Source of the DNA: Enterobacterales bacterium
Lineage (GTDB): Bacteria > Pseudomonadota > Gammaproteobacteria > Enterobacterales > Enterobacteriaceae
Assembly: GCA_015655145.1 (NCBI GenBank)
Contig: JAATFO010000049.1
Coordinates: 1 to 64,000, forward strand
Length of the DNA: 64,000 nt
Direction: 5' to 3'
This document shows, piece by piece, positions 1 through 64,000 of this stretch (its first letter is position 1; the number at the start of each line of letters is the position of its first letter). Made by a program: the position numbers and the translations under genes. The notes under the pieces are model-generated. The model saw only the letters and a program-made list of their open reading frames with translations. It was not told where the DNA came from and made no database searches.

Positions 1-110
1 ATCCGCAAATTGAGGTAGCGGTTATCGCCATGAGTGGCGTGCTGAAATCGAATCGCGACGTGGCGTATGCCGCTGCTCAGAACCTCATTGTAGTTCGGGT
101 TGTCAAATGA
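1..110 (+). CDS. 3' end of an unidentified gene
   Basis: An open frame enters from the left edge (first full codon at 3) and stops with TGA at 108-110, giving about 35 residues with no internal stop. The tail is hydrophobic and ends in RVVK. It lies 13 bases before the next gene in the same direction, so it is probably the upstream member of the same sulfur-related operon. I do not recognise the family. A flavoenzyme would fit the neighbourhood, but nothing in these residues proves it. Confidence 0.4.
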   Translation, partial: PQIEVAVIAMSGVLKSNRDVAYAAAQNLIVVRVVK

Positions 111-123
111 ATGAGGAGCCGTT

Positions 124-1749
124 GTGGGTCAGGATAAAATCTTGCGCGGAGCGCTGTTATTACGTCGCTCCGTGTTTACCTTATTGGTTGTCGCGACACT
201 GGCGGGGTGCGATCAACCCAGTGTTAGTGAAACCACCCGCGGGCAGAAACAGGACGCGCCGCAAAAAGGCGGTAAGCTACTGATTGCCATTGATACCGAC
301 CCCAACTGTATTGATCCTCAACAGGCCGGCAATAACAATTCGCTGAATATTGGCCGGCAATTGACCGACTCCCTGACCGATCAGGATCCTAAAACCGGTA
401 AGATTGTGCCCTGGCTTGCCAGTCGCTGGCAGATAAGCGAGGGGAATCGCCGTTTTACCTTCTTCTTACGTGATGGTGTCAGTTTCAGTGACGGTACGCC
501 GTTTACTGCGCAATCCGTGAAGGATAATTTTGCCGCTATTATTAAGCTGGGCGCCCGGGCGTCACTGGCTTCAACCTATCTTAAAGGATTGCAACACGTC
601 GAGACGCCGGATGATCACACGGCGGTGGTAACCTTCAGCCAACCCAATGCGCAGTTTTTACAGGCAACCTCCACCATGAGTCTGGGATTTTTTGCCCCGT
701 CAACCGTTGCCGCCACGGCGGAAGCCCGCTGCCAGGGCGCGCTTGTCGGGTCCGGACCGTTCATATTGCAACAGTTTGTGCATAATCAGAAAGTCGATCT
801 GACTCGTCGTACGCACTACCAATGGCCATCGTCACTCGCCAGCCACCAGGGAGAAAGTTATCTCGAGGCTGTGGAATATCGGGTTATACCTGAAAGCGGC
901 GTGCGTTTTGGCAGCCTGATTTCCGGCCAGTTGGATGTCAACAGCGCGGTAACACCACAGGATGAATCGCTGCTACTGGCAAAAAACATAAAGCTGGTGG
1001 CACGTACTAATCCGGGCCTGGTTTACAGCCTGTTCCCTAATCACGCCACGCCATTAATGGCTTCACAGCCGCTGCGCCAGGCACTCAGCCTGGCCATTGA
1101 TCGTCCGGCGCTTAAGCCGGCATTATCACGGTATCAGGCCGAAGCTACCTCGGTGCTGGCGCAAACTACGCCGTTGTATCAGGACCGGCGTAATCTGTTG
1201 AAATATGACCCGCAACTGGCGCAAAAGCTGTTGGAAGATAACGGCTGGCGTAAGGGGGCAGAGGGTATCCGCGACAAAAATGGCCAGCGCCTGAGTTTTC
1301 GTATTAGTTACTGGCAGACCGCGCCATTTATTGAGGTGGTTCAGCAGCAACTGAAAAAAGTAGGCATTGAGTTGCAACTGGAAAAAGCGCCAATTAGCCA
1401 GGTGGTGGCGCGCCAGGCCAGCGGTACCGTGGCGATTGATTTCTATAATCTGACCCGTGCCGATCCGGATGTGTTACGCACGGTATTTGATGCTCATGGC
1501 CGTAATGTCAACCGGCGCCCGCCTGAAGACGTAGATGCCTTGTTGCTGCAATCCAGTGAAACACTGGATACGGCACAGCGCCAGCATTATGTGACCCAGG
1601 CTGCCGACTTGCTGATTAGCGAGGGCAATGCGATTCCTTTGGTGGAGTTAGCGACGGTGATTGCTACCCGCCAGCAGGTGCAAGGGTTTCATTTTGATGC
1701 CTCCTCGCGTTTCCAGTTGTATGACACCTGGCTTGCCGTGAAGGAGTGA
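124..1749 (+). CDS. ABC transporter substrate-binding lipoprotein, family 5 (DppA/OppA type)
   Basis: Extracellular solute-binding protein of the peptide/nickel/opine family, about 541 residues, the usual length. The N terminus is a lipoprotein signal: two arginines, a hydrophobic stretch, then the lipobox LAGC with Cys29, so the mature protein should be anchored in the periplasm. The GTG start at 124 is supported by AGGAG five bases upstream. Downstream are two permeases and a double ATPase with overlapping or nearly overlapping ends, which completes one importer. The substrate cannot be read from the sequence. The adjoining SfnB- and NtaA-like oxygenases suggest an organosulfur compound or a related small molecule rather than peptides. 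Confidence 0.9.
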   Translation: MGQDKILRGALLLRRSVFTLLVVATLAGCDQPSVSETTRGQKQDAPQKGGKLLIAIDTDPNCIDPQQAGNNNSLNIGRQLTDSLTDQDPKTGKIVPWLASRWQISEGNRRFTFFLRDGVSFSDGTPFTAQSVKDNFAAIIKLGARASLASTYLKGLQHVETPDDHTAVVTFSQPNAQFLQATSTMSLGFFAPSTVAATAEARCQGALVGSGPFILQQFVHNQKVDLTRRTHYQWPSSLASHQGESYLEAVEYRVIPESGVRFGSLISGQLDVNSAVTPQDESLLLAKNIKLVARTNPGLVYSLFPNHATPLMASQPLRQALSLAIDRPALKPALSRYQAEATSVLAQTTPLYQDRRNLLKYDPQLAQKLLEDNGWRKGAEGIRDKNGQRLSFRISYWQTAPFIEVVQQQLKKVGIELQLEKAPISQVVARQASGTVAIDFYNLTRADPDVLRTVFDAHGRNVNRRPPEDVDALLLQSSETLDTAQRQHYVTQAADLLISEGNAIPLVELATVIATRQQVQGFHFDASSRFQLYDTWLAVKE

Positions 1750-1751
1750 GC

Positions 1752-2738
1752 ATGATGGTCGATGTTTCTGTGCGGTTAACTGGTCGAGCGCGTTACCGGG
1801 CCGGGTGGTTGTTCCGTCGGGCTCTGCAAGGGATCGGCGTATTATGGGCAAGCTGGAGCCTGACGTTCTTCATCCTGTATATCTTACCTTCTGATCCCGT
1901 CACCATTATGCTGAACCAGGCAGAACAAAGTACCGCCGATGTAGTCCAGGTGGCGGCGCTGAAGGCTCAATATCATCTTGATCTTCCTGTTTATCAGCAG
2001 TATGGCCTGGCGCTTTGGGACTTGTTACATCTGAATCTGGGACGATCAATCATCAGCGGCGGCGACGTCACGGCGTTAATCTGCCAGGTGTTGCCAGCCA
2101 CGTTATTGCTGGCGGCATGTGCGCTACTGACCGCGTTGGTGATCGGCGGCGGGCTGGCGGCGGGAGTGAGCGTATTAGCCTCCGGGCGGTTTAAATCGGC
2201 CTTACTGGCGCTGCCTTCGCTGGGCGCGGCGCTACCGACATTCTGGCTGGGCCTGTTGTTATTACAGGTGTTTTCATTCAGCCATGCGTGGTTCCCTGCG
2301 ATGGGCAACGCGGGCTGGCAATCGCAGGTATTGCCCACACTGGCGCTGGCGGTACCAACGGCCGCGATGATTGCCCAGGTGATGAATCGTTCACTGGCTG
2401 AGGTATGGCGGCGGCCGTTTATTGATGCGCTGCGCCTGAAAGGGGCCAGTAGCGCGCAGTTGCTTTGGCGCCATGTACTGCCGAACGCCGCCATTCCATT
2501 GCTGACTTTATCCGGCATGATTTTCGGCCATTTACTGGCCGGATCGGTGATCACAGAAACCATCTTTTCCCGTGAGGGCATGGGCCGCCTGGCTAAAGAC
2601 GCGGTCTCTACCCAGGATATTCCGGTGGTGCAGGGCATAGTGCTGACCGCGGCGGCGGTGTTTGTGGTGGTCAATTTCATCACTGACGCGCTTTATCCGT
2701 TACTGGATCCGAGAATTACCGGCGGAGAGACGCGATGA
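1752..2738 (+). CDS. ABC transporter permease, DppB/OppB family
   Basis: First inner-membrane permease of the family-5 importer, about 328 residues with six predicted membrane segments. The C-terminal half carries the ABC-permease coupling loop (residues around LKGASSAQLLWRHVLPNA), the EAA-type motif that contacts the ATPase. I chose the ATG at 1752 over the GTG at 1746 because AAGGAG at 1741-1746 then sits at normal spacing. The ATG lies two bases past the upstream stop, so translation is probably coupled. The 3' end overlaps the next gene by four bases. Confidence 0.9.
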   Translation: MMVDVSVRLTGRARYRAGWLFRRALQGIGVLWASWSLTFFILYILPSDPVTIMLNQAEQSTADVVQVAALKAQYHLDLPVYQQYGLALWDLLHLNLGRSIISGGDVTALICQVLPATLLLAACALLTALVIGGGLAAGVSVLASGRFKSALLALPSLGAALPTFWLGLLLLQVFSFSHAWFPAMGNAGWQSQVLPTLALAVPTAAMIAQVMNRSLAEVWRRPFIDALRLKGASSAQLLWRHVLPNAAIPLLTLSGMIFGHLLAGSVITETIFSREGMGRLAKDAVSTQDIPVVQGIVLTAAAVFVVVNFITDALYPLLDPRITGGETR

Positions 2739-3568
2739 GCCAGGTGCTACTGGAAAAACCGCGTTGGCGCCATGTTGCTTTTACCGTGTGGCTGAGTGCC
2801 GCCCTGTTGCTGATTGTCGTACTTTGGGCGGTGTTTCCCGCCGGGTTTAGCCACCAGGATCCGCTGAGCGGGGATCTCAACCAGGCGCTTCAGCCGCCGT
2901 CAGCGGCACATTGGTTTGGTACTGATCACCTCGGTCGGGATATCTATAGCCGTAATGTATTTGGCACGGCACTGACCCTGCAGGCCACGCTGTTTTCCGT
3001 ACTCATCGCGCTTTTTTTCGGCTCGCTGACGGGCGTACTGGCTGGCTATCAGGGGGGGCGCATCGACACGGTATTAATGCGCATTATTGATATCTTAATG
3101 GCCGTGCCCAATCTGTTGCTGGCAATGGCGATTATCACGGTACTGGGGTTTGGCACGCGGCATATTGCTGTCGCCGTGGGGATTTCATCCATCGCCACTT
3201 TTGCGCGGCTTTCCCGTGGGGAGGTGTTACGGTGCCGCACCCATCTGTTTGTTGAAGCCGCCAGAGCCAGTGGTGTCGGGCATCTGGCGATTATTCGTCG
3301 CCATATTCTTCCCCATGCGATGGCGCCGGTGCTGTCACTGGCGGCACTGGAGCTGGGCTTCGCGCTGTTATCTGTCTCCGCGTTGAGTTTTCTCGGGTTT
3401 GGTGCATTGCCGCCACAGCCCGAATGGGGACTATTGATTGCGGAAGGTCGTAATTATATTGCGGCGGCCTGGTGGTACACCACCTTGCCGGGGATGATGA
3501 TTGTGCTAACGGTACTGGCGACCAACCGGCTGGCGGGGGTTCTCCAGGATTATACGGAGGAGCGATAA
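2735..3568 (+). CDS. ABC transporter permease, DppC/OppC family
   Basis: Second permease of the importer, 277 residues. It has an N-terminal membrane segment, then the typical DppC motif for this family (HWFGTDHLGRDIYSR, around residues 56-70), and an EAA loop near the end (ARASGVGHLAIIRRHILPHA). ATG start overlaps the upstream stop (ATGA), and its own TAA overlaps the ATG of the ATPase gene, so the genes form one translationally coupled operon. It forms a heterodimeric channel with the preceding DppB-type protein. Confidence 0.9.
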   Translation: MSQVLLEKPRWRHVAFTVWLSAALLLIVVLWAVFPAGFSHQDPLSGDLNQALQPPSAAHWFGTDHLGRDIYSRNVFGTALTLQATLFSVLIALFFGSLTGVLAGYQGGRIDTVLMRIIDILMAVPNLLLAMAIITVLGFGTRHIAVAVGISSIATFARLSRGEVLRCRTHLFVEAARASGVGHLAIIRRHILPHAMAPVLSLAALELGFALLSVSALSFLGFGALPPQPEWGLLIAEGRNYIAAAWWYTTLPGMMIVLTVLATNRLAGVLQDYTEER

Positions 3569-5196
3569 TGACAACTTTATTAACGGTGGCGCAGTTAACA
3601 ATTGATTATCGTCTCAGGCAAGGTGGTTCATTACGGGCGGTTAAATCCTGCAGTTTTAGCGTCGATTGCGGTGAAGTTGTGGCTATTGTCGGCGAGTCGG
3701 GTTCAGGAAAATCGACGACGGCGGCGGCATTGGTCGGCTTACTGAATCGTCAGGCATTATTACGTGCCGGAAGCATTCAGTTTGATGGACAGAGGCTGGA
3801 ACACGCCAGCCCATCGCAGTGGCGGCAGTTGCGAGGGCGCGAGATCGGTTTTGTTCCCCAGGATCCGGCACAAGCGCTCAACCCGATTCAAACCATTCGC
3901 AAGCAAATGATCGAGGCGTTGACATTGCATGGCGTGGCTAAACATGATGCGACCGGACGCTTGCCCGCTTTGCTGGCGGACGTGGGATTAGGCGACAGCC
4001 AGCGGGTGCTTGCCAGCTACCCCCATCAGTTATCCGGCGGTATGCGCCAGCGCATATTGCTGGCGATGGCCATGTGCCATCATCCCAAACTGATTATTGC
4101 CGACGAACCGACGAGCGCGCTGGATGTCAGCGTACAAAAGCAGGTGCTTGATACGCTTACCGGCATTGTGGCGAGTCAGCACATCGCGTTGTTATTGATT
4201 ACTCATGACCTGAACCTTGCACTTGAACGCGCCGACCGGATCCTGGTGATGCAAGAAGGGCATCTGGTTGAAAGCGGCACGCCGCAGAAGCTGTTGTATC
4301 AAAGCCAACACCGGTATACCCGCCAGTTACTTGCCGCTTCACCGGCTTTTTTAACCGTCCCTTATCGTAAACCACGCACGGCGGCGGCAGAGCCATTGAT
4401 GCAGGCTGAGAATCTGACTAAACACTTCGTGTTGCCGGGGGGAACGATGTTCAGCGCGGTAAATGCGGTTTCTTTCCCGATATTGCGTGGCGCAACCACC
4501 AGCCTGGTGGGGGAATCAGGTTCAGGAAAGTCGACAACGGTACGAATGTTGTCAGGGCTGGAACGCGCTGACGCCGGCCAGGTTATCTTTGATGGGGTGA
4601 TTTTTCGTGCGTTATCGGACTTTCAGCAGCCCACGTTTCGTCGTCGGGTTCAAATTGTCTATCAAAATCCCTATGCCTCGCTGAACCCGAAAATGACCCT
4701 GGAAGCGATCATCACCGAGCCGTTGCAAGCCTTCAATGTCGGCAACAAACAGACCCGGCGCGAACGCGCGGCGGAATTGCTGGCGGCGGTCGATCTGTCG
4801 GTGACATTGCTCAATGTCCGGCCTTCGGCGCTTTCCGGTGGTCAGCGACAGCGAGTGGCGATTGCCAGAGCACTCTCTATTTCGCCTGAATTGCTGATCC
4901 TCGACGAACCCGTCTCGGCGTTAGATGTGGTGGTTCAGGCGCAAATACTCAAATTGCTTGACCGATTACAGCGGGAAAAGGGATTGACCTACTTATTTAT
5001 TTCTCATGACCTTGCGGTGGTGCGGAAAATATCGGATTACGTGGTGATTATGCAGCATGGCAATATTGTCGAGCAGGGCGAAGCACAGCGGATTTTTACC
5101 TCGCCGACTTCACCTTATACCCGGCAGTTGCTTGCTCATATCCCCGGAAATGGCGATCCGAAAATAACAAACCAGGCGGCGTATTACATAGCATGA
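3568..5196 (+). CDS. Fused double ABC ATPase (DppD-DppF type)
   Basis: About 542 residues with two complete nucleotide-binding domains in one chain. Walker A GESGSGKST appears at residues 42-50 and again at 315-323. Signature motifs are LSGGMRQRI in the first half and LSGGQRQRV in the second, each followed by a Walker B aspartate (IIADEPTSALD and LILDEPVSALD). Most dipeptide importers use two separate ATPases; here they are fused. The start is the ATG overlapping the stop of the permease gene; an in-frame ATG at 3472 lies deep inside that permease and is rejected. The protein energises the importer encoded just upstream. Confidence 0.92.
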   Translation: MTTLLTVAQLTIDYRLRQGGSLRAVKSCSFSVDCGEVVAIVGESGSGKSTTAAALVGLLNRQALLRAGSIQFDGQRLEHASPSQWRQLRGREIGFVPQDPAQALNPIQTIRKQMIEALTLHGVAKHDATGRLPALLADVGLGDSQRVLASYPHQLSGGMRQRILLAMAMCHHPKLIIADEPTSALDVSVQKQVLDTLTGIVASQHIALLLITHDLNLALERADRILVMQEGHLVESGTPQKLLYQSQHRYTRQLLAASPAFLTVPYRKPRTAAAEPLMQAENLTKHFVLPGGTMFSAVNAVSFPILRGATTSLVGESGSGKSTTVRMLSGLERADAGQVIFDGVIFRALSDFQQPTFRRRVQIVYQNPYASLNPKMTLEAIITEPLQAFNVGNKQTRRERAAELLAAVDLSVTLLNVRPSALSGGQRQRVAIARALSISPELLILDEPVSALDVVVQAQILKLLDRLQREKGLTYLFISHDLAVVRKISDYVVIMQHGNIVEQGEAQRIFTSPTSPYTRQLLAHIPGNGDPKITNQAAYYIA

Positions 5197-5528
5197 TTGA
5201 CGGATGGTGAAATAAACAGTTCAGGAACATCAATTTATTATTCAACCGGTAAGTGTATATTCACGTGGTCGGGTTTATTTATTCGGTGTCTTTTTTAGCT
5301 GGAAAAATACCGCAACTTAGCAAATTCTCGACTATTTATCCCAGCAATGAAAGCCTTTTTACCCGGTAAAAGCATAGAAGATTATTCACTATAGAATGCC
5401 AGATATGTCATGAGCAGGACACTTTACTTACTATTGCCACTCTTATTATCATCAATTTAATTAATTATTTCTCCATGAATGACCGTGGTCATCCCACAAT
5501 GTTTATATTGATTAATTAAGGGAAATAA
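5197..5528 (+). other. Intergenic leader, AT-rich
   Basis: A 332-base gap between the ATPase gene and the first SfnB-like gene. It is AT-rich and probably holds the promoter of the oxygenase-metNIQ set. No terminator with a T-run and no clear operator was found. AGGGAA at 5518-5523 is the likely ribosome site for the gene at 5529. Confidence 0.5.
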
Positions 5529-6755
5529 ATGAGCAATATTGTTGGAGTGCCCAATGCTCCCTGGTGGCCTCCTGAACCTGCTCAGGTGATTTTTACTGAG
5601 GAGCAGGCCATCGAAGCGGCGCAGGCGGTGGCAGCCCTGGCGTTGAGCGATGCCGCTACCCGTGACCGTGAACGGATTTACCCACTGGACGCGTTGAAGC
5701 TGTTCAGCCGCAGCGGATTAGGCAGTATTTCCGTGCCGCGCGCTTTTGGCGGCGGGGGGTTGCCTTATCGTACCGTGGCGGAAGTCTTTCGCCTGATCTC
5801 GGCTGCAGACCCATCGCTCGGACAAATCCCGCAGAACCACTTCGGTATTATTCAGTTTTTGCTGGATGAAGGAACCCCGGAGCAACAAAAAGCGCTGTTT
5901 AGCGCCGTGGTCGCAGGCTATCGCCTCGGAAATGGCGGGCCGGAAAAAAATACCCGTCACACACGTGATGTTCAGGCGCGCCTGAGCAAGCACGCGGGTG
6001 GGCTGCGTCTGAACGGTGAAAAATTTTATTCCACTGGCGCACTGTTTGCACACATTGTGGTGACCACGGCCATCAATGATGACGGCAACGCGGTAATGGC
6101 ATTTATTCCACGTCAGTCGGCCGGACTTGAGGTTATTGACGACTGGTCTGGCATCGGGCAACGCACCACCGCCAGCGGTACTGTGCGCTTACACGATGTG
6201 GCGGTCGATCCTGAACGGGTTATTCCCGTGCCCGCGCTGGATAAACCTTCGCTCCGCGGCCCGGTTTCACAGTTGATTCAGGCCGCCATTGACGCTGGCA
6301 TTGCCCGTGGCGCATTTGATGAAGCCTGCGCGTTTATCCGTACTCATTCACGGCCATGGATTGATGCCGGAGTCGATCGCAATACGGATGATCCACAACT
6401 GCAAGCGGATGTTGGGCGCGTTTATGTCGATGTAATCGCGGCAGAAGCGATGCTGCGGCATGCGGCAAACACCCTTGATGAGCGCGATCCCACCGCACTT
6501 GATGCAAAAACGGCTGCCTGTGTTTCCATTGCCGTGGCGCAAGCCAAAGTATTGACCACCACAGTGGCGCTGAAGGCCAGTGAAAAATTGCTGGAATGGG
6601 GCGGTAGCAGGGCGACGCTGAGCGAATATAACCTTGATCGCCACTGGCGCAATGCGCGAACACATACGCTACATGACCCGGTGCGCTGGAAATATCACGC
6701 CATCGGTAACTATTACCTTAATGGCATTTTCCCGGCGCGTCATGCCTGGATTTAA
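5529..6755 (+). CDS. SfnB-family acyl-CoA-dehydrogenase-like monooxygenase (copy 1)
   Basis: 408 residues of the acyl-CoA dehydrogenase fold, closest in character to SfnB/DszC-type sulfur-acquisition flavoproteins, which use reduced flavin and oxygen on organosulfur compounds such as sulfones. Recognisable blocks are IGQRTTASG in the middle domain and the C-terminal stretch ending ARTHTLHDPVRWKY, which is identical in the next gene. It is the first of three oxygenase genes that lead into metQNI-like transporter genes. Start ATG 5529 has AGGGAA just upstream. The exact substrate is unknown; a plain acyl-CoA dehydrogenase is unlikely given the neighbours. Confidence 0.85.
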   Translation: MSNIVGVPNAPWWPPEPAQVIFTEEQAIEAAQAVAALALSDAATRDRERIYPLDALKLFSRSGLGSISVPRAFGGGGLPYRTVAEVFRLISAADPSLGQIPQNHFGIIQFLLDEGTPEQQKALFSAVVAGYRLGNGGPEKNTRHTRDVQARLSKHAGGLRLNGEKFYSTGALFAHIVVTTAINDDGNAVMAFIPRQSAGLEVIDDWSGIGQRTTASGTVRLHDVAVDPERVIPVPALDKPSLRGPVSQLIQAAIDAGIARGAFDEACAFIRTHSRPWIDAGVDRNTDDPQLQADVGRVYVDVIAAEAMLRHAANTLDERDPTALDAKTAACVSIAVAQAKVLTTTVALKASEKLLEWGGSRATLSEYNLDRHWRNARTHTLHDPVRWKYHAIGNYYLNGIFPARHAWI

Positions 6756-6765
6756 GGATGCAACG

Positions 6766-7974
6766 ATGACCCTAAGCCAGGTTAAACCGAAAACACCGGC
6801 CCGTGTTATCGCCACGCCGGAGCAGGCATTACAGGTGGCTCGTGAACTGGCGCAGGTTTTCCGCCTCGAGTCCAGTCAGCGTGACCGCCAGCGGCAACTG
6901 CCGTTTAAACCGCTGGAAGCGTTATTTGCCTCTGGTCTTGGCGCGATCACGGTTCCGGCGGCCTTTGACGGCATGGCCATCTCAACGGCGGTGTTGGCGC
7001 AAATAACAGTGATGTTAAGTGAAGCGGATGCCGCGATTGGGCAGATTCCACAAAACCATTTTTATGCCCTTGAGGTACTGCGGGTAAACGGCAGTGAAGC
7101 TCAGCAAAAACGGTTTTATCAGGAAGTCCTGACGGGTGTTCATCTGGGTAATGCCCTGGCGGAATTTAACTCAGCGGCAGCACATCATCGCACCACCTCA
7201 GTATTGCCGCAGGGAAACGGTTATCTCTTGCAGGGACAAAAATTTTACGCGACCGGCGCACTGTTTGCTGATCGGATCCCCACCGCGGCGCGCGATGCTG
7301 AAGGCAAAGAACAACTGGTGTTTGTCCCGCGCCAGCAGGAAAACATAAAGGTGATTGATGACTGGTCAGGTTTTGGTCAGCGCACCACCGGTAGTGGCAG
7401 TGTGATATTTAATGCGGTGCGGGTCGATGCCGAGGATATTGTGCCCTTCCAGAGCGCTTTTGAACGGCCCACTGCGGTGGGTCCTTTTGGTCAGATTTTG
7501 CATGCGGCGATCGAGCAGGGTATTGCCCGGGCGGCGTTTAGCGAGATGCTTGATTTTATCAACACGCGCGCTCGTCCCTGGCCTGACTCTGGTTTAGCAC
7601 GCGCCAGTGACGATCCATTGACTCTTGATCGTATCGGTCAGTTGGCGGCACGTCTGCAGGCGGGAGATGCGCTACTCGCAGAGGCGGGTACTGCGGTGGA
7701 TGTGGCGCAGCGCGATCCGAGCGCGGCCCATGTCGCTGCGGCGTCGGTGCTGGTTGCCAGCGTGCGCGCATGGACCACGGATATAGCGCTGGATGCCGCG
7801 AACCGGCTATTTGAACTTTCCGGTAGCCGTTCAGCGCTGCAGGAATACAATTTTGACCGCCACTGGCGTAATGCGCGCACACATACCCTGCATGACCCGG
7901 TACGCTGGAAGTACCCGATAATTGGCGATTATATCTTAAACGGTACCTTGCCGCCGCGCCGGGGGACACTATGA
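6766..7974 (+). CDS. SfnB-family acyl-CoA-dehydrogenase-like monooxygenase (copy 2)
   Basis: 402 residues, a diverged paralogue of the preceding gene: both contain GQIPQNHF, DDWSGxGQRTT and the same C-terminal 20-residue block ending VRWKY. The ATG at 6766 follows AAGGA (6754-6758) and lies ten bases past the upstream stop; the longer in-frame start at 6634 lies inside the upstream gene and has no support. The stop overlaps the ATG of the next flavin monooxygenase. The two copies may form separate enzymes for related substrates or a mixed oligomer. The role in sulfur acquisition is inferred from family and context. Confidence 0.85.
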   Translation: MTLSQVKPKTPARVIATPEQALQVARELAQVFRLESSQRDRQRQLPFKPLEALFASGLGAITVPAAFDGMAISTAVLAQITVMLSEADAAIGQIPQNHFYALEVLRVNGSEAQQKRFYQEVLTGVHLGNALAEFNSAAAHHRTTSVLPQGNGYLLQGQKFYATGALFADRIPTAARDAEGKEQLVFVPRQQENIKVIDDWSGFGQRTTGSGSVIFNAVRVDAEDIVPFQSAFERPTAVGPFGQILHAAIEQGIARAAFSEMLDFINTRARPWPDSGLARASDDPLTLDRIGQLAARLQAGDALLAEAGTAVDVAQRDPSAAHVAAASVLVASVRAWTTDIALDAANRLFELSGSRSALQEYNFDRHWRNARTHTLHDPVRWKYPIIGDYILNGTLPPRRGTL

Positions 7975-9350
7975 TCCCGCCGGCGAAACCGCTGTTGCTC
8001 AACGCGTTTACGATGAACTGCGTTGGCCATATTAACCATGGCATGTGGACGCATCCACAGGACCGATCCACTGAATTTAACCACTTAAGCTACTGGCTGG
8101 ACCTGGCGCGTATCCTCGAAAAAGGGCTGTTCGATGGCATGTTTATCGCCGATATTTTGGGGGTTTATGATGTGTATCAGCAGGGGATCGCGTTAACCGC
8201 CCGCGAGGCGATCCAGCTTCCGGTGAATGATCCACTGATGCTGGTTTCAGCCATGGCCAGCGTTACCGAACACCTGGGATTTGGCTTAACCGCCAATCTG
8301 AGCTATGAAGCGCCGTATCCCTTTGCTCGTCGTTTTTCGACACTGGATCATCTGACCAATGGCCGCGTTGGCTGGAATATTGTCACCGGATACCTCGATA
8401 GCGCCGCACGGGCAATGGGCCAGACGCAGCAGTTAGCGCATGACCGCCGCTATGACCAGGCGGACGAGTTTCTTGATGTCAGCTATCAGTTGTGGGAGGG
8501 AAGCTGGCAGGATGATGCGCTGGTGATTGATCGTCAACGGCGCTGCTATGCCGATGCCAGCAAAATCCATCCAGTGAACCACCACGGTGAATTCTACCAG
8601 GTTGAAGGCTATCACCTGTCATCGCCTTCGCCGCAGCGTACGCCATTGTTATTTCAGGCGGGTAGCTCCACACGCGGCGTACGTTTTGCCGGTCGCCATG
8701 CTGAATGTGTCTTTGTCAACGGCAGCACGCCACAGGCACTGCGGGAGCAGGTTAATAAGCTGCGCCAGGCGGCGCGGGACGCCGGTCGTCTGCCAGAAGA
8801 TATCAAAATCTTTATGGGCGTCTCGGTGATCGTAGCGCCCAGCGAAAAAGACGCTGAGGAGAAATATCAGGCCTATCGCCGTTATGCCAGCCCGGAAGCG
8901 GGGATCGCGCATTTTTCCAGTTCAATTGGCGTCGATCTGTCACAGTTTGGACTGGATGAGCCTATTCAGACCGGGCCGACCCGCGCGATTGAGTCGGTTA
9001 CTCAGACCTATAGCGGCTGGACCCGTCGTCGCTTGCTGGAACAGCATGCCATGGGCGGACGTTACTTACTGATTGTCGGCAGTCCCTCCCAGGTGGCTGA
9101 TCAGTTAATCAAGTGGCTGGACGAGGCCGATATCGATGGTTTTAACCTGACGCGCATTGTCAATCCGCAAAGCTATATCGACTTTATTGATTGGGTGGTG
9201 CCGGAATTACAACAACGGGGACGTTATAAAACCGCCTATCAGCCGGGAACACTCAGGAAGAAATTATTTAATCATGATCGATTACCCGCGCGCCATCGCG
9301 CTGCGCGCTGGCGTGCCGATACCCAAACCTCTGTGGAAGATAAGTGCTAA
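7971..9350 (+). CDS. NtaA/SnaA/DszA-family FMN-dependent monooxygenase (LLM class)
   Basis: 459 residues, the usual size for the NtaA/SnaA/SoxA(DszA)/DmoA branch of the luciferase-like monooxygenases, which oxidise sulfones, sulfides or nitrilotriacetate with reduced FMN from a partner reductase. The block DHLTNGRVGWNIVTG near residues 125-139 is characteristic of this branch. The ATG overlaps the stop of the second SfnB-like gene (ATGA). No flavin reductase lies in this operon; the one at 12193 is the nearest candidate partner. Cleavage of a C-S bond is inferred. Confidence 0.88.
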   Translation: MIPPAKPLLLNAFTMNCVGHINHGMWTHPQDRSTEFNHLSYWLDLARILEKGLFDGMFIADILGVYDVYQQGIALTAREAIQLPVNDPLMLVSAMASVTEHLGFGLTANLSYEAPYPFARRFSTLDHLTNGRVGWNIVTGYLDSAARAMGQTQQLAHDRRYDQADEFLDVSYQLWEGSWQDDALVIDRQRRCYADASKIHPVNHHGEFYQVEGYHLSSPSPQRTPLLFQAGSSTRGVRFAGRHAECVFVNGSTPQALREQVNKLRQAARDAGRLPEDIKIFMGVSVIVAPSEKDAEEKYQAYRRYASPEAGIAHFSSSIGVDLSQFGLDEPIQTGPTRAIESVTQTYSGWTRRRLLEQHAMGGRYLLIVGSPSQVADQLIKWLDEADIDGFNLTRIVNPQSYIDFIDWVVPELQQRGRYKTAYQPGTLRKKLFNHDRLPARHRAARWRADTQTSVEDKC

Positions 9351-9367
9351 TTGCCTAAGGAATCACC

Positions 9368-10177
9368 ATGTTTTATATCCGTGCTGTTAACCGTTTTTTG
9401 CTGGCTGGGATGCTGAGTGTCTCGGCCGTTGCTATAGCAGCAGATTATTCGGGACCATTAAAGGTGGGCACGACATCCGCTTATGCCCCGCCGCTGGAAA
9501 CCGCCGCGGCGGAAGCGAAGAAACAGGGGCTCGACGTTAATGTCATTGAATTCACTGACTGGACTGCACCCAATGTCAGTGTTGAGAATGGCGATATCGA
9601 CGTCAATCTCTTTCAACATCAGCCGTTTCTGGATAATGCCAATCAGCAGGGGGGATTTCACCTGGTGAAATATGCACCGGCGATCATCAATAATGTCGGC
9701 CTTTATTCGAAAAAACATACCCGTTTTGCCGGGATCCCCGAGGGTGGCACGGTGGCGATTGCTAATGACCCGGTTAACGGCGGTCGTGGCTTGTTACTCC
9801 TGCAAAAAGCAGGGCTGATTCATTTGAAACCGGGAGCGGGCATTAAATCCACCGTTGATGACATCGTGGATAATCCAAAGCATCTGAAGATTATCGAAGT
9901 GGAGGCGGTGCAGCTCTCCCATGCGCTGGAGGAGGTGGACCTGGCGCAGGGTTACCCGCATTATTTACGCACCTCGGGGATTATCGATCCTAATAATGCG
10001 CTGTTATTCGATGGTCTGGAGCACCCGGAATATGTCATTTTGTTTGTCATCCGCGACGGGCATCAGGATGATCCGCGTTTGAAAAAGTTTGTTGATATTT
10101 ATCAGCATTCTTCGGTGGTGCGCGCCAGTCTTGATAAATTCTATGGCAAGCTTTATCAGCCTGGCTGGCCGCAGTGA
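9368..10177 (+). CDS. MetQ/NlpA-family substrate-binding protein (copy 1)
   Basis: 269 residues, NlpA/MetQ family, periplasmic binding component of a methionine-type ABC importer. The N-terminal signal ends near AIAAD; it has no lipobox cysteine, unlike E. coli MetQ, so it may be a soluble periplasmic protein. AAGGA precedes the ATG at 9368. It is followed immediately by MetN- and MetI-type genes, giving a full importer. As it is fused in operon to sulfur oxygenases it may carry an organosulfur compound rather than methionine. Confidence 0.88.
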   Translation: MFYIRAVNRFLLAGMLSVSAVAIAADYSGPLKVGTTSAYAPPLETAAAEAKKQGLDVNVIEFTDWTAPNVSVENGDIDVNLFQHQPFLDNANQQGGFHLVKYAPAIINNVGLYSKKHTRFAGIPEGGTVAIANDPVNGGRGLLLLQKAGLIHLKPGAGIKSTVDDIVDNPKHLKIIEVEAVQLSHALEEVDLAQGYPHYLRTSGIIDPNNALLFDGLEHPEYVILFVIRDGHQDDPRLKKFVDIYQHSSVVRASLDKFYGKLYQPGWPQ

Positions 10178-10182
10178 TAACA

Positions 10183-11280
10183 ATGAATCAACCATATCCA
10201 GCGCCCCGGAAACAAATTGTTGCCCGGGATCGCGCAGTCTCAGACGTAATGCATATTGTTATTGATGAGCTGTGCAAACGCTATCCGGGACAGCAATGTG
10301 ATGCTCTGCATCACATTGATCTGCACATTCCACGGGGCGAAATTTTTGGCATTATTGGTCGCAGCGGCGCGGGGAAATCCTCGCTACTTCGTTGTCTTAA
10401 TCGGCTGGAAACGCCAACCGGGGGCAGCGTGGTGGTGGATGGCGTGGATATCGCCAGCCTGTCGTCCAATGAATTAGTGAACTGGCGCCGGGGAACCGGC
10501 ATGATCTTCCAGCACTTTAATTTGTTATCGGCCAGGACGGTGCGCCAGAATATTGATTTACCGATGCGGGTTGCGGGCATTGCGGCGCAGACGCGGCAAC
10601 GTAAAGTGGACGAATTGTTGACGCTGGTTGGATTACAGGAACGTCAGCATGCGTATCCCGCTCAGCTCTCCGGCGGCCAAAAACAGCGGGTAGGGATTGC
10701 CAGGGCGCTGGTGCATGACCCCAAACTATTGTTGTGCGATGAAGCCACCTCGGCATTGGATCCGGAAACGACGCGCTCAATCCTTGGACTGTTGCGTGAT
10801 ATCAATCGTCAGAAAGGGATAACGATTGTGCTGATCACCCATGAGATGGATGTTATCCATGATTTATGCCATCAGGTCGCGGTACTGGAACAGGGCAAGG
10901 TCATTGAATCCGGACCCGTCTGGCAGGTGTATGGCGATCCCCGCCATGATGTCACCCGATTGCTGCTCAATCCTCAGCGCGATAGCCTGCCGGAGCCGCT
11001 GGCCGCCCGCCTGACACCGCTGCCGGTATCGAATGACTCCCGTCCGCTGATTTCTCTGTGTTATACCGGCCAGGGCGCGATACCGCAACTGGCGCAACTG
11101 AGCGCCGCGCTGGGTGACGAGCTAACCCTGGTGCAAAGTTCGCTGGAATGGGTGCAAGGGCGGCAAATTGGTCACATTCGATTACTGACCTCAGCCAGTC
11201 ACTTGCCCTTTGCTACGCAGACGTTCCCTGTTCATTTAGCCGATCGTGTGGAGGTGCTGGGTTATGTCACTGCAGATTGA
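10183..11280 (+). CDS. MetN-type ABC ATPase (copy 1)
   Basis: ATPase of the MetN family with Walker A (GRSGAGKSS), signature [15 protein letters not shown] and Walker B ([12 protein letters not shown]), followed by a C-terminal regulatory domain of about 100 residues typical of MetN, which senses methionine in E. coli. I list the ATG at 10183. Family alignment would equally allow the ATG at 10249, since MetN proteins normally begin just before the segment IVIDELCKRYPG; neither start has a strong ribosome site. The 3' end overlaps the permease gene. Confidence 0.88.
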   Translation: MNQPYPAPRKQIVARDRAVSDVMHIVIDELCKRYPGQQCDALHHIDLHIPRGEIFGIIGRSGAGKSSLLRCLNRLETPTGGSVVVDGVDIASLSSNELVNWRRGTGMIFQHFNLLSARTVRQNIDLPMRVAGIAAQTRQRKVDELLTLVGLQERQHAYPAQLSGGQKQRVGIARALVHDPKLLLCDEATSALDPETTRSILGLLRDINRQKGITIVLITHEMDVIHDLCHQVAVLEQGKVIESGPVWQVYGDPRHDVTRLLLNPQRDSLPEPLAARLTPLPVSNDSRPLISLCYTGQGAIPQLAQLSAALGDELTLVQSSLEWVQGRQIGHIRLLTSASHLPFATQTFPVHLADRVEVLGYVTAD

Positions 11281-11914
11281 CCGTTTATGGCAAGGATTGC
11301 TCGATACCCTGATGATGGTCGGCGTTTCATCGCTGGCTGCATTATTACTGGGGTTGCCGCTGGCGGTGATCCTGGTGATTAGCGATCGTGGTGGTTTGTT
11401 TGCCAGCCCACTGCTGAACCGCGGGCTGGGCTGGCTGGTAAACTTGTTTCGCTCGATCCCCTTTCTGATCCTGATGGTGGCGCTGATTCCGTTTACCCGT
11501 TTAATTGTCGGAACCACTTACGGTGTCTGGGCCGCCATTGTGCCACTGACGCTGGCGGCCACGCCGTTTTTCGCCCGTATTGCCGAGGTGAGCCTGCGGG
11601 AAGTGGATAAAGGGTTGATTGAGGCGGCGCAGGCGATGGGATTTCATCGCGGTCATATTATCTGGCATGTATTACTGGCGGAAGCGCGGCCTGGCATTGT
11701 CAGCGGTTTTACCATCACGCTGGTTACCATGATTAATGCCTCCGCCATGGCCGGCGCCATTGGCGCCGGCGGATTGGGGGACCTCGCCTATCGTTACGGC
11801 TACCAGCGTTTTGATACCCAGATCATGCTAACGGTGATTGTGGTACTGGTTGCCCTGGTGACCCTGTTGCAACTTTTTGGCGATCGCTTGTCCCGACGCC
11901 TGAACCACCGATAA
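11264..11914 (+). CDS. MetI-type ABC permease (copy 1)
   Basis: 216 residues, the normal MetI length, with about five membrane segments and the coupling loop EAAQAMGFHRGHIIWHVLL. I chose ATG 11264, which overlaps the end of the ATPase gene by 17 bases; the in-frame GTG at 11246 adds only unusual residues. It completes a MetQNI importer whose genes directly follow three flavin oxygenases. A perfect hairpin lies seven bases past the stop. Confidence 0.9.
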   Translation: MSLQIDRLWQGLLDTLMMVGVSSLAALLLGLPLAVILVISDRGGLFASPLLNRGLGWLVNLFRSIPFLILMVALIPFTRLIVGTTYGVWAAIVPLTLAATPFFARIAEVSLREVDKGLIEAAQAMGFHRGHIIWHVLLAEARPGIVSGFTITLVTMINASAMAGAIGAGGLGDLAYRYGYQRFDTQIMLTVIVVLVALVTLLQLFGDRLSRRLNHR

Positions 11915-11920
11915 TCTCTG

Positions 11921-11944
11921 TGTTATCGGCATCAGCCGATAACA
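11921..11944 (+). terminator. Hairpin after metI-like gene
   Basis: Perfect 10-bp inverted repeat (TGTTATCGGC and its complement) with a 4-base loop ATCA, starting seven bases after the stop of the permease gene. There is no long T-run after it, so it may be a weak terminator or an mRNA 3'-end stabiliser. Confidence 0.6.
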
Positions 11945-12077
11945 GTTCTGCGTTATTCCCTGCCCCCGCCACTGCGTTCCTCTCTGTTGTGATGTCGTGC
12001 GCGCCATTGTCGTAATTATTTGAATTTTAATAATAATGTAGATATTGATTTTTCATATGGCGCGAAATCAAACAAAT

Positions 12078-12138
12078 CATTGACAACCCAGTCGTATTTG
12101 ACAAATGATGAATACATCCTTTTAACATTGTTGACAAT
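12078..12138 (+). promoter_or_regulatory. Promoter/operator region of the flavin-reductase operon
   Basis: The segment holds three TTGACA boxes (12080, 12098, 12131). The last is inside ATTGTTGACAAT (12127-12138), an imperfect palindrome of the TTGTnnACAA kind often bound by FCD-type GntR regulators. TCATTGACAA at 12078-12087 and ATTGTTGACAAT both recur upstream of the binding-protein gene that ends the facing operon (22367), and a GntR-FCD gene lies between them. A possible promoter is TTGACA at 12098-12103 with TTTAAC at 12121-12126. Regulator assignment is inference. Confidence 0.5.
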
Positions 12139-12192
12139 CTACCATCTTGTTGGTTCGGCCATTCATCATCGGTTTTAAGCGGAGGGTTCAGT

Positions 12193-12699
12193 GTGAATCA
12201 GTCAGTAAGAGATAATTTTCGCCATTGTATGCGGCGGCTGGCGTCTACGGTTTGCGTCATTACTTGCCAGCATGACGGTGTGCGTTACGGCATCACCGCC
12301 ACGGCAGTGACCTCTTTATGTTTTGAACCTGTCTCGGTGTTGGCCTGTATTAATCAGACATCAAGTTTGCTGCTCCCGTTGCTGGCGGAAAAGAAATATG
12401 CCATCAACCTGCTGAGCCGGACGCATACCGCCGTTTCGCAGCGCTTTAGTACGCCACTGTCAGCCAGTGAGCGTTTTGCTGGCGGCGAATGGTTAAGTAA
12501 CGCACAAGGTGTGCCTTATCTGGCCGATGCGCAGGCCACCCTGTTTTGCGAGTTGGACCAAACAGTGCCGTATGCGACGCATCACATCGTGATTGGCCAG
12601 GTGAGTGAGTGCCAGTTCAGTGAGGTGATTTCCCCACTGATCTACCAGAACGGCACTTACCTCACCACTATTCCTTTATCTGACGTTGTCGCCAGTTGA
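12193..12699 (+). CDS. Flavin reductase domain protein (HpaC/SnaB type)
   Basis: 168 residues of the flavin-reductase-like, FMN-binding split-barrel family, which uses NAD(P)H to supply reduced FMN to a partner monooxygenase. It has the family start (RRLASTVCVITC) and ITATAVTSLCFEPVSVLACIN around residues 36-56. GTG start at 12193 has a strong GGAGGG six bases upstream. The gene directly precedes a luciferase-like monooxygenase, so the two form a two-component oxygenase; it may also serve the NtaA-type enzyme at 7971. Confidence 0.9.
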   Translation: MNQSVRDNFRHCMRRLASTVCVITCQHDGVRYGITATAVTSLCFEPVSVLACINQTSSLLLPLLAEKKYAINLLSRTHTAVSQRFSTPLSASERFAGGEWLSNAQGVPYLADAQATLFCELDQTVPYATHHIVIGQVSECQFSEVISPLIYQNGTYLTTIPLSDVVAS

Positions 12700-12756
12700 C
12701 AGCACGGGTTGCTGAAGCAACCGCGACAATCACAATCACCACAGCAGGAGAACGAA

Positions 12757-13824
12757 ATGCAGCTTGGATTATTCAGCCTGATGACCTTACGTGACCATCC
12801 GGAAGGGGTAAAAGGCGTGATGCGTGATACACAAACCATGGTGAAAACGGCGGAAGAAGTGGGTTTTGATATCGCCTGGTTTGCCGAACACCACTTTGCA
12901 AACTATTCCAGTAGTCCGTCGCCATTGATGATGGTGGCAAATGCCGCCGGCTGGACCTCAAAAATTAAGCTGGCGCCGGGCGTATTGGTCTTGCCGCTTT
13001 ATCATCCGTTGCGGCTGGCGCAGGAAATTGCTGCCGCAGATACCATGACCGAGGGTCGTCTGGTAGTCGGAATGGGCACCGGCTATCAGCAATATGAGTT
13101 TGATCGCTACAACGTCGACCTCAATAAAAAAGTCGATATTTTTCTTGAATATTGGGATGTGATTGAGCAAGCGTTGGTGAACGGTGAAGTGGAATACCAG
13201 GGCGAGTACCTCTCTATTCCGCGCACTACGTTTGCCATCAAATCCGGGCAAAAGCCGCTGCCGCCGTTATTTGTCACCACCTCGCATCCGCGGTTACTGG
13301 ATCGTTTGAAAAAATGGCACGTGGTGCCGTTCCATGCCGCCAGCACGCTGGGTTCGCCGGTACTGTACAAAATGGTCGATGGGCTGAACCAAAGCTGGGA
13401 AAGCCTGGGCGAGAATCCGGCGACTAAACCGCTGGCAATTATGCAGTATGTGCATATTACTGACAGCAAATCAGAAGCGCTGGAAGCGGCGGAACGCGCG
13501 CGCTATGTGGGACGGATGGCTAATCATTTGCGCAAACCTGAGTTGCCGCTTGATGATCACGGGTTTATTCGTAATGACGCTTTTGACGGTGAATATACCC
13601 TTGAACAGTACGCTAATAATATGGTGGTCGGTGACCCGCTGTCTGTAGCTGAAAAAATGATTGCCGACATTAAACGTCTCAATCCGATAAATTACACCTG
13701 TAATTTTCAGTTCGGGTGTATGCCGTTAGAACGTGCACAGAAATCGCTATATCGCTTTAAAAACGAAGTGCTTCCGCTCGTTGAAAAAGAATTAGGGCCG
13801 ATTGCTAATATAGGTCTTAAATAA
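12757..13824 (+). CDS. Luciferase-like (LLM class) FMN-dependent monooxygenase
   Basis: 355 residues, bacterial-luciferase fold, with the typical opening GLFSLMTLRDHPEG, WFAEHHF near residue 46, and the block LAQEIAAADTMTEGRLVVGMGTGY. The ATG at 12757 follows AGGAG (12746-12750); an upstream in-frame ATG at 12709 has no such site. It is paired with the flavin reductase just upstream and followed by an ABC importer and an SDR dehydrogenase. The oxidised substrate is unknown; a small sulfonate, aldehyde or terpenoid-like compound are all possible. Confidence 0.88.
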   Translation: MQLGLFSLMTLRDHPEGVKGVMRDTQTMVKTAEEVGFDIAWFAEHHFANYSSSPSPLMMVANAAGWTSKIKLAPGVLVLPLYHPLRLAQEIAAADTMTEGRLVVGMGTGYQQYEFDRYNVDLNKKVDIFLEYWDVIEQALVNGEVEYQGEYLSIPRTTFAIKSGQKPLPPLFVTTSHPRLLDRLKKWHVVPFHAASTLGSPVLYKMVDGLNQSWESLGENPATKPLAIMQYVHITDSKSEALEAAERARYVGRMANHLRKPELPLDDHGFIRNDAFDGEYTLEQYANNMVVGDPLSVAEKMIADIKRLNPINYTCNFQFGCMPLERAQKSLYRFKNEVLPLVEKELGPIANIGLK

Positions 13825-13914
13825 TCAGTTTTTTGTTACCTCATTGGCTAATTCAGTGAAAAGATTTTAATGGAGTTTTAATTACTATTATCAAACCATC
13901 GCGGGGAATTCATT

Positions 13915-14742
13915 ATGTTCAACAAGACGACAAAGTCAGCAGTGCTAATTGCTTTATCCGGACTTTTTTTTCTGCATACAGCGCAAGCTGAATCGACATT
14001 AGATGCGGTGATTAAATCAAAGAAATTACGCTGTGCTGTAGTACTGGATTCCCCGCCGTCGGGGTTTATTACGCCGGATAATAAACCGGATGGCTATGAT
14101 GTCGCTTATTGTAACGATATGGCCAAATCACTTGGCGTGCAGCCGGAAATTGTTCAGACCCCGGCTTCTGATCGTATTCCTGCGTTGGTTTCTAAACGCG
14201 TGGATATTGTGGTTGGGTCGACCACCATTACGCCGGAGCGTGCCATGACTGTGGCCTTCACACAGCCTTATGTCAATTACACCGTTACCGTGGTGACGCG
14301 CAAAGATACCGGCATCAAGGCGTATGACCAACTGCGTGGTAAAAAACTGGGTGCGGTGGTGGGTTCAACCTTTGAGCAACTGTTTAATAAAGAATTACAG
14401 GGCCGCTGGAAAGATACCCACACCAGCTATACCGGTTTTGCCAGCGACACCGAAACCTTTATGGCATTGCAGCAGGGAAAAGTTGACGCAATCTTGCAGG
14501 CATCGGTGGTCTATAACACCCTCGCCAGCAGCGGTCAGTTTCCGAGTTTTACCGCCGGCGGTCTGGCGCCATTATCTGATATGGACGGCCTTGCCGTGCG
14601 CCGTGGCGATCCGGAATTCCTTAACTGGGCGAAAGTTTTTGTCTGGCATCAGGTGGTATCGGGTCGTTATGCCGAACTGTACAAAAAATATATGGGAGAC
14701 GGTCCACTACCTTCTCTGACTATGACGGGCGTGGATTTCTAA
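13915..14742 (+). CDS. Polar-amino-acid-type ABC substrate-binding protein (family 3)
   Basis: 275 residues, SBP_bac_3 family. A Sec signal peptide ends near HTAQAES (residues 21-27), then the mature domain opens with IKSKKLRCAVVLDSPPSGF. Residues such as GYDVAYCNDMAKSLG and IPALVSKRVDIVVGSTTITPERA are the conserved blocks of this family. It is the periplasmic receptor of the importer formed with the next three genes, in the operon begun by the flavin reductase. The ligand is probably the monooxygenase substrate rather than a standard amino acid; this is inference. Confidence 0.88.
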   Translation: MFNKTTKSAVLIALSGLFFLHTAQAESTLDAVIKSKKLRCAVVLDSPPSGFITPDNKPDGYDVAYCNDMAKSLGVQPEIVQTPASDRIPALVSKRVDIVVGSTTITPERAMTVAFTQPYVNYTVTVVTRKDTGIKAYDQLRGKKLGAVVGSTFEQLFNKELQGRWKDTHTSYTGFASDTETFMALQQGKVDAILQASVVYNTLASSGQFPSFTAGGLAPLSDMDGLAVRRGDPEFLNWAKVFVWHQVVSGRYAELYKKYMGDGPLPSLTMTGVDF

Positions 14743-14781
14743 TCCGCATGGTGTAAAAGTCTGACTTATCAGGGTACGCCC

Positions 14782-15444
14782 ATGCAGGATTATCAGTTTT
14801 ACTGGTCAATCGTCTTTGACGCGTTGCCTGAATTATTATCGGGTGCCTGGGTAACATTGCAAATAACGCTTTTTTCGGTCGTCATCGGTATGTTTCTTGC
14901 TATGCCGATGTCAGTAGCGCGTCAATTTGGTCGGGGATGGCGTTATTATTTGTCCAGTTGCTGGGTTGAGTTATCACGTAACACACCTGTGCTGTTTCAG
15001 GTTTATATCATGTATTTCGGATTAGGTGCGCTGGGTATTAATTTATCCAGTTACCTGGCGGTACTGATTGCTATTTCTTTTAATAATGCCGGTTATCTGA
15101 CGGAGATATTTCGTGGTGGACTGAATGCAATCCCGTCTCAGCAAATGGCGACCTCACGCTCGTTAGGGATGAGTCGGCGCCAGGCGTTTCAACATGTCAT
15201 TTTTCCCCAGGTTTTTAAGGTGGTATTTCTGCCTTTTGTCACCCAGGCGATTTGGGCAATGTTGAATACTTCGATGGGCATGTTGGTCGGATTGCGGGAA
15301 TTGTCGGGAGCGACGCAATATGCGCAGTCGCTGACCTTTCGCACCTTTGAGTTCTTTATTGTCACCGCAGGGATGTATTACCTGATTGCCAAACTGATTC
15401 AGTTTGGCGCTGAGATAACATTCAGACTGATTTACCGGAGGTAA
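14782..15444 (+). CDS. Polar-amino-acid-type ABC permease (first)
   Basis: 220 residues of the HisM/GlnP family with about five membrane segments. The conserved block YLTEIFRGGLNAIPSQQMATSRSLGMS (read in parts) lies in the middle third. ATG 14782 lies 40 bases past the binding-protein stop; the ribosome site is weak (CAGGG). It pairs with the second permease, whose ATG begins three bases after this stop. Confidence 0.88.
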   Translation: MQDYQFYWSIVFDALPELLSGAWVTLQITLFSVVIGMFLAMPMSVARQFGRGWRYYLSSCWVELSRNTPVLFQVYIMYFGLGALGINLSSYLAVLIAISFNNAGYLTEIFRGGLNAIPSQQMATSRSLGMSRRQAFQHVIFPQVFKVVFLPFVTQAIWAMLNTSMGMLVGLRELSGATQYAQSLTFRTFEFFIVTAGMYYLIAKLIQFGAEITFRLIYRR

Positions 15445-15446
15445 CG

Positions 15447-16103
15447 ATGCAATTTGTTCTCGGTTATCAGCCGTTACAGTGGTCCGACAGTATTTTTCTG
15501 TTATGGGGGGCGCTTAACACTCTGGTGATGGCGGCAACCGCAGGCGTGCTGGGGACGCTGTTGGGTATTCCGCTTGGTTGGGCGCGGGCGTCCTCATTCA
15601 GCTTTCAGATCCTGAGTGCGCCGTTGGTGGATATTTTTCGCAGCGTACCGATGCTTATCACGTTGATCGTGCTTAACAGTTTGTTTTCGCTGCTTAATAT
15701 GCCGTTATCGCCTTATCTGCTTGGTAGCCTGGCGCTCGGCGTCTGGATGGCGGCGGTCACTTCTGAGGTAGCGCGTGCCAGTTTTCTCTCTGTGCCACAG
15801 ACTTTCCGTCGTGCGGCACGCTCGCTGGGGATGACAGGTTGGCAGGAACTGCGTCACATCTCGTTGCCACTGGCGGCGCGTAATGGACTGAGCGCCTGGG
15901 TTGGGCTGTTACTGAGTCTGATTAAAGACAGTGCGCTGGCGGGTGTTGTCGGGTATGTGGAATTTATGCGCGCAGCCCAAACCCTGATGACCCGGACTCA
16001 TGAAACCTGGTTGCTGTTGCTTGGCACCGGCTTGTTTTACTTCCTTATCTGTTATCCCGTTTCCCGTTACAGCCGTTATCTGGAGAAGAAGGTGGCCATA
16101 TGA
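15447..16103 (+). CDS. Polar-amino-acid-type ABC permease (second)
   Basis: 218 residues, HisQ/GlnP family, with the coupling segment FRRAARSLGMTGWQELRHISLP in the second half. GGAGG precedes the ATG, and the stop overlaps the ATG of the ATPase gene (ATGA). Two different permeases, one ATPase and one binding protein form the full importer at 13915-16840. Confidence 0.88.
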   Translation: MQFVLGYQPLQWSDSIFLLWGALNTLVMAATAGVLGTLLGIPLGWARASSFSFQILSAPLVDIFRSVPMLITLIVLNSLFSLLNMPLSPYLLGSLALGVWMAAVTSEVARASFLSVPQTFRRAARSLGMTGWQELRHISLPLAARNGLSAWVGLLLSLIKDSALAGVVGYVEFMRAAQTLMTRTHETWLLLLGTGLFYFLICYPVSRYSRYLEKKVAI

Positions 16104-16840
16104 TTGAAATTAATAAAGTACAGAAGTCTTACGGTCCCGTTAGTGTACTAAAAGGTATTGATCTCACCATTGAAAAAGGCGAATTGGTTTGCCTGATTGG
16201 TTCCAGCGGGTCGGGAAAATCCACATTGCTGCAATGTATTAACGGACTGGAAAGTATTCAGGCGGGCGAAATTATTGTTGATGGCATCAGTGTCCATGAC
16301 GCCGCCACCAACATTAATCAATTACGCTGCAAGCTGGGCATTGTGTTCCAGCAGTACAACGCCTTCCCGCATCTCAATGCCCTGGAAAATGTGGCGCTGG
16401 CGCCGCAGGTGGTGGCAAAACGCGATAAGAAACAGGCGATAGCGCTGGCACATAAACACCTTGAGCACGTCGGTCTGGGGGCAAAAGCCAGCATGATGCC
16501 CTCTCAGCTTTCCGGCGGGCAGTTACAACGTCTGGCGATCGCCCGGGCGTTGGCGATGGAACCGTCCTACATGCTGTTTGATGAAGTGACCTCGGCGCTG
16601 GACCCCGAATTGGTAGGGGAAGTACTGGCGACCATGCGCCTGTTGAAATCCGAAGGCATGACCATGGTGGTCGTCACGCATGACATCAGCTTTGTGCGCG
16701 AATCCGCTGATCGGGTGGCCTTTCTCCACCAGGGCAATGTGTGTGAAATCGGTACTGCCTCGCAGGTGATTGACCATCCGGTTCAGGAGCAGACACGAAA
16801 ATTTATGCGCCGCGAAAGCCGGAATGAACAGGCGGCCTGA
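16100..16840 (+). CDS. Polar-amino-acid-type ABC ATPase (GlnQ/HisP family)
   Basis: 246 residues with Walker A GSSGSGKST near residue 35, signature LSGGQLQRLAIARAL and Walker B YMLFDEVTSALDPEL. The glutamate after the Walker B aspartate is present, so it should be an active ATPase. ATG overlaps the upstream permease stop. It is followed 40 bases later by an SDR gene in the same direction, which probably belongs to the same transcript. Confidence 0.9.
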   Translation: MIEINKVQKSYGPVSVLKGIDLTIEKGELVCLIGSSGSGKSTLLQCINGLESIQAGEIIVDGISVHDAATNINQLRCKLGIVFQQYNAFPHLNALENVALAPQVVAKRDKKQAIALAHKHLEHVGLGAKASMMPSQLSGGQLQRLAIARALAMEPSYMLFDEVTSALDPELVGEVLATMRLLKSEGMTMVVVTHDISFVRESADRVAFLHQGNVCEIGTASQVIDHPVQEQTRKFMRRESRNEQAA

Positions 16841-16880
16841 ACGATCTTTTAACCTCACATTATTTAACAGGAACAAAACT

Positions 16881-17642
16881 ATGATGACATTCGATCTGAC
16901 CGGCAAAACCGTGTTGATTACCGGCGGTGCCAGCGGTATTGGTTATGAAGCAGCGCGCGTCATGGCGCGTAGCGGGGCAACCGTCGCGATCAATTATCTG
17001 CCGGACGATGTGCGCGGTGAGCAGGCGCTGGCAGACTTACGCGCCGAAGGGCTGGCAGTCATCGGTGCGCCGGGCGACCTTGCCGATCCGGCTCAGGCCG
17101 AATCGATGGTTAAACAGGCTGTCGCCGAACTTGGCCATCTGGATCTGCTGGTCAACAATGCCGGTACGCCCGGCGTCAAAAACCCCATCCCGATTCAGGA
17201 TCTTGAGTCTGTGAGCGAGGCGCTGTGGCAGACCATCCTTAACGTCAATCTGATGAGTGTATTTCGGTGTTCTAAAGCTGCCGCCGCCAGCCTGAAGGCC
17301 AGTCATGGCGCTATCGTTAATACTGCCTCGATTGCCGGGTTTGGTTCGATTGCCAGCACCATCGCATACAGTGCGTCAAAAGCCGGGGTGATCAACCTGA
17401 CAAAAAACCTGGCCCATGCGCTGGCGCCGGAGGTGAGGGTGAACGCGGTCGCTCCGGGGTCGGTTGAAAGTTCGTGGGCGATTGAGTGGTCGGATGAACG
17501 GCGTAAAAACACCATTGCCGCAACGCCATTACAACGCTGGTGTACGCCGGATGACGTGGCTGAATTGATCGTCTACCTTGGCTTTGGCGGTCGGATGATT
17601 ACCGGGCAGACGGTGATCATTGATGGCGGAATTTCTATTTAA
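16881..17642 (+). CDS. SDR-family oxidoreductase
   Basis: 253 residues, classical short-chain dehydrogenase. NAD(P)-binding TGGASGIG at residues 14-21, NNAG motif near 95, catalytic Ser150, Tyr163 and Lys167 (YSASK). The start at 16881 follows AGGA at 16869-16872; an in-frame start at 16770 lies inside the ATPase gene. As the last gene of the flavin-reductase operon it may oxidise or reduce the alcohol or ketone made by the monooxygenase. A strong hairpin follows. Confidence 0.88.
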   Translation: MMTFDLTGKTVLITGGASGIGYEAARVMARSGATVAINYLPDDVRGEQALADLRAEGLAVIGAPGDLADPAQAESMVKQAVAELGHLDLLVNNAGTPGVKNPIPIQDLESVSEALWQTILNVNLMSVFRCSKAAAASLKASHGAIVNTASIAGFGSIASTIAYSASKAGVINLTKNLAHALAPEVRVNAVAPGSVESSWAIEWSDERRKNTIAATPLQRWCTPDDVAELIVYLGFGGRMITGQTVIIDGGISI

Positions 17643-17656
17643 CGTCCGGGTTAGAC

Positions 17657-17679
17657 TGAGGCTGGCGGGACCAGCCTCA
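17657..17679 (+). terminator. Hairpin at the end of the monooxygenase operon
   Basis: Perfect 9-bp stem (TGAGGCTGG and its complement) with a 5-base loop, 15 bases past the SDR stop. The T-run after it is poor, so termination strength is uncertain. Confidence 0.6.
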
Positions 17680-17777
17680 GCGTCGGGTTTGATCTTCTCT
17701 CTGGTAGCGGTGTGCGTACGGCTAAGCTATTTCATCCACATCCATGCCAGAACACCGCCTCGCGGCTGATTTAGCGG

Positions 17778-18200
17778 ATGTTTCCAACTTACTGGTTTCG
17801 CGTATCTCTTTACCCGCGTCTGATGGCTGAGGCAGGTGTTGAGGCTGAGGCGGTCAGGGGCATCCCATTTCCACCGCTCAAGCCAGACGATACCCTTGCC
17901 GATGGTGCGATTGGGGAAGCCGTACTACAGACCGGGCCGGGTACTGGCTTGAGGCCGGGCACATACGCTGGGGGGGTAATGATGCGCGGTTTCAGCGCGG
18001 ATGAACAGGCGCCAGAACTACTCGATGGCTGGGTAACCCAGGTTGCTACATGGCAGCGAGAGGGCGGTTTCCAATGGCTCCGCACCACATACAAGGGATT
18101 GGACGCGGCGCCTCTTGCACTTGAGCAAGCCTGTGCAGGCAATCTCAAAGGTGTCGTGCTGGTCGAACTGGCGTCACGGTTATCTGTCTGCACAGACTGA
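17778..18200 (+). pseudogene. Collapsed MDR-type NADP-dependent oxidoreductase remnant
   Basis: A 140-codon frame whose two halves match different parts of curcumin-reductase-like MDR proteins. The first 60-70 residues resemble the N-terminal catalytic domain (GAIGEAVLQTGPG corresponds to the GxxGEVV region). The last 50 resemble the C terminus (VATWQREG, then YKGLDAAPLALE and GNLKGVVLVEL). The central Rossmann domain of about 200 residues is missing, so this is an internal deletion relic. No ribosome site is evident. The protein, if made, should be inactive. Family assignment is by recalled motifs. Confidence 0.55.
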
Positions 18201-18298
18201 GGCACAATGGTTATTTGGAATTGGCTTCATCCTGGCGCATAGATCAACGGATTGCGCGAGAGGACTGACACGGGGCATTTTTTATTTTCTGCACCGGG

Positions 18299-19000
18299 TT
18301 ATTTTTGCTCCAGCATTGCCATATAGCGCGATACCGCTTTGGCAAACTTGTCTTTCCAGATATTCAGCGCCTTATTAATATCCCGTGCTTTAATTGCATC
18401 CAGCAATCCCACGACATAATTGAGCGCATCGGCTTCACGTTCGGTGTAGACGATGCCGGTCAGATTATTAAAACGTTGCACTTCTACCGTGGTTTCGGCG
18501 AAGTAGCGCGCACAGCGTTCCAGGCCGCTGGCGATAACAATGGTTTCCTGAAACTCAAGGTCATTCTGGATAGTCGCCTGTTGATTATCCAGACGCGCCA
18601 GCTTAAGCGCGGCATTGGCCTTTTTCTCCAGCACTTTCATCACTTCGGGCGAGGGCAGGTCGGGATGATAGTGAAAAACTTTCAACGCCAGTTCACCTAA
18701 CGCCGAACGGATCGCATAGACCTCAAGAATACTGGCGGGATCAAGTTTCGCCACTACCGCGCCGCGATTCGGTCGCATGTCCACCAGACCTTCCTGACTT
18801 AAGCGCCGCAACGCTTCGCGAATGGGATGCCGTGACAGATTGAGTTCATCGGTAAGGTTTTTTTCGATCAGGCGATCGCCGGGTTTAAATACCCCCTGAA
18901 TAATGGCATTGCGAATTTGATCGGCGGCGTGTTCTGAACTGACGATATTATTCATCGGCACCAGTTTAGCACGGCTTACAACATCATTTTTAATCGGCAT
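18299..19000 (-). CDS. GntR-family regulator, FCD (FadR/VanR) subfamily
   Basis: About 233 residues. The N-terminal winged helix-turn-helix (DQIRNAIIQGVFKPGDRL, then SRHPIREALRRLSQEGLV) is followed by an all-helical FCD ligand-binding domain. The start is unsettled: ATG 19000 is listed, while 19048 and 18955 are possible and none has a good ribosome site. It lies between two ABC/oxidoreductase arms that share operator-like motifs at their outer promoters, so it probably controls both in response to the imported compound or its product. Confidence 0.85.
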   Translation of the reverse strand: MPIKNDVVSRAKLVPMNNIVSSEHAADQIRNAIIQGVFKPGDRLIEKNLTDELNLSRHPIREALRRLSQEGLVDMRPNRGAVVAKLDPASILEVYAIRSALGELALKVFHYHPDLPSPEVMKVLEKKANAALKLARLDNQQATIQNDLEFQETIVIASGLERCARYFAETTVEVQRFNNLTGIVYTEREADALNYVVGLLDAIKARDINKALNIWKDKFAKAVSRYMAMLEQK

Positions 19001-19103
19001 GGTAAGACGGACATCCGTGAGTTGAGTAAAAAGAAAAAAGCATAGCATGCCTGTAATGGGCGAGGTAGAAAACGATGATTATCTACAATATTTTCTGCGA
19101 CGT

Positions 19104-19128
19104 AAAAAGCCCGGGCATTGGCTCGGGC
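19104..19128 (-). terminator. Rho-independent terminator of the - strand ABC operon
   Basis: On the - strand, GCCCGAGC, loop CAAT, GCCCGGGC (one internal mismatch pair) at 19109-19128, followed by five T. It lies 36 bases past the stop of the ATPase gene, so it ends the 22367-to-19164 transcript and separates it from the GntR gene. Confidence 0.75.
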
Positions 19129-19163
19129 GGGTACGTTTCTCCAGATTGTTGCAAGGCATTTAT

Positions 19164-19901
19164 TCAATGCCAGGCAATTCTTTTCATAAAATCCTGGGTG
19201 CGTTGCTTTTTCGGCGCGCCAAAGATTTCAGCCGGCGGGCCAAACTCAATGATTTTCCCCTGGTCCATCATCGCCACGTTATGCGAGACCTCACGCACAA
19301 AGTTCATTTCATGCGACACCAGGATCATGGTGATGCCTTCCAGCGACAGTTGACGCACCGTATTCAGCACTTCGCCGACCAGCTCAGGATCAAGCGCGGA
19401 AGTAACTTCATCCAGTAGCAGGATTTTGGGTTTCAATGCCAGCGCGCGACTAATGGCCACGCGCTGTTGTTGCCCGCCAGAAAGGTTAGCCGGATAGGCA
19501 TCCGATTTGTGACGCATGCCGACTTTTTCCAGTAGCGCCAGCGCTTCTTCACGTACCGTGTGTTGATCGCGCTTCTGCACTTTTACTGGCGTTACCATCA
19601 CGTTTTCCAGCACACTCATATTCTGAAAAAGGTTATATTGCTGAAAAACAATCGCCACCTTTTCGCGAATATCGCGCACGCTTTGTACCGAATCATAGTC
19701 GACTTCTTTATTTTCAACCCGCACGGCGCCGCCTTGTGGTTTGGTCAACCCCATAATAACGCGCAACAAAGTACTTTTACCGGAACCCGAGCCGCCAATC
19801 AGGCTGACAATTTCTCCGGGTTTCACCGTCAGGTTAATACCACTGAGCACCTGATGCTCACCGTAAGAGCAGGTTAACGCGACAATATCTAACTGCGACA
19901 T
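19164..19901 (-). CDS. Polar-amino-acid-type ABC ATPase (second importer)
   Basis: 245 residues with Walker A GGSGSGKST near residue 36, signature LSGGQQQRVAISRAL and Walker B ILLLDEVTSALDPEL. It is the last gene of a - strand operon (binding protein, two permeases, ATPase) and is followed by a clear terminator. Its sequence differs clearly from the ATPase at 16100, so the two importers are not recent copies of each other. Confidence 0.9.
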   Translation of the reverse strand: MSQLDIVALTCSYGEHQVLSGINLTVKPGEIVSLIGGSGSGKSTLLRVIMGLTKPQGGAVRVENKEVDYDSVQSVRDIREKVAIVFQQYNLFQNMSVLENVMVTPVKVQKRDQHTVREEALALLEKVGMRHKSDAYPANLSGGQQQRVAISRALALKPKILLLDEVTSALDPELVGEVLNTVRQLSLEGITMILVSHEMNFVREVSHNVAMMDQGKIIEFGPPAEIFGAPKKQRTQDFMKRIAWH

Positions 19902-19934
19902 GGCAGAACTCCTGTAGAAAAGTGTGAGCAGTGA

Positions 19935-20681
19935 TCAGGGTGGCGTCAGGGTACTCACGGATGTTGTCGTAACGTTCGGACGAGAAACCGCTGTGGTTCC
20001 CTGCGCGTTCGCCGCCAGGCGCCGTTCCAGCCACTGACCGCAACGGCTCAGCGGATAAGACATCAAAAAGTAGATCAGCAAAATCAGGCCGTAGATCAGG
20101 AATGACGAATAACCCCGGCTGATCAGGATTTTGGCGGAGAAGGTCAGTTCCACCACGCCCAGTTGCGAGGCCAGCGCAGTATCTTTGATAAACGACACCA
20201 TAAAGCTGAATGCGGGTGGGATCACCACTTTCCACGCCTGCGGTAAAATCACGTATTGCACCAACTGGCGATAACTGAAGTTCAGTGTTTGCGCGGCTTC
20301 AATCTGGGTATGCGGCACCGATTCGAAACCGCTACGAAAAATTTCGGCCATATAAGCGCTGGCAATCAGGCACACGGCAATCAGCGCGATAACGTAAAAC
20401 GATAAACTGAACCCCAGCCCCTGAAAAATAAAGAAGATAAGAAACAGCGTTACCAAAAACGGAATGCGTCGCAGCAGTTCAACCAGCACGATGGCCACCA
20501 GACGTAGTGGCAGAAATACCCGGTGCCGGGTCTGACGCAGGCAGGCGATCAGGAAACCGATAATCAGCCCCACTGAGCAGCCAATAGCGGACAGGCTGAG
20601 GGTGTTAATCGCGGCCTGCAGAATAAACTCAAGCGTGAACTGATTGAACAGATTCATTATTTGCTGTGAGAAAGTAAGCAT
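19935..20681 (-). CDS. Polar-amino-acid-type ABC permease (second importer, distal)
   Basis: 248 residues, HisM/GlnP family, with several membrane segments and the coupling block SVPHTQIEAAQTLNFSYRQL. The ATG at 20681 overlaps the stop of the upstream permease gene (ATGA on the - strand); a longer start at 20711 lies inside that gene. The tail after the last membrane segment is Ala/Thr/Ser-rich and longer than usual (about 25 residues). Confidence 0.88.
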   Translation of the reverse strand: MLTFSQQIMNLFNQFTLEFILQAAINTLSLSAIGCSVGLIIGFLIACLRQTRHRVFLPLRLVAIVLVELLRRIPFLVTLFLIFFIFQGLGFSLSFYVIALIAVCLIASAYMAEIFRSGFESVPHTQIEAAQTLNFSYRQLVQYVILPQAWKVVIPPAFSFMVSFIKDTALASQLGVVELTFSAKILISRGYSSFLIYGLILLIYFLMSYPLSRCGQWLERRLAANAQGTTAVSRPNVTTTSVSTLTPP

Positions 20682-21355
20682 CAGATAAATCTCGCTCTGA
20701 CACGGAAACATCCGTAGCCGATGGCATAAAGGAAGGCGCTGGCGATAAATGTCAACACCACATAGAGACCCGCTGCGACGGTAAACGACTCTATGCTACG
20801 AAAGGTACTTGAACTGATTTCGATCACCGCGCCGGTAAGCTCATTAACGCCAAACAGACCGCCAATCGAACTGCCAAGTAAGATCCAGATAAAGAAGTTA
20901 GAGAGCAGGGGATAAATGGTTTTCGCCAGATGCGGCAGAGTGACATAGCGGAAACTTTGCCAGGCCGACATGTTCAGTGATGCAGCGGCTTCCAGCTCAG
21001 TTTTGCTCACTGAGACCAGCCCGCTGCGCATGATATCAGTAAGGTACGCGCCCGCGTTCAGTGACAATCCCGTCAGCACCGCCGTCATTGGCGACAGCAC
21101 GATGCCGATATCAGGTAGCCCGTAGAACAATACAAAGATCTGAATCAGAGAAGGCGTATTGGTAAAAAACACCACATAGCCACGCACCAATTTCCGCACG
21201 TCACGGTGGGCGTGCTGCTCGGCCATTGCGCCCAGCAGGCCAATAACACAACCTAACCAGAAGGCGATAAAGGCGACAATTAACGTGATAATGGCGCCTG
21301 AGAGCAAATCTGGCCAGTGTTTGAACACCTCACCGAATTGAAAGCTGTAATGCAT
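20681..21355 (-). CDS. Polar-amino-acid-type ABC permease (second importer, proximal)
   Basis: 224 residues, same permease family, with the coupling block SVSKTELEAAASLNMSAWQSF. It is separated from the binding-protein gene by 205 bases that hold one copy of the 151-bp inverted-terminal element. That insertion could alter the ratio of binding protein to membrane complex. Confidence 0.88.
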   Translation of the reverse strand: MHYSFQFGEVFKHWPDLLSGAIITLIVAFIAFWLGCVIGLLGAMAEQHAHRDVRKLVRGYVVFFTNTPSLIQIFVLFYGLPDIGIVLSPMTAVLTGLSLNAGAYLTDIMRSGLVSVSKTELEAAASLNMSAWQSFRYVTLPHLAKTIYPLLSNFFIWILLGSSIGGLFGVNELTGAVIEISSSTFRSIESFTVAAGLYVVLTFIASAFLYAIGYGCFRVRARFI

Positions 21356-21383
21356 AAGTGATCACTCCGGCAACTGAACACAG

Positions 21384-21534
21384 TAAGAGCCTGGCCCATC
21401 AGGCAAATTTTACTTGCCACTTTGACCCCGGGCAGTGCGCGAAATCCTCAGGTACTACGTGTACGCTCCGGTTTCTTCGCGCTGTCCGTGTCCACATGGA
21501 CGGCGACAATAAGACCTACTGGGCCAGGCTCTAA
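21384..21534 (+). repeat. 151-bp inverted-terminal element, copy 1
   Basis: Ends in TAAGAGCCTGGCCCA on the left and its near-complement TGGGCCAGGCTCTAA on the right. It carries the internal near-palindrome around GTACTACGTGTACG. It lies inside the second importer operon between the binding-protein and permease genes. It is similar over its whole length to the copies at 22790, 27049, 57856 (inverted) and 63262. It codes for nothing. Confidence 0.9.
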
Positions 21535-21560
21535 GGGTTTATCCTTTATCCGCCTTGTCA

Positions 21561-22367
21561 TCAGAAGTAAGGCGTTGGCACCACTTTCACCAACATCGGC
21601 GCTTTGAACCATTTTTCCCAGGTGTCATTGACAAAGTTACTGGTGTGCATGTCATACAAGGCAATGTTCAGCACATTACGTAATGCCGTATTGTTTTGCG
21701 CCAGCCCCACGCCGTCATAAGCGGTGTTAAGCGCTTCGGGTAAAACTTTCCACTGAACATTGGGGTAGTTTTTAGTAAAGGGCACATAGAATTCGATATT
21801 TTCTACCAGCGCGTCCGCCCGTCCCTGTGCCAAAGCACGGATGGTATCCGCCATGGTATCGACATATAAAATTTTGGCTTTTGGCAGGTTTTGTTTCAGG
21901 AAATCAGTTGTCCAGACACCACGAATTAATACCAGCGTATACTTTTCATCGTTCAACGCTTTCCAGCCATCAATATTGATTTTACTGGTTGTCAACACGC
22001 CCATTGACTCGGTATGTAGAGGAACGGTGTAGCTAATAGATTTCGCCCGTTCAACAGTTCGGGTTAAACCGCCCAGACAAATATCGATCCGATCCGCCAC
22101 TAAAAAGGGCACCCGTTGGGCGATTTCCGTCATAACAAACTCTGTTTTAACCCCCAGGCTGCTGGCGAGTTTATTGGCAACATCAATATCGAAACCTTCG
22201 AGTTGGTTGTCGGCGCCAATAGAAGATTGTGGTGGTGAGTTTGGTAATACACCCACCTTTAATGTGCCACTTTTAATTATTTCATCTAATGATCTGGCAT
22301 GAGCAACATTCAGTGTCAACAGCAAGGCACAGAAAACGAGCAGGCATGTCTTTAATCGTTTAAACAT
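21561..22367 (-). CDS. Polar-amino-acid-type ABC substrate-binding protein (second importer)
   Basis: 268 residues, SBP_bac_3 family. Sec signal peptide ends near NVAHARS (residues 20-26). Conserved blocks include IKSGTLKVGVLPNSPPQS and GFDIDVANKLASSLGVKTEFV. It heads the - strand operon, and its upstream region carries the same ATTGTTGACAAT and TCATTGACAA motifs as the promoter of the flavin-reductase operon. The ligand is unknown. Confidence 0.9.
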   Translation of the reverse strand: MFKRLKTCLLVFCALLLTLNVAHARSLDEIIKSGTLKVGVLPNSPPQSSIGADNQLEGFDIDVANKLASSLGVKTEFVMTEIAQRVPFLVADRIDICLGGLTRTVERAKSISYTVPLHTESMGVLTTSKINIDGWKALNDEKYTLVLIRGVWTTDFLKQNLPKAKILYVDTMADTIRALAQGRADALVENIEFYVPFTKNYPNVQWKVLPEALNTAYDGVGLAQNNTALRNVLNIALYDMHTSNFVNDTWEKWFKAPMLVKVVPTPYF

Positions 22368-22428
22368 AATTATCTTTCACCCTGGAATAATAAATAAGTC
22401 AGTAAGTTGTTGCATGTTCATATTGATG

Positions 22429-22457
22429 ATTGTCAACAATCAGTGGTTTGTCAATGA
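22429..22457 (-). promoter_or_regulatory. Operator-like motifs upstream of the second importer
   Basis: On the - strand, TCATTGACAA (22448-22457) and ATTGTTGACAAT (22429-22440) lie about 60-90 bases before the start at 22367. Both words also occur in the 12078-12138 region. The 12-mer is an imperfect palindrome centred on TG/CA. Binding by the GntR-FCD protein at 18299 is inferred from position and motif type. Confidence 0.5.
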
Positions 22458-22789
22458 GTATTTGCCATAGCGTTACGTGGAAGTTAAAATGATTTAAATC
22501 AATCTGTTATTGTTGATTTGTGGCAAGTTGGTGCTGTTTTTGTAGTGAGGAAATTAGGCTAATTCATTGATATTAAATGGGTATACAGATTACTTATAAT
22601 ATCAGTCTGTAACGTCGAGATAATAAAATGTTATGGATGCATTCATAAGAATAAGCTATTACTCTTTATTTTAAATTACAATATTATATTGGTATGAATA
22701 TTGCGGATTAGGTGCGGAAGATTATCCGTTCGCCGCAGATTAATCATGGTGACTATTGACAGGGCCAGTATTCCCTCCGTCGAAGACAT

Positions 22790-22940
22790 TTAGCGCCTGC
22801 CCATCAGGCAAATTTCACTTGCCACGTTGGCTCTGGGCAGTGCTGGAAATCCTCACGTACTACGTGTACGCGCCGGTTTCTCCGCGTTGTCCGCGTCCAC
22901 ATTGACAGCGACAATAATACTTACCGGGCCAGGCTCTTAA
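22790..22940 (+). repeat. 151-bp inverted-terminal element, copy 2
   Basis: Same element as copy 1, with the left end TTAGCGCCTGCCCA (one base missing in the GG) and the right end TGGGCC-type variant CGGGCCAGGCTCTTAA. It lies in the gene-free stretch between the second importer and the dioxygenase gene. Confidence 0.88.
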
Positions 22941-23465
22941 TGTCATGGCCCCACCTGTCGCCGTCAGTTTTTTTCTGACTCGCTTATCTTGCAGATTGAT
23001 TCGTGTTCATAGCGGGGAGAGCAAGCGGCGAAAAATTCCATCCTTATGTCACCGGATAACTTATCGCACGGCAGATATCGTCTGACACAGGCTGTCGGCG
23101 ATAGCATAGCAACTGATTGCATCCGGCTTCTGTTAGCCGTTTTTTTTCATCAGGTGGCACGATAGCGATTATATGAAAGAGCTTTTCTGTTATTGGTATT
23201 TTCTCGTGGTAATAATCAGGATTACTATCCACCTGCATCGATTTTAGTCGATATTGAATCATCTCGGATAGTTAAAAAGGGTTGAGACTTGCTACAGGTA
23301 GCCTTGCTGCGTTCCGACTGCATTGATCAATCCAGGGTTTTCATCGGCCGCTGGTTATTTTTTTCGGCCTTATTCAGAGAGCATTTACCATGAATCATTC
23401 CCGTTGCTGTAGCGAGTCCGAATTTGATCTCAGTGATTTTTATTGGGCAATTCATGGGGTCTGCT
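22941..23465 (+). other. Gene-poor stretch before the dioxygenase gene
   Basis: No convincing gene. A 72-codon frame on the - strand (23044-23262) has no ribosome site and no recognisable family. A GC-richer segment at 23281-23340 can fold weakly but matches no RNA class I can name. The promoter of the dioxygenase-metQNI operon must lie here or in the repeat. Confidence 0.4.
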
Positions 23466-24497
23466 ATGAGCACTATCACGTCTTTACCGATACTCGATCT
23501 GTCACAGCTTGATGGCAATAATGAAGCGCGCGTTAACTTCCTGGCGAAATTGAACCGCGCCGCCAGGGATGTCGGTTTTTTCTATCTGGTTCACCACGGT
23601 ATCAGTCACGAATTGCAACGGCGCGTCAGTCAACTGTCAAAGGCGTTTTTTGCTTTGCCGGAGGCAGAAAAACAGCGCGTTGCGATGATTCATTCTCCTC
23701 ATTTTCGCGGATATAACCGGGCAGGGTCAGAATTGACGTGTAGCCAGCCAGACTGGCGCGAGCAATTTGACATTGGCGCTGAGCGATCTGCCTTACCGCT
23801 GTCAGCCGCTGACCCCAGTTGGCAACGATTACAAGGGCCAAACCTTTGGCCCGCGCCCCTTCCCGAACTGAAAACGACGCTTTTGTTATGGCAACAGGAG
23901 ATGACGCGTATGTCGCTGCGGCTACTGCGGGCATTTGCTGAAGCGTTGGAATTGCCGATTACCGCGTTTGACGCGCTGTACGGCGAGCAGCCCAATGAGC
24001 ATATCAAACTGATACGTTACCCCGGACGGCTAACGGGCAGTAGCCAGCAAGGGGTTGGCGCCCATAAGGATTCCGGCTTTCTGAGTTTTTTATTGCAGGA
24101 TAATCAGCAAGGGTTGCAGGTAGAAATCGCGCCTGAGCGGTGGATCGATGCATTGCCGCTGGCGGAATCTTTTGTCGTCAATATTGGCGAATTGCTGGAA
24201 CTGGCCACCAATGGTTACCTGCGGGCTACGGTACACCGGGTGGTATCACCGCCACCCGGCCGCGAGCGGTTGTCGGTTGCTTTTTTTCTCGGTGCGCAAT
24301 TGGATGCAGTGGTTCCCGTTTATCAATTACCCGACCACCTCGCCGCGAAGGCGCTCGACCCAACCAGCGATCCGCAGAACCCTTTATTGCGCGATGTGGG
24401 CTGGAATTATCTCAAAGGGCGGTTACGTTCTCATCCCGATGTCGCTGCGCGTTATTACGGTGATGTGTTACCCGCCAAAGAAACAATAATAAGTTAA
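23466..24497 (+). CDS. 2-oxoglutarate/Fe(II) oxygenase, isopenicillin-N-synthase-like
   Basis: 343 residues. N-terminal DIOX domain opening with PILDLSQLDG, then the catalytic double-stranded beta-helix with the iron ligands His-x-Asp (GAHKDSGFLSFLL) and a distal His (ATVHRVVSPP), then the 2-oxoglutarate anchor Arg-x-Ser (RLSVAFF). The start at 23466 matches the family; an in-frame ATG at 23424 adds 14 unrelated residues. Fourteen bases downstream begins a MetQ-type gene, so the enzyme probably acts on a compound imported by that system. Confidence 0.88.
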   Translation: MSTITSLPILDLSQLDGNNEARVNFLAKLNRAARDVGFFYLVHHGISHELQRRVSQLSKAFFALPEAEKQRVAMIHSPHFRGYNRAGSELTCSQPDWREQFDIGAERSALPLSAADPSWQRLQGPNLWPAPLPELKTTLLLWQQEMTRMSLRLLRAFAEALELPITAFDALYGEQPNEHIKLIRYPGRLTGSSQQGVGAHKDSGFLSFLLQDNQQGLQVEIAPERWIDALPLAESFVVNIGELLELATNGYLRATVHRVVSPPPGRERLSVAFFLGAQLDAVVPVYQLPDHLAAKALDPTSDPQNPLLRDVGWNYLKGRLRSHPDVAARYYGDVLPAKETIIS

Positions 24498-24514
24498 GAA
24501 TAAGGAATAGCGTG

Positions 24515-25324
24515 ATGAATAAACATATCATTTTCTCTTTGGCGGCACTGGCATTCTCCGGCAATCTGGTGTTTTCAGCACAGGCGGCGCAAACGCTGCG
24601 TGTGGCCGCAGATCCTGTGCCGCATGCTGAGATTCTGGCGCAGGTAAAGAAAATTGATCCGTCTTTACCGCTAAAAATAGTGGAACTGACCAGCGGTGTT
24701 AATGCCAATGAACTGCTGGCCCATGGCGATGTGGATGCCAACTACTTTCAGCATGTGCCTTACCTGCGCGATCAGGAAAAAGCGCTCGGTCAAAAATTTG
24801 TGGTCGCCGCGACAGTTCACATTGAACCGCTGGGAATTTATTCCCGCAAACATACCTCGCTGAGCGAGGTGCCGGAAAATGCCACAGTGGCGGTGCCAAA
24901 TAATGTCACCAATCTTAGCCGTGCTCTGTATTTGCTGCAAAGTCAGGGGTTAATAAAGCTGAAGAACGGCTATAACGATCCGGCTAAAGACCAGGCAACA
25001 CCAAAAGATATTGCTGAGAATCCCAAAAAATTGAAGATAACGGAAATTGAATCGCCGCAAATCCCGCGTTCACTGGATGATGTCGATCTGGCGGTTATCA
25101 ATGGTAACTATGCGCTGGAAGCTGGACTGGTGCCGGCGAAAGATGCGCTCGGGCTGGAAAATGCCAGTAATAACCCGTATGCCAATATTCTGGTGACCAC
25201 GACGGCGCTGAAAGACGATCCGCGCATCCGGCAATTGGCTAAGGATTTGGAATCCAGCCAAATCGCTGATTTTATCAATAAGCGTTATAGCGGCTCGGTT
25301 ATCCCGGTGGCAGGAACAAAATAA
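24515..25324 (+). CDS. MetQ/NlpA-family substrate-binding protein (copy 2)
   Basis: About 269 residues with a Sec signal ending near FSAQAAQ and no lipobox. AAGGA (24502-24506) supports ATG 24515 rather than the GTG three bases earlier. The mature part opens with [14 protein letters not shown] and contains YFQHVPYL, both typical of this family. The stop overlaps the ATG of the MetN-type ATPase. It is well diverged from the MetQ-type protein at 9368, suggesting a different ligand. Confidence 0.9.
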
Positions 25325-26115
25325 TGATCGCCATTGAGCAACTTGGAAAACAGTATGCCAGTAACGCGCGCCCTGCGCTGGAAAGCGTGTCGTTGACGAT
25401 TCCTGATGGCGCGATCTATGGCATTCTGGGACGCAGCGGGGCGGGGAAGAGCACCCTGATCCGTTGCCTTAACCTGCTGGAGCGGCCGACGTCAGGCCGT
25501 ATCCTGATGGATGGCCGGGATATCACCACCCTGTCGCCACGGGAACTGCGCCTGCATCGTCAGCGCAGTGGGATGATTTTCCAGCATTTTAATCTGCTGC
25601 ATGCCCGTAATGTTCAGGATAACGTGGCCGTGCCGCTGGAAATTGCCGGCGTTGCCAGAAATGAGCGGGTGGCGCGGGTCGCGGAATTACTGGCGCTGGT
25701 GGGACTGAGCGACAAAGCGCGGGCTTTTCCGTCACAATTATCCGGTGGGCAAAAGCAACGGGTTGGGATTGCCCGGGCACTGGCCGCGCGGCCGCAATAC
25801 CTGTTGTGTGATGAAGCCACCAGTGCGCTTGATCCGGAAACAACCGAATCAGTGCTGGCGCTGCTGGCTGATATTCATCGCCGGTTAGGGTTAACGATTG
25901 TCCTTATCACGCATCAATTGGCGGTGGTTAAGGCGATTTGTGATAATGCCGCATTGTTGGAAGATGGTCGGGTCATCGAAAGTGGTTCGCTGCGTGCATT
26001 ACTGTCTGACCCTGATTCGCGCCTGCGAAAGATGTTATTACCGGACTATGACGCCGAGCGGGCATTTTTACGCCAGCATGGGGTGGAGAATGTTCAGTTA
26101 TGCAAAGTCGCCTGA
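25324..26115 (+). CDS. MetN-type ABC ATPase (copy 2)
   Basis: 263 residues with Walker [10 protein letters not shown], signature [15 protein letters not shown] and Walker [14 protein letters not shown]. It is about 80-100 residues shorter than classical MetN (343 in E. coli) and lacks the C-terminal regulatory domain that mediates methionine trans-inhibition. Such an importer would not be shut off by cytoplasmic methionine. It overlaps the permease gene by 16 bases. Confidence 0.9.
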
Positions 26116-26771
26116 GTTGGGAAGATTTTTACCCGCTGATGCTGAATGCAACGCTGGAAACGCTCTATATGGTGGCGCTGGCGGCATTGTTTACCGTGAT
26201 GATTGGGTTACCGGTCGGCGTGTTATTGTTCATTAGTCGTCACGATGGCGTATTGCCATTACCGTGGGTAAACCGGGTGTTGGGTTCGGTGATTAATATC
26301 GGGCGTTCATTGCCGTTTGTGGTGCTGTTGATCGCCCTGATCCCACTGACCCGGTTGATCACAGGTACCACGCTGGGTAGCACAGCGGCGGTAGTGCCCA
26401 TCACTATCGGGGCATTTCCTTTTTTTTCCCGGGTGGTGGAAAATGCCCTTGATGAGGTTGATCGGGGACGGGTGGAAGCCATCCTTTCCATGGGCGGCAC
26501 CGTCTGGCATGTCGTCGGTAAAGTGCTATTGCCGGAAGCATTGCCCGCTATTCTGGCTGGCATTACGCTGACGATAGTCATGTTAATAGGTTTTTCGTCC
26601 ATGGCCGGGGTGATCGGCGGCGGCGGTCTGGGTGATCTGGCGATCCGCTATGGCTATCAGCGTTTTAACAATCAAGTGATGGCTGGCACGGTTATCGTAC
26701 TGGTTGCTCTGGTACAACTGGTGCAGTCTTTGGGCGATCGTATTGTGCGTGCGTTGTCTTATCGGCGTTAA
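26100..26771 (+). CDS. MetI-type ABC permease (copy 2)
   Basis: 223 residues with five to six membrane segments, coupling loop [23 protein letters not shown] and the C-terminal block [22 protein letters not shown] typical of MetI. It starts within the 3' end of the ATPase gene. It completes the dioxygenase-MetQNI operon. Confidence 0.9.
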
Positions 26772-26866
26772 TGATGGTGCAGATATCTGACAGCGGCGAG
26801 GGCTATCGTTTTTATCTGCAATTATCGCTGTATCAGAACCGCTATCTCACCCACTGATTGTATAAG

Positions 26867-27254
26867 ATGTTCCGTTTGTATCAACAATGCCCGGTTGACC
26901 TGCCTGACCCGGTAGGCGCTATCAAATTCCGCATGGAGCAATCAGGTTTATTCGTTAAAGACCTTGAGCACGCTGATTGGACGCGCCCGTCGGGTTTACG
27001 ACATGCTTAACCGTAAGCGCAACCTGACGCTAGCGATGATATGAAAACTAAGGGCCTGGCCCATTAGGCAAATTTTACTTGCTACTTTGGCCCTGGGCAG
27101 TGCGCGAAATTCTCACGTACTACGTGTACGCCCCGGTTTCTGCGCGCTGTCCGTGTCCACCTTGACGGCGACAATAATATCGACTGGGCCAGGCGCTAAT
27201 CAAATGTTCGGTATTCCGGCTGAAAGCCTGATAAAGCCCGTTGATATCGCTTAG
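26867..27254 (+). pseudogene. HigA-family antitoxin remnant split by the 151-bp element
   Basis: Residues CPVDLPDPVGAIKFRMEQSG (from the ATG at 26867) are the start of the HTH domain of HigA-like antitoxins. After a frameshift near 26985 the other frame continues with RVYDMLNRKRNLTLAMI, ending at 27041. The 151-bp element follows (27049-27199). The family's closing segment MFGIPAESLIKP then resumes directly after it, ending at TAG 27252. In intact relatives only a few residues separate LTLAMI from GIPAE, so the element entered this gene. No adjacent HigB toxin is visible. Confidence 0.75.
27049..27199 (+). repeat. 151-bp inverted-terminal element, copy 3 (inside higA remnant)
   Basis: Left end TAAGGGCCTGGCCCA, right end TGGGCCAGGCGCTAA. 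It sits between two parts of a HigA-like reading frame, which gives direct evidence that the element can move or has moved. Any target duplication is at most two or three bases (TAA flanks). Confidence 0.9.
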
Positions 27255-27372
27255 CCCATTTTAGCGGGCTTGGTTATTGTGCCAGACTGCGAAGCGTTTT
27301 TTGATACTGATTGCAGGTCATAAAGGCCTTGAAACGGCTCAACGACATAATCAGCAAAGCCATCAACCGGTG

Positions 27373-27647
27373 TTATTGGCATCCCGTCATGTCCAGAAAG
27401 ACCATTGCCGTCGCTACGGCGGTGCGCTTGTTAGCGTCGTTGAAGCCATTACCTCGTGTTATCGATAGCAGCCGCGCGGCCGCCAGAACAAACAGGTCTG
27501 CTTCGCTGTCGTAAACATGAAGATTTTCGAGGCAGGCCACCATCCCTTCAGCCAGTCCAGTATCTCTGAACCACGAAAACTGCCGTATGCTTCCAACGGG
27601 CTGTCGTGGATAGCGATAACCTACCCGACAGTTAAATAGAACATCAT
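27373..27647 (-). pseudogene. Doc-like (Fic/Doc) toxin remnant
   Basis: On the - strand a frame ending at TAA 27373-27375 reads through ACLENLHVYDSEADLF and then NGFNDANKRTAVATAMVFL. This is the Doc pattern, with the Fic-motif position HPFxDGNKRT changed to NGFNDANKRT, so the catalytic His is replaced by Asn. The upstream part VIAIHDSPLEAYGSFRG lies in another frame after a TAG, so the gene has at least one stop and one frameshift. Its ATG overlaps the stop of an antitoxin fragment, as in true toxin-antitoxin pairs. Confidence 0.7.
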
Positions 27648-27778
27648 TTATCGGCCAGTTGCCTGAGCAGGGCCTGATTTTTCGGCGGGTTCATCGCTTT
27701 AGCAAGGGATGACTCAAACGTAGTCCGTCGCAAGGCTGCAAACTGCTCAGCGTTTATCACAACAACATCCGGGGCCAT
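27644..27778 (-). pseudogene. Antitoxin C-terminal fragment upstream of the doc remnant
   Basis: A 44-codon - strand frame, VVVINAEQFAALRRTT then NPPKNQALLRQLADK, resembling the C-terminal toxin-binding part of DUF1778/RHH-type antitoxins. The DNA-binding N terminus is not found in frame upstream. The stop overlaps the start of the doc remnant (ATGA). The family call is tentative. Confidence 0.45.
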
Positions 27779-28201
27779 TATTACCGTACTGGAATCGCGC
27801 TGTAGGCGAAGACAGGGGATGCCAAAAAATGGTTAAAAACCGGCGGTATCACACAGAACGCGCGCTGGCCGTTTAATAAAGAGCGACTATATCGGCGAAA
27901 TGACACGCATGAGTTTCACCACCTGCAACAGTAATTTCAGCGAGATATTGTCGTTGCTTTGCGTGTTTGCACTGCGCGGGAAAAAACCGAATTTATTGTT
28001 TGCACATTTTCTTCACAACATGAAAATAAATTGTTTGTTATATGTTTCATTAATGTAATTTTGGCTATTTTGTGCGGAACGTTGCAGCAATCAATAAAAA
28101 TAGTGTTAACAATTATACGTCACTTACTTTACACTAATACCATTATTGGTTTCACCGGACATGTTCATTTGGTTTCTCTTGTTTGTCTCTCCCGGGGAAA
28201 A

Positions 28202-28705
28202 ATGCCTGCGGTTATTGCCATTCTGGCAATGCTGTTGCTTTTTATTGCTCCGGAAGTGTCAAAAACGCTGGCACATCAGCGGATGGAGAACCGTGAAGAA
28301 CAGGCCCATTCATCAACACTCGATAACCAGCATGAGATGGTCATGATGATGAGCGCATCCGGTGGTGGTGACGCTACCGATACCATGCCTGGCATGGACA
28401 TGAGCGATATGCAGATGCCCAGCCATTCTGGCGCGGACAGCAGCCACACGATGCCTGATATGATGATGCACCACGCCGGTATGGGCGAGATGATGGATGA
28501 CGCCGCCTGCGGCTATTGCGTCATGCTTATGCATATGCCGGTGCTGTTGCTGATTTTTGCGGCTATTATCTGGCTGGCGTTTAACCTGTCTGTCGCTCCG
28601 CCGCCTCGTCTCATTACTCGCCGTTTTTCTCTTTATTTTCCCGGTGTTTCTCAGCCACGTGCGCCCCCTCATTCCTTCATTGCTGTTTTTCAGATCGTTC
28701 ACTGA
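28202..28705 (+). CDS. DUF2946-family Met/His-rich membrane protein
   Basis: 167 residues. Hydrophobic N terminus (residues 1-20), then a polar stretch (55-100) very rich in Met, His and Asp with repeats of the type MPGMDMSDMQMP, then CGYC (103-106) and His111 before a second membrane segment (112-132). The CxxC-plus-His feature is the DUF2946 hallmark; such genes often lie beside metal-linked TonB receptors. The Met/His cluster suggests copper or silver binding in the periplasm. The start is placed at ATG 28202 with GGGGA just upstream; an open frame extends further but looks non-coding. Confidence 0.7.
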   Translation: MPAVIAILAMLLLFIAPEVSKTLAHQRMENREEQAHSSTLDNQHEMVMMMSASGGGDATDTMPGMDMSDMQMPSHSGADSSHTMPDMMMHHAGMGEMMDDAACGYCVMLMHMPVLLLIFAAIIWLAFNLSVAPPPRLITRRFSLYFPGVSQPRAPPHSFIAVFQIVH

Positions 28706-28715
28706 AAACTACCCC

Positions 28716-28906
28716 GTTTAAAACGTATGCGTGCCGCGCAGGAATTGTGACGTTTTAATATTTTTCCTGGCAGCTGAAATAATCCTGGTTTTTATTTCTA
28801 TGGGTTAAGAAATAACTTGCTGAAATTAACTGGTTTAAAACCTATGCGTGCCGCGCAGGAATGATGACGTATTAATCGTCTTCCGGGTAAGCTGAAATAA
28901 TACTGG
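28716..28906 (+). repeat. Tandem 73-74 bp direct repeat in the cioAB leader
   Basis: Two copies, 28716-28788 and 28833-28906 (period 117), each beginning GTTTAAAAC and containing TATGCGTGCCGCGCAGGAAT and GCTGAAATAAT. The rest differs by scattered changes. Each can form a small stem between CAGGAA and TTCC. They lie between the DUF2946 stop and the oxidase start, in the 315-base leader. This may be a paired regulator site or a duplicated RNA motif; I recognise neither. Confidence 0.75.
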
Positions 28907-29020
28907 ATCCGATTTTCGGGACCCGGCAATACACTGCTACAGATAATCACTGTTTATCTGTTCTTTGCGCTTACCCGCACATAAACACACCTGGCGGAAA
29001 TAATTGTTCAGAGGTAAGCA

Positions 29021-30433
29021 ATGTTTGGATTAGATGCCTTTCACCTGGCAAGGATACAGTTCGCCTTTACTGTCTCCTTTCATATTATTTTCCCGGCCAT
29101 CACTATCGGTCTCGCCAGTTTTCTGGCGGTGCTCGAAGGAATGTGGCTGAAAACCCGTCATGAGACCTATCGCGATCTCTACCATTTTTGGTCCAAAGTC
29201 TTTGCTGTTAACTTCGGTATGGGCGTGGTTTCCGGACTGGTGATGGCTTATCAGTTCGGCACCAACTGGAGCGGTTTCTCGCAATTTGCCGGCAGTATTA
29301 CCGGTCCGCTGCTCACGTATGAAGTGTTGACCGCCTTCTTCCTTGAAGCGGGCTTCCTCGGCGTGATGCTGTTTGGCTGGAACCGCGTCGGACCCGGTCT
29401 GCACTTCTTCGCTACCTGCATGGTGGCCCTCGGTACCCTTATCTCCACCTTCTGGATTCTGGCCTCCAACAGTTGGATGCACACGCCGCAGGGCTACATT
29501 ATCGAGAATGGTATTGTGGTGCCGCAGGACTGGCTGAAGATTGTGTTTAATCCATCGTTCCCGTATCGGTTGCTGCATATGTCGGTGGCGGCCTTCCTCG
29601 CCAGCGCGTTTTTTGTTGGCGCATCGGGCGCATGGCATCTGCTGCGCGGTAATGACAATCCGGCGATTCGCACCATGTTCTCCATGGCGTTGTGGATGGC
29701 GCTGATTGTGGCACCCATTCAGGCCGTTATCGGTGATGCACACGGCCTGAACACCCTTGAACATCAACCCGCAAAAATTGCCGCGATTGAAGGTCACTGG
29801 GAAAACTCACCGGGTAAAGCCACGCCGCTGATCCTTTTCGGGATTCCGGATATGGATCAAGAACGGACCAAATACGCGCTGGAAATACCGTATCTCGGTA
29901 GTCTGATTCTGACGCATAGCCTGAGCAAACAGGTCCCGGCACTGACGGATTTCCCGAAAGAAGACCGCCCGAATTCACAGGTGATCTTCTGGTCCTTCCG
30001 GGTGATGGTGGCGATGGGACTGTTGATGCTCACTCTGGGGGGAGTCAGTCTGTGGCTGCGGAGTAAAAACCGCCTGTACAGCTCGCGCCCATTCCTGTGG
30101 TTTGCCCTGTTGATGGGGCCGTCCGGACTGATTGCGATTCTGGCGGGCTGGTTTACAACTGAAATCGGTCGTCAGCCGTGGGTAGTGTATGGCGTGCAAC
30201 GTACGCTGGATGCGGTATCGGCACATGGCGATTTGCATATGAGCATCAGCCTGCTGGCGTTCATTCTGGTTTACTGCTCGGTGTTTGGCGTCGGTTACGT
30301 TTATATGATGCGTCTGATTAAGCAAGGGCCGATACCCGGTGAGGGGCACGATGCGATGCATGGGGGGCCGGGCCAGAGTAACACGCCAGCACGTCTGCTG
30401 TCGGCCGTCAGCCATCAGGAAGGAGCCCGCTGA
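29021..30433 (+). CDS. cioA: Cyanide-insensitive cytochrome bd-type quinol oxidase subunit I
   Basis: 470 residues, CydA family, inner membrane, oxidises quinol and reduces oxygen to water. Heme ligands fit E. coli CydA: His21 (b595), His186 and Met329 (b558). Glu101 and Glu109 of the proton/heme pocket are present, as is GRQPW at 383-387. The Q-loop (residues 240-310) is short, as in the CIO branch that resists cyanide. AGAGG lies upstream of ATG 29021. It is followed one base after its stop by subunit II. No copper is needed by this enzyme. Confidence 0.95.
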   Translation: MFGLDAFHLARIQFAFTVSFHIIFPAITIGLASFLAVLEGMWLKTRHETYRDLYHFWSKVFAVNFGMGVVSGLVMAYQFGTNWSGFSQFAGSITGPLLTYEVLTAFFLEAGFLGVMLFGWNRVGPGLHFFATCMVALGTLISTFWILASNSWMHTPQGYIIENGIVVPQDWLKIVFNPSFPYRLLHMSVAAFLASAFFVGASGAWHLLRGNDNPAIRTMFSMALWMALIVAPIQAVIGDAHGLNTLEHQPAKIAAIEGHWENSPGKATPLILFGIPDMDQERTKYALEIPYLGSLILTHSLSKQVPALTDFPKEDRPNSQVIFWSFRVMVAMGLLMLTLGGVSLWLRSKNRLYSSRPFLWFALLMGPSGLIAILAGWFTTEIGRQPWVVYGVQRTLDAVSAHGDLHMSISLLAFILVYCSVFGVGYVYMMRLIKQGPIPGEGHDAMHGGPGQSNTPARLLSAVSHQEGAR

Positions 30434-30434
30434 G

Positions 30435-31439
30435 ATGATTGACTATTCAATAATCTGGTTCGCGATAATCGTCTTCGCCATTTTGATGTATATCGTGATG
30501 GACGGTTTTGACTTGGGCATTGGCCTGATTTTCCCGTTTAACACGGACCCTGGCGAGCGCGACATTATGGTAAACACCGTTGCGCCAGTGTGGGACGGTA
30601 ACGAAACCTGGTTAATCCTCGGCGGCGCTGGTCTGTTTGGCGCGTTTCCACTGGCCTATGCGGTGATTGCCGATGCGCTGGCGATTCCGCTGACGGCAAT
30701 GCTGATTGGACTGATATTCCGGGGTGTGGCGTTCGAGTTTCGGTTCAAGGCGACAGAAACGCACCGTCCGTTTTGGGATAACGCCTTTATTGGTGGTTCG
30801 GTCCTGACGGCGTTCAGTCAGGGGGTTGCGGTGGGGGCGATTATTGATGGCTTCCCGGTCAGTGGGCGCGAATTCGCGGGTTCGCCGCTTGACTGGTTGG
30901 CGCCGTTCCCGCTGTTTTGCGGTGTCGGCCTGGTGGTGGCATATGCGCTGCTTGGCTGCACCTGGCTTATCATGAAAACCGAGCATGAACTGCATCGTAA
31001 GATGTCGGCGCTGGCCATACCGCTGGTGGTGGCACTGTTGGTGATTGTCGGCATTATCAGTCTGTGGACGCCGCTCAGCCACGAAGCGATTGCGCAACGC
31101 TGGTTTAGCCGTCCGAATTTGTACTGGTTCTTGCCGGTGCCAATTCTGGTGTTGTTGTGTGCGCTGGGTATCGTGCGTGCTATCCACCGTAACGCGCACT
31201 ATTCCCCGTTCCTGCTGACGTTAGCGCTGATTTTTCTCGGCTTTTCCGGGTTGGGGATTAGCGTGTGGCCGACCATTATTCCTCCCGCTATCACCCTCTG
31301 GCAGGCGGCATCTCCGGTGATTAGCCAGGCATTTATGCTGGTAGGTAGTTTGCTGATTATTCCGGTGATTCTGGGTTACACCTTCTGGAGCTACTACGTG
31401 TTCCGCGGAAAAGTCAACGCTGATGGCGGCTATCACTGA
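30435..31439 (+). CDS. cioB: Cytochrome bd-type quinol oxidase subunit II
   Basis: 334 residues, CydB family, eight to nine membrane segments. The N terminus contains IVMDGFDLGIGLIFPF and VWDGNETWLILGGAGLFGAFP, both highly conserved. ATG 30435 lies one base after the CioA stop and has AGGAG at 30421-30425; an in-frame start at 30339 lies inside cioA. It forms the heterodimer with CioA. Confidence 0.95.
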   Translation: MIDYSIIWFAIIVFAILMYIVMDGFDLGIGLIFPFNTDPGERDIMVNTVAPVWDGNETWLILGGAGLFGAFPLAYAVIADALAIPLTAMLIGLIFRGVAFEFRFKATETHRPFWDNAFIGGSVLTAFSQGVAVGAIIDGFPVSGREFAGSPLDWLAPFPLFCGVGLVVAYALLGCTWLIMKTEHELHRKMSALAIPLVVALLVIVGIISLWTPLSHEAIAQRWFSRPNLYWFLPVPILVLLCALGIVRAIHRNAHYSPFLLTLALIFLGFSGLGISVWPTIIPPAITLWQAASPVISQAFMLVGSLLIIPVILGYTFWSYYVFRGKVNADGGYH

Positions 31440-31453
31440 TGACGGAGGCAGAT

Positions 31454-31600
31454 ATGGAACTAAAGCATAAGCAAAAGTCACCGCTCTGGAAAGGGTTCTT
31501 CTGGATGGTGGCTATCTGGTTACTGAGCGTGTTGGCGCTTGGCGCCGTGTCAATGTTGTTCCGTTTGCTGATGACCGCTGCGGGAATGAGGAGCCATTGA
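31454..31600 (+). CDS. DUF2474 small oxidase-associated peptide (CydX-like)
   Basis: A 48-residue protein with one membrane helix: charged start (MELKHKQKSPLWKG), then FFWMVAIWLLSVLALGAV, then RLLMTAAGMR. This is the DUF2474 pattern, found after CydB-type genes and analogous to the CydX stabilising subunit. GGAGG at 31444-31448 sits five bases before ATG 31454, and the gene starts 14 bases past the cioB stop. Confidence 0.85.
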   Translation: MELKHKQKSPLWKGFFWMVAIWLLSVLALGAVSMLFRLLMTAAGMRSH

Positions 31601-31714
31601 GTCATTTCATGAGCGGTTTGCGCAAAGAAAAAATGAGGATCCGTTTTTCAGTTTCGCCAGGTAACGGACTCATCTCCCTGAGATTATGCAGCTATTAAGA
31701 AGGATAATGTATTA

Positions 31715-33997
31715 ATGAGGCGGTGGAATGTTATGCGCCATTGCAGGCTTGCGCTCGCAATGAGTACTTTTTTAGCTGCCAGCGTATTGGCGCGGGAGCA
31801 GGCCGATACGCCGGCTGAAACCGCGGTTGACAAGCCAGCGCTTGTCAACCAGTCCATTTCCGGCATTACAGACGACGCGACGCAGGGCGCCCGGACGCTG
31901 AAAGCACGCCGGGGAATACATTTGCGTTCGGTTGCGCGCAGCGAATTAGCGCAATCGGTCGTCGCGTCGTCACAAAGCAAGTCGACCGTTCCCCAGAAAT
32001 CGATCGTGGTTGCCGCCCAACAAACCAGCTACGCTGCGGCAGAGTCGGCATCAGCCACACGGACCGATACGCCTTTAAGTGAGATCCCGCAGTCTGTTCA
32101 GGTGGTGACCCGTAAGTTAATTGAGGAGCAGGACCGGCGCACGCTCAGCGATGCGCTGGTCAACGTTTCCGGGGTGTCGCCAACCCGAACGGAAGAGGTA
32201 TTGTTCGCTCAACCTATCGTGCGTGGTTTCCCGGCTGAAATCTACCTTGACGGTTTGCCGGCATTTGGCGGTACCGCCGCCACCATTGACTCAGCCAGTC
32301 TGGTGGGAACTGCGCAGATTGACGTACTTAAAGGGCCGACTTCGGCCCTGTACGGCGGCGGCGTAGGCGCACCGCTGGGCGGGTTGATCAATATGGTGTC
32401 GAAGCGGCCGGAAGCCGAGGCGGAAGGGATGGTGGGCATGCGCACCGGACGTTTCTCCACGCTGAATCCTTATGCTGATCTGAATGTCCCTTTGGGCGAT
32501 AACGTTGCCGCGCGGATTTCAGCCGAATATCAGGAAAATGACAGTTGGATCGACCATGTCGATAGCCACAACTGGTCTGTTCAACCGAGTATCGCCTTCC
32601 AGCTTTCTCCGCAGACCGAGCTGATATTTCGGGGGCAATACAATCGACGCAGCCAGGTTGAATATTCTGGTCTGCCGGCCGCCCAGGCTCTGTCAGGAGC
32701 GATTGACCGTTACGCTTATCCGGGGGCAACCGAGGGACAGCCACGCACCACGATCGAGAATCAGGTGACGACGCTTGAACTCAAACACTGGTTCAGTGAT
32801 GAGACCGCGCTCACCGTCACGGGTCGTTATTACGACAATAACATTCGGGACTATGGCAGTTTTATTACCGATGCGCCTGATTCGTCGCGACCCACCGTCT
32901 ATGCTATTTCTGCGCTCTATCTGCCAACGAACACCGAAGAAAGTACCTTCGATGCCAACTTGTCGACCAACATCGATGCGTTGGGAGGGCATCATGAGCT
33001 GCTGGCTGGTATCAACTATGACTATACCGATTTCAGTTCGGCGGTATCCGGCGCGATACCCATCGGCTCACTGGATCTGGCCCACCCGAGTTATGGACTG
33101 TCATATGGATCGACACCAGAAACGCTGGTTACACAGACGAACCGTTATGTGACAACCGCTGCCTACTTACAGGATCAGGCGAGCTGGGGGCGCTTACATC
33201 TGCTGGGTGCGTTACGAATGACGCAACTTGGGCTGCGTCAGGCCGAGCAGAATGTCGATACCCACTACCAGCGCATGACGTACCGCGCCGGGCTGAGCTA
33301 TGATCTGACCGACAGTTTGTCGGCCTATACCGCCTATGCGACGGGTTTTCGTGGCGCGTTCAATTTCGTCGGTGTTGATACCCCCAAGCCGGAAACGTCC
33401 CGCAACTATGAAATCGGGCTAAAGTTGGCACAGAAGGATCTCGGTCTTGCGGGAACCCTCGCCGTGTTTGAGCAGACACGCCGCAATGTTGCCACGAGCG
33501 ATCCTGATCCTGATCGCGCACTGCTCGGTTATAGCGTCCAGACGGGCGAACAGCGCGCACGTGGGGTAGAGATTGATATGACCTGGGAGCCCACGCCCGC
33601 ATTCTCATTGCTTGCCAATTACGCCTATACACAGGCGGAAGTGACGGAAGACAACAGCATCGAGCCTGGTAGCGGGTTGCCGCGCGTGCCGCGTAATAGC
33701 GGGCGTATTGCCGCTCGTTATCGCGTGCTGGACGGCGTTGCCAAAGGCCTGGCGTTCGGCGCGGGGATTACGGCGGTCAGCGCGCGTGAACTCACTTTGC
33801 CTAACACGGTGTCAGTGCCCGGCTATGCGATGGCGGACGCACAGGCTTCCTATGCGTTCGATCGTTATACGGTCGCGCTTGCGGTGGTAAACCTGACCGG
33901 CACCAAAGCCTTTGATAGCTACGAATACCTCGGATTACCGGTTGTGATACCGGTTCAGCCGCGTTCAGTCTACCTCTCGCTGAGCGCCCACTTTTAA
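31715..33997 (+). CDS. TonB-dependent siderophore-type outer-membrane receptor
   Basis: 760 residues. Signal peptide (residues 1-27, ending SVLAREQ), a long linker, then the plug domain (PLSEIPQSVQVVTRKLIEEQD, IVRGF, IDVLKGPTSALYGGG) and a 22-strand barrel ending in SLSAHF with a C-terminal Phe. The plug start and GGxGGLINMVSKRP are typical of FhuE/FpvA/FptA-type receptors. AAGAAGGA lies upstream of the ATG. No Fur box was seen in front of it, and it follows the bd-oxidase genes directly, so its ligand may be a copper or other metallophore instead of an iron siderophore. Confidence 0.88.
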   Translation: MRRWNVMRHCRLALAMSTFLAASVLAREQADTPAETAVDKPALVNQSISGITDDATQGARTLKARRGIHLRSVARSELAQSVVASSQSKSTVPQKSIVVAAQQTSYAAAESASATRTDTPLSEIPQSVQVVTRKLIEEQDRRTLSDALVNVSGVSPTRTEEVLFAQPIVRGFPAEIYLDGLPAFGGTAATIDSASLVGTAQIDVLKGPTSALYGGGVGAPLGGLINMVSKRPEAEAEGMVGMRTGRFSTLNPYADLNVPLGDNVAARISAEYQENDSWIDHVDSHNWSVQPSIAFQLSPQTELIFRGQYNRRSQVEYSGLPAAQALSGAIDRYAYPGATEGQPRTTIENQVTTLELKHWFSDETALTVTGRYYDNNIRDYGSFITDAPDSSRPTVYAISALYLPTNTEESTFDANLSTNIDALGGHHELLAGINYDYTDFSSAVSGAIPIGSLDLAHPSYGLSYGSTPETLVTQTNRYVTTAAYLQDQASWGRLHLLGALRMTQLGLRQAEQNVDTHYQRMTYRAGLSYDLTDSLSAYTAYATGFRGAFNFVGVDTPKPETSRNYEIGLKLAQKDLGLAGTLAVFEQTRRNVATSDPDPDRALLGYSVQTGEQRARGVEIDMTWEPTPAFSLLANYAYTQAEVTEDNSIEPGSGLPRVPRNSGRIAARYRVLDGVAKGLAFGAGITAVSARELTLPNTVSVPGYAMADAQASYAFDRYTVALAVVNLTGTKAFDSYEYLGLPVVIPVQPRSVYLSLSAHF

Positions 33998-34008
33998 GGA
34001 GTCACTCC

Positions 34009-34842
34009 ATGATTGATAATGATCGCCGTAACCTGCTGCTCGGTGCACTTCTTACGCCGCTGGCAGCGAGCATGTCGTTTGGCGCCAGCGGTGCGACCGA
34101 TATGTCGATGTCGGACCACACCATGCCGGACATGGGCCGTGATATGGATAACGTTCACTGGATGGGGAACGAACAGATCGCCATGCTGGTCTATCCGGGT
34201 ATGACCGTTATGGACTTAGTCGGACCGCATTGCATGTTTGGCGCACTGATGGGGGCGAAGATCCACATTGTCGCCAGAACGCGTGAGCCGGTGACCAGCG
34301 ACGCCGGGTTGACCGTGGTGCCCAATGCCACCTTCGATAGTTGTCCAAAAAATCTGACGGTCCTGTTCACGCCGGGCGGTACGGATGGCACGCTGGCAGC
34401 GGCTTCCGACCCACAGACGCTGGAGTTCATGGCTGATCGCGGGGCGCGAGCAAAATATGTTACCAGCGTCTGTTCCGGTTCGCTGATCCTTGGCGCTGCG
34501 GGGTTGCTTAAAGGCTATAAGGCGACGTCACACTGGTCATGCCGTGAAGCGCTGGCCAGATTTGGCGCCATCCCCACCGAGGCGCGCGTTGTGCGCGATC
34601 GCAACCGGATTACCGGCGCCGGTGTCACTGCGGGACTGGACTTCGGATTGACGATGGTCGCTGAACTGCGTGACCAGATCTATGCCGAATGTACTCAACT
34701 GATGAGCGAATATGATCCACATCCCCCTTTCAATGCCGGATCGATGAAGACTGCGCCGCCCGAGGTAAAAAAGGCGATGATTGAACTGGCAGCTGATTTC
34801 ACGAAGAAAGCCGATGCGCTGGCGTCAAAAATGAAAGGTTAA
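34009..34842 (+). CDS. Exported DJ-1/PfpI protein, isonitrile-hydratase-like, Met-rich leader
   Basis: 277 residues. NDRRNLLLGALL at the N terminus resembles a Tat signal. Then a Met/His/Asp-rich stretch (DMSMSDHTMPDMGRDM, residues 31-46) is followed by a DJ-1/PfpI domain. It carries MDLVGP with Asp69, the nucleophile elbow SVCSGSLILGAAGLL with Cys155, TSHW, and EYDPHPPFNAGS near the C terminus. These correspond to the isonitrile hydratase InhA (Asp17, Cys101, next residue Thr102 here Ser). It starts 11 bases after the TonB receptor stop, so export to the periplasm next to the receptor is likely. Enzyme activity is inferred. Confidence 0.8.
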   Translation: MIDNDRRNLLLGALLTPLAASMSFGASGATDMSMSDHTMPDMGRDMDNVHWMGNEQIAMLVYPGMTVMDLVGPHCMFGALMGAKIHIVARTREPVTSDAGLTVVPNATFDSCPKNLTVLFTPGGTDGTLAAASDPQTLEFMADRGARAKYVTSVCSGSLILGAAGLLKGYKATSHWSCREALARFGAIPTEARVVRDRNRITGAGVTAGLDFGLTMVAELRDQIYAECTQLMSEYDPHPPFNAGSMKTAPPEVKKAMIELAADFTKKADALASKMKG

Positions 34843-34852
34843 CCATCCCGTC

Positions 34853-34897
34853 AGCCCGGCGCTGATGGCAAGCTGACTCATCGCGCCGGCTTATTTT
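34853..34897 (+). terminator. Terminator after the cio/TonB/DJ-1 operon
   Basis: AGCCCGGCGC and GCGCCGGCT pair with one bulged C across an 18-base loop, followed by TTATTTT, about ten bases past the stop at 34842. Confidence 0.7.
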
Positions 34898-34999
34898 ATC
34901 GCCAACCGACCATCAACAACGCGCAGATGGGCTATTTATTGTTCTCCTGATGGCGTTTATTGCCTGTATTCGGCCAATAAAAAAATCTTTATTGCAATT

Positions 35000-35018
35000 A
35001 ATAATCATTATCATTAAG
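35000..35018 (+). promoter_or_regulatory. Fur box upstream of fepA
   Basis: AATAATCATTATCATTAAG fits the 6-6-1-6 Fur pattern (NATWAT NATWAT N ATWATN) with one mismatch in the last hexamer. It lies 50 bases before the fepA start codon in an AT-rich promoter region, so iron repression through Fur is expected. Confidence 0.8.
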
Positions 35019-35068
35019 TTAATTTTTTTCTCTTTCTTTTTCACAAAGGGTTGGCGATTAATATCATT

Positions 35069-37363
35069 ATGAATAACAAGTATACATACTCGGTGTTGAG
35101 TTCACTCATCGTCGGCAGTCTCGTGATGTCGGCGGCACTGGCAGACGAAACCAACAGCGGGACAAACCAAAAACAGGGATAAACCAGTGATCAAGATCAG
35201 CTGAAAAAACGGGTCACCAGCGAGGCGAAAAGTAGCAGTGAAAATGCCATGGTAGTGACCGCCAGGGAACAAACATTGCAGGCGCCGGGTGTTTCTATCA
35301 TTGACAGCGAGGCGATCAAAAAACATCCTATCCAGCACGATGTTTCTGAAATTATCCGCACTATGCCGGGCGTGAACCTTACCGGCAATTCCAGCAGCGG
35401 CCAGCGCGGCAACAATCGGCAGATCGATATTCGCGGAATGGGGCCGGAAAATACCCTGATTCTGGTTGATGGTATGCCAGTGAGTAGCCGAAATTCAGTG
35501 CGTTATGGCTGGCGTGCCGAACGTGATACTCGCGGCGACAGCAATTGGGTTCCCGCCGAAATGATCGAGCGGATTGAAATTATTCGCGGCCCGGCCGCGG
35601 CTCGATACGGTAACGGCGCCATGGGTGGCGTGGTGAATATCATTACCAAACCGGCCGCCAATGCGTGGCATGGCAGTTTCAACACCTACTACAATGTGCC
35701 GGAACACAACTCTGAAGGGGCTTCCAAACGGGATAATGCCAGTTTAAGTGGGGCGCTAACGGATAACCTGACCATGCGGCTCTACGGTAACTGGAGCAAA
35801 ACGCAGGCCGATGCGCAGAATATTAACAGCGGTCATGAGGCTGAACGTAGCGGAAAATATGCCGGGCAGGTACCGGCTGGTCGTGAAGGCGTCATCAATA
35901 AAAACATTAATGGCGTATTGCGCTGGGAATTTATGCCCATGCAGGCACTGGAACTGGATGCAGGCTTCAGCCGCCAGGGCAACCTTTACGCGGGGGATAC
36001 GCAAAATACCAACAGCAGCACGCTGGTGAAAAAGTATTACGGCAAAGAGACTAACATAATTTATCGTCAGACGCTGAGCCTGAAATACACCGGTGCCTGG
36101 GATAACGGCATCACCACCAGTAACTATATTCAGTTCGAAAAAACCCGTAATACTCGCCTGAATGAAGGCTTATCAGGTGGTATTGAGGGGATGTTCAGCA
36201 GCACAGATGAAGGATTCTCAACCATCAATCTGAATGACACCAACCTGCATTCAGATGTCAATATTCCGCTCGATCTATGGGTCAATCAGACGCTCACTTT
36301 TGGTGCGGAAATGAATCATCAGACGATGAAAGATCCCACGTCGAATACCATGACCACGACATCCGGGGGGGCGGTAGACGGAGTGTCCGGTTCCGGACGC
36401 AGTGAATATAGCTCGGCCGATATTTACGGTGTTTATACCGAGGACAATATTGATCTGACCGACTCCACCCGTTTGACCCCTGGACTGCGTTTCAATCATC
36501 AGAGCATCACTGGCAGCAACATCAGTCCGTCGCTGAACCTGTCGCAGGAACTGGGTAATGATTTCACCCTAAAGTTAGGTATTGCCCGTGCCTGGAAAGC
36601 GCCTAACTTGTATCAGACCAACCCTAACTATCTGTTATACAGCAGCGGTAACGGGTGCTACGCCAGTTCCGGAAGCTGTTATTTGCAGGGGAATAAGGAT
36701 CTTAAAGCTGAAACCAGCGTGAATAAAGAGATTGGCATTGAATACCATCACGATGACGTGCAGGCGGGGTTGACCTGGTATCGCAACGACTACCACAACA
36801 AAATCGATGCGGGTTACGCAGCGGAATACTCTAACGGCACTTCAGACATCTATAAATGGGAAAACGTACCTAAAGCCGTCGTACAGGGTCTGGAAGGGAC
36901 GCTTAACTTCCCAATCAGCGAAACCATTACGATGAAGAATAACTTTACCTATATCATCGACAATGAAAATAAAACCAGCGACGATTATCTGTCGATCATC
37001 CCGAAATACACCATTAATTCGACGCTGGACTGGCAGGCCACTAACGATCTGTCGCTACAGGGTACGATGACCTGGTATGGCAGGCAGAAACCGAAGAAAT
37101 ATAATTACCAGGGAGAAGCAACCACCGGCAGTGAAACCTGGCAGGTATCGCCTTATGCTCTGTTTGGTGCGAGCGCGACCTATAACATTAACAAGTACGT
37201 GGATGTGACGGGCGGGATTGATAACCTGTTAGACAAACGGCACTACCGTGAGGGCAATGCTACAACTTCAGGAAGTTCAGGTACCTACGCCTATGGCGCA
37301 GGGGCAAGGACCTATAATGAGTCGGGTCGTACCTACTACATGGAACTGAGCTTACATTTCTGA
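35069..37363 (+). pseudogene. fepA: FepA-type enterobactin receptor with an in-frame stop
   Basis: About 765 codons counting the stop. ATG 35069 opens a signal peptide (SLIVGSLVMSAALA), but codon 38 (35180-35182) is TAA. The same frame then continues intact to 37363 with MVVTAREQTLQAPGVS, SGQRGNNRQIDIRGMGPENT, the barrel and a C-terminal Phe. Sequence blocks match enterobactin receptor FepA closely throughout. The next in-frame ATG (35249) would give a 704-residue protein without export signal. Readthrough, a sequencing error or recent loss are the options. A Fur box lies upstream and an iroE-like esterase gene follows. Confidence 0.85.
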
Positions 37364-37460
37364 TAAGAAAAAACCACCTGTCCTGACGGCTAGGGGCGGC
37401 ACGAGGGCGATATGTCCCCCGGCCTGCCCTTATCATGGTGTGAATATGGAGAATAAATCA

Positions 37461-38384
37461 ATGAATCACCGGAGGTACTATAAAAAAGGCCGGTTCATGG
37501 TTGTACATCTGAGCGCCTTTTTTTTCATCCTGATGCATGCAGGAAACAGTTATTCCCGACCAGATATGACGCCTCTGGGACCCAATATTGCGGATAAAGG
37601 CTCCTCTTTTTATCATTTCTCTGTAAGTAAATTTGATTCTGTCGATGGCAAGCGGCATTACAAAGTGTGGACCGGGATACCGGACAAAACGCCGCCGGCT
37701 TCGGGTTCTCCGGTGCTTTACATGCTGGACGGGAATGCCGTTATGGACAGGTTATCGGACGAGCTGCTGAAAAAACTGTCAGAACGAACGCCACCCGTTC
37801 TTATCGTTATCGGATATCAGACCGCACTGCCTTTTGAATCGAGCGCCAGAGCATATGATTACACGCCGTCTGTTAAAGAGAATAACACGCAAAATCAGGC
37901 AACCCGTCGTTATGACCGACAAGGCGGCGGCAGCCTAATCTTCCGCCATCTGCTTGAAGATACCATTGCACTGCAGGCAGAAAAGAACCTTAACATAAAC
38001 CCCGCTAAACGTGGCCTCTGGGGGCATTCTTATGGCGGATTATTTGTGATGGATTCTTATTTATCATCATCCTTTTTTACACGGTATTACTCTGCCAGCC
38101 CGTCGCTGGAACTCGATAATTTCGCACTGCTGAAAAAACTCACCATGATAAATAAAAAGGAGTTCGATAATAAGCAGTTGTATCTTATGGAAGGTGATGG
38201 TGATCCGAAAAAAAATGGCGAAGATAAAACCCCGGATGTACTGGGCCTGACCCGCAAAGCGGTATCCACCCTGCATTCCGAGGGCGTATCCGCAACTTAC
38301 TGGTTGTATCCCGGGTTTACTCATGGGCAGATGTTTACGGCCTCTTTTCAGAGCGCTTTATTACAGGTCGCTGCCAGTGACTAA
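37461..38384 (+). CDS. iroE: IroE-like periplasmic siderophore esterase
   Basis: About 307 residues, alpha/beta hydrolase of the IroE/Fes group that opens enterobactin or salmochelin trilactones. It has a hydrophobic N-terminal anchor (residues 13-26), GIPDKTPP and VLYMLDGNAVMDRL, the nucleophile elbow GHSYGG with Ser190, and a late GFTHGQMF with the catalytic His; IroE works with a Ser-His pair. The start is open: GTG 37440, ATG 37446 or ATG 37461, the last having GGAG at 37448-37451. It follows fepA closely and probably shares its iron control. Confidence 0.8.
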   Translation: MNHRRYYKKGRFMVVHLSAFFFILMHAGNSYSRPDMTPLGPNIADKGSSFYHFSVSKFDSVDGKRHYKVWTGIPDKTPPASGSPVLYMLDGNAVMDRLSDELLKKLSERTPPVLIVIGYQTALPFESSARAYDYTPSVKENNTQNQATRRYDRQGGGSLIFRHLLEDTIALQAEKNLNINPAKRGLWGHSYGGLFVMDSYLSSSFFTRYYSASPSLELDNFALLKKLTMINKKEFDNKQLYLMEGDGDPKKNGEDKTPDVLGLTRKAVSTLHSEGVSATYWLYPGFTHGQMFTASFQSALLQVAASD

Positions 38385-38485
38385 AAGAATAAGCCAACGA
38401 CCATTGAAAAAGTAAGCGTCAAAACATTATTGGTGTGTCGCATCATGCACAGTGCAAAAACGTCCCACCAGGAATTTTTTCGCCG

Positions 38486-39077
38486 TCAATCAGCTGTTTT
38501 AAACGTCAGGCCGCCATACAGAAATTTTCCTCGTTCGGCGCTTATGCTTTCAAGCTCACTTTCGTCTGGTTCTTCCAACAGGGTCTGGATCAGTATGCCC
38601 AGATAGCATCCGGCAAGTACATCGACGGCTATCTCATTACTAAAAAAAACCACGCTGTTGCTCCAGTTTCATGTTACGCCCGATCCATTTATGCAACCTG
38701 TTGCGCGTTGCATCACTCTGAGGTGGCTGAAACAGGCTGATTTTAGTCAGATGTGGGTGGCCGGTAAAAAATTCGAGATATTTCCTGAAGCTTGATGTGA
38801 TGTTTTCCTGCACACCCTCTTTCGGGAGAGAAGCATCAATCAACATTGAAACCATCAATTCCTCCAGCTCTGTATCAACATGTTGAACCAAGTGCAGATA
38901 TATTTCGTTCCTGGTTTTGAAATAGCGGTAGAAACTTGGTTGGGTCACGCCGGCGGCGCTGACAATATCACTCACGCGAGTGCCGAGATAACTGTGCCCG
39001 GCAAACAGCGCTGCCGAGACATCAAGCAGCCTTTGCCGGGTTTTTTCTCCTTTAGTAATGTGACGAAATTTCTTCAT
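38486..39077 (-). pseudogene. TetR-family regulator with a homopolymer frameshift
   Basis: The frame from ATG 39077 gives a TetR DNA-binding domain (TRQRLLDVSAALFAGHSYLGTRVSDIVSAAGVTQPSFYRYF, in parts) and stops at 38640 after EQQRGFF. The stop falls in a run of eight A on the + strand (38642-38649). With seven, the frame would continue SNEIAVDVLAGCYLGILI to TGA at 38486, giving a normal TetR length of about 197 residues. So one base was gained. Without the last 50 residues the protein lacks part of its dimer interface. Confidence 0.75.
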
Positions 39078-39215
39078 TTTTAAACATTTCAGCCAGTTAC
39101 AGGCGTTCAGAATATCATTCACTTTCGGCTAAACAAAGCGTAATCGCTGAAAGCGGCAATGCCTCTCTTTGAGCATATTGCACGATAAATGCTAAAAATT
39201 ACTTTGTAGTAGTTT

Positions 39216-41440
39216 TTGTTACATCTATCATCCTTGCTGTGTAAAGATAAATTTTACCTCTACCGTTTTGTCGTGTTAATGACGACAGTGTGGGCGATAT
39301 GGGAAGCAGGCTTCGATTTTTTCCTACTCGCGCCTCGTTTTGACATTATTGTCCTGTTCGCTTTGTGGTTGCTGTTGCCGCTTACGATGCGATCATTTCC
39401 CGAAAACAGCAGGCCGGGACGGCGAGTACTGGGCGTGGCGGTGGCCTTACCCATTCTGAGCATGGCCATTTCTCTGTTTTTTAATCACCATGATATTGAA
39501 GGGAAGTCACCGGAAACTGTTGAAAATAGCGTTCCGCAATGGGATGCCCAGAATATTCCCGATGCGGAATGGCATGCCTACGGTCGCACGTTGTATGGCG
39601 ATCACTCTTCACCGCTAAAACACATCAACAGTCAAAACGTCAATCAGCTCAAGGTTGTCTGGACGTTTCATCCCAATGACATCATTGGTAAAGATGATCC
39701 ACTGGAATCTACCTTTGAGGTCACCCCGCTTAAGGTGGGGAACCGGGTTTACCTTTGTAGTCCACATCAGTGGGTATTCGCGCTTGATGCGGCAACAGGC
39801 AAGCAGGTCTGGAAATTTGATCCTAAAGTGTAGGACGACCCAACATGGCAGCACCTGACCTGTCGCGGTGTGTCTTATCATGCAACGCCTGCCGATGCGA
39901 GAACCTCAGATGGCGCTGTTCCGCCTGATGAATGTAAACAACGTATTATCCTGCCGACGAATGATGGCCGTATGTTTGCTCTCGACGCAACCACCGGTGA
40001 GGTGTGTCATGCGTTTGGTCAGAATGGTCAGAATGATCTCAAAGACGGTATGACAGTTAAAACCAAAGGTTTCTACCAGGGAACGTCGCCGCCGGTGGTG
40101 ACGCGCCAGATGATTGTTATGGCGGGCGCAGTAACTGATAACTATTCCACAGAAGAACCTTCGGGCGTGGTACGTGGTTTTGATGTCTACACCGGTAAGC
40201 TTATCTGAGCATGGGATCCAGGGGCGCTGGATGAAAACGCGTTGCCTTCTGCGACACATCATTACACCCCGAATTCGCCTAACTCCTGGACTCTCCTGTC
40301 GGCGGATGAAAAGCTCGGTATGGTGTATGTCCCGGTGGGCATGTCAACGCCAGATATTTGGGGTGGCAATCGCACTAAAACCGGAGAACGTTACACCCGC
40401 TCACTGGTGGCGCTCGACATCAATACCGGGAAACGCATTTGGTCTTATCAGACTGTCCATCACGTTCTGTGGGATATGGATTTGCCTTCACAACCCCGTC
40501 TGGTGGATTTAAAAACGGCCGACGGGGTTGTGCCGGCAATTTATGCACCGGCTAAAACGGGCAACATTTTCGTGCTTGACCGTCGTACCGGGAAGCTGAT
40601 TGTCCCCGCGCCGGAAACGCCTGTGCCGCAGGGGGCTGCACCAGATGATTATACGTCGCCAACACAACCCTATTCTGAACTGACTTTTCAGCCTAAGCAA
40701 AAACTGACCGACAAGGATATGTGGGGCGCAACCCTGTTTGATCAGATGGTGTGTCGCATTATGCTCAAACAAATGCGCTATGACGGTCCGTTTACCCCAC
40801 CTAACACGCAGGGGACACTGGTTTTCCCGGGTGACGTGGGCATGTTTGAGTGGGGGGGATTGCGGTCGATCCACAGCGCCAGATTGCGATTGCCAACCCG
40901 ATGGCATTTCCGTTTGTCTCCAAACTGATTGAACGCGGACCGGATAACCCGGCAGTACCCAATGCCGAACACCCGCCGGGAAGTGAGATTGGCGTTAAGC
41001 CTATGTATGGCACCCCTTATTGAGTTGATTTACATCCGTTCTTGTCACCGATCGGTTTGCTGTGTCCTGCTCCGCCGTGGGGTTACATTGCGGGGATCGA
41101 TCTACGGACACATAAAATCATGTGGCAACATAAGGTCGGAACCACGCGTGATGCCACACCGTTGCCGCTGCCATTTAACGTTGGTATGCCAATGCTGGGC
41201 GGCTCAATGGTCACGTCTGGCGGTGTTGCCTTCCTGACGGCAACCATGGATAACTATATCCGCGCTTTTGACGTGACAACGGGGAAAGAACTTTGGAGCG
41301 ACAGATTGCCCGCAGGTGGTCAGTCAACGCCAATGACTTACTCGGAAGGCGGCAAACAGTATATTGTTACGGCCGTCGCGGGACATGGTCGCTTTGGTAC
41401 CAAACAGGGAGATTATGTCGTTGCTTATACCTTGCCATAA
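39216..41440 (+). pseudogene. gcd: Broken PQQ-dependent glucose dehydrogenase (membrane type)
   Basis: Quinoprotein glucose dehydrogenase, periplasmic beta-propeller with an N-terminal membrane anchor. The first 70 or so residues (early membrane helices) are absent. The frame is then broken by TAG 39831-39833, TGA 40206-40208, loss of one G in the G7 run at 40852-40858 (after FPGDVGMFEWGG), and TGA 41021-41023. Between the breaks every stretch matches Gcd, e.g. CRGVSYHATPA, TPDIWGGNRT, AKTGNIFVLDRRTG, FNVGMPMLGG, ending GDYVVAYTLP. It cannot be functional. Confidence 0.9.
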
Positions 41441-41465
41441 CGATTAACCAGCCAAGAAAATAATG

Positions 41466-41498
41466 AAAAAGGCCATGTTGCGCACAGGCCTTTTTTTT
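41466..41498. terminator. Bidirectional terminator between gcd remnant and the oxidase operon
   Basis: AAAAAGGCC, 12-base loop, GGCCTTTTT followed by more T. It lies between two convergent units and offers a T-run on both strands, so it can end the + strand gcd transcript and the - strand operon that stops at 41535. Confidence 0.85.
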
Positions 41499-41534
41499 CG
41501 CAAATGAAAGCCAGATATCCGTGGCCGGTAACGG

Positions 41535-42962
41535 CTATTCAGTGGCCTGGATTGCCGGGAGACAATGCTTCTGCTCCTGATAAAAATCCGCCAGATCGCC
41601 GACCGAGATGGGCGCGAGGGGGTTACGAATATGATAAAACCCGACGTCTTCCAGCGGAATATGGCGTTCTGCTGCGAAGAGATGTGCGATAGTGGTGGCG
41701 CACAGGCGTCCCTGACAGGGGCCCATTCCGGTACGCAGGAAAGCTTTCAACTGATTTGGTCCGTTAGCGCCCAGCCTGATGGCCTCCCGTACTGCGGCGC
41801 AAGAAATCTCTTCACAGCGGCAGGCAAGCGCGCTGTCTTGCGGTGTTAAAATCTCGGGCGAAGGCGCGTAGAGCCGGTTGAGTAAGGGCCTGGAAGTCAA
41901 ATGCGATTGGCACAGGTGTTGCGCGGCATGTTGTTCTTGCCGCATTGGCGTTGCGTCGAGTTTCCCCAGCCGATGGAGTATGATGCTGGCCGCTATTCGT
42001 CCTTCCGCCTCGGCGACGTGGTATCCGCCAATGCCGCCAGCATCGCCGGCAATAAACACGCCGGCAACCGAACTCTCCAGTTCTGCGCTGCGCCGGGGTT
42101 TAAACGCAGCGGCGATTTCATCCCAAACAAATGCGCACCCCAGTGAGCGCGCCACATGCTGTTCGGGTATTACCCCTTCGTGTAAACCGATCTGCCGGGC
42201 AGCAAAGGTCCTGGTTGTTCGACCCGTACGGCAATGAAGCACAAGTCCGCCGTGCAGGGGTTCCTGTACTATGGATACGTCGCTGACGCCGGTAAAAAAA
42301 GGCACGCGATGCCAGCGTAAAGCGGATAACAATCCGATCCCTTTGAGCAAGTAGTAACGTCCCGCGCCGGTCAGCGCATGTGGAAATGCCTTGGCCGCAG
42401 GCAACCAGTTGCGCCGTTGCGCCGTATCCAGCATGACAATATCGCGCTTTCCGGCTTTGATGCATTGCAGTGCATACAGGTAGAACAGCGGGCCAGTACC
42501 GAGTAAAAGTAACGGTCCCGCTGGCAGGATGCCATTTTTTTTGAGCAAAATTTGCAATCCGCCGATGGTGGTGACGCCTGGCAATGTCCAGCCTGGCAGC
42601 GGAACCGGTCTTTCCATTGCCCCCGTAGCCAGGATGAGATGCGGGCTGTGATGCCGGACAAGGCCGCCGGGGGTTTTTAACCATACTACGCCGTCGGATT
42701 CTACGCGCCAAAGCACCGTATTGAGCGCCAGCGTCGCCGTGCTGGCGCGCAGGGCCGCAACCCGATGCTGACCATACAGGTAATCGGCGCCCAGTAGGGC
42801 AATACGCTGTGGCGACGCGGTTTCAACACCGCGCCAGATCTGCCCGCCCGGCGCGGTGTTTTCGTCAACTAACATTACACGGGCGCCGCCAGCGGATAAT
42901 CGTGTCGCCGCAGCGATCCCCGCAGGCCCGGCGCCAAGCACAATAGCATCCCATTGCGTCAT
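41535..42962 (-). CDS. HcnB/OoxA-like FAD oxidoreductase with BFD-type [2Fe-2S] domain
   Basis: 475 residues. N-terminal FAD site VLGAGPAGIAAATRL (residues 8-22), second nucleotide-binding region LLLLGTGPLFYLYALQ, and a C-terminal Cys-rich domain (ACRCEE, then GMGPCQGRLC) of the BFD type that can bind a [2Fe-2S] cluster. With the small ferredoxin-like protein and the DadA-like protein next to it, it forms the three-subunit HcnABC/opine-oxidase/D-hydroxyproline-oxidase type of amine or imino-acid dehydrogenase. It is the last gene of a - strand operon; overlaps of four bases couple it to its neighbour. Confidence 0.85.
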   Translation of the reverse strand: MTQWDAIVLGAGPAGIAAATRLSAGGARVMLVDENTAPGGQIWRGVETASPQRIALLGADYLYGQHRVAALRASTATLALNTVLWRVESDGVVWLKTPGGLVRHHSPHLILATGAMERPVPLPGWTLPGVTTIGGLQILLKKNGILPAGPLLLLGTGPLFYLYALQCIKAGKRDIVMLDTAQRRNWLPAAKAFPHALTGAGRYYLLKGIGLLSALRWHRVPFFTGVSDVSIVQEPLHGGLVLHCRTGRTTRTFAARQIGLHEGVIPEQHVARSLGCAFVWDEIAAAFKPRRSAELESSVAGVFIAGDAGGIGGYHVAEAEGRIAASIILHRLGKLDATPMRQEQHAAQHLCQSHLTSRPLLNRLYAPSPEILTPQDSALACRCEEISCAAVREAIRLGANGPNQLKAFLRTGMGPCQGRLCATTIAHLFAAERHIPLEDVGFYHIRNPLAPISVGDLADFYQEQKHCLPAIQATE

Positions 42963-43291
42963 CGCAGGCTCCGGCTTGTCATGACTGGCGGTACTGCCAT
43001 TGCATCAACGCGTGCGCCGGTCTGGCGGCTGATGAACATGTCGTGTTCGGCCAGGACCTGGCAAGCGCGCTGATTATCGGCGCCATTGATGCTCACCAGA
43101 CATTCGTAACAGATCCCCATCAGGCAATAAGGTGCACGGGTTGCGCCGGAAAGTGGTGTAACGCGGAAGAAATCGATACCGGCAACCAGGAGCGCGCTGG
43201 CTACTGTATCTCCGGCGCGAAAAGGAAGGCGCTGGCCCTCGAAGTACATGATACCGGCAATCGCCGTCTCTTCAGTCAGTTGAAATCGCAA
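42959..43291 (-). CDS. HcnA-like (2Fe-2S)-binding subunit
   Basis: 110 residues with a plant-ferredoxin-like site: Cys56, Cys61, Cys64 (CLMGICYEC) and Cys77. This is the small iron-sulfur subunit found with HcnB- and HcnC-type proteins, passing electrons between the flavoproteins. The ATG lies inside the 3' end of the DadA-like gene, and its stop overlaps the next ATG, a compact operon. Confidence 0.88.
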
Positions 43292-44384
43292 AACGCATGC
43301 TCCTCATATCCGTTGGCGCGGGGGCAAGCGTTCCCTGCGCCAGTGATTCTCCCAGGCACAGCGCATGCACACTTGCCAGCGTGACACCGCTATGACAGGT
43401 GACAACATAGGCGCCGGGATATATTTCTGCTTCGTCATACACGGGCAGACCATCTGGCGTGATGATCCGCGCCGCACCCCAGGCGCGCACCACTCGCGCC
43501 TGGCGCAGCGCGGGGAAAATGCGGCAGCCGAGGTGGCAGAGTTTGCCCATGGTTTGGACATCAGTACCCGTGGAAAAGCCGGCATCATCGTGTGAACTGC
43601 CCAGCAATAGCGTGCCTTCCCGGGTCTGCCGGATTTGATTAGACGGATAGGGTAGAAACGGACGCACCCGATCGGTGACGACGATCTGCCCGCGTTCAGG
43701 GCGCAGCGGGACATTCATCCCCAACTGGCGCGCCAGCGACGTGATGCCAAGGCCGGCGCACAGGGCGATGCGCCTGGCGTAAAACACCGTATTATCCCCG
43801 GTATAGAGGGTAAAACCGGCGCCGTGGGGCTCGATACGTTGGACCCGCTGTGGTGCTTTCCCGACACCGCCGTACTGAAGAAAACCGGCATGCAAAGCGC
43901 GCAATAAAAGCAACGGATTGACTTCGCCATCAAGATTTGACATCGAAGCGCCGAAGACCTCGGGTCCCACTTGCGGCAGCATGGCGCTAAGCGCCTCGCG
44001 GCCGATCAGCCGAATGTTGATAGCGCCGCCTTGTGTCCTGGTTTGCTGGATCACCGCCTGACGGTCGGCGAATTCTTGCTCCGACAAGCAGAAATGCAGG
44101 CCACCACCGCCACGCCAGCCCAGCGGAATACCGGTTTCTCGTTCCAGTGTTGCGGCAAAATGTGGCCATAAACCGCCTGCTTTTAATGACCAGTGCATAT
44201 AGGTGGGATGGCCAAGTCCTTTGCCCTGTAGCCAGATCAGACCAAAGTTGCCCTGCGAGGCGCGCAGATCCCTGTCGCCGCCGTCCAGCATCAGGGTATC
44301 CGCACCGGCGCGGGCGGCGCCCCATGCCAGGGTTGCTCCGGTGAGCCCGCCGCCAATAATGACCAGATCATAGCGGCGCGTCAT
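43272..44384 (-). CDS. DadA/HcnC-like FAD-dependent amine oxidoreductase
   Basis: 370 residues, D-amino-acid-oxidase (DAO) fold. FAD-binding [22 protein letters not shown] at the start and the closing region [18 protein letters not shown]. It is the catalytic subunit of an HcnC/OoxB/SoxB-like trio, oxidising an amino, imino or N-substituted amino acid. ATG overlaps the stop of the racemase-like gene. The substrate is not readable; glycine-to-cyanide chemistry is one family activity, but opine, sarcosine or D-hydroxyproline are as likely. Confidence 0.85.
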
Positions 44385-45172
44385 GATGAATACCGTGGTG
44401 GCACCAGCGCCATATGCATCCAGTGAATCAGTGTGACGATGTCATAAACCGGTAAACGCAACCGGTGGGCAATCGCCGCGGAATAGGGCGGAAAATTTGC
44501 GCATTCGCAGACAATCGCTCCGGTGTCGGGGTATATTTTGAGCAACTGTTCGGCGGCGGCAATGACTTCCCGCTGTTGCGCATCGCGATCAACGCCCCGT
44601 TTGTTAATGCGCATATTGGTACGCAGCAGGCTGTCCGCAGGCAAACCCACCATGGGTAGATTTGGCTTAACGCCGATATTCAGCAGATGAACATCCCGCA
44701 AGGCGTCCAGGTCAGAGACGAGGATGCCGACTCGTTTTTGCGCCGGCAGTGTGCGTTCAATCAGTGGAATTTGCAGCAACGCAGATGAAAGGAAGGGGAC
44801 CGGCGCGTAGGCTGTAAGTTCGTTCTGTAGCGCGGAAAGAAAGCCGCAACTGGTGGTGATGGCGCTTACCCCAAGTTCGACCAGATCGTCAATCGCGGCA
44901 AAAAAAGCGGGTAAAGCCCGCTGTGGATCGCCGTTAATCACATCCGCCGGGCGAATGCCGCGCACAAGGCGAAACTGCACCGCAAACGGCCAGGTATTCA
45001 CGTGTGCGATGTCCCCAGGCAGGCGTTCAAAACCGGTATCAAGCACGATAATACCGATGATCGTCCCATTGACCGCGCGGGCCGGAAACCCCGGCTCCAT
45101 TACTGTCCCCCCCCAGTGGTAAACGCCGTTATGGCGCGCCGATGGGCGACGTGTAAAGAAGATGCCTCGCAT
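44381..45172 (-). CDS. Aspartate/glutamate racemase-family protein
   Basis: Up to 263 residues. Two cysteines in the catalytic positions of this fold: TTSCGFL and [11 protein letters not shown]. The opening [22 protein letters not shown] fits a branch close to AroM/maleate-isomerase-like proteins. The ATG 45172 is listed; ATG 45100 has a better ribosome site (a G-run) and may be the true start, although homologues usually include the YHWGGTV region. It overlaps a ubiX remnant upstream. In this operon it may isomerise or racemise the compound that the oxidase trio then uses. Confidence 0.8.
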
Positions 45173-45339
45173 GCTCCTGGCGCCAGTCTACGCCGTTTCT
45201 TAAGGACCCTACAGGCGGCACGGTTGATGAGGCGATGAGACTTAACGCCGCGATGGCGCAATAAAGCCACCGCGCGCAAACCATCGATGACATCAGAGGC
45301 GACTGAAATACCGATAACAGGCCGTGGCCGCTGTGACAT
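45100..45339 (-). pseudogene. Truncated ubiX/flavin prenyltransferase remnant
   Basis: The first 50 residues (RPVIGISVASDVIDGLRAVALLRHRGVKSH) match the start of UbiX/Pad1, with GISGASG changed to GISVASD. After KKRRR the frame runs into unrelated residues and ends at 45100 inside the racemase gene, so about three quarters of the protein is missing. Its ATG overlaps the stop of the UbiD-like gene, so the ubiD-ubiX pair was once complete. Confidence 0.6.
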
Positions 45340-46664
45340 TATTTCTCTCCAAACCAGTCAGCGAGATTGATGTCATCAGCCAGGCGGATTTTTTTGCGCC
45401 TGAATTCTTCTTCTCGTCCCCAGGGCCTGGTGGCGTCAATAAGCAGCCGTCCCCAGTGATCTTTGGCTTCATCACGATAAAATGAGGGCGTATCGGGGAT
45501 AATCATCATATCCTTGTCTGGCCGAGAGCGGGTAAGAATGGCCCACATGACATCATCCATATCATTGATATTGACATCTTGATCCACCACGGTTATCACC
45601 TTGGCCCAGATGGGTTCAGCGCCGATAGTCGCAAGCATTACCTGGCGTGCATGCCCCTCAAATTGCGGATCTATCTGGATAACAGCATGGTTGACGAAGG
45701 GCTGGCATGCGACGTTAACAATACCAGGCAAGGCGGCGTTGAGACGCTGATAAATATTGGCCGATACAGAAAGTTCAAGGGTCAGCACTTCTTCTGCGGA
45801 ACCGCACAAAATAGAGTGGAAGATGGCATCCTGTCGGGCTGTTACGCCTAACACCTCGAACACCGCATTGGGGCCGACGGGCACGTAATAACCCATAAAT
45901 TCACCAAAGGGGCCTTCCGGACGGCGTACATTGGGCAAAAAACGGCCTTCAATGACGATTTCCGTTTCGGCGGGTACCTCAAGATTAATGTGTTTGCATT
46001 TACGCATTGCAATTGGCGCGCCGCGCAGTTGTTCCGCGACCTTGAGTTCATCGACATCATAAGGCAGTGGCGCCGCCGCGGTAAGAAAGGCTTGCGCAGG
46101 CGCGCCGATCAGCATCGCTGCTTCCAGCGGCTGGCCCATTTTCTCCGCTTTTTCATGATACAAGGTCAGATGATGGCGTGGGGCGAGCCGGCAGCGGAGT
46201 TCTTTGTCGCTAATGAACATTGCGCGGTGATAAGACAAATTACCGATGCCGGTTTCCGGGTCTTTAGCAATAAACATGGATGAGGTGAAGTAGGGGGCGC
46301 CATCACGATCGGAATAAGTAATCAGCGGCAAATCAGACAGTGAAACATCGACGTATTGGATCGACTGCTGGGGCGTCTCTGGCATGCCGGACGGATTATT
46401 TGCCGCCAGCGATGACAGATTGCTCCACTGCCGGCAAAAATCTTCAGGTTGAATGCCAATCACTTCGGCAAGCCGTGAACGACTGCCATAAACATTGGTC
46501 ACCACCGGAAAGGATGTGCCTTTTACCTTTTTGAACAGAATCGGTTTCCCCCATTTTTTTTGCGCCTGCAAGGTGACGGCCGCAAGTTCGTGGTAAGGGT
46601 CGATCTCTTTGTCTACGACCAATAAATCTCCGCGCGCTTCAAGTCGACGAATAAACTCCCGCAT
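45339..46664 (-). CDS. UbiD-family decarboxylase
   Basis: 441 residues, UbiD fold, reversible decarboxylation of aromatic or unsaturated acids with prenylated FMN. Start MREFIRRLEARGDLLVVDKEID, then KPILFKKVKGTSFPVVTNVYGSR and PEGPFGEFMGYYVP (parts quoted), all conserved family blocks; length normal. It needs prFMN from a UbiX protein, but the adjacent ubiX is truncated, so another UbiX must supply it. It is the first enzyme gene after the regulator in the - strand operon. Confidence 0.88.
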   Translation of the reverse strand: MREFIRRLEARGDLLVVDKEIDPYHELAAVTLQAQKKWGKPILFKKVKGTSFPVVTNVYGSRSRLAEVIGIQPEDFCRQWSNLSSLAANNPSGMPETPQQSIQYVDVSLSDLPLITYSDRDGAPYFTSSMFIAKDPETGIGNLSYHRAMFISDKELRCRLAPRHHLTLYHEKAEKMGQPLEAAMLIGAPAQAFLTAAAPLPYDVDELKVAEQLRGAPIAMRKCKHINLEVPAETEIVIEGRFLPNVRRPEGPFGEFMGYYVPVGPNAVFEVLGVTARQDAIFHSILCGSAEEVLTLELSVSANIYQRLNAALPGIVNVACQPFVNHAVIQIDPQFEGHARQVMLATIGAEPIWAKVITVVDQDVNINDMDDVMWAILTRSRPDKDMMIIPDTPSFYRDEAKDHWGRLLIDATRPWGREEEFRRKKIRLADDINLADWFGEK

Positions 46665-46673
46665 AATAAGGCC

Positions 46674-47426
46674 TTATCTGTTTTTTACATTGAACATGGA
46701 CGGTGTCATACGGCCATGGCGCGCTTCATGAGAGCTGCGCAGGCGATATCGATCTCCCGGATACAGAAAACGGCTGCGAGTGACGGGAACGCCATCGCAC
46801 CAGGTGGAACGGTCAAGCAATAAACAGGGCTGGGAATCATCTATCTGCAATAACTGTTGTGCTTCTTCATTGGGTCGCACGGCACGAATCATATTATCTA
46901 CGGTGGTGACGGTGGTATTGCGCAGCAAGTACGAATGCGGCGGCGTTATCGTGAAGTCTTGCTCAAGATAATCCGGCGCCTGGGCGGCATTAACGAAGCG
47001 ATCTTCGATCTGGATCGGGGTTCCATCCTCCAGATGCAACAAACGCGAATGATAAATCGTCTGATCGGCGGTCACGGGCAACATACTGCGCAGGGGACTT
47101 TCCCTGGGCAGTATGCCGTGGAAAATGACCTGACAGTGGTGCACGCCGCTATTCTGTGCGATTTCATCGGCAATATCCGGCAAGGTAAAGACCGCGCATT
47201 GCATCCTCGGACCGACGACAAAAGTTCCGCGCCCCTGGATGCGGATCAATACCCCTTCCGCCTGAAGTTCGCGCAACGCACGTCTTACCGTTAACGGCGA
47301 GACGCTGAATTCTTCAGCCAGTACCGATTCCGTGGGGATCTGAAAATCGCTGGGCCACTCCTCGGCTTCGATACGGCGATCGATGGCTATCTTGATTTGT
47401 TCGTACAGCGGCTGATCGTTATTCAT
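46674..47426 (-). CDS. GntR-family regulator, HutC/UTRA subfamily
   Basis: 250 residues. N-terminal winged helix (PLYEQIKIAIDRRIEAEEWPSDFQIPTE, then SPLTVRRALRELQAEGVLIRIQGRGTFV) and a C-terminal UTRA sensor domain (ending RSRFLYPGDRYRL). It is the first gene of the - strand operon and faces the aldehyde dehydrogenase operon across a 265-base divergent region with a palindrome on the promoter, so it probably controls both arms. Confidence 0.9.
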   Translation of the reverse strand: MNNDQPLYEQIKIAIDRRIEAEEWPSDFQIPTESVLAEEFSVSPLTVRRALRELQAEGVLIRIQGRGTFVVGPRMQCAVFTLPDIADEIAQNSGVHHCQVIFHGILPRESPLRSMLPVTADQTIYHSRLLHLEDGTPIQIEDRFVNAAQAPDYLEQDFTITPPHSYLLRNTTVTTVDNMIRAVRPNEEAQQLLQIDDSQPCLLLDRSTWCDGVPVTRSRFLYPGDRYRLRSSHEARHGRMTPSMFNVKNR

Positions 47427-47589
47427 TATTTTCCGTCTTAACTGATATCACTTTGTGTTTTGAAAAGGGGTTGTTTATTTAATTGTTAAAAATCAATTTG
47501 TTAATTAATATTTTCATCTCAATAATCATTATTATATCTACGTAAAGGTTAATTAGTCAGCAATTTATCCATACTTTTTTCCTATAGTC

Positions 47590-47624
47590 ATATCATTGAC
47601 TGTCAATAGTGATATCAATTATAT
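47590..47624 (+). promoter_or_regulatory. Promoter with overlapping palindromic operator for the ALDH operon
   Basis: TTGACT (47596-47601) and TTATAT (47619-47624) are 17 bases apart, a good sigma-70 promoter. TTGACTGTCAA (47596-47606) is a perfect 11-base palindrome lying over the -35 box, with ATATCA before and TGATAT after it. The GntR/UTRA protein encoded divergently is the likely repressor. The transcript would start about 60 bases before ATG 47692. Confidence 0.65.
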
Positions 47625-47691
47625 CTGTTTGCAACACGTTTACCCTGCAAGCCGCAAAGCTGGATTCACATCACAATTATCGGGAGAAAGT

Positions 47692-49182
47692 ATGTCTGCA
47701 ACTGAACTGCCAAAATTGGCCATGTACATCGGCGGAGAATGGTTACCTCCCTTGTCCGGTCAGTATTTTGAAACAGTGGATCCCTATACGGCCAGGCCCT
47801 GGGCGCTCATTCCCCGGGGAAATAAAGATGATGCTGATCGGGCTATTAACGCCGCGCACCACGCTTTTCAGCATGGTCCCTGGGGACGGATGCATCCTAC
47901 ACAGCGGGGACGGGTGCTGTACCGGTTCGCCGACTTGATCGAAGCCCACGCGGATGCGCTTGCTGAGCTGGAAGTGCGGGATAACGGGCGCCTGCTTGAG
48001 GAGATGCGCCATCAAATTCGCTATATCCCTCACTGGTATCGGTACTATGCGGGTCTGGCGGATAAAATTGAAGGCGTGGTCCATCCTTGCGATAAACCAG
48101 CATTGAGCTTTTCGCGCCATGAGCCGCTGGGCGTCTGCGTTGGTATTGTGCCCTGGAATGCCCCATTATTACTGTTCTCACTGAAAGCGGCACCCGCACT
48201 GGCTGCCGGTAATACGTTGGTGATGAAACCGGCGGAACATACCTCAGCCAGTGCGCTCAAGCTGATGGAACTGGTGGAGCAGGCGGGGTTCCCGCCCGGC
48301 GTGATTAACGTGGTAACAGGGTTCGGTAGTGAAGCCGGTGAACCGCTGGTGACACATCCTTTGACGCGCCATGTCGGCTTTACCGGCTCCACGCGCACGG
48401 GGTCGCATCTCTATGCGCTTGCTGCTCGTGATATCAAACGCGTCAGCCTGGAACTGGGCGGAAAATCGCCGAATATCATCTTTGCCGATGCCGACCTGGA
48501 TAATGCGGTGCGCGGCGTGGTCGGCGGTATTTTTGGTGCTACCGGCCAAACCTGTATCGCCGGTTCCCGTTTGTTGGTCCATCGCAGCATTCAGGCGCAG
48601 TTTCTGGAAAAACTGACGGCATTTACTCGTCAGGCACGAATTGGCGATCCCCGGAATCCGGCTACCTGCATTGGCCCCATCGCCAATCAGATGCAATACG
48701 ATCGCATCCTGCAATATATCGATATCGCCCGTCAGGAAGGGGCTGAGCTGCTGATGGGCGGTAAACGCCCGACACTTGACGAGTGTCAGGATGGCTTCTT
48801 TATTGAGCCGACCATTTATACCGGTGTGAATAATGATATGCGGATTGCGCGCGAAGAGATCTTTGGTCCGGTGCTGTCAACCCTTGCGTTTGATGAACCT
48901 GAGGAGGCGCTGGCTATCGCCAATGATAGCGAGTTTGGCCTTGCGGCAGGCATCTGGACTTCGGATATACGCCTCGCGCTGAGGATGTCGGAAAAACTTG
49001 AAGCCGGCAGCGTGTGGATTAATACCTATCGCGATATCTCCTATACCACGCCGTTTGGCGGTTATAAGAAAAGCGGCATTGGCCGCGAAAACGGTGTCGC
49101 AGGTATTTATGAATATTTGCAGACCAAGGCGGTATGGATCTCAACCGCGAATGAAATTGAAAATCCCTTTGTGATTGGTTAG
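47692..49182 (+). CDS. NAD(P)-dependent aldehyde dehydrogenase
   Basis: 496 residues, ALDH superfamily, betaine/phenylacetaldehyde-dehydrogenase-like. Catalytic Cys288 in GQTCIAG and general-base Glu254 in LELGGKSPN, 34 residues apart as usual. NAD-binding PWNAPLLLF and FTGSTRTG are present. The ATG at 47692 has GGGAG upstream; an earlier in-frame start at 47596 lies inside the promoter. It heads the + arm of the divergon and is followed by a ThDP enzyme, which may generate its aldehyde. Confidence 0.92.
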   Translation: MSATELPKLAMYIGGEWLPPLSGQYFETVDPYTARPWALIPRGNKDDADRAINAAHHAFQHGPWGRMHPTQRGRVLYRFADLIEAHADALAELEVRDNGRLLEEMRHQIRYIPHWYRYYAGLADKIEGVVHPCDKPALSFSRHEPLGVCVGIVPWNAPLLLFSLKAAPALAAGNTLVMKPAEHTSASALKLMELVEQAGFPPGVINVVTGFGSEAGEPLVTHPLTRHVGFTGSTRTGSHLYALAARDIKRVSLELGGKSPNIIFADADLDNAVRGVVGGIFGATGQTCIAGSRLLVHRSIQAQFLEKLTAFTRQARIGDPRNPATCIGPIANQMQYDRILQYIDIARQEGAELLMGGKRPTLDECQDGFFIEPTIYTGVNNDMRIAREEIFGPVLSTLAFDEPEEALAIANDSEFGLAAGIWTSDIRLALRMSEKLEAGSVWINTYRDISYTTPFGGYKKSGIGRENGVAGIYEYLQTKAVWISTANEIENPFVIG

Positions 49183-49198
49183 CTCTCGGGAGCACGTT

Positions 49199-50884
49199 AT
49201 GGATCTCAGAAAAGGCAGCGAAATTCTTGCCGACGAATTAAATATCAATCACGCGGATATGATCTGGCATGTGCCCGGAGAAAGTTTTTTGTCGGCATTG
49301 GATGCGCTGGCGATGCGTCATCCGGAGATCCAGAGTATCTGTTGTCGCCATGAAAATGGCGCTGCGCAAATGGCTGAAGCCTACGGCAAGCTCACCGGGC
49401 GACCGGGGATTGTATTTGTTACGCGCAGCCCTGGCGCCACCAATGCGGTTAATGGCATTCATACCGCCTTTCAGGATGCCTCTCCCGTGATACTTATTAT
49501 CGGGCAGGTGAAACGCAGTATTCTGGAGCGCGAAGCCTTTATGTCTTACGACTTCCGTACCCTGTTCCATCCGATGACCAAATGGGTCGGGCAGATTGAC
49601 AGCGCGGCGCGTATCCCCGAATTTATCCAGCGCGCTTACCAAACGGCGATGTCGGGTCGTAAAGGGCCGGTGGTATTGGTTATTCCGGAAGATGTGCTGG
49701 AAGAGAGCTGCCTGGTTGCCGCAGGCCAGCCTGCAGAGCCTTCGCGTGCCGGCGCAGTAACTCAAACGGATATTGATGATATTTTCGCCATGCTCAGCGC
49801 GGCTGAACATCCGTTGTTGATTGTCGGTGGCAGCGGATGGGATGTCGCGGCGCGCAATGATATTCAGCAATTTGCCGGGGAAAATGCTATTCCGGTCGTC
49901 ACAACGTTTCGCCGGCGCGATATTATCGACCATCGTTTGTCATGCTATGCCGGAGAAATCGGCATCGGTTCCAATCCGGCCCTGTTAAAACATATCCGGG
50001 ATACAGATTTTATTCTGGTTTGTAATGATGCCTTGAGTGATGTGAATACCATCGGCGCAGGGTATATGGAGGGATTTACTCTCTTTTCCATCCCGTGTCC
50101 AAAACAGAAAATTGTTCATGTCATGCCGGATCACAGCGAACTGAACCGGGTATTCCGCACGGCGCTGGCGCGGGTGGCCGATGTGGGTTCTTTTGCACAG
50201 GCGCTGGCGCAGCATCCACCGCTCAATAAACCGCAGCACCGGGCATGGATGCAGACGCTGCGCGCCACTTTTCTGCGGGAAGTTGCTCATCAGCCCTGCC
50301 CAGGCAAGATCGATTTGCCCGCGATAATGAGCCAGCTCAGGGAAAAATTACCGCATGACGCCATCGTCACCAATGGCGTCGGCGCCTATGCAACGTGGAG
50401 CCAGCGCTATTTCCCTCATTATCAACTGTCCACTCAATTGGGTCCGATCAGCGGCACCATGGGATATTCACTGCCCGCTGCCATTGCCGCTAAACTACTG
50501 TTTCCGCTGCGGACGGTGGTTTGCCTGGTGGGCGATGGCTGCTTTCAAATGAGCAGTGAAGAGCTGGCTACCGCGGTCCAGTACGGTGCCGCTATCGTTA
50601 TTATCATCTTCAACAACAGCCTGTATGGCACCATTCGTATCCATGAAGTTAATCGTCTTTCCGGACGGGCACACGGTACTGACCTGGTGAATCCCGATTT
50701 TTGCGCATTAGCCCGGGCATATGGCGCTCATGCCGAAAAAGTCACCACCACCGATGAATTTATGCCGGCTTTCGAGCGTTGTGTGCAGACGGGTCAGCCG
50801 GCCCTGATTGAGCTGGAAATTGAGCAGGAAACCCTTCATGCGCGCTATTCATTAAGCGAGCTACGGGCCAGGAATCAGAAGTAA
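49199..50884 (+). CDS. ThDP-dependent enzyme (benzoylformate decarboxylase/acetolactate synthase-like)
   Basis: 561 residues with the three-domain layout of the family: N-terminal Pyr domain with the activating Glu52 (CCRHENGAAQMAEAYG), a central domain, and the C-terminal PP domain with GDG at 445-447 followed about 25 residues later by NN (IIIFNNSLYG), the Mg/ThDP site. ATG 49199 follows GGGAG with six-base spacing, 16 bases after the ALDH stop. It may decarboxylate a 2-oxo acid to an aldehyde for the ALDH, or ligate carbons. Which one cannot be told by eye. Confidence 0.88.
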   Translation: MDLRKGSEILADELNINHADMIWHVPGESFLSALDALAMRHPEIQSICCRHENGAAQMAEAYGKLTGRPGIVFVTRSPGATNAVNGIHTAFQDASPVILIIGQVKRSILEREAFMSYDFRTLFHPMTKWVGQIDSAARIPEFIQRAYQTAMSGRKGPVVLVIPEDVLEESCLVAAGQPAEPSRAGAVTQTDIDDIFAMLSAAEHPLLIVGGSGWDVAARNDIQQFAGENAIPVVTTFRRRDIIDHRLSCYAGEIGIGSNPALLKHIRDTDFILVCNDALSDVNTIGAGYMEGFTLFSIPCPKQKIVHVMPDHSELNRVFRTALARVADVGSFAQALAQHPPLNKPQHRAWMQTLRATFLREVAHQPCPGKIDLPAIMSQLREKLPHDAIVTNGVGAYATWSQRYFPHYQLSTQLGPISGTMGYSLPAAIAAKLLFPLRTVVCLVGDGCFQMSSEELATAVQYGAAIVIIIFNNSLYGTIRIHEVNRLSGRAHGTDLVNPDFCALARAYGAHAEKVTTTDEFMPAFERCVQTGQPALIELEIEQETLHARYSLSELRARNQK

Positions 50885-50915
50885 GCCTTACTGAGGATGT
50901 TTTCACGCGTTGATG

Positions 50916-50933
50916 CCTTTTGTCGCCAAAAGG
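50916..50933 (+). other. Small hairpin in the leader of the importer genes
   Basis: CCTTTTG, loop TCGC, CAAAAGG: a 7-bp perfect stem between the ThDP gene and the binding-protein gene. It has no T-run, so it is more likely an RNA processing or stability element that sets off the strongly expressed binding-protein gene than a terminator. Confidence 0.4.
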
Positions 50934-50987
50934 GAAGGGAGTCATTGTTTTGTTTTCTGTTAAATAAAGTTATCACAGGAGAGTAAA

Positions 50988-52010
50988 ATGAATTCCAATA
51001 TTGCATCGCTGGCCGCCGTTGTAGGTTTATCTGCGCTAATGTCATTTACTGTGTCTGCATGCGATCTGCGTGTCACCACGTGGGGGGGAAGTTATCAGGC
51101 AACCTATGAGTCCGTAGCCAAAAAATTTGAAGACCAATATAAATGTAATATTCAATGGGTGGTCGGGTCCAGCCCGGATCATTTGATAAAAGCGCGTCTC
51201 GGACAAGTGGATGTCGTTACCAATACGTTGTTGAATTCTATTGCCGGCGAAAATGAGGGACTTTGGATCCGACTGGATAAATCAGCTATACCTAATATGG
51301 CCAATCTTTACAGTAACGCGGTTTACTCGCCTTATACTATTTATGCAAATGTCGGCGATTATGTCCTGGCTTACAATAAAGATAAAATTCCGCAGGCACC
51401 ACAAAGCTGGAATGCCTTATGGGATAAAAAATATAAAGACCATGTTGTGATTTATGGTTTTGATCACATTCCCACCTTAAGCCTGACGGTGATGCAAGCA
51501 GAACAACATGGCGGCAGCGTTGATAATATTGATCCAGGTCTGAAACGCATGGCCGAACTTGAAAAAAGCGGTAACCTGATTGGCGCGCTGGATGTTGAAA
51601 GCCAGATGGTCTCCCTGTTCCAGACAGGAGATGCGTGGCTTGGCATGATGGCGACAGGCAGAATGAAAGAGCTTTATGAAAAAGGCGTGACAAACATTGC
51701 GTTTACCCGTCCCAAAGAGGGAACGTTCCCCTTAATTACCACGGTGAATATCACCAAATATACTAAAGACCAGAAACTGGCTCAGGCATTTGTGAATTAT
51801 ATTTTAAGCCCGGAAGTACAATTAGCTTTTGCTACACGAAATCTCTACGCGCCGACGGTAAAAAACGTCACGATTCCGGCCGATTTCAAATATGCTAATC
51901 TGTTGGTGAAAGATGAGGCGTTTAACCGATTGTATTTACCTAATCAGCAAAAAATAACCGACCATAAAGCGCAATGGCAACAGAGTATTAATGAACTCTC
52001 ATCACAATAA
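50988..52010 (+). CDS. PotD-like ABC substrate-binding protein
   Basis: 340 residues, polyamine/iron type extracellular binding protein. Signal peptide ends near MSFTVSAC; the Cys there follows a V-S-A pattern, so it may be a lipoprotein or a mature N-terminal Cys that pairs with the Cys in QYKCN. The mature part opens RVTTWGGSYQATYESVAKKFE. AGGAG lies ahead of ATG 50988. It starts the importer of the + arm; the family handles polyamines, opines, choline-like and aromatic compounds. Confidence 0.88.
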   Translation: MNSNIASLAAVVGLSALMSFTVSACDLRVTTWGGSYQATYESVAKKFEDQYKCNIQWVVGSSPDHLIKARLGQVDVVTNTLLNSIAGENEGLWIRLDKSAIPNMANLYSNAVYSPYTIYANVGDYVLAYNKDKIPQAPQSWNALWDKKYKDHVVIYGFDHIPTLSLTVMQAEQHGGSVDNIDPGLKRMAELEKSGNLIGALDVESQMVSLFQTGDAWLGMMATGRMKELYEKGVTNIAFTRPKEGTFPLITTVNITKYTKDQKLAQAFVNYILSPEVQLAFATRNLYAPTVKNVTIPADFKYANLLVKDEAFNRLYLPNQQKITDHKAQWQQSINELSSQ

Positions 52011-52106
52011 AATTATGAGTTCAGTAAATATAGGTCTCTCAGTTAAATGAATGTGAGTCGGGATGTCTCAGACCCGGAATATTTCTTAATATTAAATGTG
52101 AACGGT

Positions 52107-53195
52107 ATGAATGATAATGTAATTCAGGTCAATAGTATTGTTAAACGTTATGGAAATACCGTTGCAGTTAATGGTGTCTCATTTAATGTTAAACAAGGCG
52201 AGTTTGTCTCGCTTCTTGGTCCGAGCGGCTGCGGAAAAACCACGACATTACGCATGATTGCCGGGTTTGTTGAGGCTTCCGGCGGCACGATTAATGTTCA
52301 TGGCCGCGATGTAACGCATTTACCGCCAGAGAAACGTAATGTCGGTTTTGTTTTTCAAAACTATGCGTTATGGCCTCACATGACGGTAGCTGAGAATGTT
52401 GCGTTTGGTTTAAGGCTCCGCAAAAAAAACCAGGCGTTTATTCGGCAGAAAATTGAGGATTCATTGGGGGTAGTCGGCCTGGCAGGCTATGAGTCTCGCC
52501 TGCCGAGGCAACTCTCCGGCGGTCAACAACAGCGCGTGGCACTGGCTCGCGCGCTGGCGCTGGAACCGGAGCTGCTGTTAATGGATGAACCGCTAAGCAA
52601 CCTCGATCGCGCGTTACGCGTCTCCATGCGTCGTGAACTCAAGGAATTGCAAAGCAAAATGAAGATGACCACCCTGTATGTGACGCATGATCAGGAAGAG
52701 GCGCTGTCAATGTCGAACCGGGTAGTGATCATGAATAAGGGAAACATAGAACAAATCGCGGTTCCCCATGAGCTTTATGAGTCCCCGAACAGTGCATTTG
52801 TTGCCGATTTCGTCGGCATCACCAATTTCCTTGAAGGGCATATTGTTGCGCACGGCGCAGGGTATTCAACACTTCATTTGCAGCCCGGCCTGATAATACA
52901 GACGACCATGCCGGTCCCGATATTGGCCGGCCGGCGGATTATGGCCTTGTTGCGACCGGAGAAGTTAACCGTGATCACCCATGCGCCACCCGCAGGAGAT
53001 AATATCCTTCAGGGCCGGATTATCTTATCCGAATATTATGGTGCGGTTGTGCGCTACAGTATTTTGACCGGGGAAAACAAGATTCTCAGGGCGGAGGTGC
53101 ATAATATTGATAAAGTTTATGAGAATGGGACGCCGGTCTGGATGCGTATCGAACCGGATTCCCTGCGTGTCATTCCCTTTGAGGGAGAACATTAA
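52107..53195 (+). CDS. PotA-like ABC ATPase
   Basis: About 362 residues with Walker A GPSGCGKTT, signature LSGGQQQRVALARAL, Walker B LLLMDEPLSNLD and a C-terminal TOBE region (from about residue 240) that is part of the MOI/PotA class. Start at ATG 52107 fits the family start (IQVNSIVKRYGNTVAV); an earlier in-frame ATG at 52047 adds 20 unrelated residues, and neither has a strong ribosome site. It abuts the first permease gene exactly. Confidence 0.9.
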   Translation: MNDNVIQVNSIVKRYGNTVAVNGVSFNVKQGEFVSLLGPSGCGKTTTLRMIAGFVEASGGTINVHGRDVTHLPPEKRNVGFVFQNYALWPHMTVAENVAFGLRLRKKNQAFIRQKIEDSLGVVGLAGYESRLPRQLSGGQQQRVALARALALEPELLLMDEPLSNLDRALRVSMRRELKELQSKMKMTTLYVTHDQEEALSMSNRVVIMNKGNIEQIAVPHELYESPNSAFVADFVGITNFLEGHIVAHGAGYSTLHLQPGLIIQTTMPVPILAGRRIMALLRPEKLTVITHAPPAGDNILQGRIILSEYYGAVVRYSILTGENKILRAEVHNIDKVYENGTPVWMRIEPDSLRVIPFEGEH

Positions 53196-54056
53196 ATGTT
53201 TGGAAAACTATTCCCCCAGCTTTCACCGGTGTTGGTGATCATCTTCGTGTTTTCCATTCTGCCATTAATATGGATCATCCGCACCAGCTTGAATGGCGCT
53301 GTGGGCGGGGCCGTCGATGTCTATATACCTGATATCGCCAATTACATGAAATTCCTCGGGAGTAAATGGTATCTTATCAATACGCTATGGTTTTCATTAA
53401 AAATTGCTTTTCTGTCCACGATTATTTCTGTCATTTGCGGCTATCCGGTATCGCTTTATATCGCTAAGTGTCGTGGAGTGCAGCGCAATATCATGCTTTC
53501 TTTGACAATCGCGCCGCTGCTTATCGGCCTGGTGACGCTGGTCTACGGCTGGATTGTGATTTTTCGCGGCGGCGGTTTGCTCAATGCGTTAATGATATCG
53601 TTGCATATTTATGATAATCCCGTTCGCTATATGTGGGATATCAAAGGCGTGGTCATCCTGTTAATTTATATTGGCATCCCCTACATGGTGTTATCGCTGG
53701 TGGATTCCATTGAAAAAATAAACCCTTTTCTGGCAGAAGCCGCGCGCAATGTAGGTGCCGGGCCATGGAAAACTTTTTGGAAAATCACCTTTCCGCTCAC
53801 TATGCCGGGTTTATATGCTGGAATAGTGATTGTTTTTGCGCTAAATTTTTCCGCTTTTTCGGTACCGATGATGATCGGCAACAGCAATACGCAGATGCTT
53901 GGTCTGGTCATTTATCGTGAAGCGCTACTGAATAATAACTTACCCTTTAGTTCTGCATTGTCCATTATCATGAGCGTGGTTAACGCTGTTGTCATCATAG
54001 GATTAACCGTGATTTTTAGTCGGCTTATTTTAAGAAAGCTGGAGAATGTACAATGA
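53196..54056 (+). CDS. PotB-like ABC permease
   Basis: 286 residues, six membrane segments, coupling loop EAARNVGAGPWKTFWKITFPL. It starts at the base after the ATPase stop and its 3' end overlaps the next permease by four bases. It is one half of the heteromeric channel. Confidence 0.9.
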   Translation: MFGKLFPQLSPVLVIIFVFSILPLIWIIRTSLNGAVGGAVDVYIPDIANYMKFLGSKWYLINTLWFSLKIAFLSTIISVICGYPVSLYIAKCRGVQRNIMLSLTIAPLLIGLVTLVYGWIVIFRGGGLLNALMISLHIYDNPVRYMWDIKGVVILLIYIGIPYMVLSLVDSIEKINPFLAEAARNVGAGPWKTFWKITFPLTMPGLYAGIVIVFALNFSAFSVPMMIGNSNTQMLGLVIYREALLNNNLPFSSALSIIMSVVNAVVIIGLTVIFSRLILRKLENVQ

Positions 54057-54847
54057 GGTCGATCGATATTGGACAGTCCGGACTGCGTCTTTTCACCTTT
54101 ATTGTGATGTTGTTTTTGGTATTCCCGGTGTTAATCACGCTGATCGTGTCTGTTAATCCGAGGGAATTTATTCTGCCGCCGTCGGGAGTGACGCTGCGCT
54201 GGTTTTATGCCGCCTGGACATCCGATAGTTTTCTGCATGCGATGGGCGTTAGTTTGTGTCTTGCCGTTGTTTCGGCGTTGCTGGCAAATATATTAGTGCT
54301 GCCTGCCGCCATGGCGCTGACCCGTTATAATTTCCGGGGGAAAAAATTCATTAACCTGCTGATTATGTCGCCGCTGCTGATCCCCACCACGATTTTTAGT
54401 CTGGCGCTGTATATATTTTTTGTCAAAATAGGTCTTGGTGCTGGCCTGGTCGCGCTGCTGATTGGCCATATCCTGCATTTAGTGCCGTATGCCCTGCGGG
54501 TATTAACCGCAAGCCTGCATCAGTTTGACGCCTCATGCGAGGAGGCAGCGCGTAATGTTGGCGCGGGTCGTTTCAGAACGCTGATTAAAATTACGCTGCC
54601 CGCAATTCGAACGGGGATAATATCCAGTATGGTATTATGTTTTATTTTATCCTGGAATGATTTTCCGGTTTCGGTCTTTTTATCACCGCCGGGTTGGACG
54701 CCATTACCGGTTGAACTTTATTCTTATATAAAATTCCAGTATGACGCCGTGGCTGCTGCACTGGCGAGTTCACTGATCCTTATTTCTATTGCGGCAATGA
54801 TTATTTTGGACAAAATGGCGGGGCTGAGCCGCGTCTTTCGTCATTAA
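54053..54847 (+). CDS. PotC-like ABC permease
   Basis: 264 residues, six membrane segments, coupling loop EEAARNVGAGRFRTLIKITLPA nearly identical in plan to that of its partner. Last gene of the + arm; a strong hairpin terminator follows within ten bases. Confidence 0.9.
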   Translation: MRSIDIGQSGLRLFTFIVMLFLVFPVLITLIVSVNPREFILPPSGVTLRWFYAAWTSDSFLHAMGVSLCLAVVSALLANILVLPAAMALTRYNFRGKKFINLLIMSPLLIPTTIFSLALYIFFVKIGLGAGLVALLIGHILHLVPYALRVLTASLHQFDASCEEAARNVGAGRFRTLIKITLPAIRTGIISSMVLCFILSWNDFPVSVFLSPPGWTPLPVELYSYIKFQYDAVAAALASSLILISIAAMIILDKMAGLSRVFRH

Positions 54848-54851
54848 TCGC

Positions 54852-54896
54852 GCAGCGTCACGTCACGTAATTACCTCGACGTGACGGCTGCTTTAT
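54852..54896 (+). terminator. Terminator after the ALDH-ThDP-ABC operon
   Basis: GCAGC-GTCACGTC pairs with GACGTGAC-GGCTGC (one extra G on the right arm), loop of 13 bases, followed by TTTAT. It begins four bases past the last stop. Confidence 0.75.
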
Positions 54897-55028
54897 GGTG
54901 CCAGACCCGTTAGTTGCGATCTTCTCTGCATTAAACAACGTGTGATGCCTGAATATTGCATCGTTTTTTCATGACATCGGTGTATTTTTCGCTTGCTCCA
55001 CGTCAGATCAATTTTGATGGTCTTCGCG

Positions 55029-55418
55029 CTATAAGGCGCCAGTCAGATATTGTGCTTCACCGAAACCGAAACTCCAGTCGCCTTTTTGATTGGTGATGAA
55101 GGTGACCATGAGATCAGTTCCGTCAATGCCGCAATGTTGTTGCAGCTCCTGAGCCAGTAAGGTCATAAACCGCCGTTTCTGTTCTTCACTGCGGGGACTG
55201 GTATAAACACGTACCATAATCAGCTTGTCGCTGCGGCTGAAGCCCAGTCCGGTATCGAGAAAAATCATCTTGTTACGCTGGTTTTCATAAAGTATCTGGT
55301 AACGATCGCGTTCCGGGACCTGGAACGCAGTAATAACGACCCGGTGCGCGGTATCAAGCAGGGTTTTCAGTTCGGCGGCGGACCGCCCTTCGATCACGTC
55401 AAATTGTAATAACGGCAT
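55029..55418 (-). CDS. Tautomerase-family protein (MIF/4-OT superfamily)
   Basis: 129 residues. Starts MPLLQFDVIEG, so Pro becomes the catalytic N-terminal residue after Met removal, as in 4-oxalocrotonate tautomerase. Two beta-alpha-beta halves (repeat near FLDTGLGFSRSDKLIMVRVY) give the longer form of the family. It faces a LysR gene across 105 bases, a common pairing in which the LysR protein controls the tautomerase. The substrate is unknown. Confidence 0.88.
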   Translation of the reverse strand: MPLLQFDVIEGRSAAELKTLLDTAHRVVITAFQVPERDRYQILYENQRNKMIFLDTGLGFSRSDKLIMVRVYTSPRSEEQKRRFMTLLAQELQQHCGIDGTDLMVTFITNQKGDWSFGFGEAQYLTGAL

Positions 55419-55523
55419 ACATAACCTCCATAAGGTGCTTTTGATAATGCTATTTTGGCCTTTTGTCGTGCCGGGAAAAAGCGCTATAGTTGAATTGATT
55501 ATTTACTATTTTGAACAATCATC

Positions 55524-56444
55524 ATGAAAAATACGCCAACAGACGCACTATGGACGCACTTATACTGGCTGACCGTCTTGGCCGAGCAACACAGTTTCAC
55601 TCGCGCGGCGGAGCGACTTGAAGTAAGCAAAGCCGCAATGAGTCAGAAAATTAAACAATTGGAGGCGTTGATTGGTGTGGCGCTGGTACAGCGCACGACA
55701 CGAAGTGTGCGTCTGACCAGCGCAGGGGAACAGTTGGTGGCGGAGCTACATCAGCCGTTCGCTCAGATATCGAAAAGCTTTTTAGCGCTGCGGGATGCCA
55801 CTGGTCCGATACGGGGGCGGGTACGCGTGACCGCGCCGGTGGCGTTTGCTCGTCAGCAACTGGTGCCCCGTATCAGTGCATTTCTGCATGCGTATCCACA
55901 GGTCCACATTCAGCTTGAAGTGTCTGATCGTCTCGTCTCGCTGGCCGGCGAAGGATTCGATCTGGCGATTCGCCATAGTAATCATTTGCCGGAAACCCAT
56001 GTCGCGCTGCAACTGTGTGCGACACGAACACTGCTGGTTGCGGCGCCGGAGTACCTTGATTCTCGTGGCACGCCCGACCATCCGCTGGCGCTGGCGGCAC
56101 ATAATTGTCTTTATTATCCGCGGGGAACTGATCTGCCGTGCTGGCGATTTGCTCGTGATTCCTGGCGCGAGGAAACATTATCGGTCGATGTGAAAGGCCC
56201 GTTTGCCACCAATAATAGCGAATCTATACGCGATGCGGCATTGAGCGGGCTGGGGATTGCCTTGCTGCCTGACTTCAGTGCGCGAACCTCCATCGCCTCA
56301 GGTGAATTGTGTGAGGTACTGCCGGACTGGCGCATTATCGACGCATTCGCCAACAATATCTGGATAATCCGTCCTTATGCCCCTCATGTGCCGCAGGCGG
56401 TGTTGACGTTTACTCACTGGCTGCGTACGGAGTTCGGCCATTAG
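55524..56444 (+). CDS. LysR-family regulator
   Basis: 306 residues. Helix-turn-helix at residues 15-45 (QHSFTRAAERLEVSKAAMSQKIKQLEALIGVALVQR in parts) and a C-terminal inducer-binding domain of the periplasmic-binding fold (GRVRVTAPVAFARQQLVPRISAF). Divergent from the tautomerase gene, which it probably controls; it resembles the large group of LTTRs with a short substrate domain. Confidence 0.9.
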   Translation: MKNTPTDALWTHLYWLTVLAEQHSFTRAAERLEVSKAAMSQKIKQLEALIGVALVQRTTRSVRLTSAGEQLVAELHQPFAQISKSFLALRDATGPIRGRVRVTAPVAFARQQLVPRISAFLHAYPQVHIQLEVSDRLVSLAGEGFDLAIRHSNHLPETHVALQLCATRTLLVAAPEYLDSRGTPDHPLALAAHNCLYYPRGTDLPCWRFARDSWREETLSVDVKGPFATNNSESIRDAALSGLGIALLPDFSARTSIASGELCEVLPDWRIIDAFANNIWIIRPYAPHVPQAVLTFTHWLRTEFGH

Positions 56445-56627
56445 CCAGAATTGATGACGGATGCCGCAATATCGTCTACAGAATAAAGAGATTACCATGT
56501 CGAATATCGGGAATAATTCAGCGGTAATCTATGACCCGACTTGATGCGGGAACGTTATTTTTACCGCGATTATCCTGATAATTTGATTTTATTAATCGCT
56601 GGTATTACCTGAATGACAACCTGTATT

Positions 56628-57653
56628 TTATTCAATTTTACGGTGTGAGCGTCGTAGCGTTAATTCGCCGCTATAGAACGTATCGGTATCATTTGGATCA
56701 GGCTGCAGAACACGACGAACAGCGTCGGCGACGAGTGGTTTTATCGGCTGGGAATAGGTTGTGAGTTGATAGGCTGAAGCTGATGCGAGCTCAATATTAT
56801 CAAAACCAACAATACCAATGTGGTGGCTACCGTCAGCGTCAATTAATGCATCCATGGCGCCAATGGCAATGATATCATTTTCACAGAAAAGGGCATCAAT
56901 GTGTTCTGTTGCTGGGGTCGTGAGTAAATATGCGCGCAATGCCGCATAACCATCGCTTCGTTGATAGTTATTCACATCGAGCGTCAGCGACACGTCACTG
57001 CCTAACGCTTGCAATGTGTCCCGGTATCCTTCAAAACGCAGCAATGGGCTTGAGTTAGTCTCGGGACCTTTCATGTAGCCAAATCGCGTATAACCTTCCT
57101 GGTACAACAGTTGGGCGATGCGCTGACCTGCCTGATAGCCGTCCGTGCTTACGACCTGGATACTCGGATTGGTGTTATTGCGACATAACTGCACCAGAGG
57201 AATGTTATGGATATCCTGAGCGAAAGTAATCAGGTCGTCGGATAAGGCGGTACCCAGAAACAATAAACCATCAATTTGCAACTGTTCGGCCAGCGTTATC
57301 GCCGCCTCATAACTTGCTTTGGCGGTAATGTTCAACAGCATGGCCATATAGCCTTTACTCTGCAACTGTTGCGTCAATTCGTTAAGCAGGGCAATAAGGT
57401 TTGGATTGCCGGGTTGATCAATCACGACGCCAATAATATGCGAACTTTTCTGCGACAGACTGCGCGCCAACAAGTTTGGACGGTAGTTGAGTTCTTTGGC
57501 CGAAGCCAACACCCGCTGGCGTGATGTCACCGAAATCGAGGATCCTTCGATAAAGGCGCGTGATACCGTCCATTTAGAAACACCGGCCCGTTTTGCTACA
57601 TCGCTCGCTGTGGCTTTCTGTCGTGAGTCCGATTTTTTTCCCTGCTTCATCAT
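56628..57653 (-). CDS. LacI-family regulator
   Basis: 341 residues. Helix-turn-helix with hinge (ASDVAKRAGVSKWTVSRAF near residues 16-34, then YRPNLLARSLSQ) and a sugar-binding domain (IIGVVIDQPGNPN, GFDNIELASASAYQLTT). It faces the oxidoreductase gene at 58171 and lies about 400 bases from two palindromes that fit LacI operators. It probably senses the sugar or sugar acid that the downstream genes break down. Confidence 0.9.
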   Translation of the reverse strand: MMKQGKKSDSRQKATASDVAKRAGVSKWTVSRAFIEGSSISVTSRQRVLASAKELNYRPNLLARSLSQKSSHIIGVVIDQPGNPNLIALLNELTQQLQSKGYMAMLLNITAKASYEAAITLAEQLQIDGLLFLGTALSDDLITFAQDIHNIPLVQLCRNNTNPSIQVVSTDGYQAGQRIAQLLYQEGYTRFGYMKGPETNSSPLLRFEGYRDTLQALGSDVSLTLDVNNYQRSDGYAALRAYLLTTPATEHIDALFCENDIIAIGAMDALIDADGSHHIGIVGFDNIELASASAYQLTTYSQPIKPLVADAVRRVLQPDPNDTDTFYSGELTLRRSHRKIE

Positions 57654-57855
57654 TTAACGTATATTATTTGAAATTGGCACGTTGCAATCATGTTCTAATA
57701 CGATTGTAACAACAAGATCTGGATCATGTTTTTAACCTATTATTATCATTTTTTGTGATCGATCATTTAATTTTCTATTTTAAGCATTGCCATGCCACCC
57801 CGAAATCTTGAATAAAAGATGCGACCGGCGTCTTTGCATTTACAGGTGTTAATAA

Positions 57856-58006
57856 TAAGAGCCTGGCCCAGTAGGTATTATTGTCGCTGTCAATGTGGAC
57901 ACCGACAACGCGTAGAAATCGGAATGTACACATAGTACGTGAGGATTTCGCGCACTGCCCAGGGCCAACGTAGCAAGTAAAATTTGCCTGATGAGATAGG
58001 CTCTAA
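57856..58006 (-). repeat. 151-bp inverted-terminal element, copy 4 (inverted)
   Basis: Same element on the opposite strand, in the leader between the LacI gene and the operators. Ends: AAGAGCCTGGCCCA on the left and GATAGGCTCTAA on the right. It has diverged more than the other copies in the internal palindrome. Confidence 0.88.
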
Positions 58007-58051
58007 ATACTGGATGGCGTGTTTTTGATACAGAGGATTACTTCATCTTTT

Positions 58052-58110
58052 TTTGCACCCGAGTGCAAAGGTCGGTTTTTTTGTTATTTTTTTTGCACCC
58101 GGGTGCAAAA
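58052..58110 (+). promoter_or_regulatory. Two LacI-type palindromic operators
   Basis: TTTGCACCCGAGTGCAAA (58052-58069) is an 18-base near-perfect palindrome, and TTTTGCACCCGGGTGCAAAA (58091-58110) is a perfect 20-base palindrome. Their centres are 40 bases apart, close to four helical turns, allowing looping or cooperative binding. Central CG and the overall form fit LacI-family sites. They precede the oxidoreductase gene at 58171; the likely binder is the LacI protein at 56628. Confidence 0.85.
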
Positions 58111-58170
58111 GACAATTTCGTCCATGCAGTGATGAAATCCGCTCGCTAAACTGAAATATAAGGAATTTTT

Positions 58171-59349
58171 ATGGTAAACGGTGAAAAAATGATTCCGCGC
58201 CCACTACGCTGGGCGATGATCGGCGGTGGGCGTTTGAGCCAGGTAGGCTATAAGCACCGTAGTGGCGCATTACGTGACAATACGGCTTACCGTCTGGTTG
58301 CTGGCGCATTCGATATTGACGCCGAAAGGGGACGTGATTTCGGTGTTAATTTGGGGCTGGATCCCAGTCGTTGTTATAACGACTACAAACAATTAATTCA
58401 TGCCGAAAGCCAGCGTGACGATGGGGTTGAGGTTGTCACCGTTGCGACGCCCAATGGCACGCATTACGAGATTACCCGTGCTGCGCTCGAAGCCGGTTTG
58501 CATGTTATCTGCGAAAAACCCCTGGTCTTCACCTCCGCGCAAGCGCAAGAAATTAAGGCATTGGCGGAAGAGAAAAAACGTATTGTCGGCGTCACATATG
58601 GTTTTTCCGGCCATCCTTTACTGATGCAGATGCGTGCAATGATCGCGCGTGGCGATATTGGTGAAGTCAGAATGGTGGAGCTGCAATATACCCATGGCTT
58701 CAGTGCAAACGCCGGGGCTGAGAAGAGTAGTGACGCGGCAAAGTGGCGTGTGGACCCCAAAATATCCGGGCCCAGTTTTGTTCTGGGCGATATTTCTACC
58801 CACACCTACTACATTTCGCAACTGGTTTTGCCGCAGTTACGTCTCAAAGAACTGTTGTGCGATCGTCAGAGCTTCATCCCTTCACGAGCGCCGCTCGAAG
58901 ACAATGCGTTGGTCCTTATGCACTACCACGGCGGTGCGGTGGGTAGAATGTGGGCATCGGCCGTGAATACGGGTTCGATGGATAGCCAGAGTATTCGTGT
59001 TATTGGATCCAAAGCCAGTCTGGAATGGGGAGACTACAATCCCGGAGAGCTAAAATATCAGATCCAGGGGCAACCTTATCAGGTTATGCATCATGGCATG
59101 CCCTATCTGGACGAAAGCGCGCTTGAATATGAACGGCTTGGCGCCCTGCATACCGAAGGGCTGGCGGAGTCGTGGGCCAATATCTATCTGCAATGCGCTA
59201 TTGCGATTAATGCCAAACAGACGGGCGATACCGTTACCCTGAAAAAATTAATCTATCCGGATATTAATGCCGGTCTGGAAGGCGTGCGCTGGATTGAAAA
59301 TTGCGTACGCTCCGCCAATAACGGTTCAAGCTGGGTTAATTTCGAATAA
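58171..59349 (+). CDS. Gfo/Idh/MocA-family oxidoreductase
   Basis: 392 residues. N-terminal Rossmann domain (AMIGGGRLSQVGYKHRSGA) with the family EKP catalytic lysine (CEKPLV), then the beta-sheet C-terminal domain. AAGGA (58160-58164) precedes ATG 58171. It is probably NAD(P)-dependent, oxidising a sugar or inositol-like substrate. It is controlled by the operators just upstream and followed by a TIM-barrel isomerase gene. Confidence 0.9.
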   Translation: MVNGEKMIPRPLRWAMIGGGRLSQVGYKHRSGALRDNTAYRLVAGAFDIDAERGRDFGVNLGLDPSRCYNDYKQLIHAESQRDDGVEVVTVATPNGTHYEITRAALEAGLHVICEKPLVFTSAQAQEIKALAEEKKRIVGVTYGFSGHPLLMQMRAMIARGDIGEVRMVELQYTHGFSANAGAEKSSDAAKWRVDPKISGPSFVLGDISTHTYYISQLVLPQLRLKELLCDRQSFIPSRAPLEDNALVLMHYHGGAVGRMWASAVNTGSMDSQSIRVIGSKASLEWGDYNPGELKYQIQGQPYQVMHHGMPYLDESALEYERLGALHTEGLAESWANIYLQCAIAINAKQTGDTVTLKKLIYPDINAGLEGVRWIENCVRSANNGSSWVNFE

Positions 59350-59503
59350 AAACAGCTGCCGACATTCTTTCTGTATTGACTGGAGCGGATCGCCGCCGTT
59401 TTGAAAGCATGCCGACAGTTTACGACGCTCTGGCGTTAGGTTCCCGGCTAACAAAGTGGGGCTGCCAGGCGTGAAGATGATGCTTTGTAGAACAGGATTA
59501 CTT

Positions 59504-60445
59504 ATGAAACTCGCATTATGTACTGATGTTCTGGCCAATCTGCCCTTTACGGAGATGCTGGATCGGGTGAAGGGTTATGGGCTTAGCGGCGTTGAAATGA
59601 CCGCCGGTGGCTGGGCATCCTGTCCGCATGTTAAAACCAATGAATTACTGGAATCACCGGAAAAACGGGCTGCCTTTCGCCGGGAACTGGAAAAGAGAGA
59701 TATGGAAATCGCTGCGCTGAACTGCTCCGGTAATCCATTGGCTCCAGGGGAACTCGGCAAGTCACACACGGCCAGTAGCTATAAGACGGTTGAACTGGCG
59801 GGTAAGCTGGGAGTGAAAAAAATTGTCATGATGAGTGGGCTGCCCGGCGGCGGGCCGGATGACCAGATCCCAAACTGGATTACCTCGACGATATCCTGGC
59901 CAGATTACATGCCGGGCGTGATTGATTATCAGTGGAATAAGGTTGCTATTCCCTGGTGGAAGCAGTTTGTGGCGCATGCCAAACACCATGGCGTTGAAAA
60001 GATAGCACTCGAGGAATTCCCCAGCCAACTGGTTTATAACCCTTCCACATTATTACGTCTTCGTGACGCCGTTGACGACATGATCGGCATGAATTTAGAT
60101 CCGTCACACCTTATTGCCATGGGCGCTGAACCGATCGCGGCGGCAAGAAAACTGGCCGGTGTGGTTTTCCATGTGCATGGCAAAGATGCGCGAATTGAGC
60201 GCGGACTGGCCGATATTGACGGGTTACTGGAATACCAGCCAGTGACGGAATCAAAAAACCGTACCTGGAACTATGTCGCGGTCGGTTGCGGTAAGAACCT
60301 GCAGTGGTGGAAAGAGTTCTTTTCTGTTTTGAGCATGACCGGGTACAACGATTGGGTTTCACTGGAAATGGAAGATCTCACCATGTCCGTGGAGGCAGGC
60401 ATCGAAACCTCGATTCAGGCCTTGCTGCAAACCATTAGCCGATAA
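59504..60445 (+). CDS. Sugar phosphate isomerase/epimerase-family TIM barrel (first)
   Basis: 313 residues, xylose-isomerase-like TIM barrel. Start KLALCTDVLANLPFTEMLDRV, metal-site residues in EEFPSQLVYN, LDPSHL and HVHGKDARI, and a closing Glu in WVSLEMED. ATG 59504 with AGGA (59494-59497) is chosen over a longer start at 59456. It probably acts on the product of the oxidoreductase as an isomerase, epimerase or dehydratase. Confidence 0.88.
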   Translation: MKLALCTDVLANLPFTEMLDRVKGYGLSGVEMTAGGWASCPHVKTNELLESPEKRAAFRRELEKRDMEIAALNCSGNPLAPGELGKSHTASSYKTVELAGKLGVKKIVMMSGLPGGGPDDQIPNWITSTISWPDYMPGVIDYQWNKVAIPWWKQFVAHAKHHGVEKIALEEFPSQLVYNPSTLLRLRDAVDDMIGMNLDPSHLIAMGAEPIAAARKLAGVVFHVHGKDARIERGLADIDGLLEYQPVTESKNRTWNYVAVGCGKNLQWWKEFFSVLSMTGYNDWVSLEMEDLTMSVEAGIETSIQALLQTISR

Positions 60446-60469
60446 ATCGCATTAATGCTTCACAAAGGG

Positions 60470-60489
60470 CGCGGGGTCGCTTCCCCGCG
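60470..60489 (+). terminator. Hairpin after the isomerase gene
   Basis: CGCGGGG, 6-base loop TCGCTT, CCCCGCG: a perfect GC-rich stem 24 bases past the isomerase stop. There is no T-run, so it may only partly stop transcription before the transporter gene at 60657. Confidence 0.5.
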
Positions 60490-60656
60490 GATCTCCCTGA
60501 GGCCAGTGTCGCCGATTTCACCTGCAATCATGCAACGTCCGGGATATCTCGATTATTTAATTATCAGCAAGCGTTATCGAAAAATGAATATCCCAACGTC
60601 CACCATCACCTGATGTTCGCCTGTCAGGTGATATACCATCGTATGGAGTTTGCTTT

Positions 60657-62141
60657 ATGGAACCATATATAACCAGGAATCCTGCATCAGGACCTAATAG
60701 CAACGCCAGAACTGAACCACTTGTTAAAATCATCACTGTGATAGCCACATTGGGGGGATTGCTGTTTGGCTATGACACTGGCGTCATCTCCGGGGCTCTG
60801 TTGTTTATGGGACCTGAATTGGGCCTTACGCCAGCTACCACTGGACTGGTGACCAGCTCGTTGTTGGTCGGTGCCGCCACGGGCGCCTTACTGGCTGGCA
60901 AGATGGCCGATAAGGTTGGCCGTCGCAGGATTATCCTGGTGCTGGCGATTATTTTTATTATTGGTGCGCTGGGATCGGCAATGGCGCCCAATCTAACAAC
61001 CATGGTAATACTCCGAATGATTCTGGGATTAGCCGTAGGTGGGGCAGGAACCACCATCCCGGTATTTATCGCGGAAATCGCACCGGCAAATAAAAGAGGA
61101 CAACTTGTTACCGTCAACGAATTAATGATCGTCACCGGACAGATGCTGGCGTACGTTTCAAACTTCGCCTTTAACCAGGTTTGGGGGGGAGAAAATACCT
61201 GGCGCTGGATGCTCGGCATAGCGAGTTGTCCAGCCGTTTTGCTGTGGCTGGGGATGCTGTTTCTGCCTGATACGCCGCGTTGGTATGCGCTGAATGGACG
61301 GGTTGCTGAAGCACGCCGTGTGCTGGAGAAAACACGATCGCATCAAGATGTTGACTGGGAAATGATGGAGATTGAAGAAACTCTCTCTTCATCTTCTGCC
61401 GAACAGAAAGGATCTTTTAATGATCTTAAAATACCCTGGATGAGAAAAGTATTCTTGATAGGGATCGGTCTGGCATTTTTTCATGCGGCCACGGCGGTGA
61501 ATAGCATCATGTATTATGCTCCGACAATACTGGAAAACACGGGGCTCACCCGAGATGCCGCGCTATTTGCCACCATTGGCAACGGGGCTATTTCGGTAAT
61601 AATGGTGATGTTCGGCATTTGGTTATTGGGCCGCGTCGGCCGACGAAAAATGGTTTCGGTTGGCCAGATAGGTAGTACGTGTTGTTTATTTCTGATTGCC
61701 GGGATTTCGGCTTTCATGCCAGAGTATATTAATGGCGAAATAAATATTATCCGTAGCTATCTGGTATTAGGCGGGATGCTGCTGTTTCTGTGTTTTCTCC
61801 AGGGCGCTTACGCACCGGTTCTGTGGCTCATGCTGTCAGAAATATTTCCGTCCAGAATTCGGGGGATTTGTATGGGTGGTGCAGTTTTCGCGCTATGGGG
61901 ATCCAATGTTTTTATCACGATGTCATTTCCTGTATTGCTTAATGCTTTTGGGCTATCAGGCGCGTTTTCTACTTATGGCATAATAGGCATTATAGGAAGT
62001 ATTTTTGTGCTCAAGTTTATTCCTGAAACCAAAAACAGAAGCCTTGAACAAATAGAACATTATCTGAAAGAAAAATTTACTGACGGACCAGTAAAGGCCG
62101 TGTTATCCAAAAAAAGTGAATTAGGTCGGCACGCTGAGTAA
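60657..62141 (+). CDS. MFS sugar porter (sugar:H+ symporter)
   Basis: 494 residues, twelve membrane segments. Sugar-porter signatures: FGYDTGVISGALLF after the first segment, MADKVGRRRI in the 2-3 loop, PDTPRWY after segment six, GRVGRRK in the 8-9 loop and PETKNRSLEQIE after the last segment. It imports a monosaccharide or inositol, which fits the adjoining oxidoreductase and isomerases. The N terminus before the first segment is about 25 residues long and Asn-rich. Confidence 0.92.
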   Translation: MEPYITRNPASGPNSNARTEPLVKIITVIATLGGLLFGYDTGVISGALLFMGPELGLTPATTGLVTSSLLVGAATGALLAGKMADKVGRRRIILVLAIIFIIGALGSAMAPNLTTMVILRMILGLAVGGAGTTIPVFIAEIAPANKRGQLVTVNELMIVTGQMLAYVSNFAFNQVWGGENTWRWMLGIASCPAVLLWLGMLFLPDTPRWYALNGRVAEARRVLEKTRSHQDVDWEMMEIEETLSSSSAEQKGSFNDLKIPWMRKVFLIGIGLAFFHAATAVNSIMYYAPTILENTGLTRDAALFATIGNGAISVIMVMFGIWLLGRVGRRKMVSVGQIGSTCCLFLIAGISAFMPEYINGEINIIRSYLVLGGMLLFLCFLQGAYAPVLWLMLSEIFPSRIRGICMGGAVFALWGSNVFITMSFPVLLNAFGLSGAFSTYGIIGIIGSIFVLKFIPETKNRSLEQIEHYLKEKFTDGPVKAVLSKKSELGRHAE

Positions 62142-62244
62142 TCATGGTTGTTATAAATTATCTGAATGTACATAGTATTGCTGTCTTTTTAAAGCAGTAA
62201 TGTCAGATGCAGATCAGTCCATGAGGAGGAATAAATTAACAGGT

Positions 62245-62278
62245 AAAAAACAGGTGCATAAGTGATATTATGCACCTG
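62245..62278 (-). terminator. Rho-independent terminator of the second isomerase gene
   Basis: Perfect 11-bp stem CAGGTGCATAA with loop of six, at 62251-62278. On the - strand it is followed by six T. It lies just past the stop of the 62295-63119 gene and between convergent units. Confidence 0.85.
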
Positions 62279-62294
62279 ATATTGTAGTGAATGA

Positions 62295-63119
62295 CTATGA
62301 CGTATAAGCAGTTAAACTCTGATAATTATCTTTCCCTATTTGCCATAAATCATCTTCCCAGTGTGTTGGGCTGAGTTGTTCCGGGCACCAAACTCCGTTA
62401 TACCCTGTGGCCCGAACCGCCGCAATCCAGGCGGGGATATCAACATCACCTTCTCCGGGTTGATAATCGCGTTGCACCCATTCATCCCATTTTTCGCCCT
62501 CACGCGCAGCCCGACCATCGCAGAAATGAACGCCATAAATAAGTTCAACCTCCATATTGGCTACTTCATCTGGTGAAGTATTGCCACCTGCATGAAGGTG
62601 CCAAAAGTCGATAACGAGTCCTACATTATCACGATCAACTTTCTTAATTATATTAATGGCCTGGCTAAGGCTGTTAAATGACGTAAATGCCACGACTTCA
62701 ATCTGGAATTTTATTCCGTAAGGTTTACCTGTATCGGCAATATCACGGATGTTCTTTATCAGAATAGTGTTCCTGGTTTCTTCATCCAAATCATTAATTT
62801 CTTCAAGCGCCATGATTTGCACCACGGGGCAACCGAGTTTTTTTGCGGCGTGACAAAGTTTATGTGCTTCCTGGAGCATAGCCTCCCGCTCAAGCGTTTT
62901 GTGTCGGCCAATACGCTTGAGTGCATTAATACAACTTATCTCAATATGGTATTTATCTAATGCGGCATTGAGCTTTTCGTAAGAACCACCATTATCCAGA
63001 TAGCGGAACAGATGCTCTGGCAGTAATTCGAGAGCATCAAAACCACTTTCTCTGGCAATCCTGATTTGTGTGATGGCATTGCTGTACCATACAGAAACGC
63101 CATGTAGTGCTTTTTTCAT
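62295..63119 (-). CDS. Sugar phosphate isomerase/epimerase-family TIM barrel (second)
   Basis: 274 residues, xylose-isomerase-like TIM barrel of the IolE/hydroxypyruvate-isomerase group. Metal ligands in FQIEVVAF, DFWHLHAGG and GVHFCDGR, with a late WCPEQLSP. It is convergent with the MFS porter gene and has no close relation in sequence to the 59504 protein, so it is a separate step in the sugar or polyol pathway. No strong ribosome site was noted. Confidence 0.88.
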   Translation of the reverse strand: MKKALHGVSVWYSNAITQIRIARESGFDALELLPEHLFRYLDNGGSYEKLNAALDKYHIEISCINALKRIGRHKTLEREAMLQEAHKLCHAAKKLGCPVVQIMALEEINDLDEETRNTILIKNIRDIADTGKPYGIKFQIEVVAFTSFNSLSQAINIIKKVDRDNVGLVIDFWHLHAGGNTSPDEVANMEVELIYGVHFCDGRAAREGEKWDEWVQRDYQPGEGDVDIPAWIAAVRATGYNGVWCPEQLSPTHWEDDLWQIGKDNYQSLTAYTS

Positions 63120-63261
63120 ACGATGTCCTTTTAATACAGAATATGAGATGACCCTGAATAGACAAACAGTACGCTAAGGTTTTTCCCATGTGGTAAAGCT
63201 ATAAATGAATGCGCTTTACTGAATGCGCGCGCGACCCTTGCTAAATACTCAATGTTTACGC

Positions 63262-63414
63262 TAATAGTCTGGCCCATAAGGCAAATTTTACTTGCCGCTT
63301 TGGCCCCGGGCAGTGTGCGCGAAATCCTCACGTACTACGTATACGCGCCGGTTTCTCCGCGCTGTCGGTGCCCACATTGACGGCGACAGTAAGACCTACT
63401 GGGCCAGGCGCTAA
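63262..63414 (+). repeat. 153-bp inverted-terminal element, copy 5
   Basis: Left end TAATAGTCTGGCCCA and right end TGGGCCAGGCGCTAA; the internal block includes GTACTACGTATACGCGCC. It lies upstream of the RpiR gene and the divergent isomerase gene. It has two extra bases compared with the 151-bp copies. Confidence 0.88.
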
Positions 63415-63911
63415 GTGGGTTGATGACGTACTTTTTATGGCAATAATAGTTCATTTTGTGTATTTATGGAATTTAATTTCCGTAGTCAGGATCACATTTT
63501 CCAATGATTTATATTCATTAACCACACTCAGGTTGATGCACAGTGAGCACTGTCCGGTGATAGTGCGCTATAAAAAAGGGGCTTATTCTTTTCAGGAATA
63601 ACTATTTTTTGATTCATATAGTGCATTTTTTACAGGACGATATAAATTTATGATTAGCATCACCGCATAATGGTCTCTAATTTGCCATCATGGTAGTGGT
63701 TGTATGTCTGGAAGGTGAACGAGCAAACATTTCTTCACTTATGCTGTATCGGTGATCATATTGCTTATTTTCAATAAGTTGGGCGTTATTTGTTTTAACA
63801 AACGCTCGATGGCTGTGCGCGGTGATTTCATTTTGAGTCTGTGTATCGTACACATAATGCATCTTTGCTGAAATGGCATGATGTGAAATTTTTATTCTAA
63901 TGGGAAGCACA
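63415..63911 (+). other. AT-rich leader before the RpiR gene
   Basis: About 500 bases without a convincing gene; a 77-codon - strand frame (63677-63910) looks accidental. It probably contains the promoter of the RpiR-type gene. No clear operator was found. Confidence 0.4.
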
Positions 63912-64000
63912 ATGTCGGAAACACCAACACAATTTGTAGCACTTCATGAAGATATCTACTCACGTTATGACAGTCTGAGCAAGCGTCTTAAGCAAGTCGC
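63912..64000 (+). CDS. MurR/RpiR-family regulator, N-terminal end (cut by the window)
   Basis: The first 29 codons from ATG 63912: LHEDIYSRYDSLSKRLKQVA is the start of the RpiR helix-turn-helix domain, which is usually followed by a sugar-phosphate isomerase (SIS) domain. It sits next to the sugar-catabolic genes, so it may share in their control by sugar phosphates. The rest lies outside the window. Confidence 0.65.
   Translation, partial: MSETPTQFVALHEDIYSRYDSLSKRLKQV

Follow-up and report, generated by a model that had tools for sequence, protein, structure and literature searches.

What joins a putative copper-sensing leader peptide, a copper-free respiratory oxidase, a TonB-dependent receptor and an exported relative of isonitrile hydratase in a single run of genes? 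The question arises from a 64,000-nucleotide stretch of an Enterobacterales genome (contig JAATFO010000049.1), referred to here as the window. The answer that we favor, and regard as probable by a modest measure, is a copper-starvation operon led by CruR, with a copper-free oxidase built into it.

Gene Organization of the Locus

The set comprises six genes at positions 28202-34842, all on the plus strand, and each exceeds the Pfam cut-off for the family to which the preliminary description had assigned it. The tight spacing claimed in that description fails at the first gap, the intergenic distances being 315, 1, 14, 114 and 11 bp in order, while the count of six genes on one strand stands. 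The first gene (28202..28705), of the DUF2946 family and cruR-like, encodes a Met/His/Asp-rich putative leader protein and is followed by an intergenic region of 315 bp (28706..29020). Next come cioA, for cytochrome bd subunit I of the cyanide-insensitive type (29021..30433; Cyt_bd_oxida_I, 558 bits), cioB, for subunit II (30435..31439; Cyt_bd_oxida_II, 331 bits), and the gene for the small DUF2474 protein of the oxidase (31454..31600; 58 bits). A siderophore-type TonB-dependent receptor (31715..33997; TIGR01783; Pfam barrel 171 bits, plug 64 bits) and a relative of isonitrile hydratase from the DJ-1/PfpI family, predicted to be exported by Tat (34009..34842; DJ-1_PfpI, 91 bits), complete the set, which a fepA-like gene adjoins. 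The hexamer HTMPDM, early noted as common to the DUF2946 and DJ-1/PfpI proteins, is indeed present in both, and since a shared 6-mer arose in only 0.095% of 20000 shuffles of the two Met/His/Asp-rich stretches, the sharing exceeds an effect of composition.

The DUF2946 Protein as a Probable Copper-Sensing Leader

The DUF2946 protein matches its family with 47.3 bits against a cut-off of 23.7 and carries a CGYC motif, 46 residues and then RAPP, which sits 11 residues before the C-terminal end; the preliminary description mentions neither motif. For Bordetella CruR, PMC9426467 gives a CXXC-RAPP spacing of 45, kept within one or two residues, and describes a long gap from cruR to the next gene as the general case; the window protein agrees with this spacing of about 45 residues. 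It is therefore probably a CruR, that is, a copper-sensing leader peptide or upstream ORF, and its gene heads the set, with 315 bp to cioA and a terminator-like match further down at 31529-31556. The role of Met-rich metal-catching chaperone proposed earlier has been dropped, as CXXC and RAPP at CruR spacing point to a regulator instead; the Met-rich stretch may nonetheless bind metal. The genome contains three DUF2946 genes. Of the other two, one immediately precedes the gene for a copper receptor of the OprC type (TIGR01778; 828 bits, cut-off 472), and the second is flanked by a PepSY_TM gene and a DJ-1 paralogue of 78% identity.

The Receptor/DJ-1 Pair and Its Possible Ligand

A TonB receptor and a Tat-exported DJ-1 protein form a recurring pair, located directly behind a DUF2946 gene in five loci and elsewhere beside PCuAC, SCO1 or PepSY_TM genes. 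The order DUF2946, receptor, DJ-1 occurs without cioAB in L060, L061, L063 and L064, with CxxC and R[A/G]PP present, and in L148, where the DUF2946 protein has no CxxC. PCuAC and/or SCO1 adjoin the exported DJ-1 gene in L034, L069, L071 and L073, where three such genes were checked with Pfam. Of the 32 exported homologues, 19 have copper-type neighbors within 1.5 kb and 13 do not, versus 0 of 26 cytosolic ones; these counts are not phylogenetically independent and use neighbor queries drawn from exported loci. The two classes were assigned by reading N termini, with the broken L062 placed among the exported rows on the evidence of its first half, and L007, which may have a Sec-like start, among the cytosolic ones. 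These 58 distinct rows were obtained by dropping those below 38% identity and merging identical cores, and EFh_69, a query for a second DJ-1-domain protein, was excluded from the counts. A scan of genome contigs yielded one locus, in Advenella, and the sole match of the class-wide sample search at E up to 1e-62 (1 of 369) was the genome to which the window belongs. Such context lends support to several earlier proposals, namely the copper link of the set, uptake of a chelated metal by the receptor, CioAB as a copper-free oxidase, and export of an InhA-like protein.

The DJ-1 protein of the window aligns with PDB 3EWN, a structure spanning its DJ-1 core, at 434 bits and with InhA (6NI5) at 204 bits over 212 residues. 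The Tat-like signal ascribed to it is visible in the N terminus, DRRNLLLGALL. Asp17 and Cys101, which we take to be the catalytic residues of InhA, are kept in the window protein and in all exported (31/31) and cytosolic (26/26) homologues. Because this pair is kept, an isonitrile is the most economical guess at the ligand. A search for the PF05141 isonitrile synthase, positive in one other genome (G130), detected none in the 14 carrier genomes, so that an isonitrile ligand, if any, would be foreign; a home-made isonitrile, as far as the PF05141 route is concerned, has been dropped.

The invariant catalytic pair also bears on a competing view to which we give substantial weight without holding it probable, that the DJ-1 protein is not an isonitrile enzyme and instead serves as a periplasmic copper-binding carrier, or detoxifies another electrophile, while traveling with copper uptake genes. 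Consistent with this view, several receptor-linked members have mature N termini bearing Met and His (HTMPDM, HAMPDM, HDMSxMP), and the exported class differs from the cytosolic one at further positions, e.g., 15, 19, 37, 67 and 120. Thr102, which adjoins the nucleophile and is presumably important in InhA, is replaced by Ser in the window and six other exported rows and retained in 23 of the 31. InhA falls within a clade of 25 rows (support 100/100) that includes no exported row, and the result of 0/14 for the synthase points the same way, whereas the invariance of Asp17 and Cys101 speaks against it. The carrier or detoxifier view is compatible with the CruR-led operon favored here, which leaves the ligand open.

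The Oxidase Genes and the Intergenic Region

The adjacency of the CioA, CioB and DUF2474 subunit genes identifies a CIO-type cytochrome bd. The genome, 91.7% complete, contains one heme-copper oxidase match, so a copper-free oxidase would matter to this organism. In B. pertussis, CydAB is essential under copper limitation (PMC12914433), and cioAB of P. aeruginosa is reported to be upregulated in copper starvation (Frangipani 2008, as cited in PMC4831470). With E up to 1e-140, cioA is matched in 56 of the 149 family genomes and in 45 of the 249 phylum genomes, and DUF2474 is annotated behind cioB in three of four named cioAB loci inspected. A CruR-like ORF precedes cioA in 1 of 61 cioA loci, that one being the window itself; in 26 other rows, the 6 kb around the exported DJ-1 gene, or as much of it as the DNA covered, showed no cioA and no cioB. 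The six genes had been presented as one conserved module, an idea abandoned in view of this 1/61 and of the 0/26 rows with wide context that combine cioAB with the receptor/DJ-1 pair. The setting of cioAB among a CruR gene, receptor and DJ-1 gene is seen in one genome.

The intergenic region, the proposed site of Rho-dependent control, contains a direct repeat of 74 nt, with copies at 28716-28788 and 28833-28906 (85% identical), a dyad at 28939-28961 and a weak promoter-like match, and C exceeds G in counting windows from 28601 to about 28720. Rfam gave no match up to E 1 in 27500-35600. The terminator-like match at 31529-31556 falls within the DUF2474 gene, downstream of cioB and upstream of the receptor gene, and is one of 14 such sites found in the region versus 8.8 expected. 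Given the dyad, the weak promoter-like match and this terminator-like match, the set may not be one transcript. A somewhat unlikely account takes this further, holding that a CruR-receptor-DJ-1 operon was split by an inserted cioAB-DUF2474 set with its own promoter in the gap, leaving no useful CruR control. The dyad and repeat, the terminator-like match, the 1/61 count and the five loci with the triad free of cioAB all fit an insertion, as does the occurrence of cioA-like DNA on plasmids in 26 of the 5426 E. coli genomes, one of which, when inspected, carried a cioAB-DUF2474 set amid transposases. However, the downstream gaps are just 1, 14, 114 and 11 bp, a copper-free oxidase behind a copper switch makes functional sense, and a long gap after CruR is general (PMC9426467).

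The Likely Metal of the Receptor

The window receptor shares 23-68% identity with 12 receptors beside exported DJ-1 genes elsewhere. Its closest structures are the enantio-pyochelin, pseudopaline/FoxA and FhuA receptors, not CrtA or OprC; with a profile of the window receptor and its 12 relatives, the enantio-pyochelin receptor scored best (368 bits) and the CrtA structure 9RVQ ranked 28th of 52 (160.6 bits). The receptor falls outside the CrtA sequence cluster, and the gene after it encodes the DJ-1 protein, not PepSY_TM, which follows CrtA-type receptors in over 75% of loci (PMC12914433). TIGR01778, the OprC type, is absent from its best 25 of 26 family matches (weakest 18 bits), whereas another receptor of this genome, encoded on C9, matches it above cut-off. 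Histidine at position 358 is conserved in 12 of 13 receptors. Since the L-x-H motif in which it sits is common in siderophore receptors, the fact that it bears the number of the essential His358 of CrtA is not taken as evidence.

Fur-box-like matches of 13 of 19 occur at 28099, before cruR, and at 28936, in the gap, a level reached at 17 places in the window and thus background. That the set instead serves iron (or zinc), as a receptor for xenosiderophores plus an accessory enzyme next to the fepA-like gene, is improbable: the receptor's nearest structures, the adjoining gene, the two Fur-box-like matches and the altered ThiJ/PfpI cluster of a Caulobacter zur mutant (PMC4176598) lean that way, but in 27500-38500 the highest-scoring pair of such matches (15 and 14 of 19) precedes the fepA-like gene, and the context is one of CruR, OprC, PCuAC, SCO1 and PepSY_TM.

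Proposed Mechanism and Significance

Control by ribosome stalling and Rho has been demonstrated for CruR in Bordetella, and from the anatomy of the leader and gap we infer the same here. At low copper, the ribosome would stall on reaching RAPP, close to where the DUF2946 leader ends, Rho would be unable to terminate in the 315-bp gap, and the downstream genes would be made; copper on CGYC would end stalling, and transcription would stop. CioAB with its DUF2474 subunit would then sustain respiration without copper, while the receptor and the exported DJ-1 protein would scavenge copper bound to a small organic chelator. The exported enzyme would most likely act on the imported ligand in the periplasm, freeing copper or removing the ligand. 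The gene content, the motifs and the recurrence of the receptor/DJ-1 pair in a copper neighborhood are observed directly; that CruR regulates cioAB, that the metal is copper and that the ligand is hydrolyzed we likewise infer.

An unlikely but more far-reaching version would have one nascent-peptide copper switch govern both a copper-free oxidase and the piracy of foreign copper-isonitrile complexes, with destruction of the ligand in the periplasm, as a trait widespread in proteobacteria. The receptor would import complexes of other microbes (fungal xanthocillin-like compounds or bacterial diisonitrile chalkophores), freed copper would pass to PCuAC/SCO1 chaperones in other carriers, and the receptor/DJ-1 pair would be a xenochalkophore-cracking system of proteobacteria, methanotrophs included. 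If copper-isonitriles are the true substrates, the pair would supply an enzymatic release step for pirated chalkophores, of which no report was found among the literature matches listed, and would account for the export of an InhA relative by many proteobacteria. For the CruR-controlled importer CrtA, the search for a high-affinity chalkophore ligand identified none (PMC12914433); a receptor paired with an exported isonitrile-hydratase-like protein offers a cheap and concrete ligand test, in which one asks what the enzyme destroys. The cioAB insertion would be a natural case of a copper switch placed directly on a copper-free respiratory branch.

Comparison with Known Systems

The leader and receptor are known from Bordetella; for the exported DJ-1 partner and the built-in oxidase, the literature searched seems to offer no description. 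The cruR-crtA(bfrG)-crpH operon of B. pertussis (PMC9426467, PMC12914433, PMC13038864) likewise has a DUF2946 leader with near-equal CXXC/RAPP spacing, a long gap and a TonB receptor, and B. pertussis also needs a copper-free bd oxidase in copper limitation (PMC12914433). In contrast, the window receptor is not of the CrtA family, no PepSY gene occurs in the window, and bd oxidase genes behind the leader and an exported DJ-1 protein are added. Neither DJ-1 nor PfpI is mentioned in the main texts of PMC9426467 and PMC12914433, and neither DJ-1 nor ThiJ in PMC13038864. In Caulobacter, a co-regulated cluster, CC1775-CC1782, similarly combines DUF2946, a TonB receptor and ThiJ/PfpI, but contains SodA and a GntR regulator, does not list cioAB, and drew attention in a zur mutant, in the context of zinc (PMC4176598).

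CioAB of P. aeruginosa belongs to the same CioA and CioB families and is reported to be upregulated in copper starvation (as cited in PMC4831470), whereas the window cioAB follows a CruR-type gene and precedes the genes for a receptor and an exported DJ-1 protein. InhA (PDB 6NI5, 3NON) has Asp17 and Cys101 in common with the window DJ-1 protein, which differs in its Tat export, Met/His N terminus, Ser for Thr102, separate clade and receptor partner. Streptomyces thioluteus, a chalkophore producer, has an isonitrile hydratase acting on a copper-binding diisonitrile (Zhu 2018, as cited in PMC10971408); there the enzyme resides in the producer, whereas here it would, if at all, meet a foreign ligand in the importer's periplasm. 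In M. tuberculosis, diisonitrile chalkophores and cytochrome bd likewise pair copper-isonitrile chemistry with a copper-free oxidase as mutual backup (PMC12140626), but the isonitrile is self-made there, whereas here, with no PF05141 synthase found, an importer and a hydratase-like protein are encoded.

Gene Content and Borders of the Set

The six genes at 28202-34842 are present on the forward strand with the ends assigned to them in the preliminary description, and all score above the curated Pfam cut-offs of their families, namely DUF2946, cytochrome bd subunits I and II (cioA and cioB), DUF2474, TonB receptor and DJ-1/PfpI. They are separated by 315, 1, 14, 114 and 11 bp, and 406 bp follow before a fepA-like gene. 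The set was ended at 34842 because the two top-scoring Fur-box-like matches of the interval 27500-38500 (15/19 and 14/19) precede the fepA-like gene; weaker matches at 28099, 28936 and 34015 are of the 13/19 level, which is reached 17 times in the window. The motif HTMPDM, noticed earlier in the DUF2946 and DJ-1 proteins, is indeed common to both and unlikely to result from composition alone, any shared 6-mer appearing in 0.095% of 20000 shuffles. The fepA-like gene (35051-37363) looks like a pseudogene or a sequencing problem, as its signal-peptide part (35051-35182) closes with an in-frame stop and the remainder runs from 35249 in the same frame. By eye, three ORFs at 39216-41440 resemble fragments of a single PQQ-dependent dehydrogenase gene that may be broken.

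The CruR-Type Leader Gene

In Bordetella pertussis, the DUF2946 protein CruR is reported to sense copper via a CXXC motif and to control downstream genes through arrest at a RAPP motif near the C terminus together with Rho-dependent termination (PMC9426467), with in vitro demonstration of the arrest reported later (PMC12992588). The DUF2946 protein of the window contains CGYC, 46 residues, RAPP and 11 further residues, followed by the 315-bp gap, and its gene is, as judged from these motifs, of the CruR type. The other two of the three DUF2946 genes in this genome provide an internal check on the CruR reading: the one on contig C9 (L147:5188-8010) encodes CGYC and RAPP, with an OprC-type copper receptor directly behind it (TIGR01778, TonB-dependent copper receptor, 828 bits, cut-off 472), while the one on contig C132 is flanked by a DJ-1 gene with 78% identity to that of the window and by a PepSY_TM gene.

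The 3' end of the cruR-like gene and the beginning of the gap are rich in C and poor in G, which suits Rho loading but constitutes weak evidence for it. Since the gap also contains a 23-nt dyad and a 74-nt direct repeat (28716-28788 and 28833-28906, 85% identical, with no third copy in the window), cioA may have its own promoter; the repeat is perhaps a trace of rearrangement or a control element. Similarly, a terminator-like match at 31529-31556, within the DUF2474 gene, means that the receptor and DJ-1 genes may be transcribed apart from cioAB.

Occurrence of the Receptor/DJ-1 Pair

The search for DJ-1 homologues gave matches in 61 of 398 genomes of the phylum (E up to 1e-30), in one of 369 of the class at 1e-62, this being the genome itself, and, at 1e-66, in 13 of 149 genomes of a family in another class (f44), 4 of 298 of a genus in the same class (g45, perhaps Pseudomonas-like) and 2 of 149 of its own family; in its own genus it is the sole member sampled (1/1). 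The receptor and the exported DJ-1 gene form a recurring pair, found in Advenella (L036) and at loci L060, L061, L062 (both genes broken), L063, L064, L066 and L148, as well as on three Methylosinus/Methylocystis plasmids (L080, L038, L082), beside a divergent two-component system, a setting in which it may have a role in copper or lanthanide handling. The two genes are separated by a PepSY gene in L034 and L071 and by a second, longer DJ-1-domain gene (about 415-420 aa; 8260-9519 in L069) in L067, L069 and L074 of family f44. Identity of 12 aligned receptors to that of the window ranges from 68% down to 23%. Among the methanotroph plasmids, pqqA and mxa genes adjoin the pair once.

The neighbourhood of the pair relates to copper. 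The order DUF2946/CruR, receptor, DJ-1 occurs without cioAB in L060, L061, L063 and L064, whose DUF2946 proteins carry CXXC, 44 or 46 residues and R[A/G]PP, and in L148, whose protein (Pfam, 30.8 bits) ends with RGPP and is without CXXC. Pfam further identifies a following PCuAC gene in L069 (139 bits) and L071 (112 bits), SCO1 in L034 (177 bits), and an Fe/Mn superoxide dismutase upstream of the pair in L067 (13805-14620), its domain preceded by a signal-peptide-like stretch and a similar ORF lying at L074:5142-6035; this enzyme may be copper-sparing, like CioAB, and stand in for Cu,Zn-SOD.

Among distinct DJ-1 homologues, at least one copper-type neighbour (receptor, PepSY, PCuAC, SCO1 or CruR pattern, same strand, within 1.5 kb) accompanied 19 of 32 exported versus 0 of 26 cytosolic ones (Fisher p 4e-7), a comparison that includes related, hence non-independent, homologues and some exported loci chosen for closeness, that used neighbour queries taken from exported loci, and whose exported/cytosolic division was completed by hand. 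The receptor alone gave 17/32 versus 0/26, and the phylum sample of 398 genomes alone 3/7 versus 0/23; 13 of the 32 exported homologues had none of these neighbours.

The Oxidase Behind the Leader

CioA is widespread, with matches at 1e-140 in 56 of 149 family and 45 of 249 phylum genomes, and 26 of 5426 E. coli genomes carry cioA-like DNA on plasmids. On one such plasmid, pEC213_1-OXA-181 (L037), cioAB-DUF2474 lies among transposases. Of 61 cioA loci (those retrieved, a subset of the matches listed), only that of the window has a CruR-type ORF in the 1.5 kb upstream of cioA. Around the exported DJ-1 gene of 26 other homologues, neither cioA nor cioB was found in the 6 kb on either side, or in as much of it as the available DNA covered. 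The gene order DUF2946-cioAB-DUF2474-TonB-PfpI, initially put forward as a candidate module, is therefore not supported as a recurring set, and a single genome shows cioAB inserted between CruR and the pair. The insertion makes sense, because this genome (91.7% complete) yields a single heme-copper oxidase match, CydAB is essential for B. pertussis under copper limitation (PMC12914433), cioAB of P. aeruginosa is reported up under copper starvation (as cited in PMC4831470), and losses of the chalkophore and of CydAB are described as synergistic in M. tuberculosis (PMC12140626). The dyad and repeat in the gap and the terminator-like match in the DUF2474 gene count against this reading.

Receptor, Exported Protein and Ligand

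The window receptor is of the siderophore type (TIGR01783, 322 bits); its nearest PDB entries are the enantio-pyochelin, pseudopaline/FoxA and FhuA receptors, with CrtA (9RVQ) 28th of 52. No Cys or Met except the start Met is common to at least 9 of 13 aligned receptors, unlike what is described for OprC, and this favours a chelated metal.

The DJ-1 core matches PDB 3EWN, presumably a Pseudomonas syringae protein, with 434 bits and the isonitrile hydratase InhA with 204 bits. InhA residues Asp17 and Cys101 are invariant in 31/31 exported (the broken L062 copy omitted) and 26/26 cytosolic homologues, whereas the two groups differ at positions 15, 19, 37, 67, 120 and more; at position 102 the window protein has Ser, and 23 of the 31 exported ones have Thr. 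In the tree, InhA falls inside a fully supported clade of 25 cytosolic members, and the exported homologues, together with two cytosolic-type ones, stand on the other side. The exported protein is thus outside the InhA clade, but with both residues kept it may work like an InhA-type enzyme.

Isonitriles are described as copper binders and chalkophores in bacteria and fungi (PMC5974471, PMC9381783, PMC10792529), and a defensive role is ascribed to isonitrile hydratases (PMC10971408, PMC10792529). The PF05141 isonitrile synthase was matched in one of 29 genomes searched (G130), in none of 14 controls and in none of 14 carriers, this genome included; an isonitrile-type ligand would thus have to come from other organisms, unless the carriers have a different route to it.

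Comparison with Known Systems

DJ-1 and PfpI have no mention in the main texts of the papers on CruR and the receptor CrtA (PMC9426467, PMC12914433), nor DJ-1 and ThiJ in that on CrpH, encoded in the same operon (PMC13038864). Such a cluster does appear in one table on a Caulobacter zur mutant (PMC4176598), around which no discussion of its ThiJ/PfpI gene was found. An earlier mention is possible, the literature search having covered the top part of each listing and the main texts named above. Overall, the set is best read as a copper-starvation operon under a CruR-type leader with two apparently undescribed additions, a recurring exported partner that resembles isonitrile hydratase and, in this genome, a built-in copper-free oxidase.
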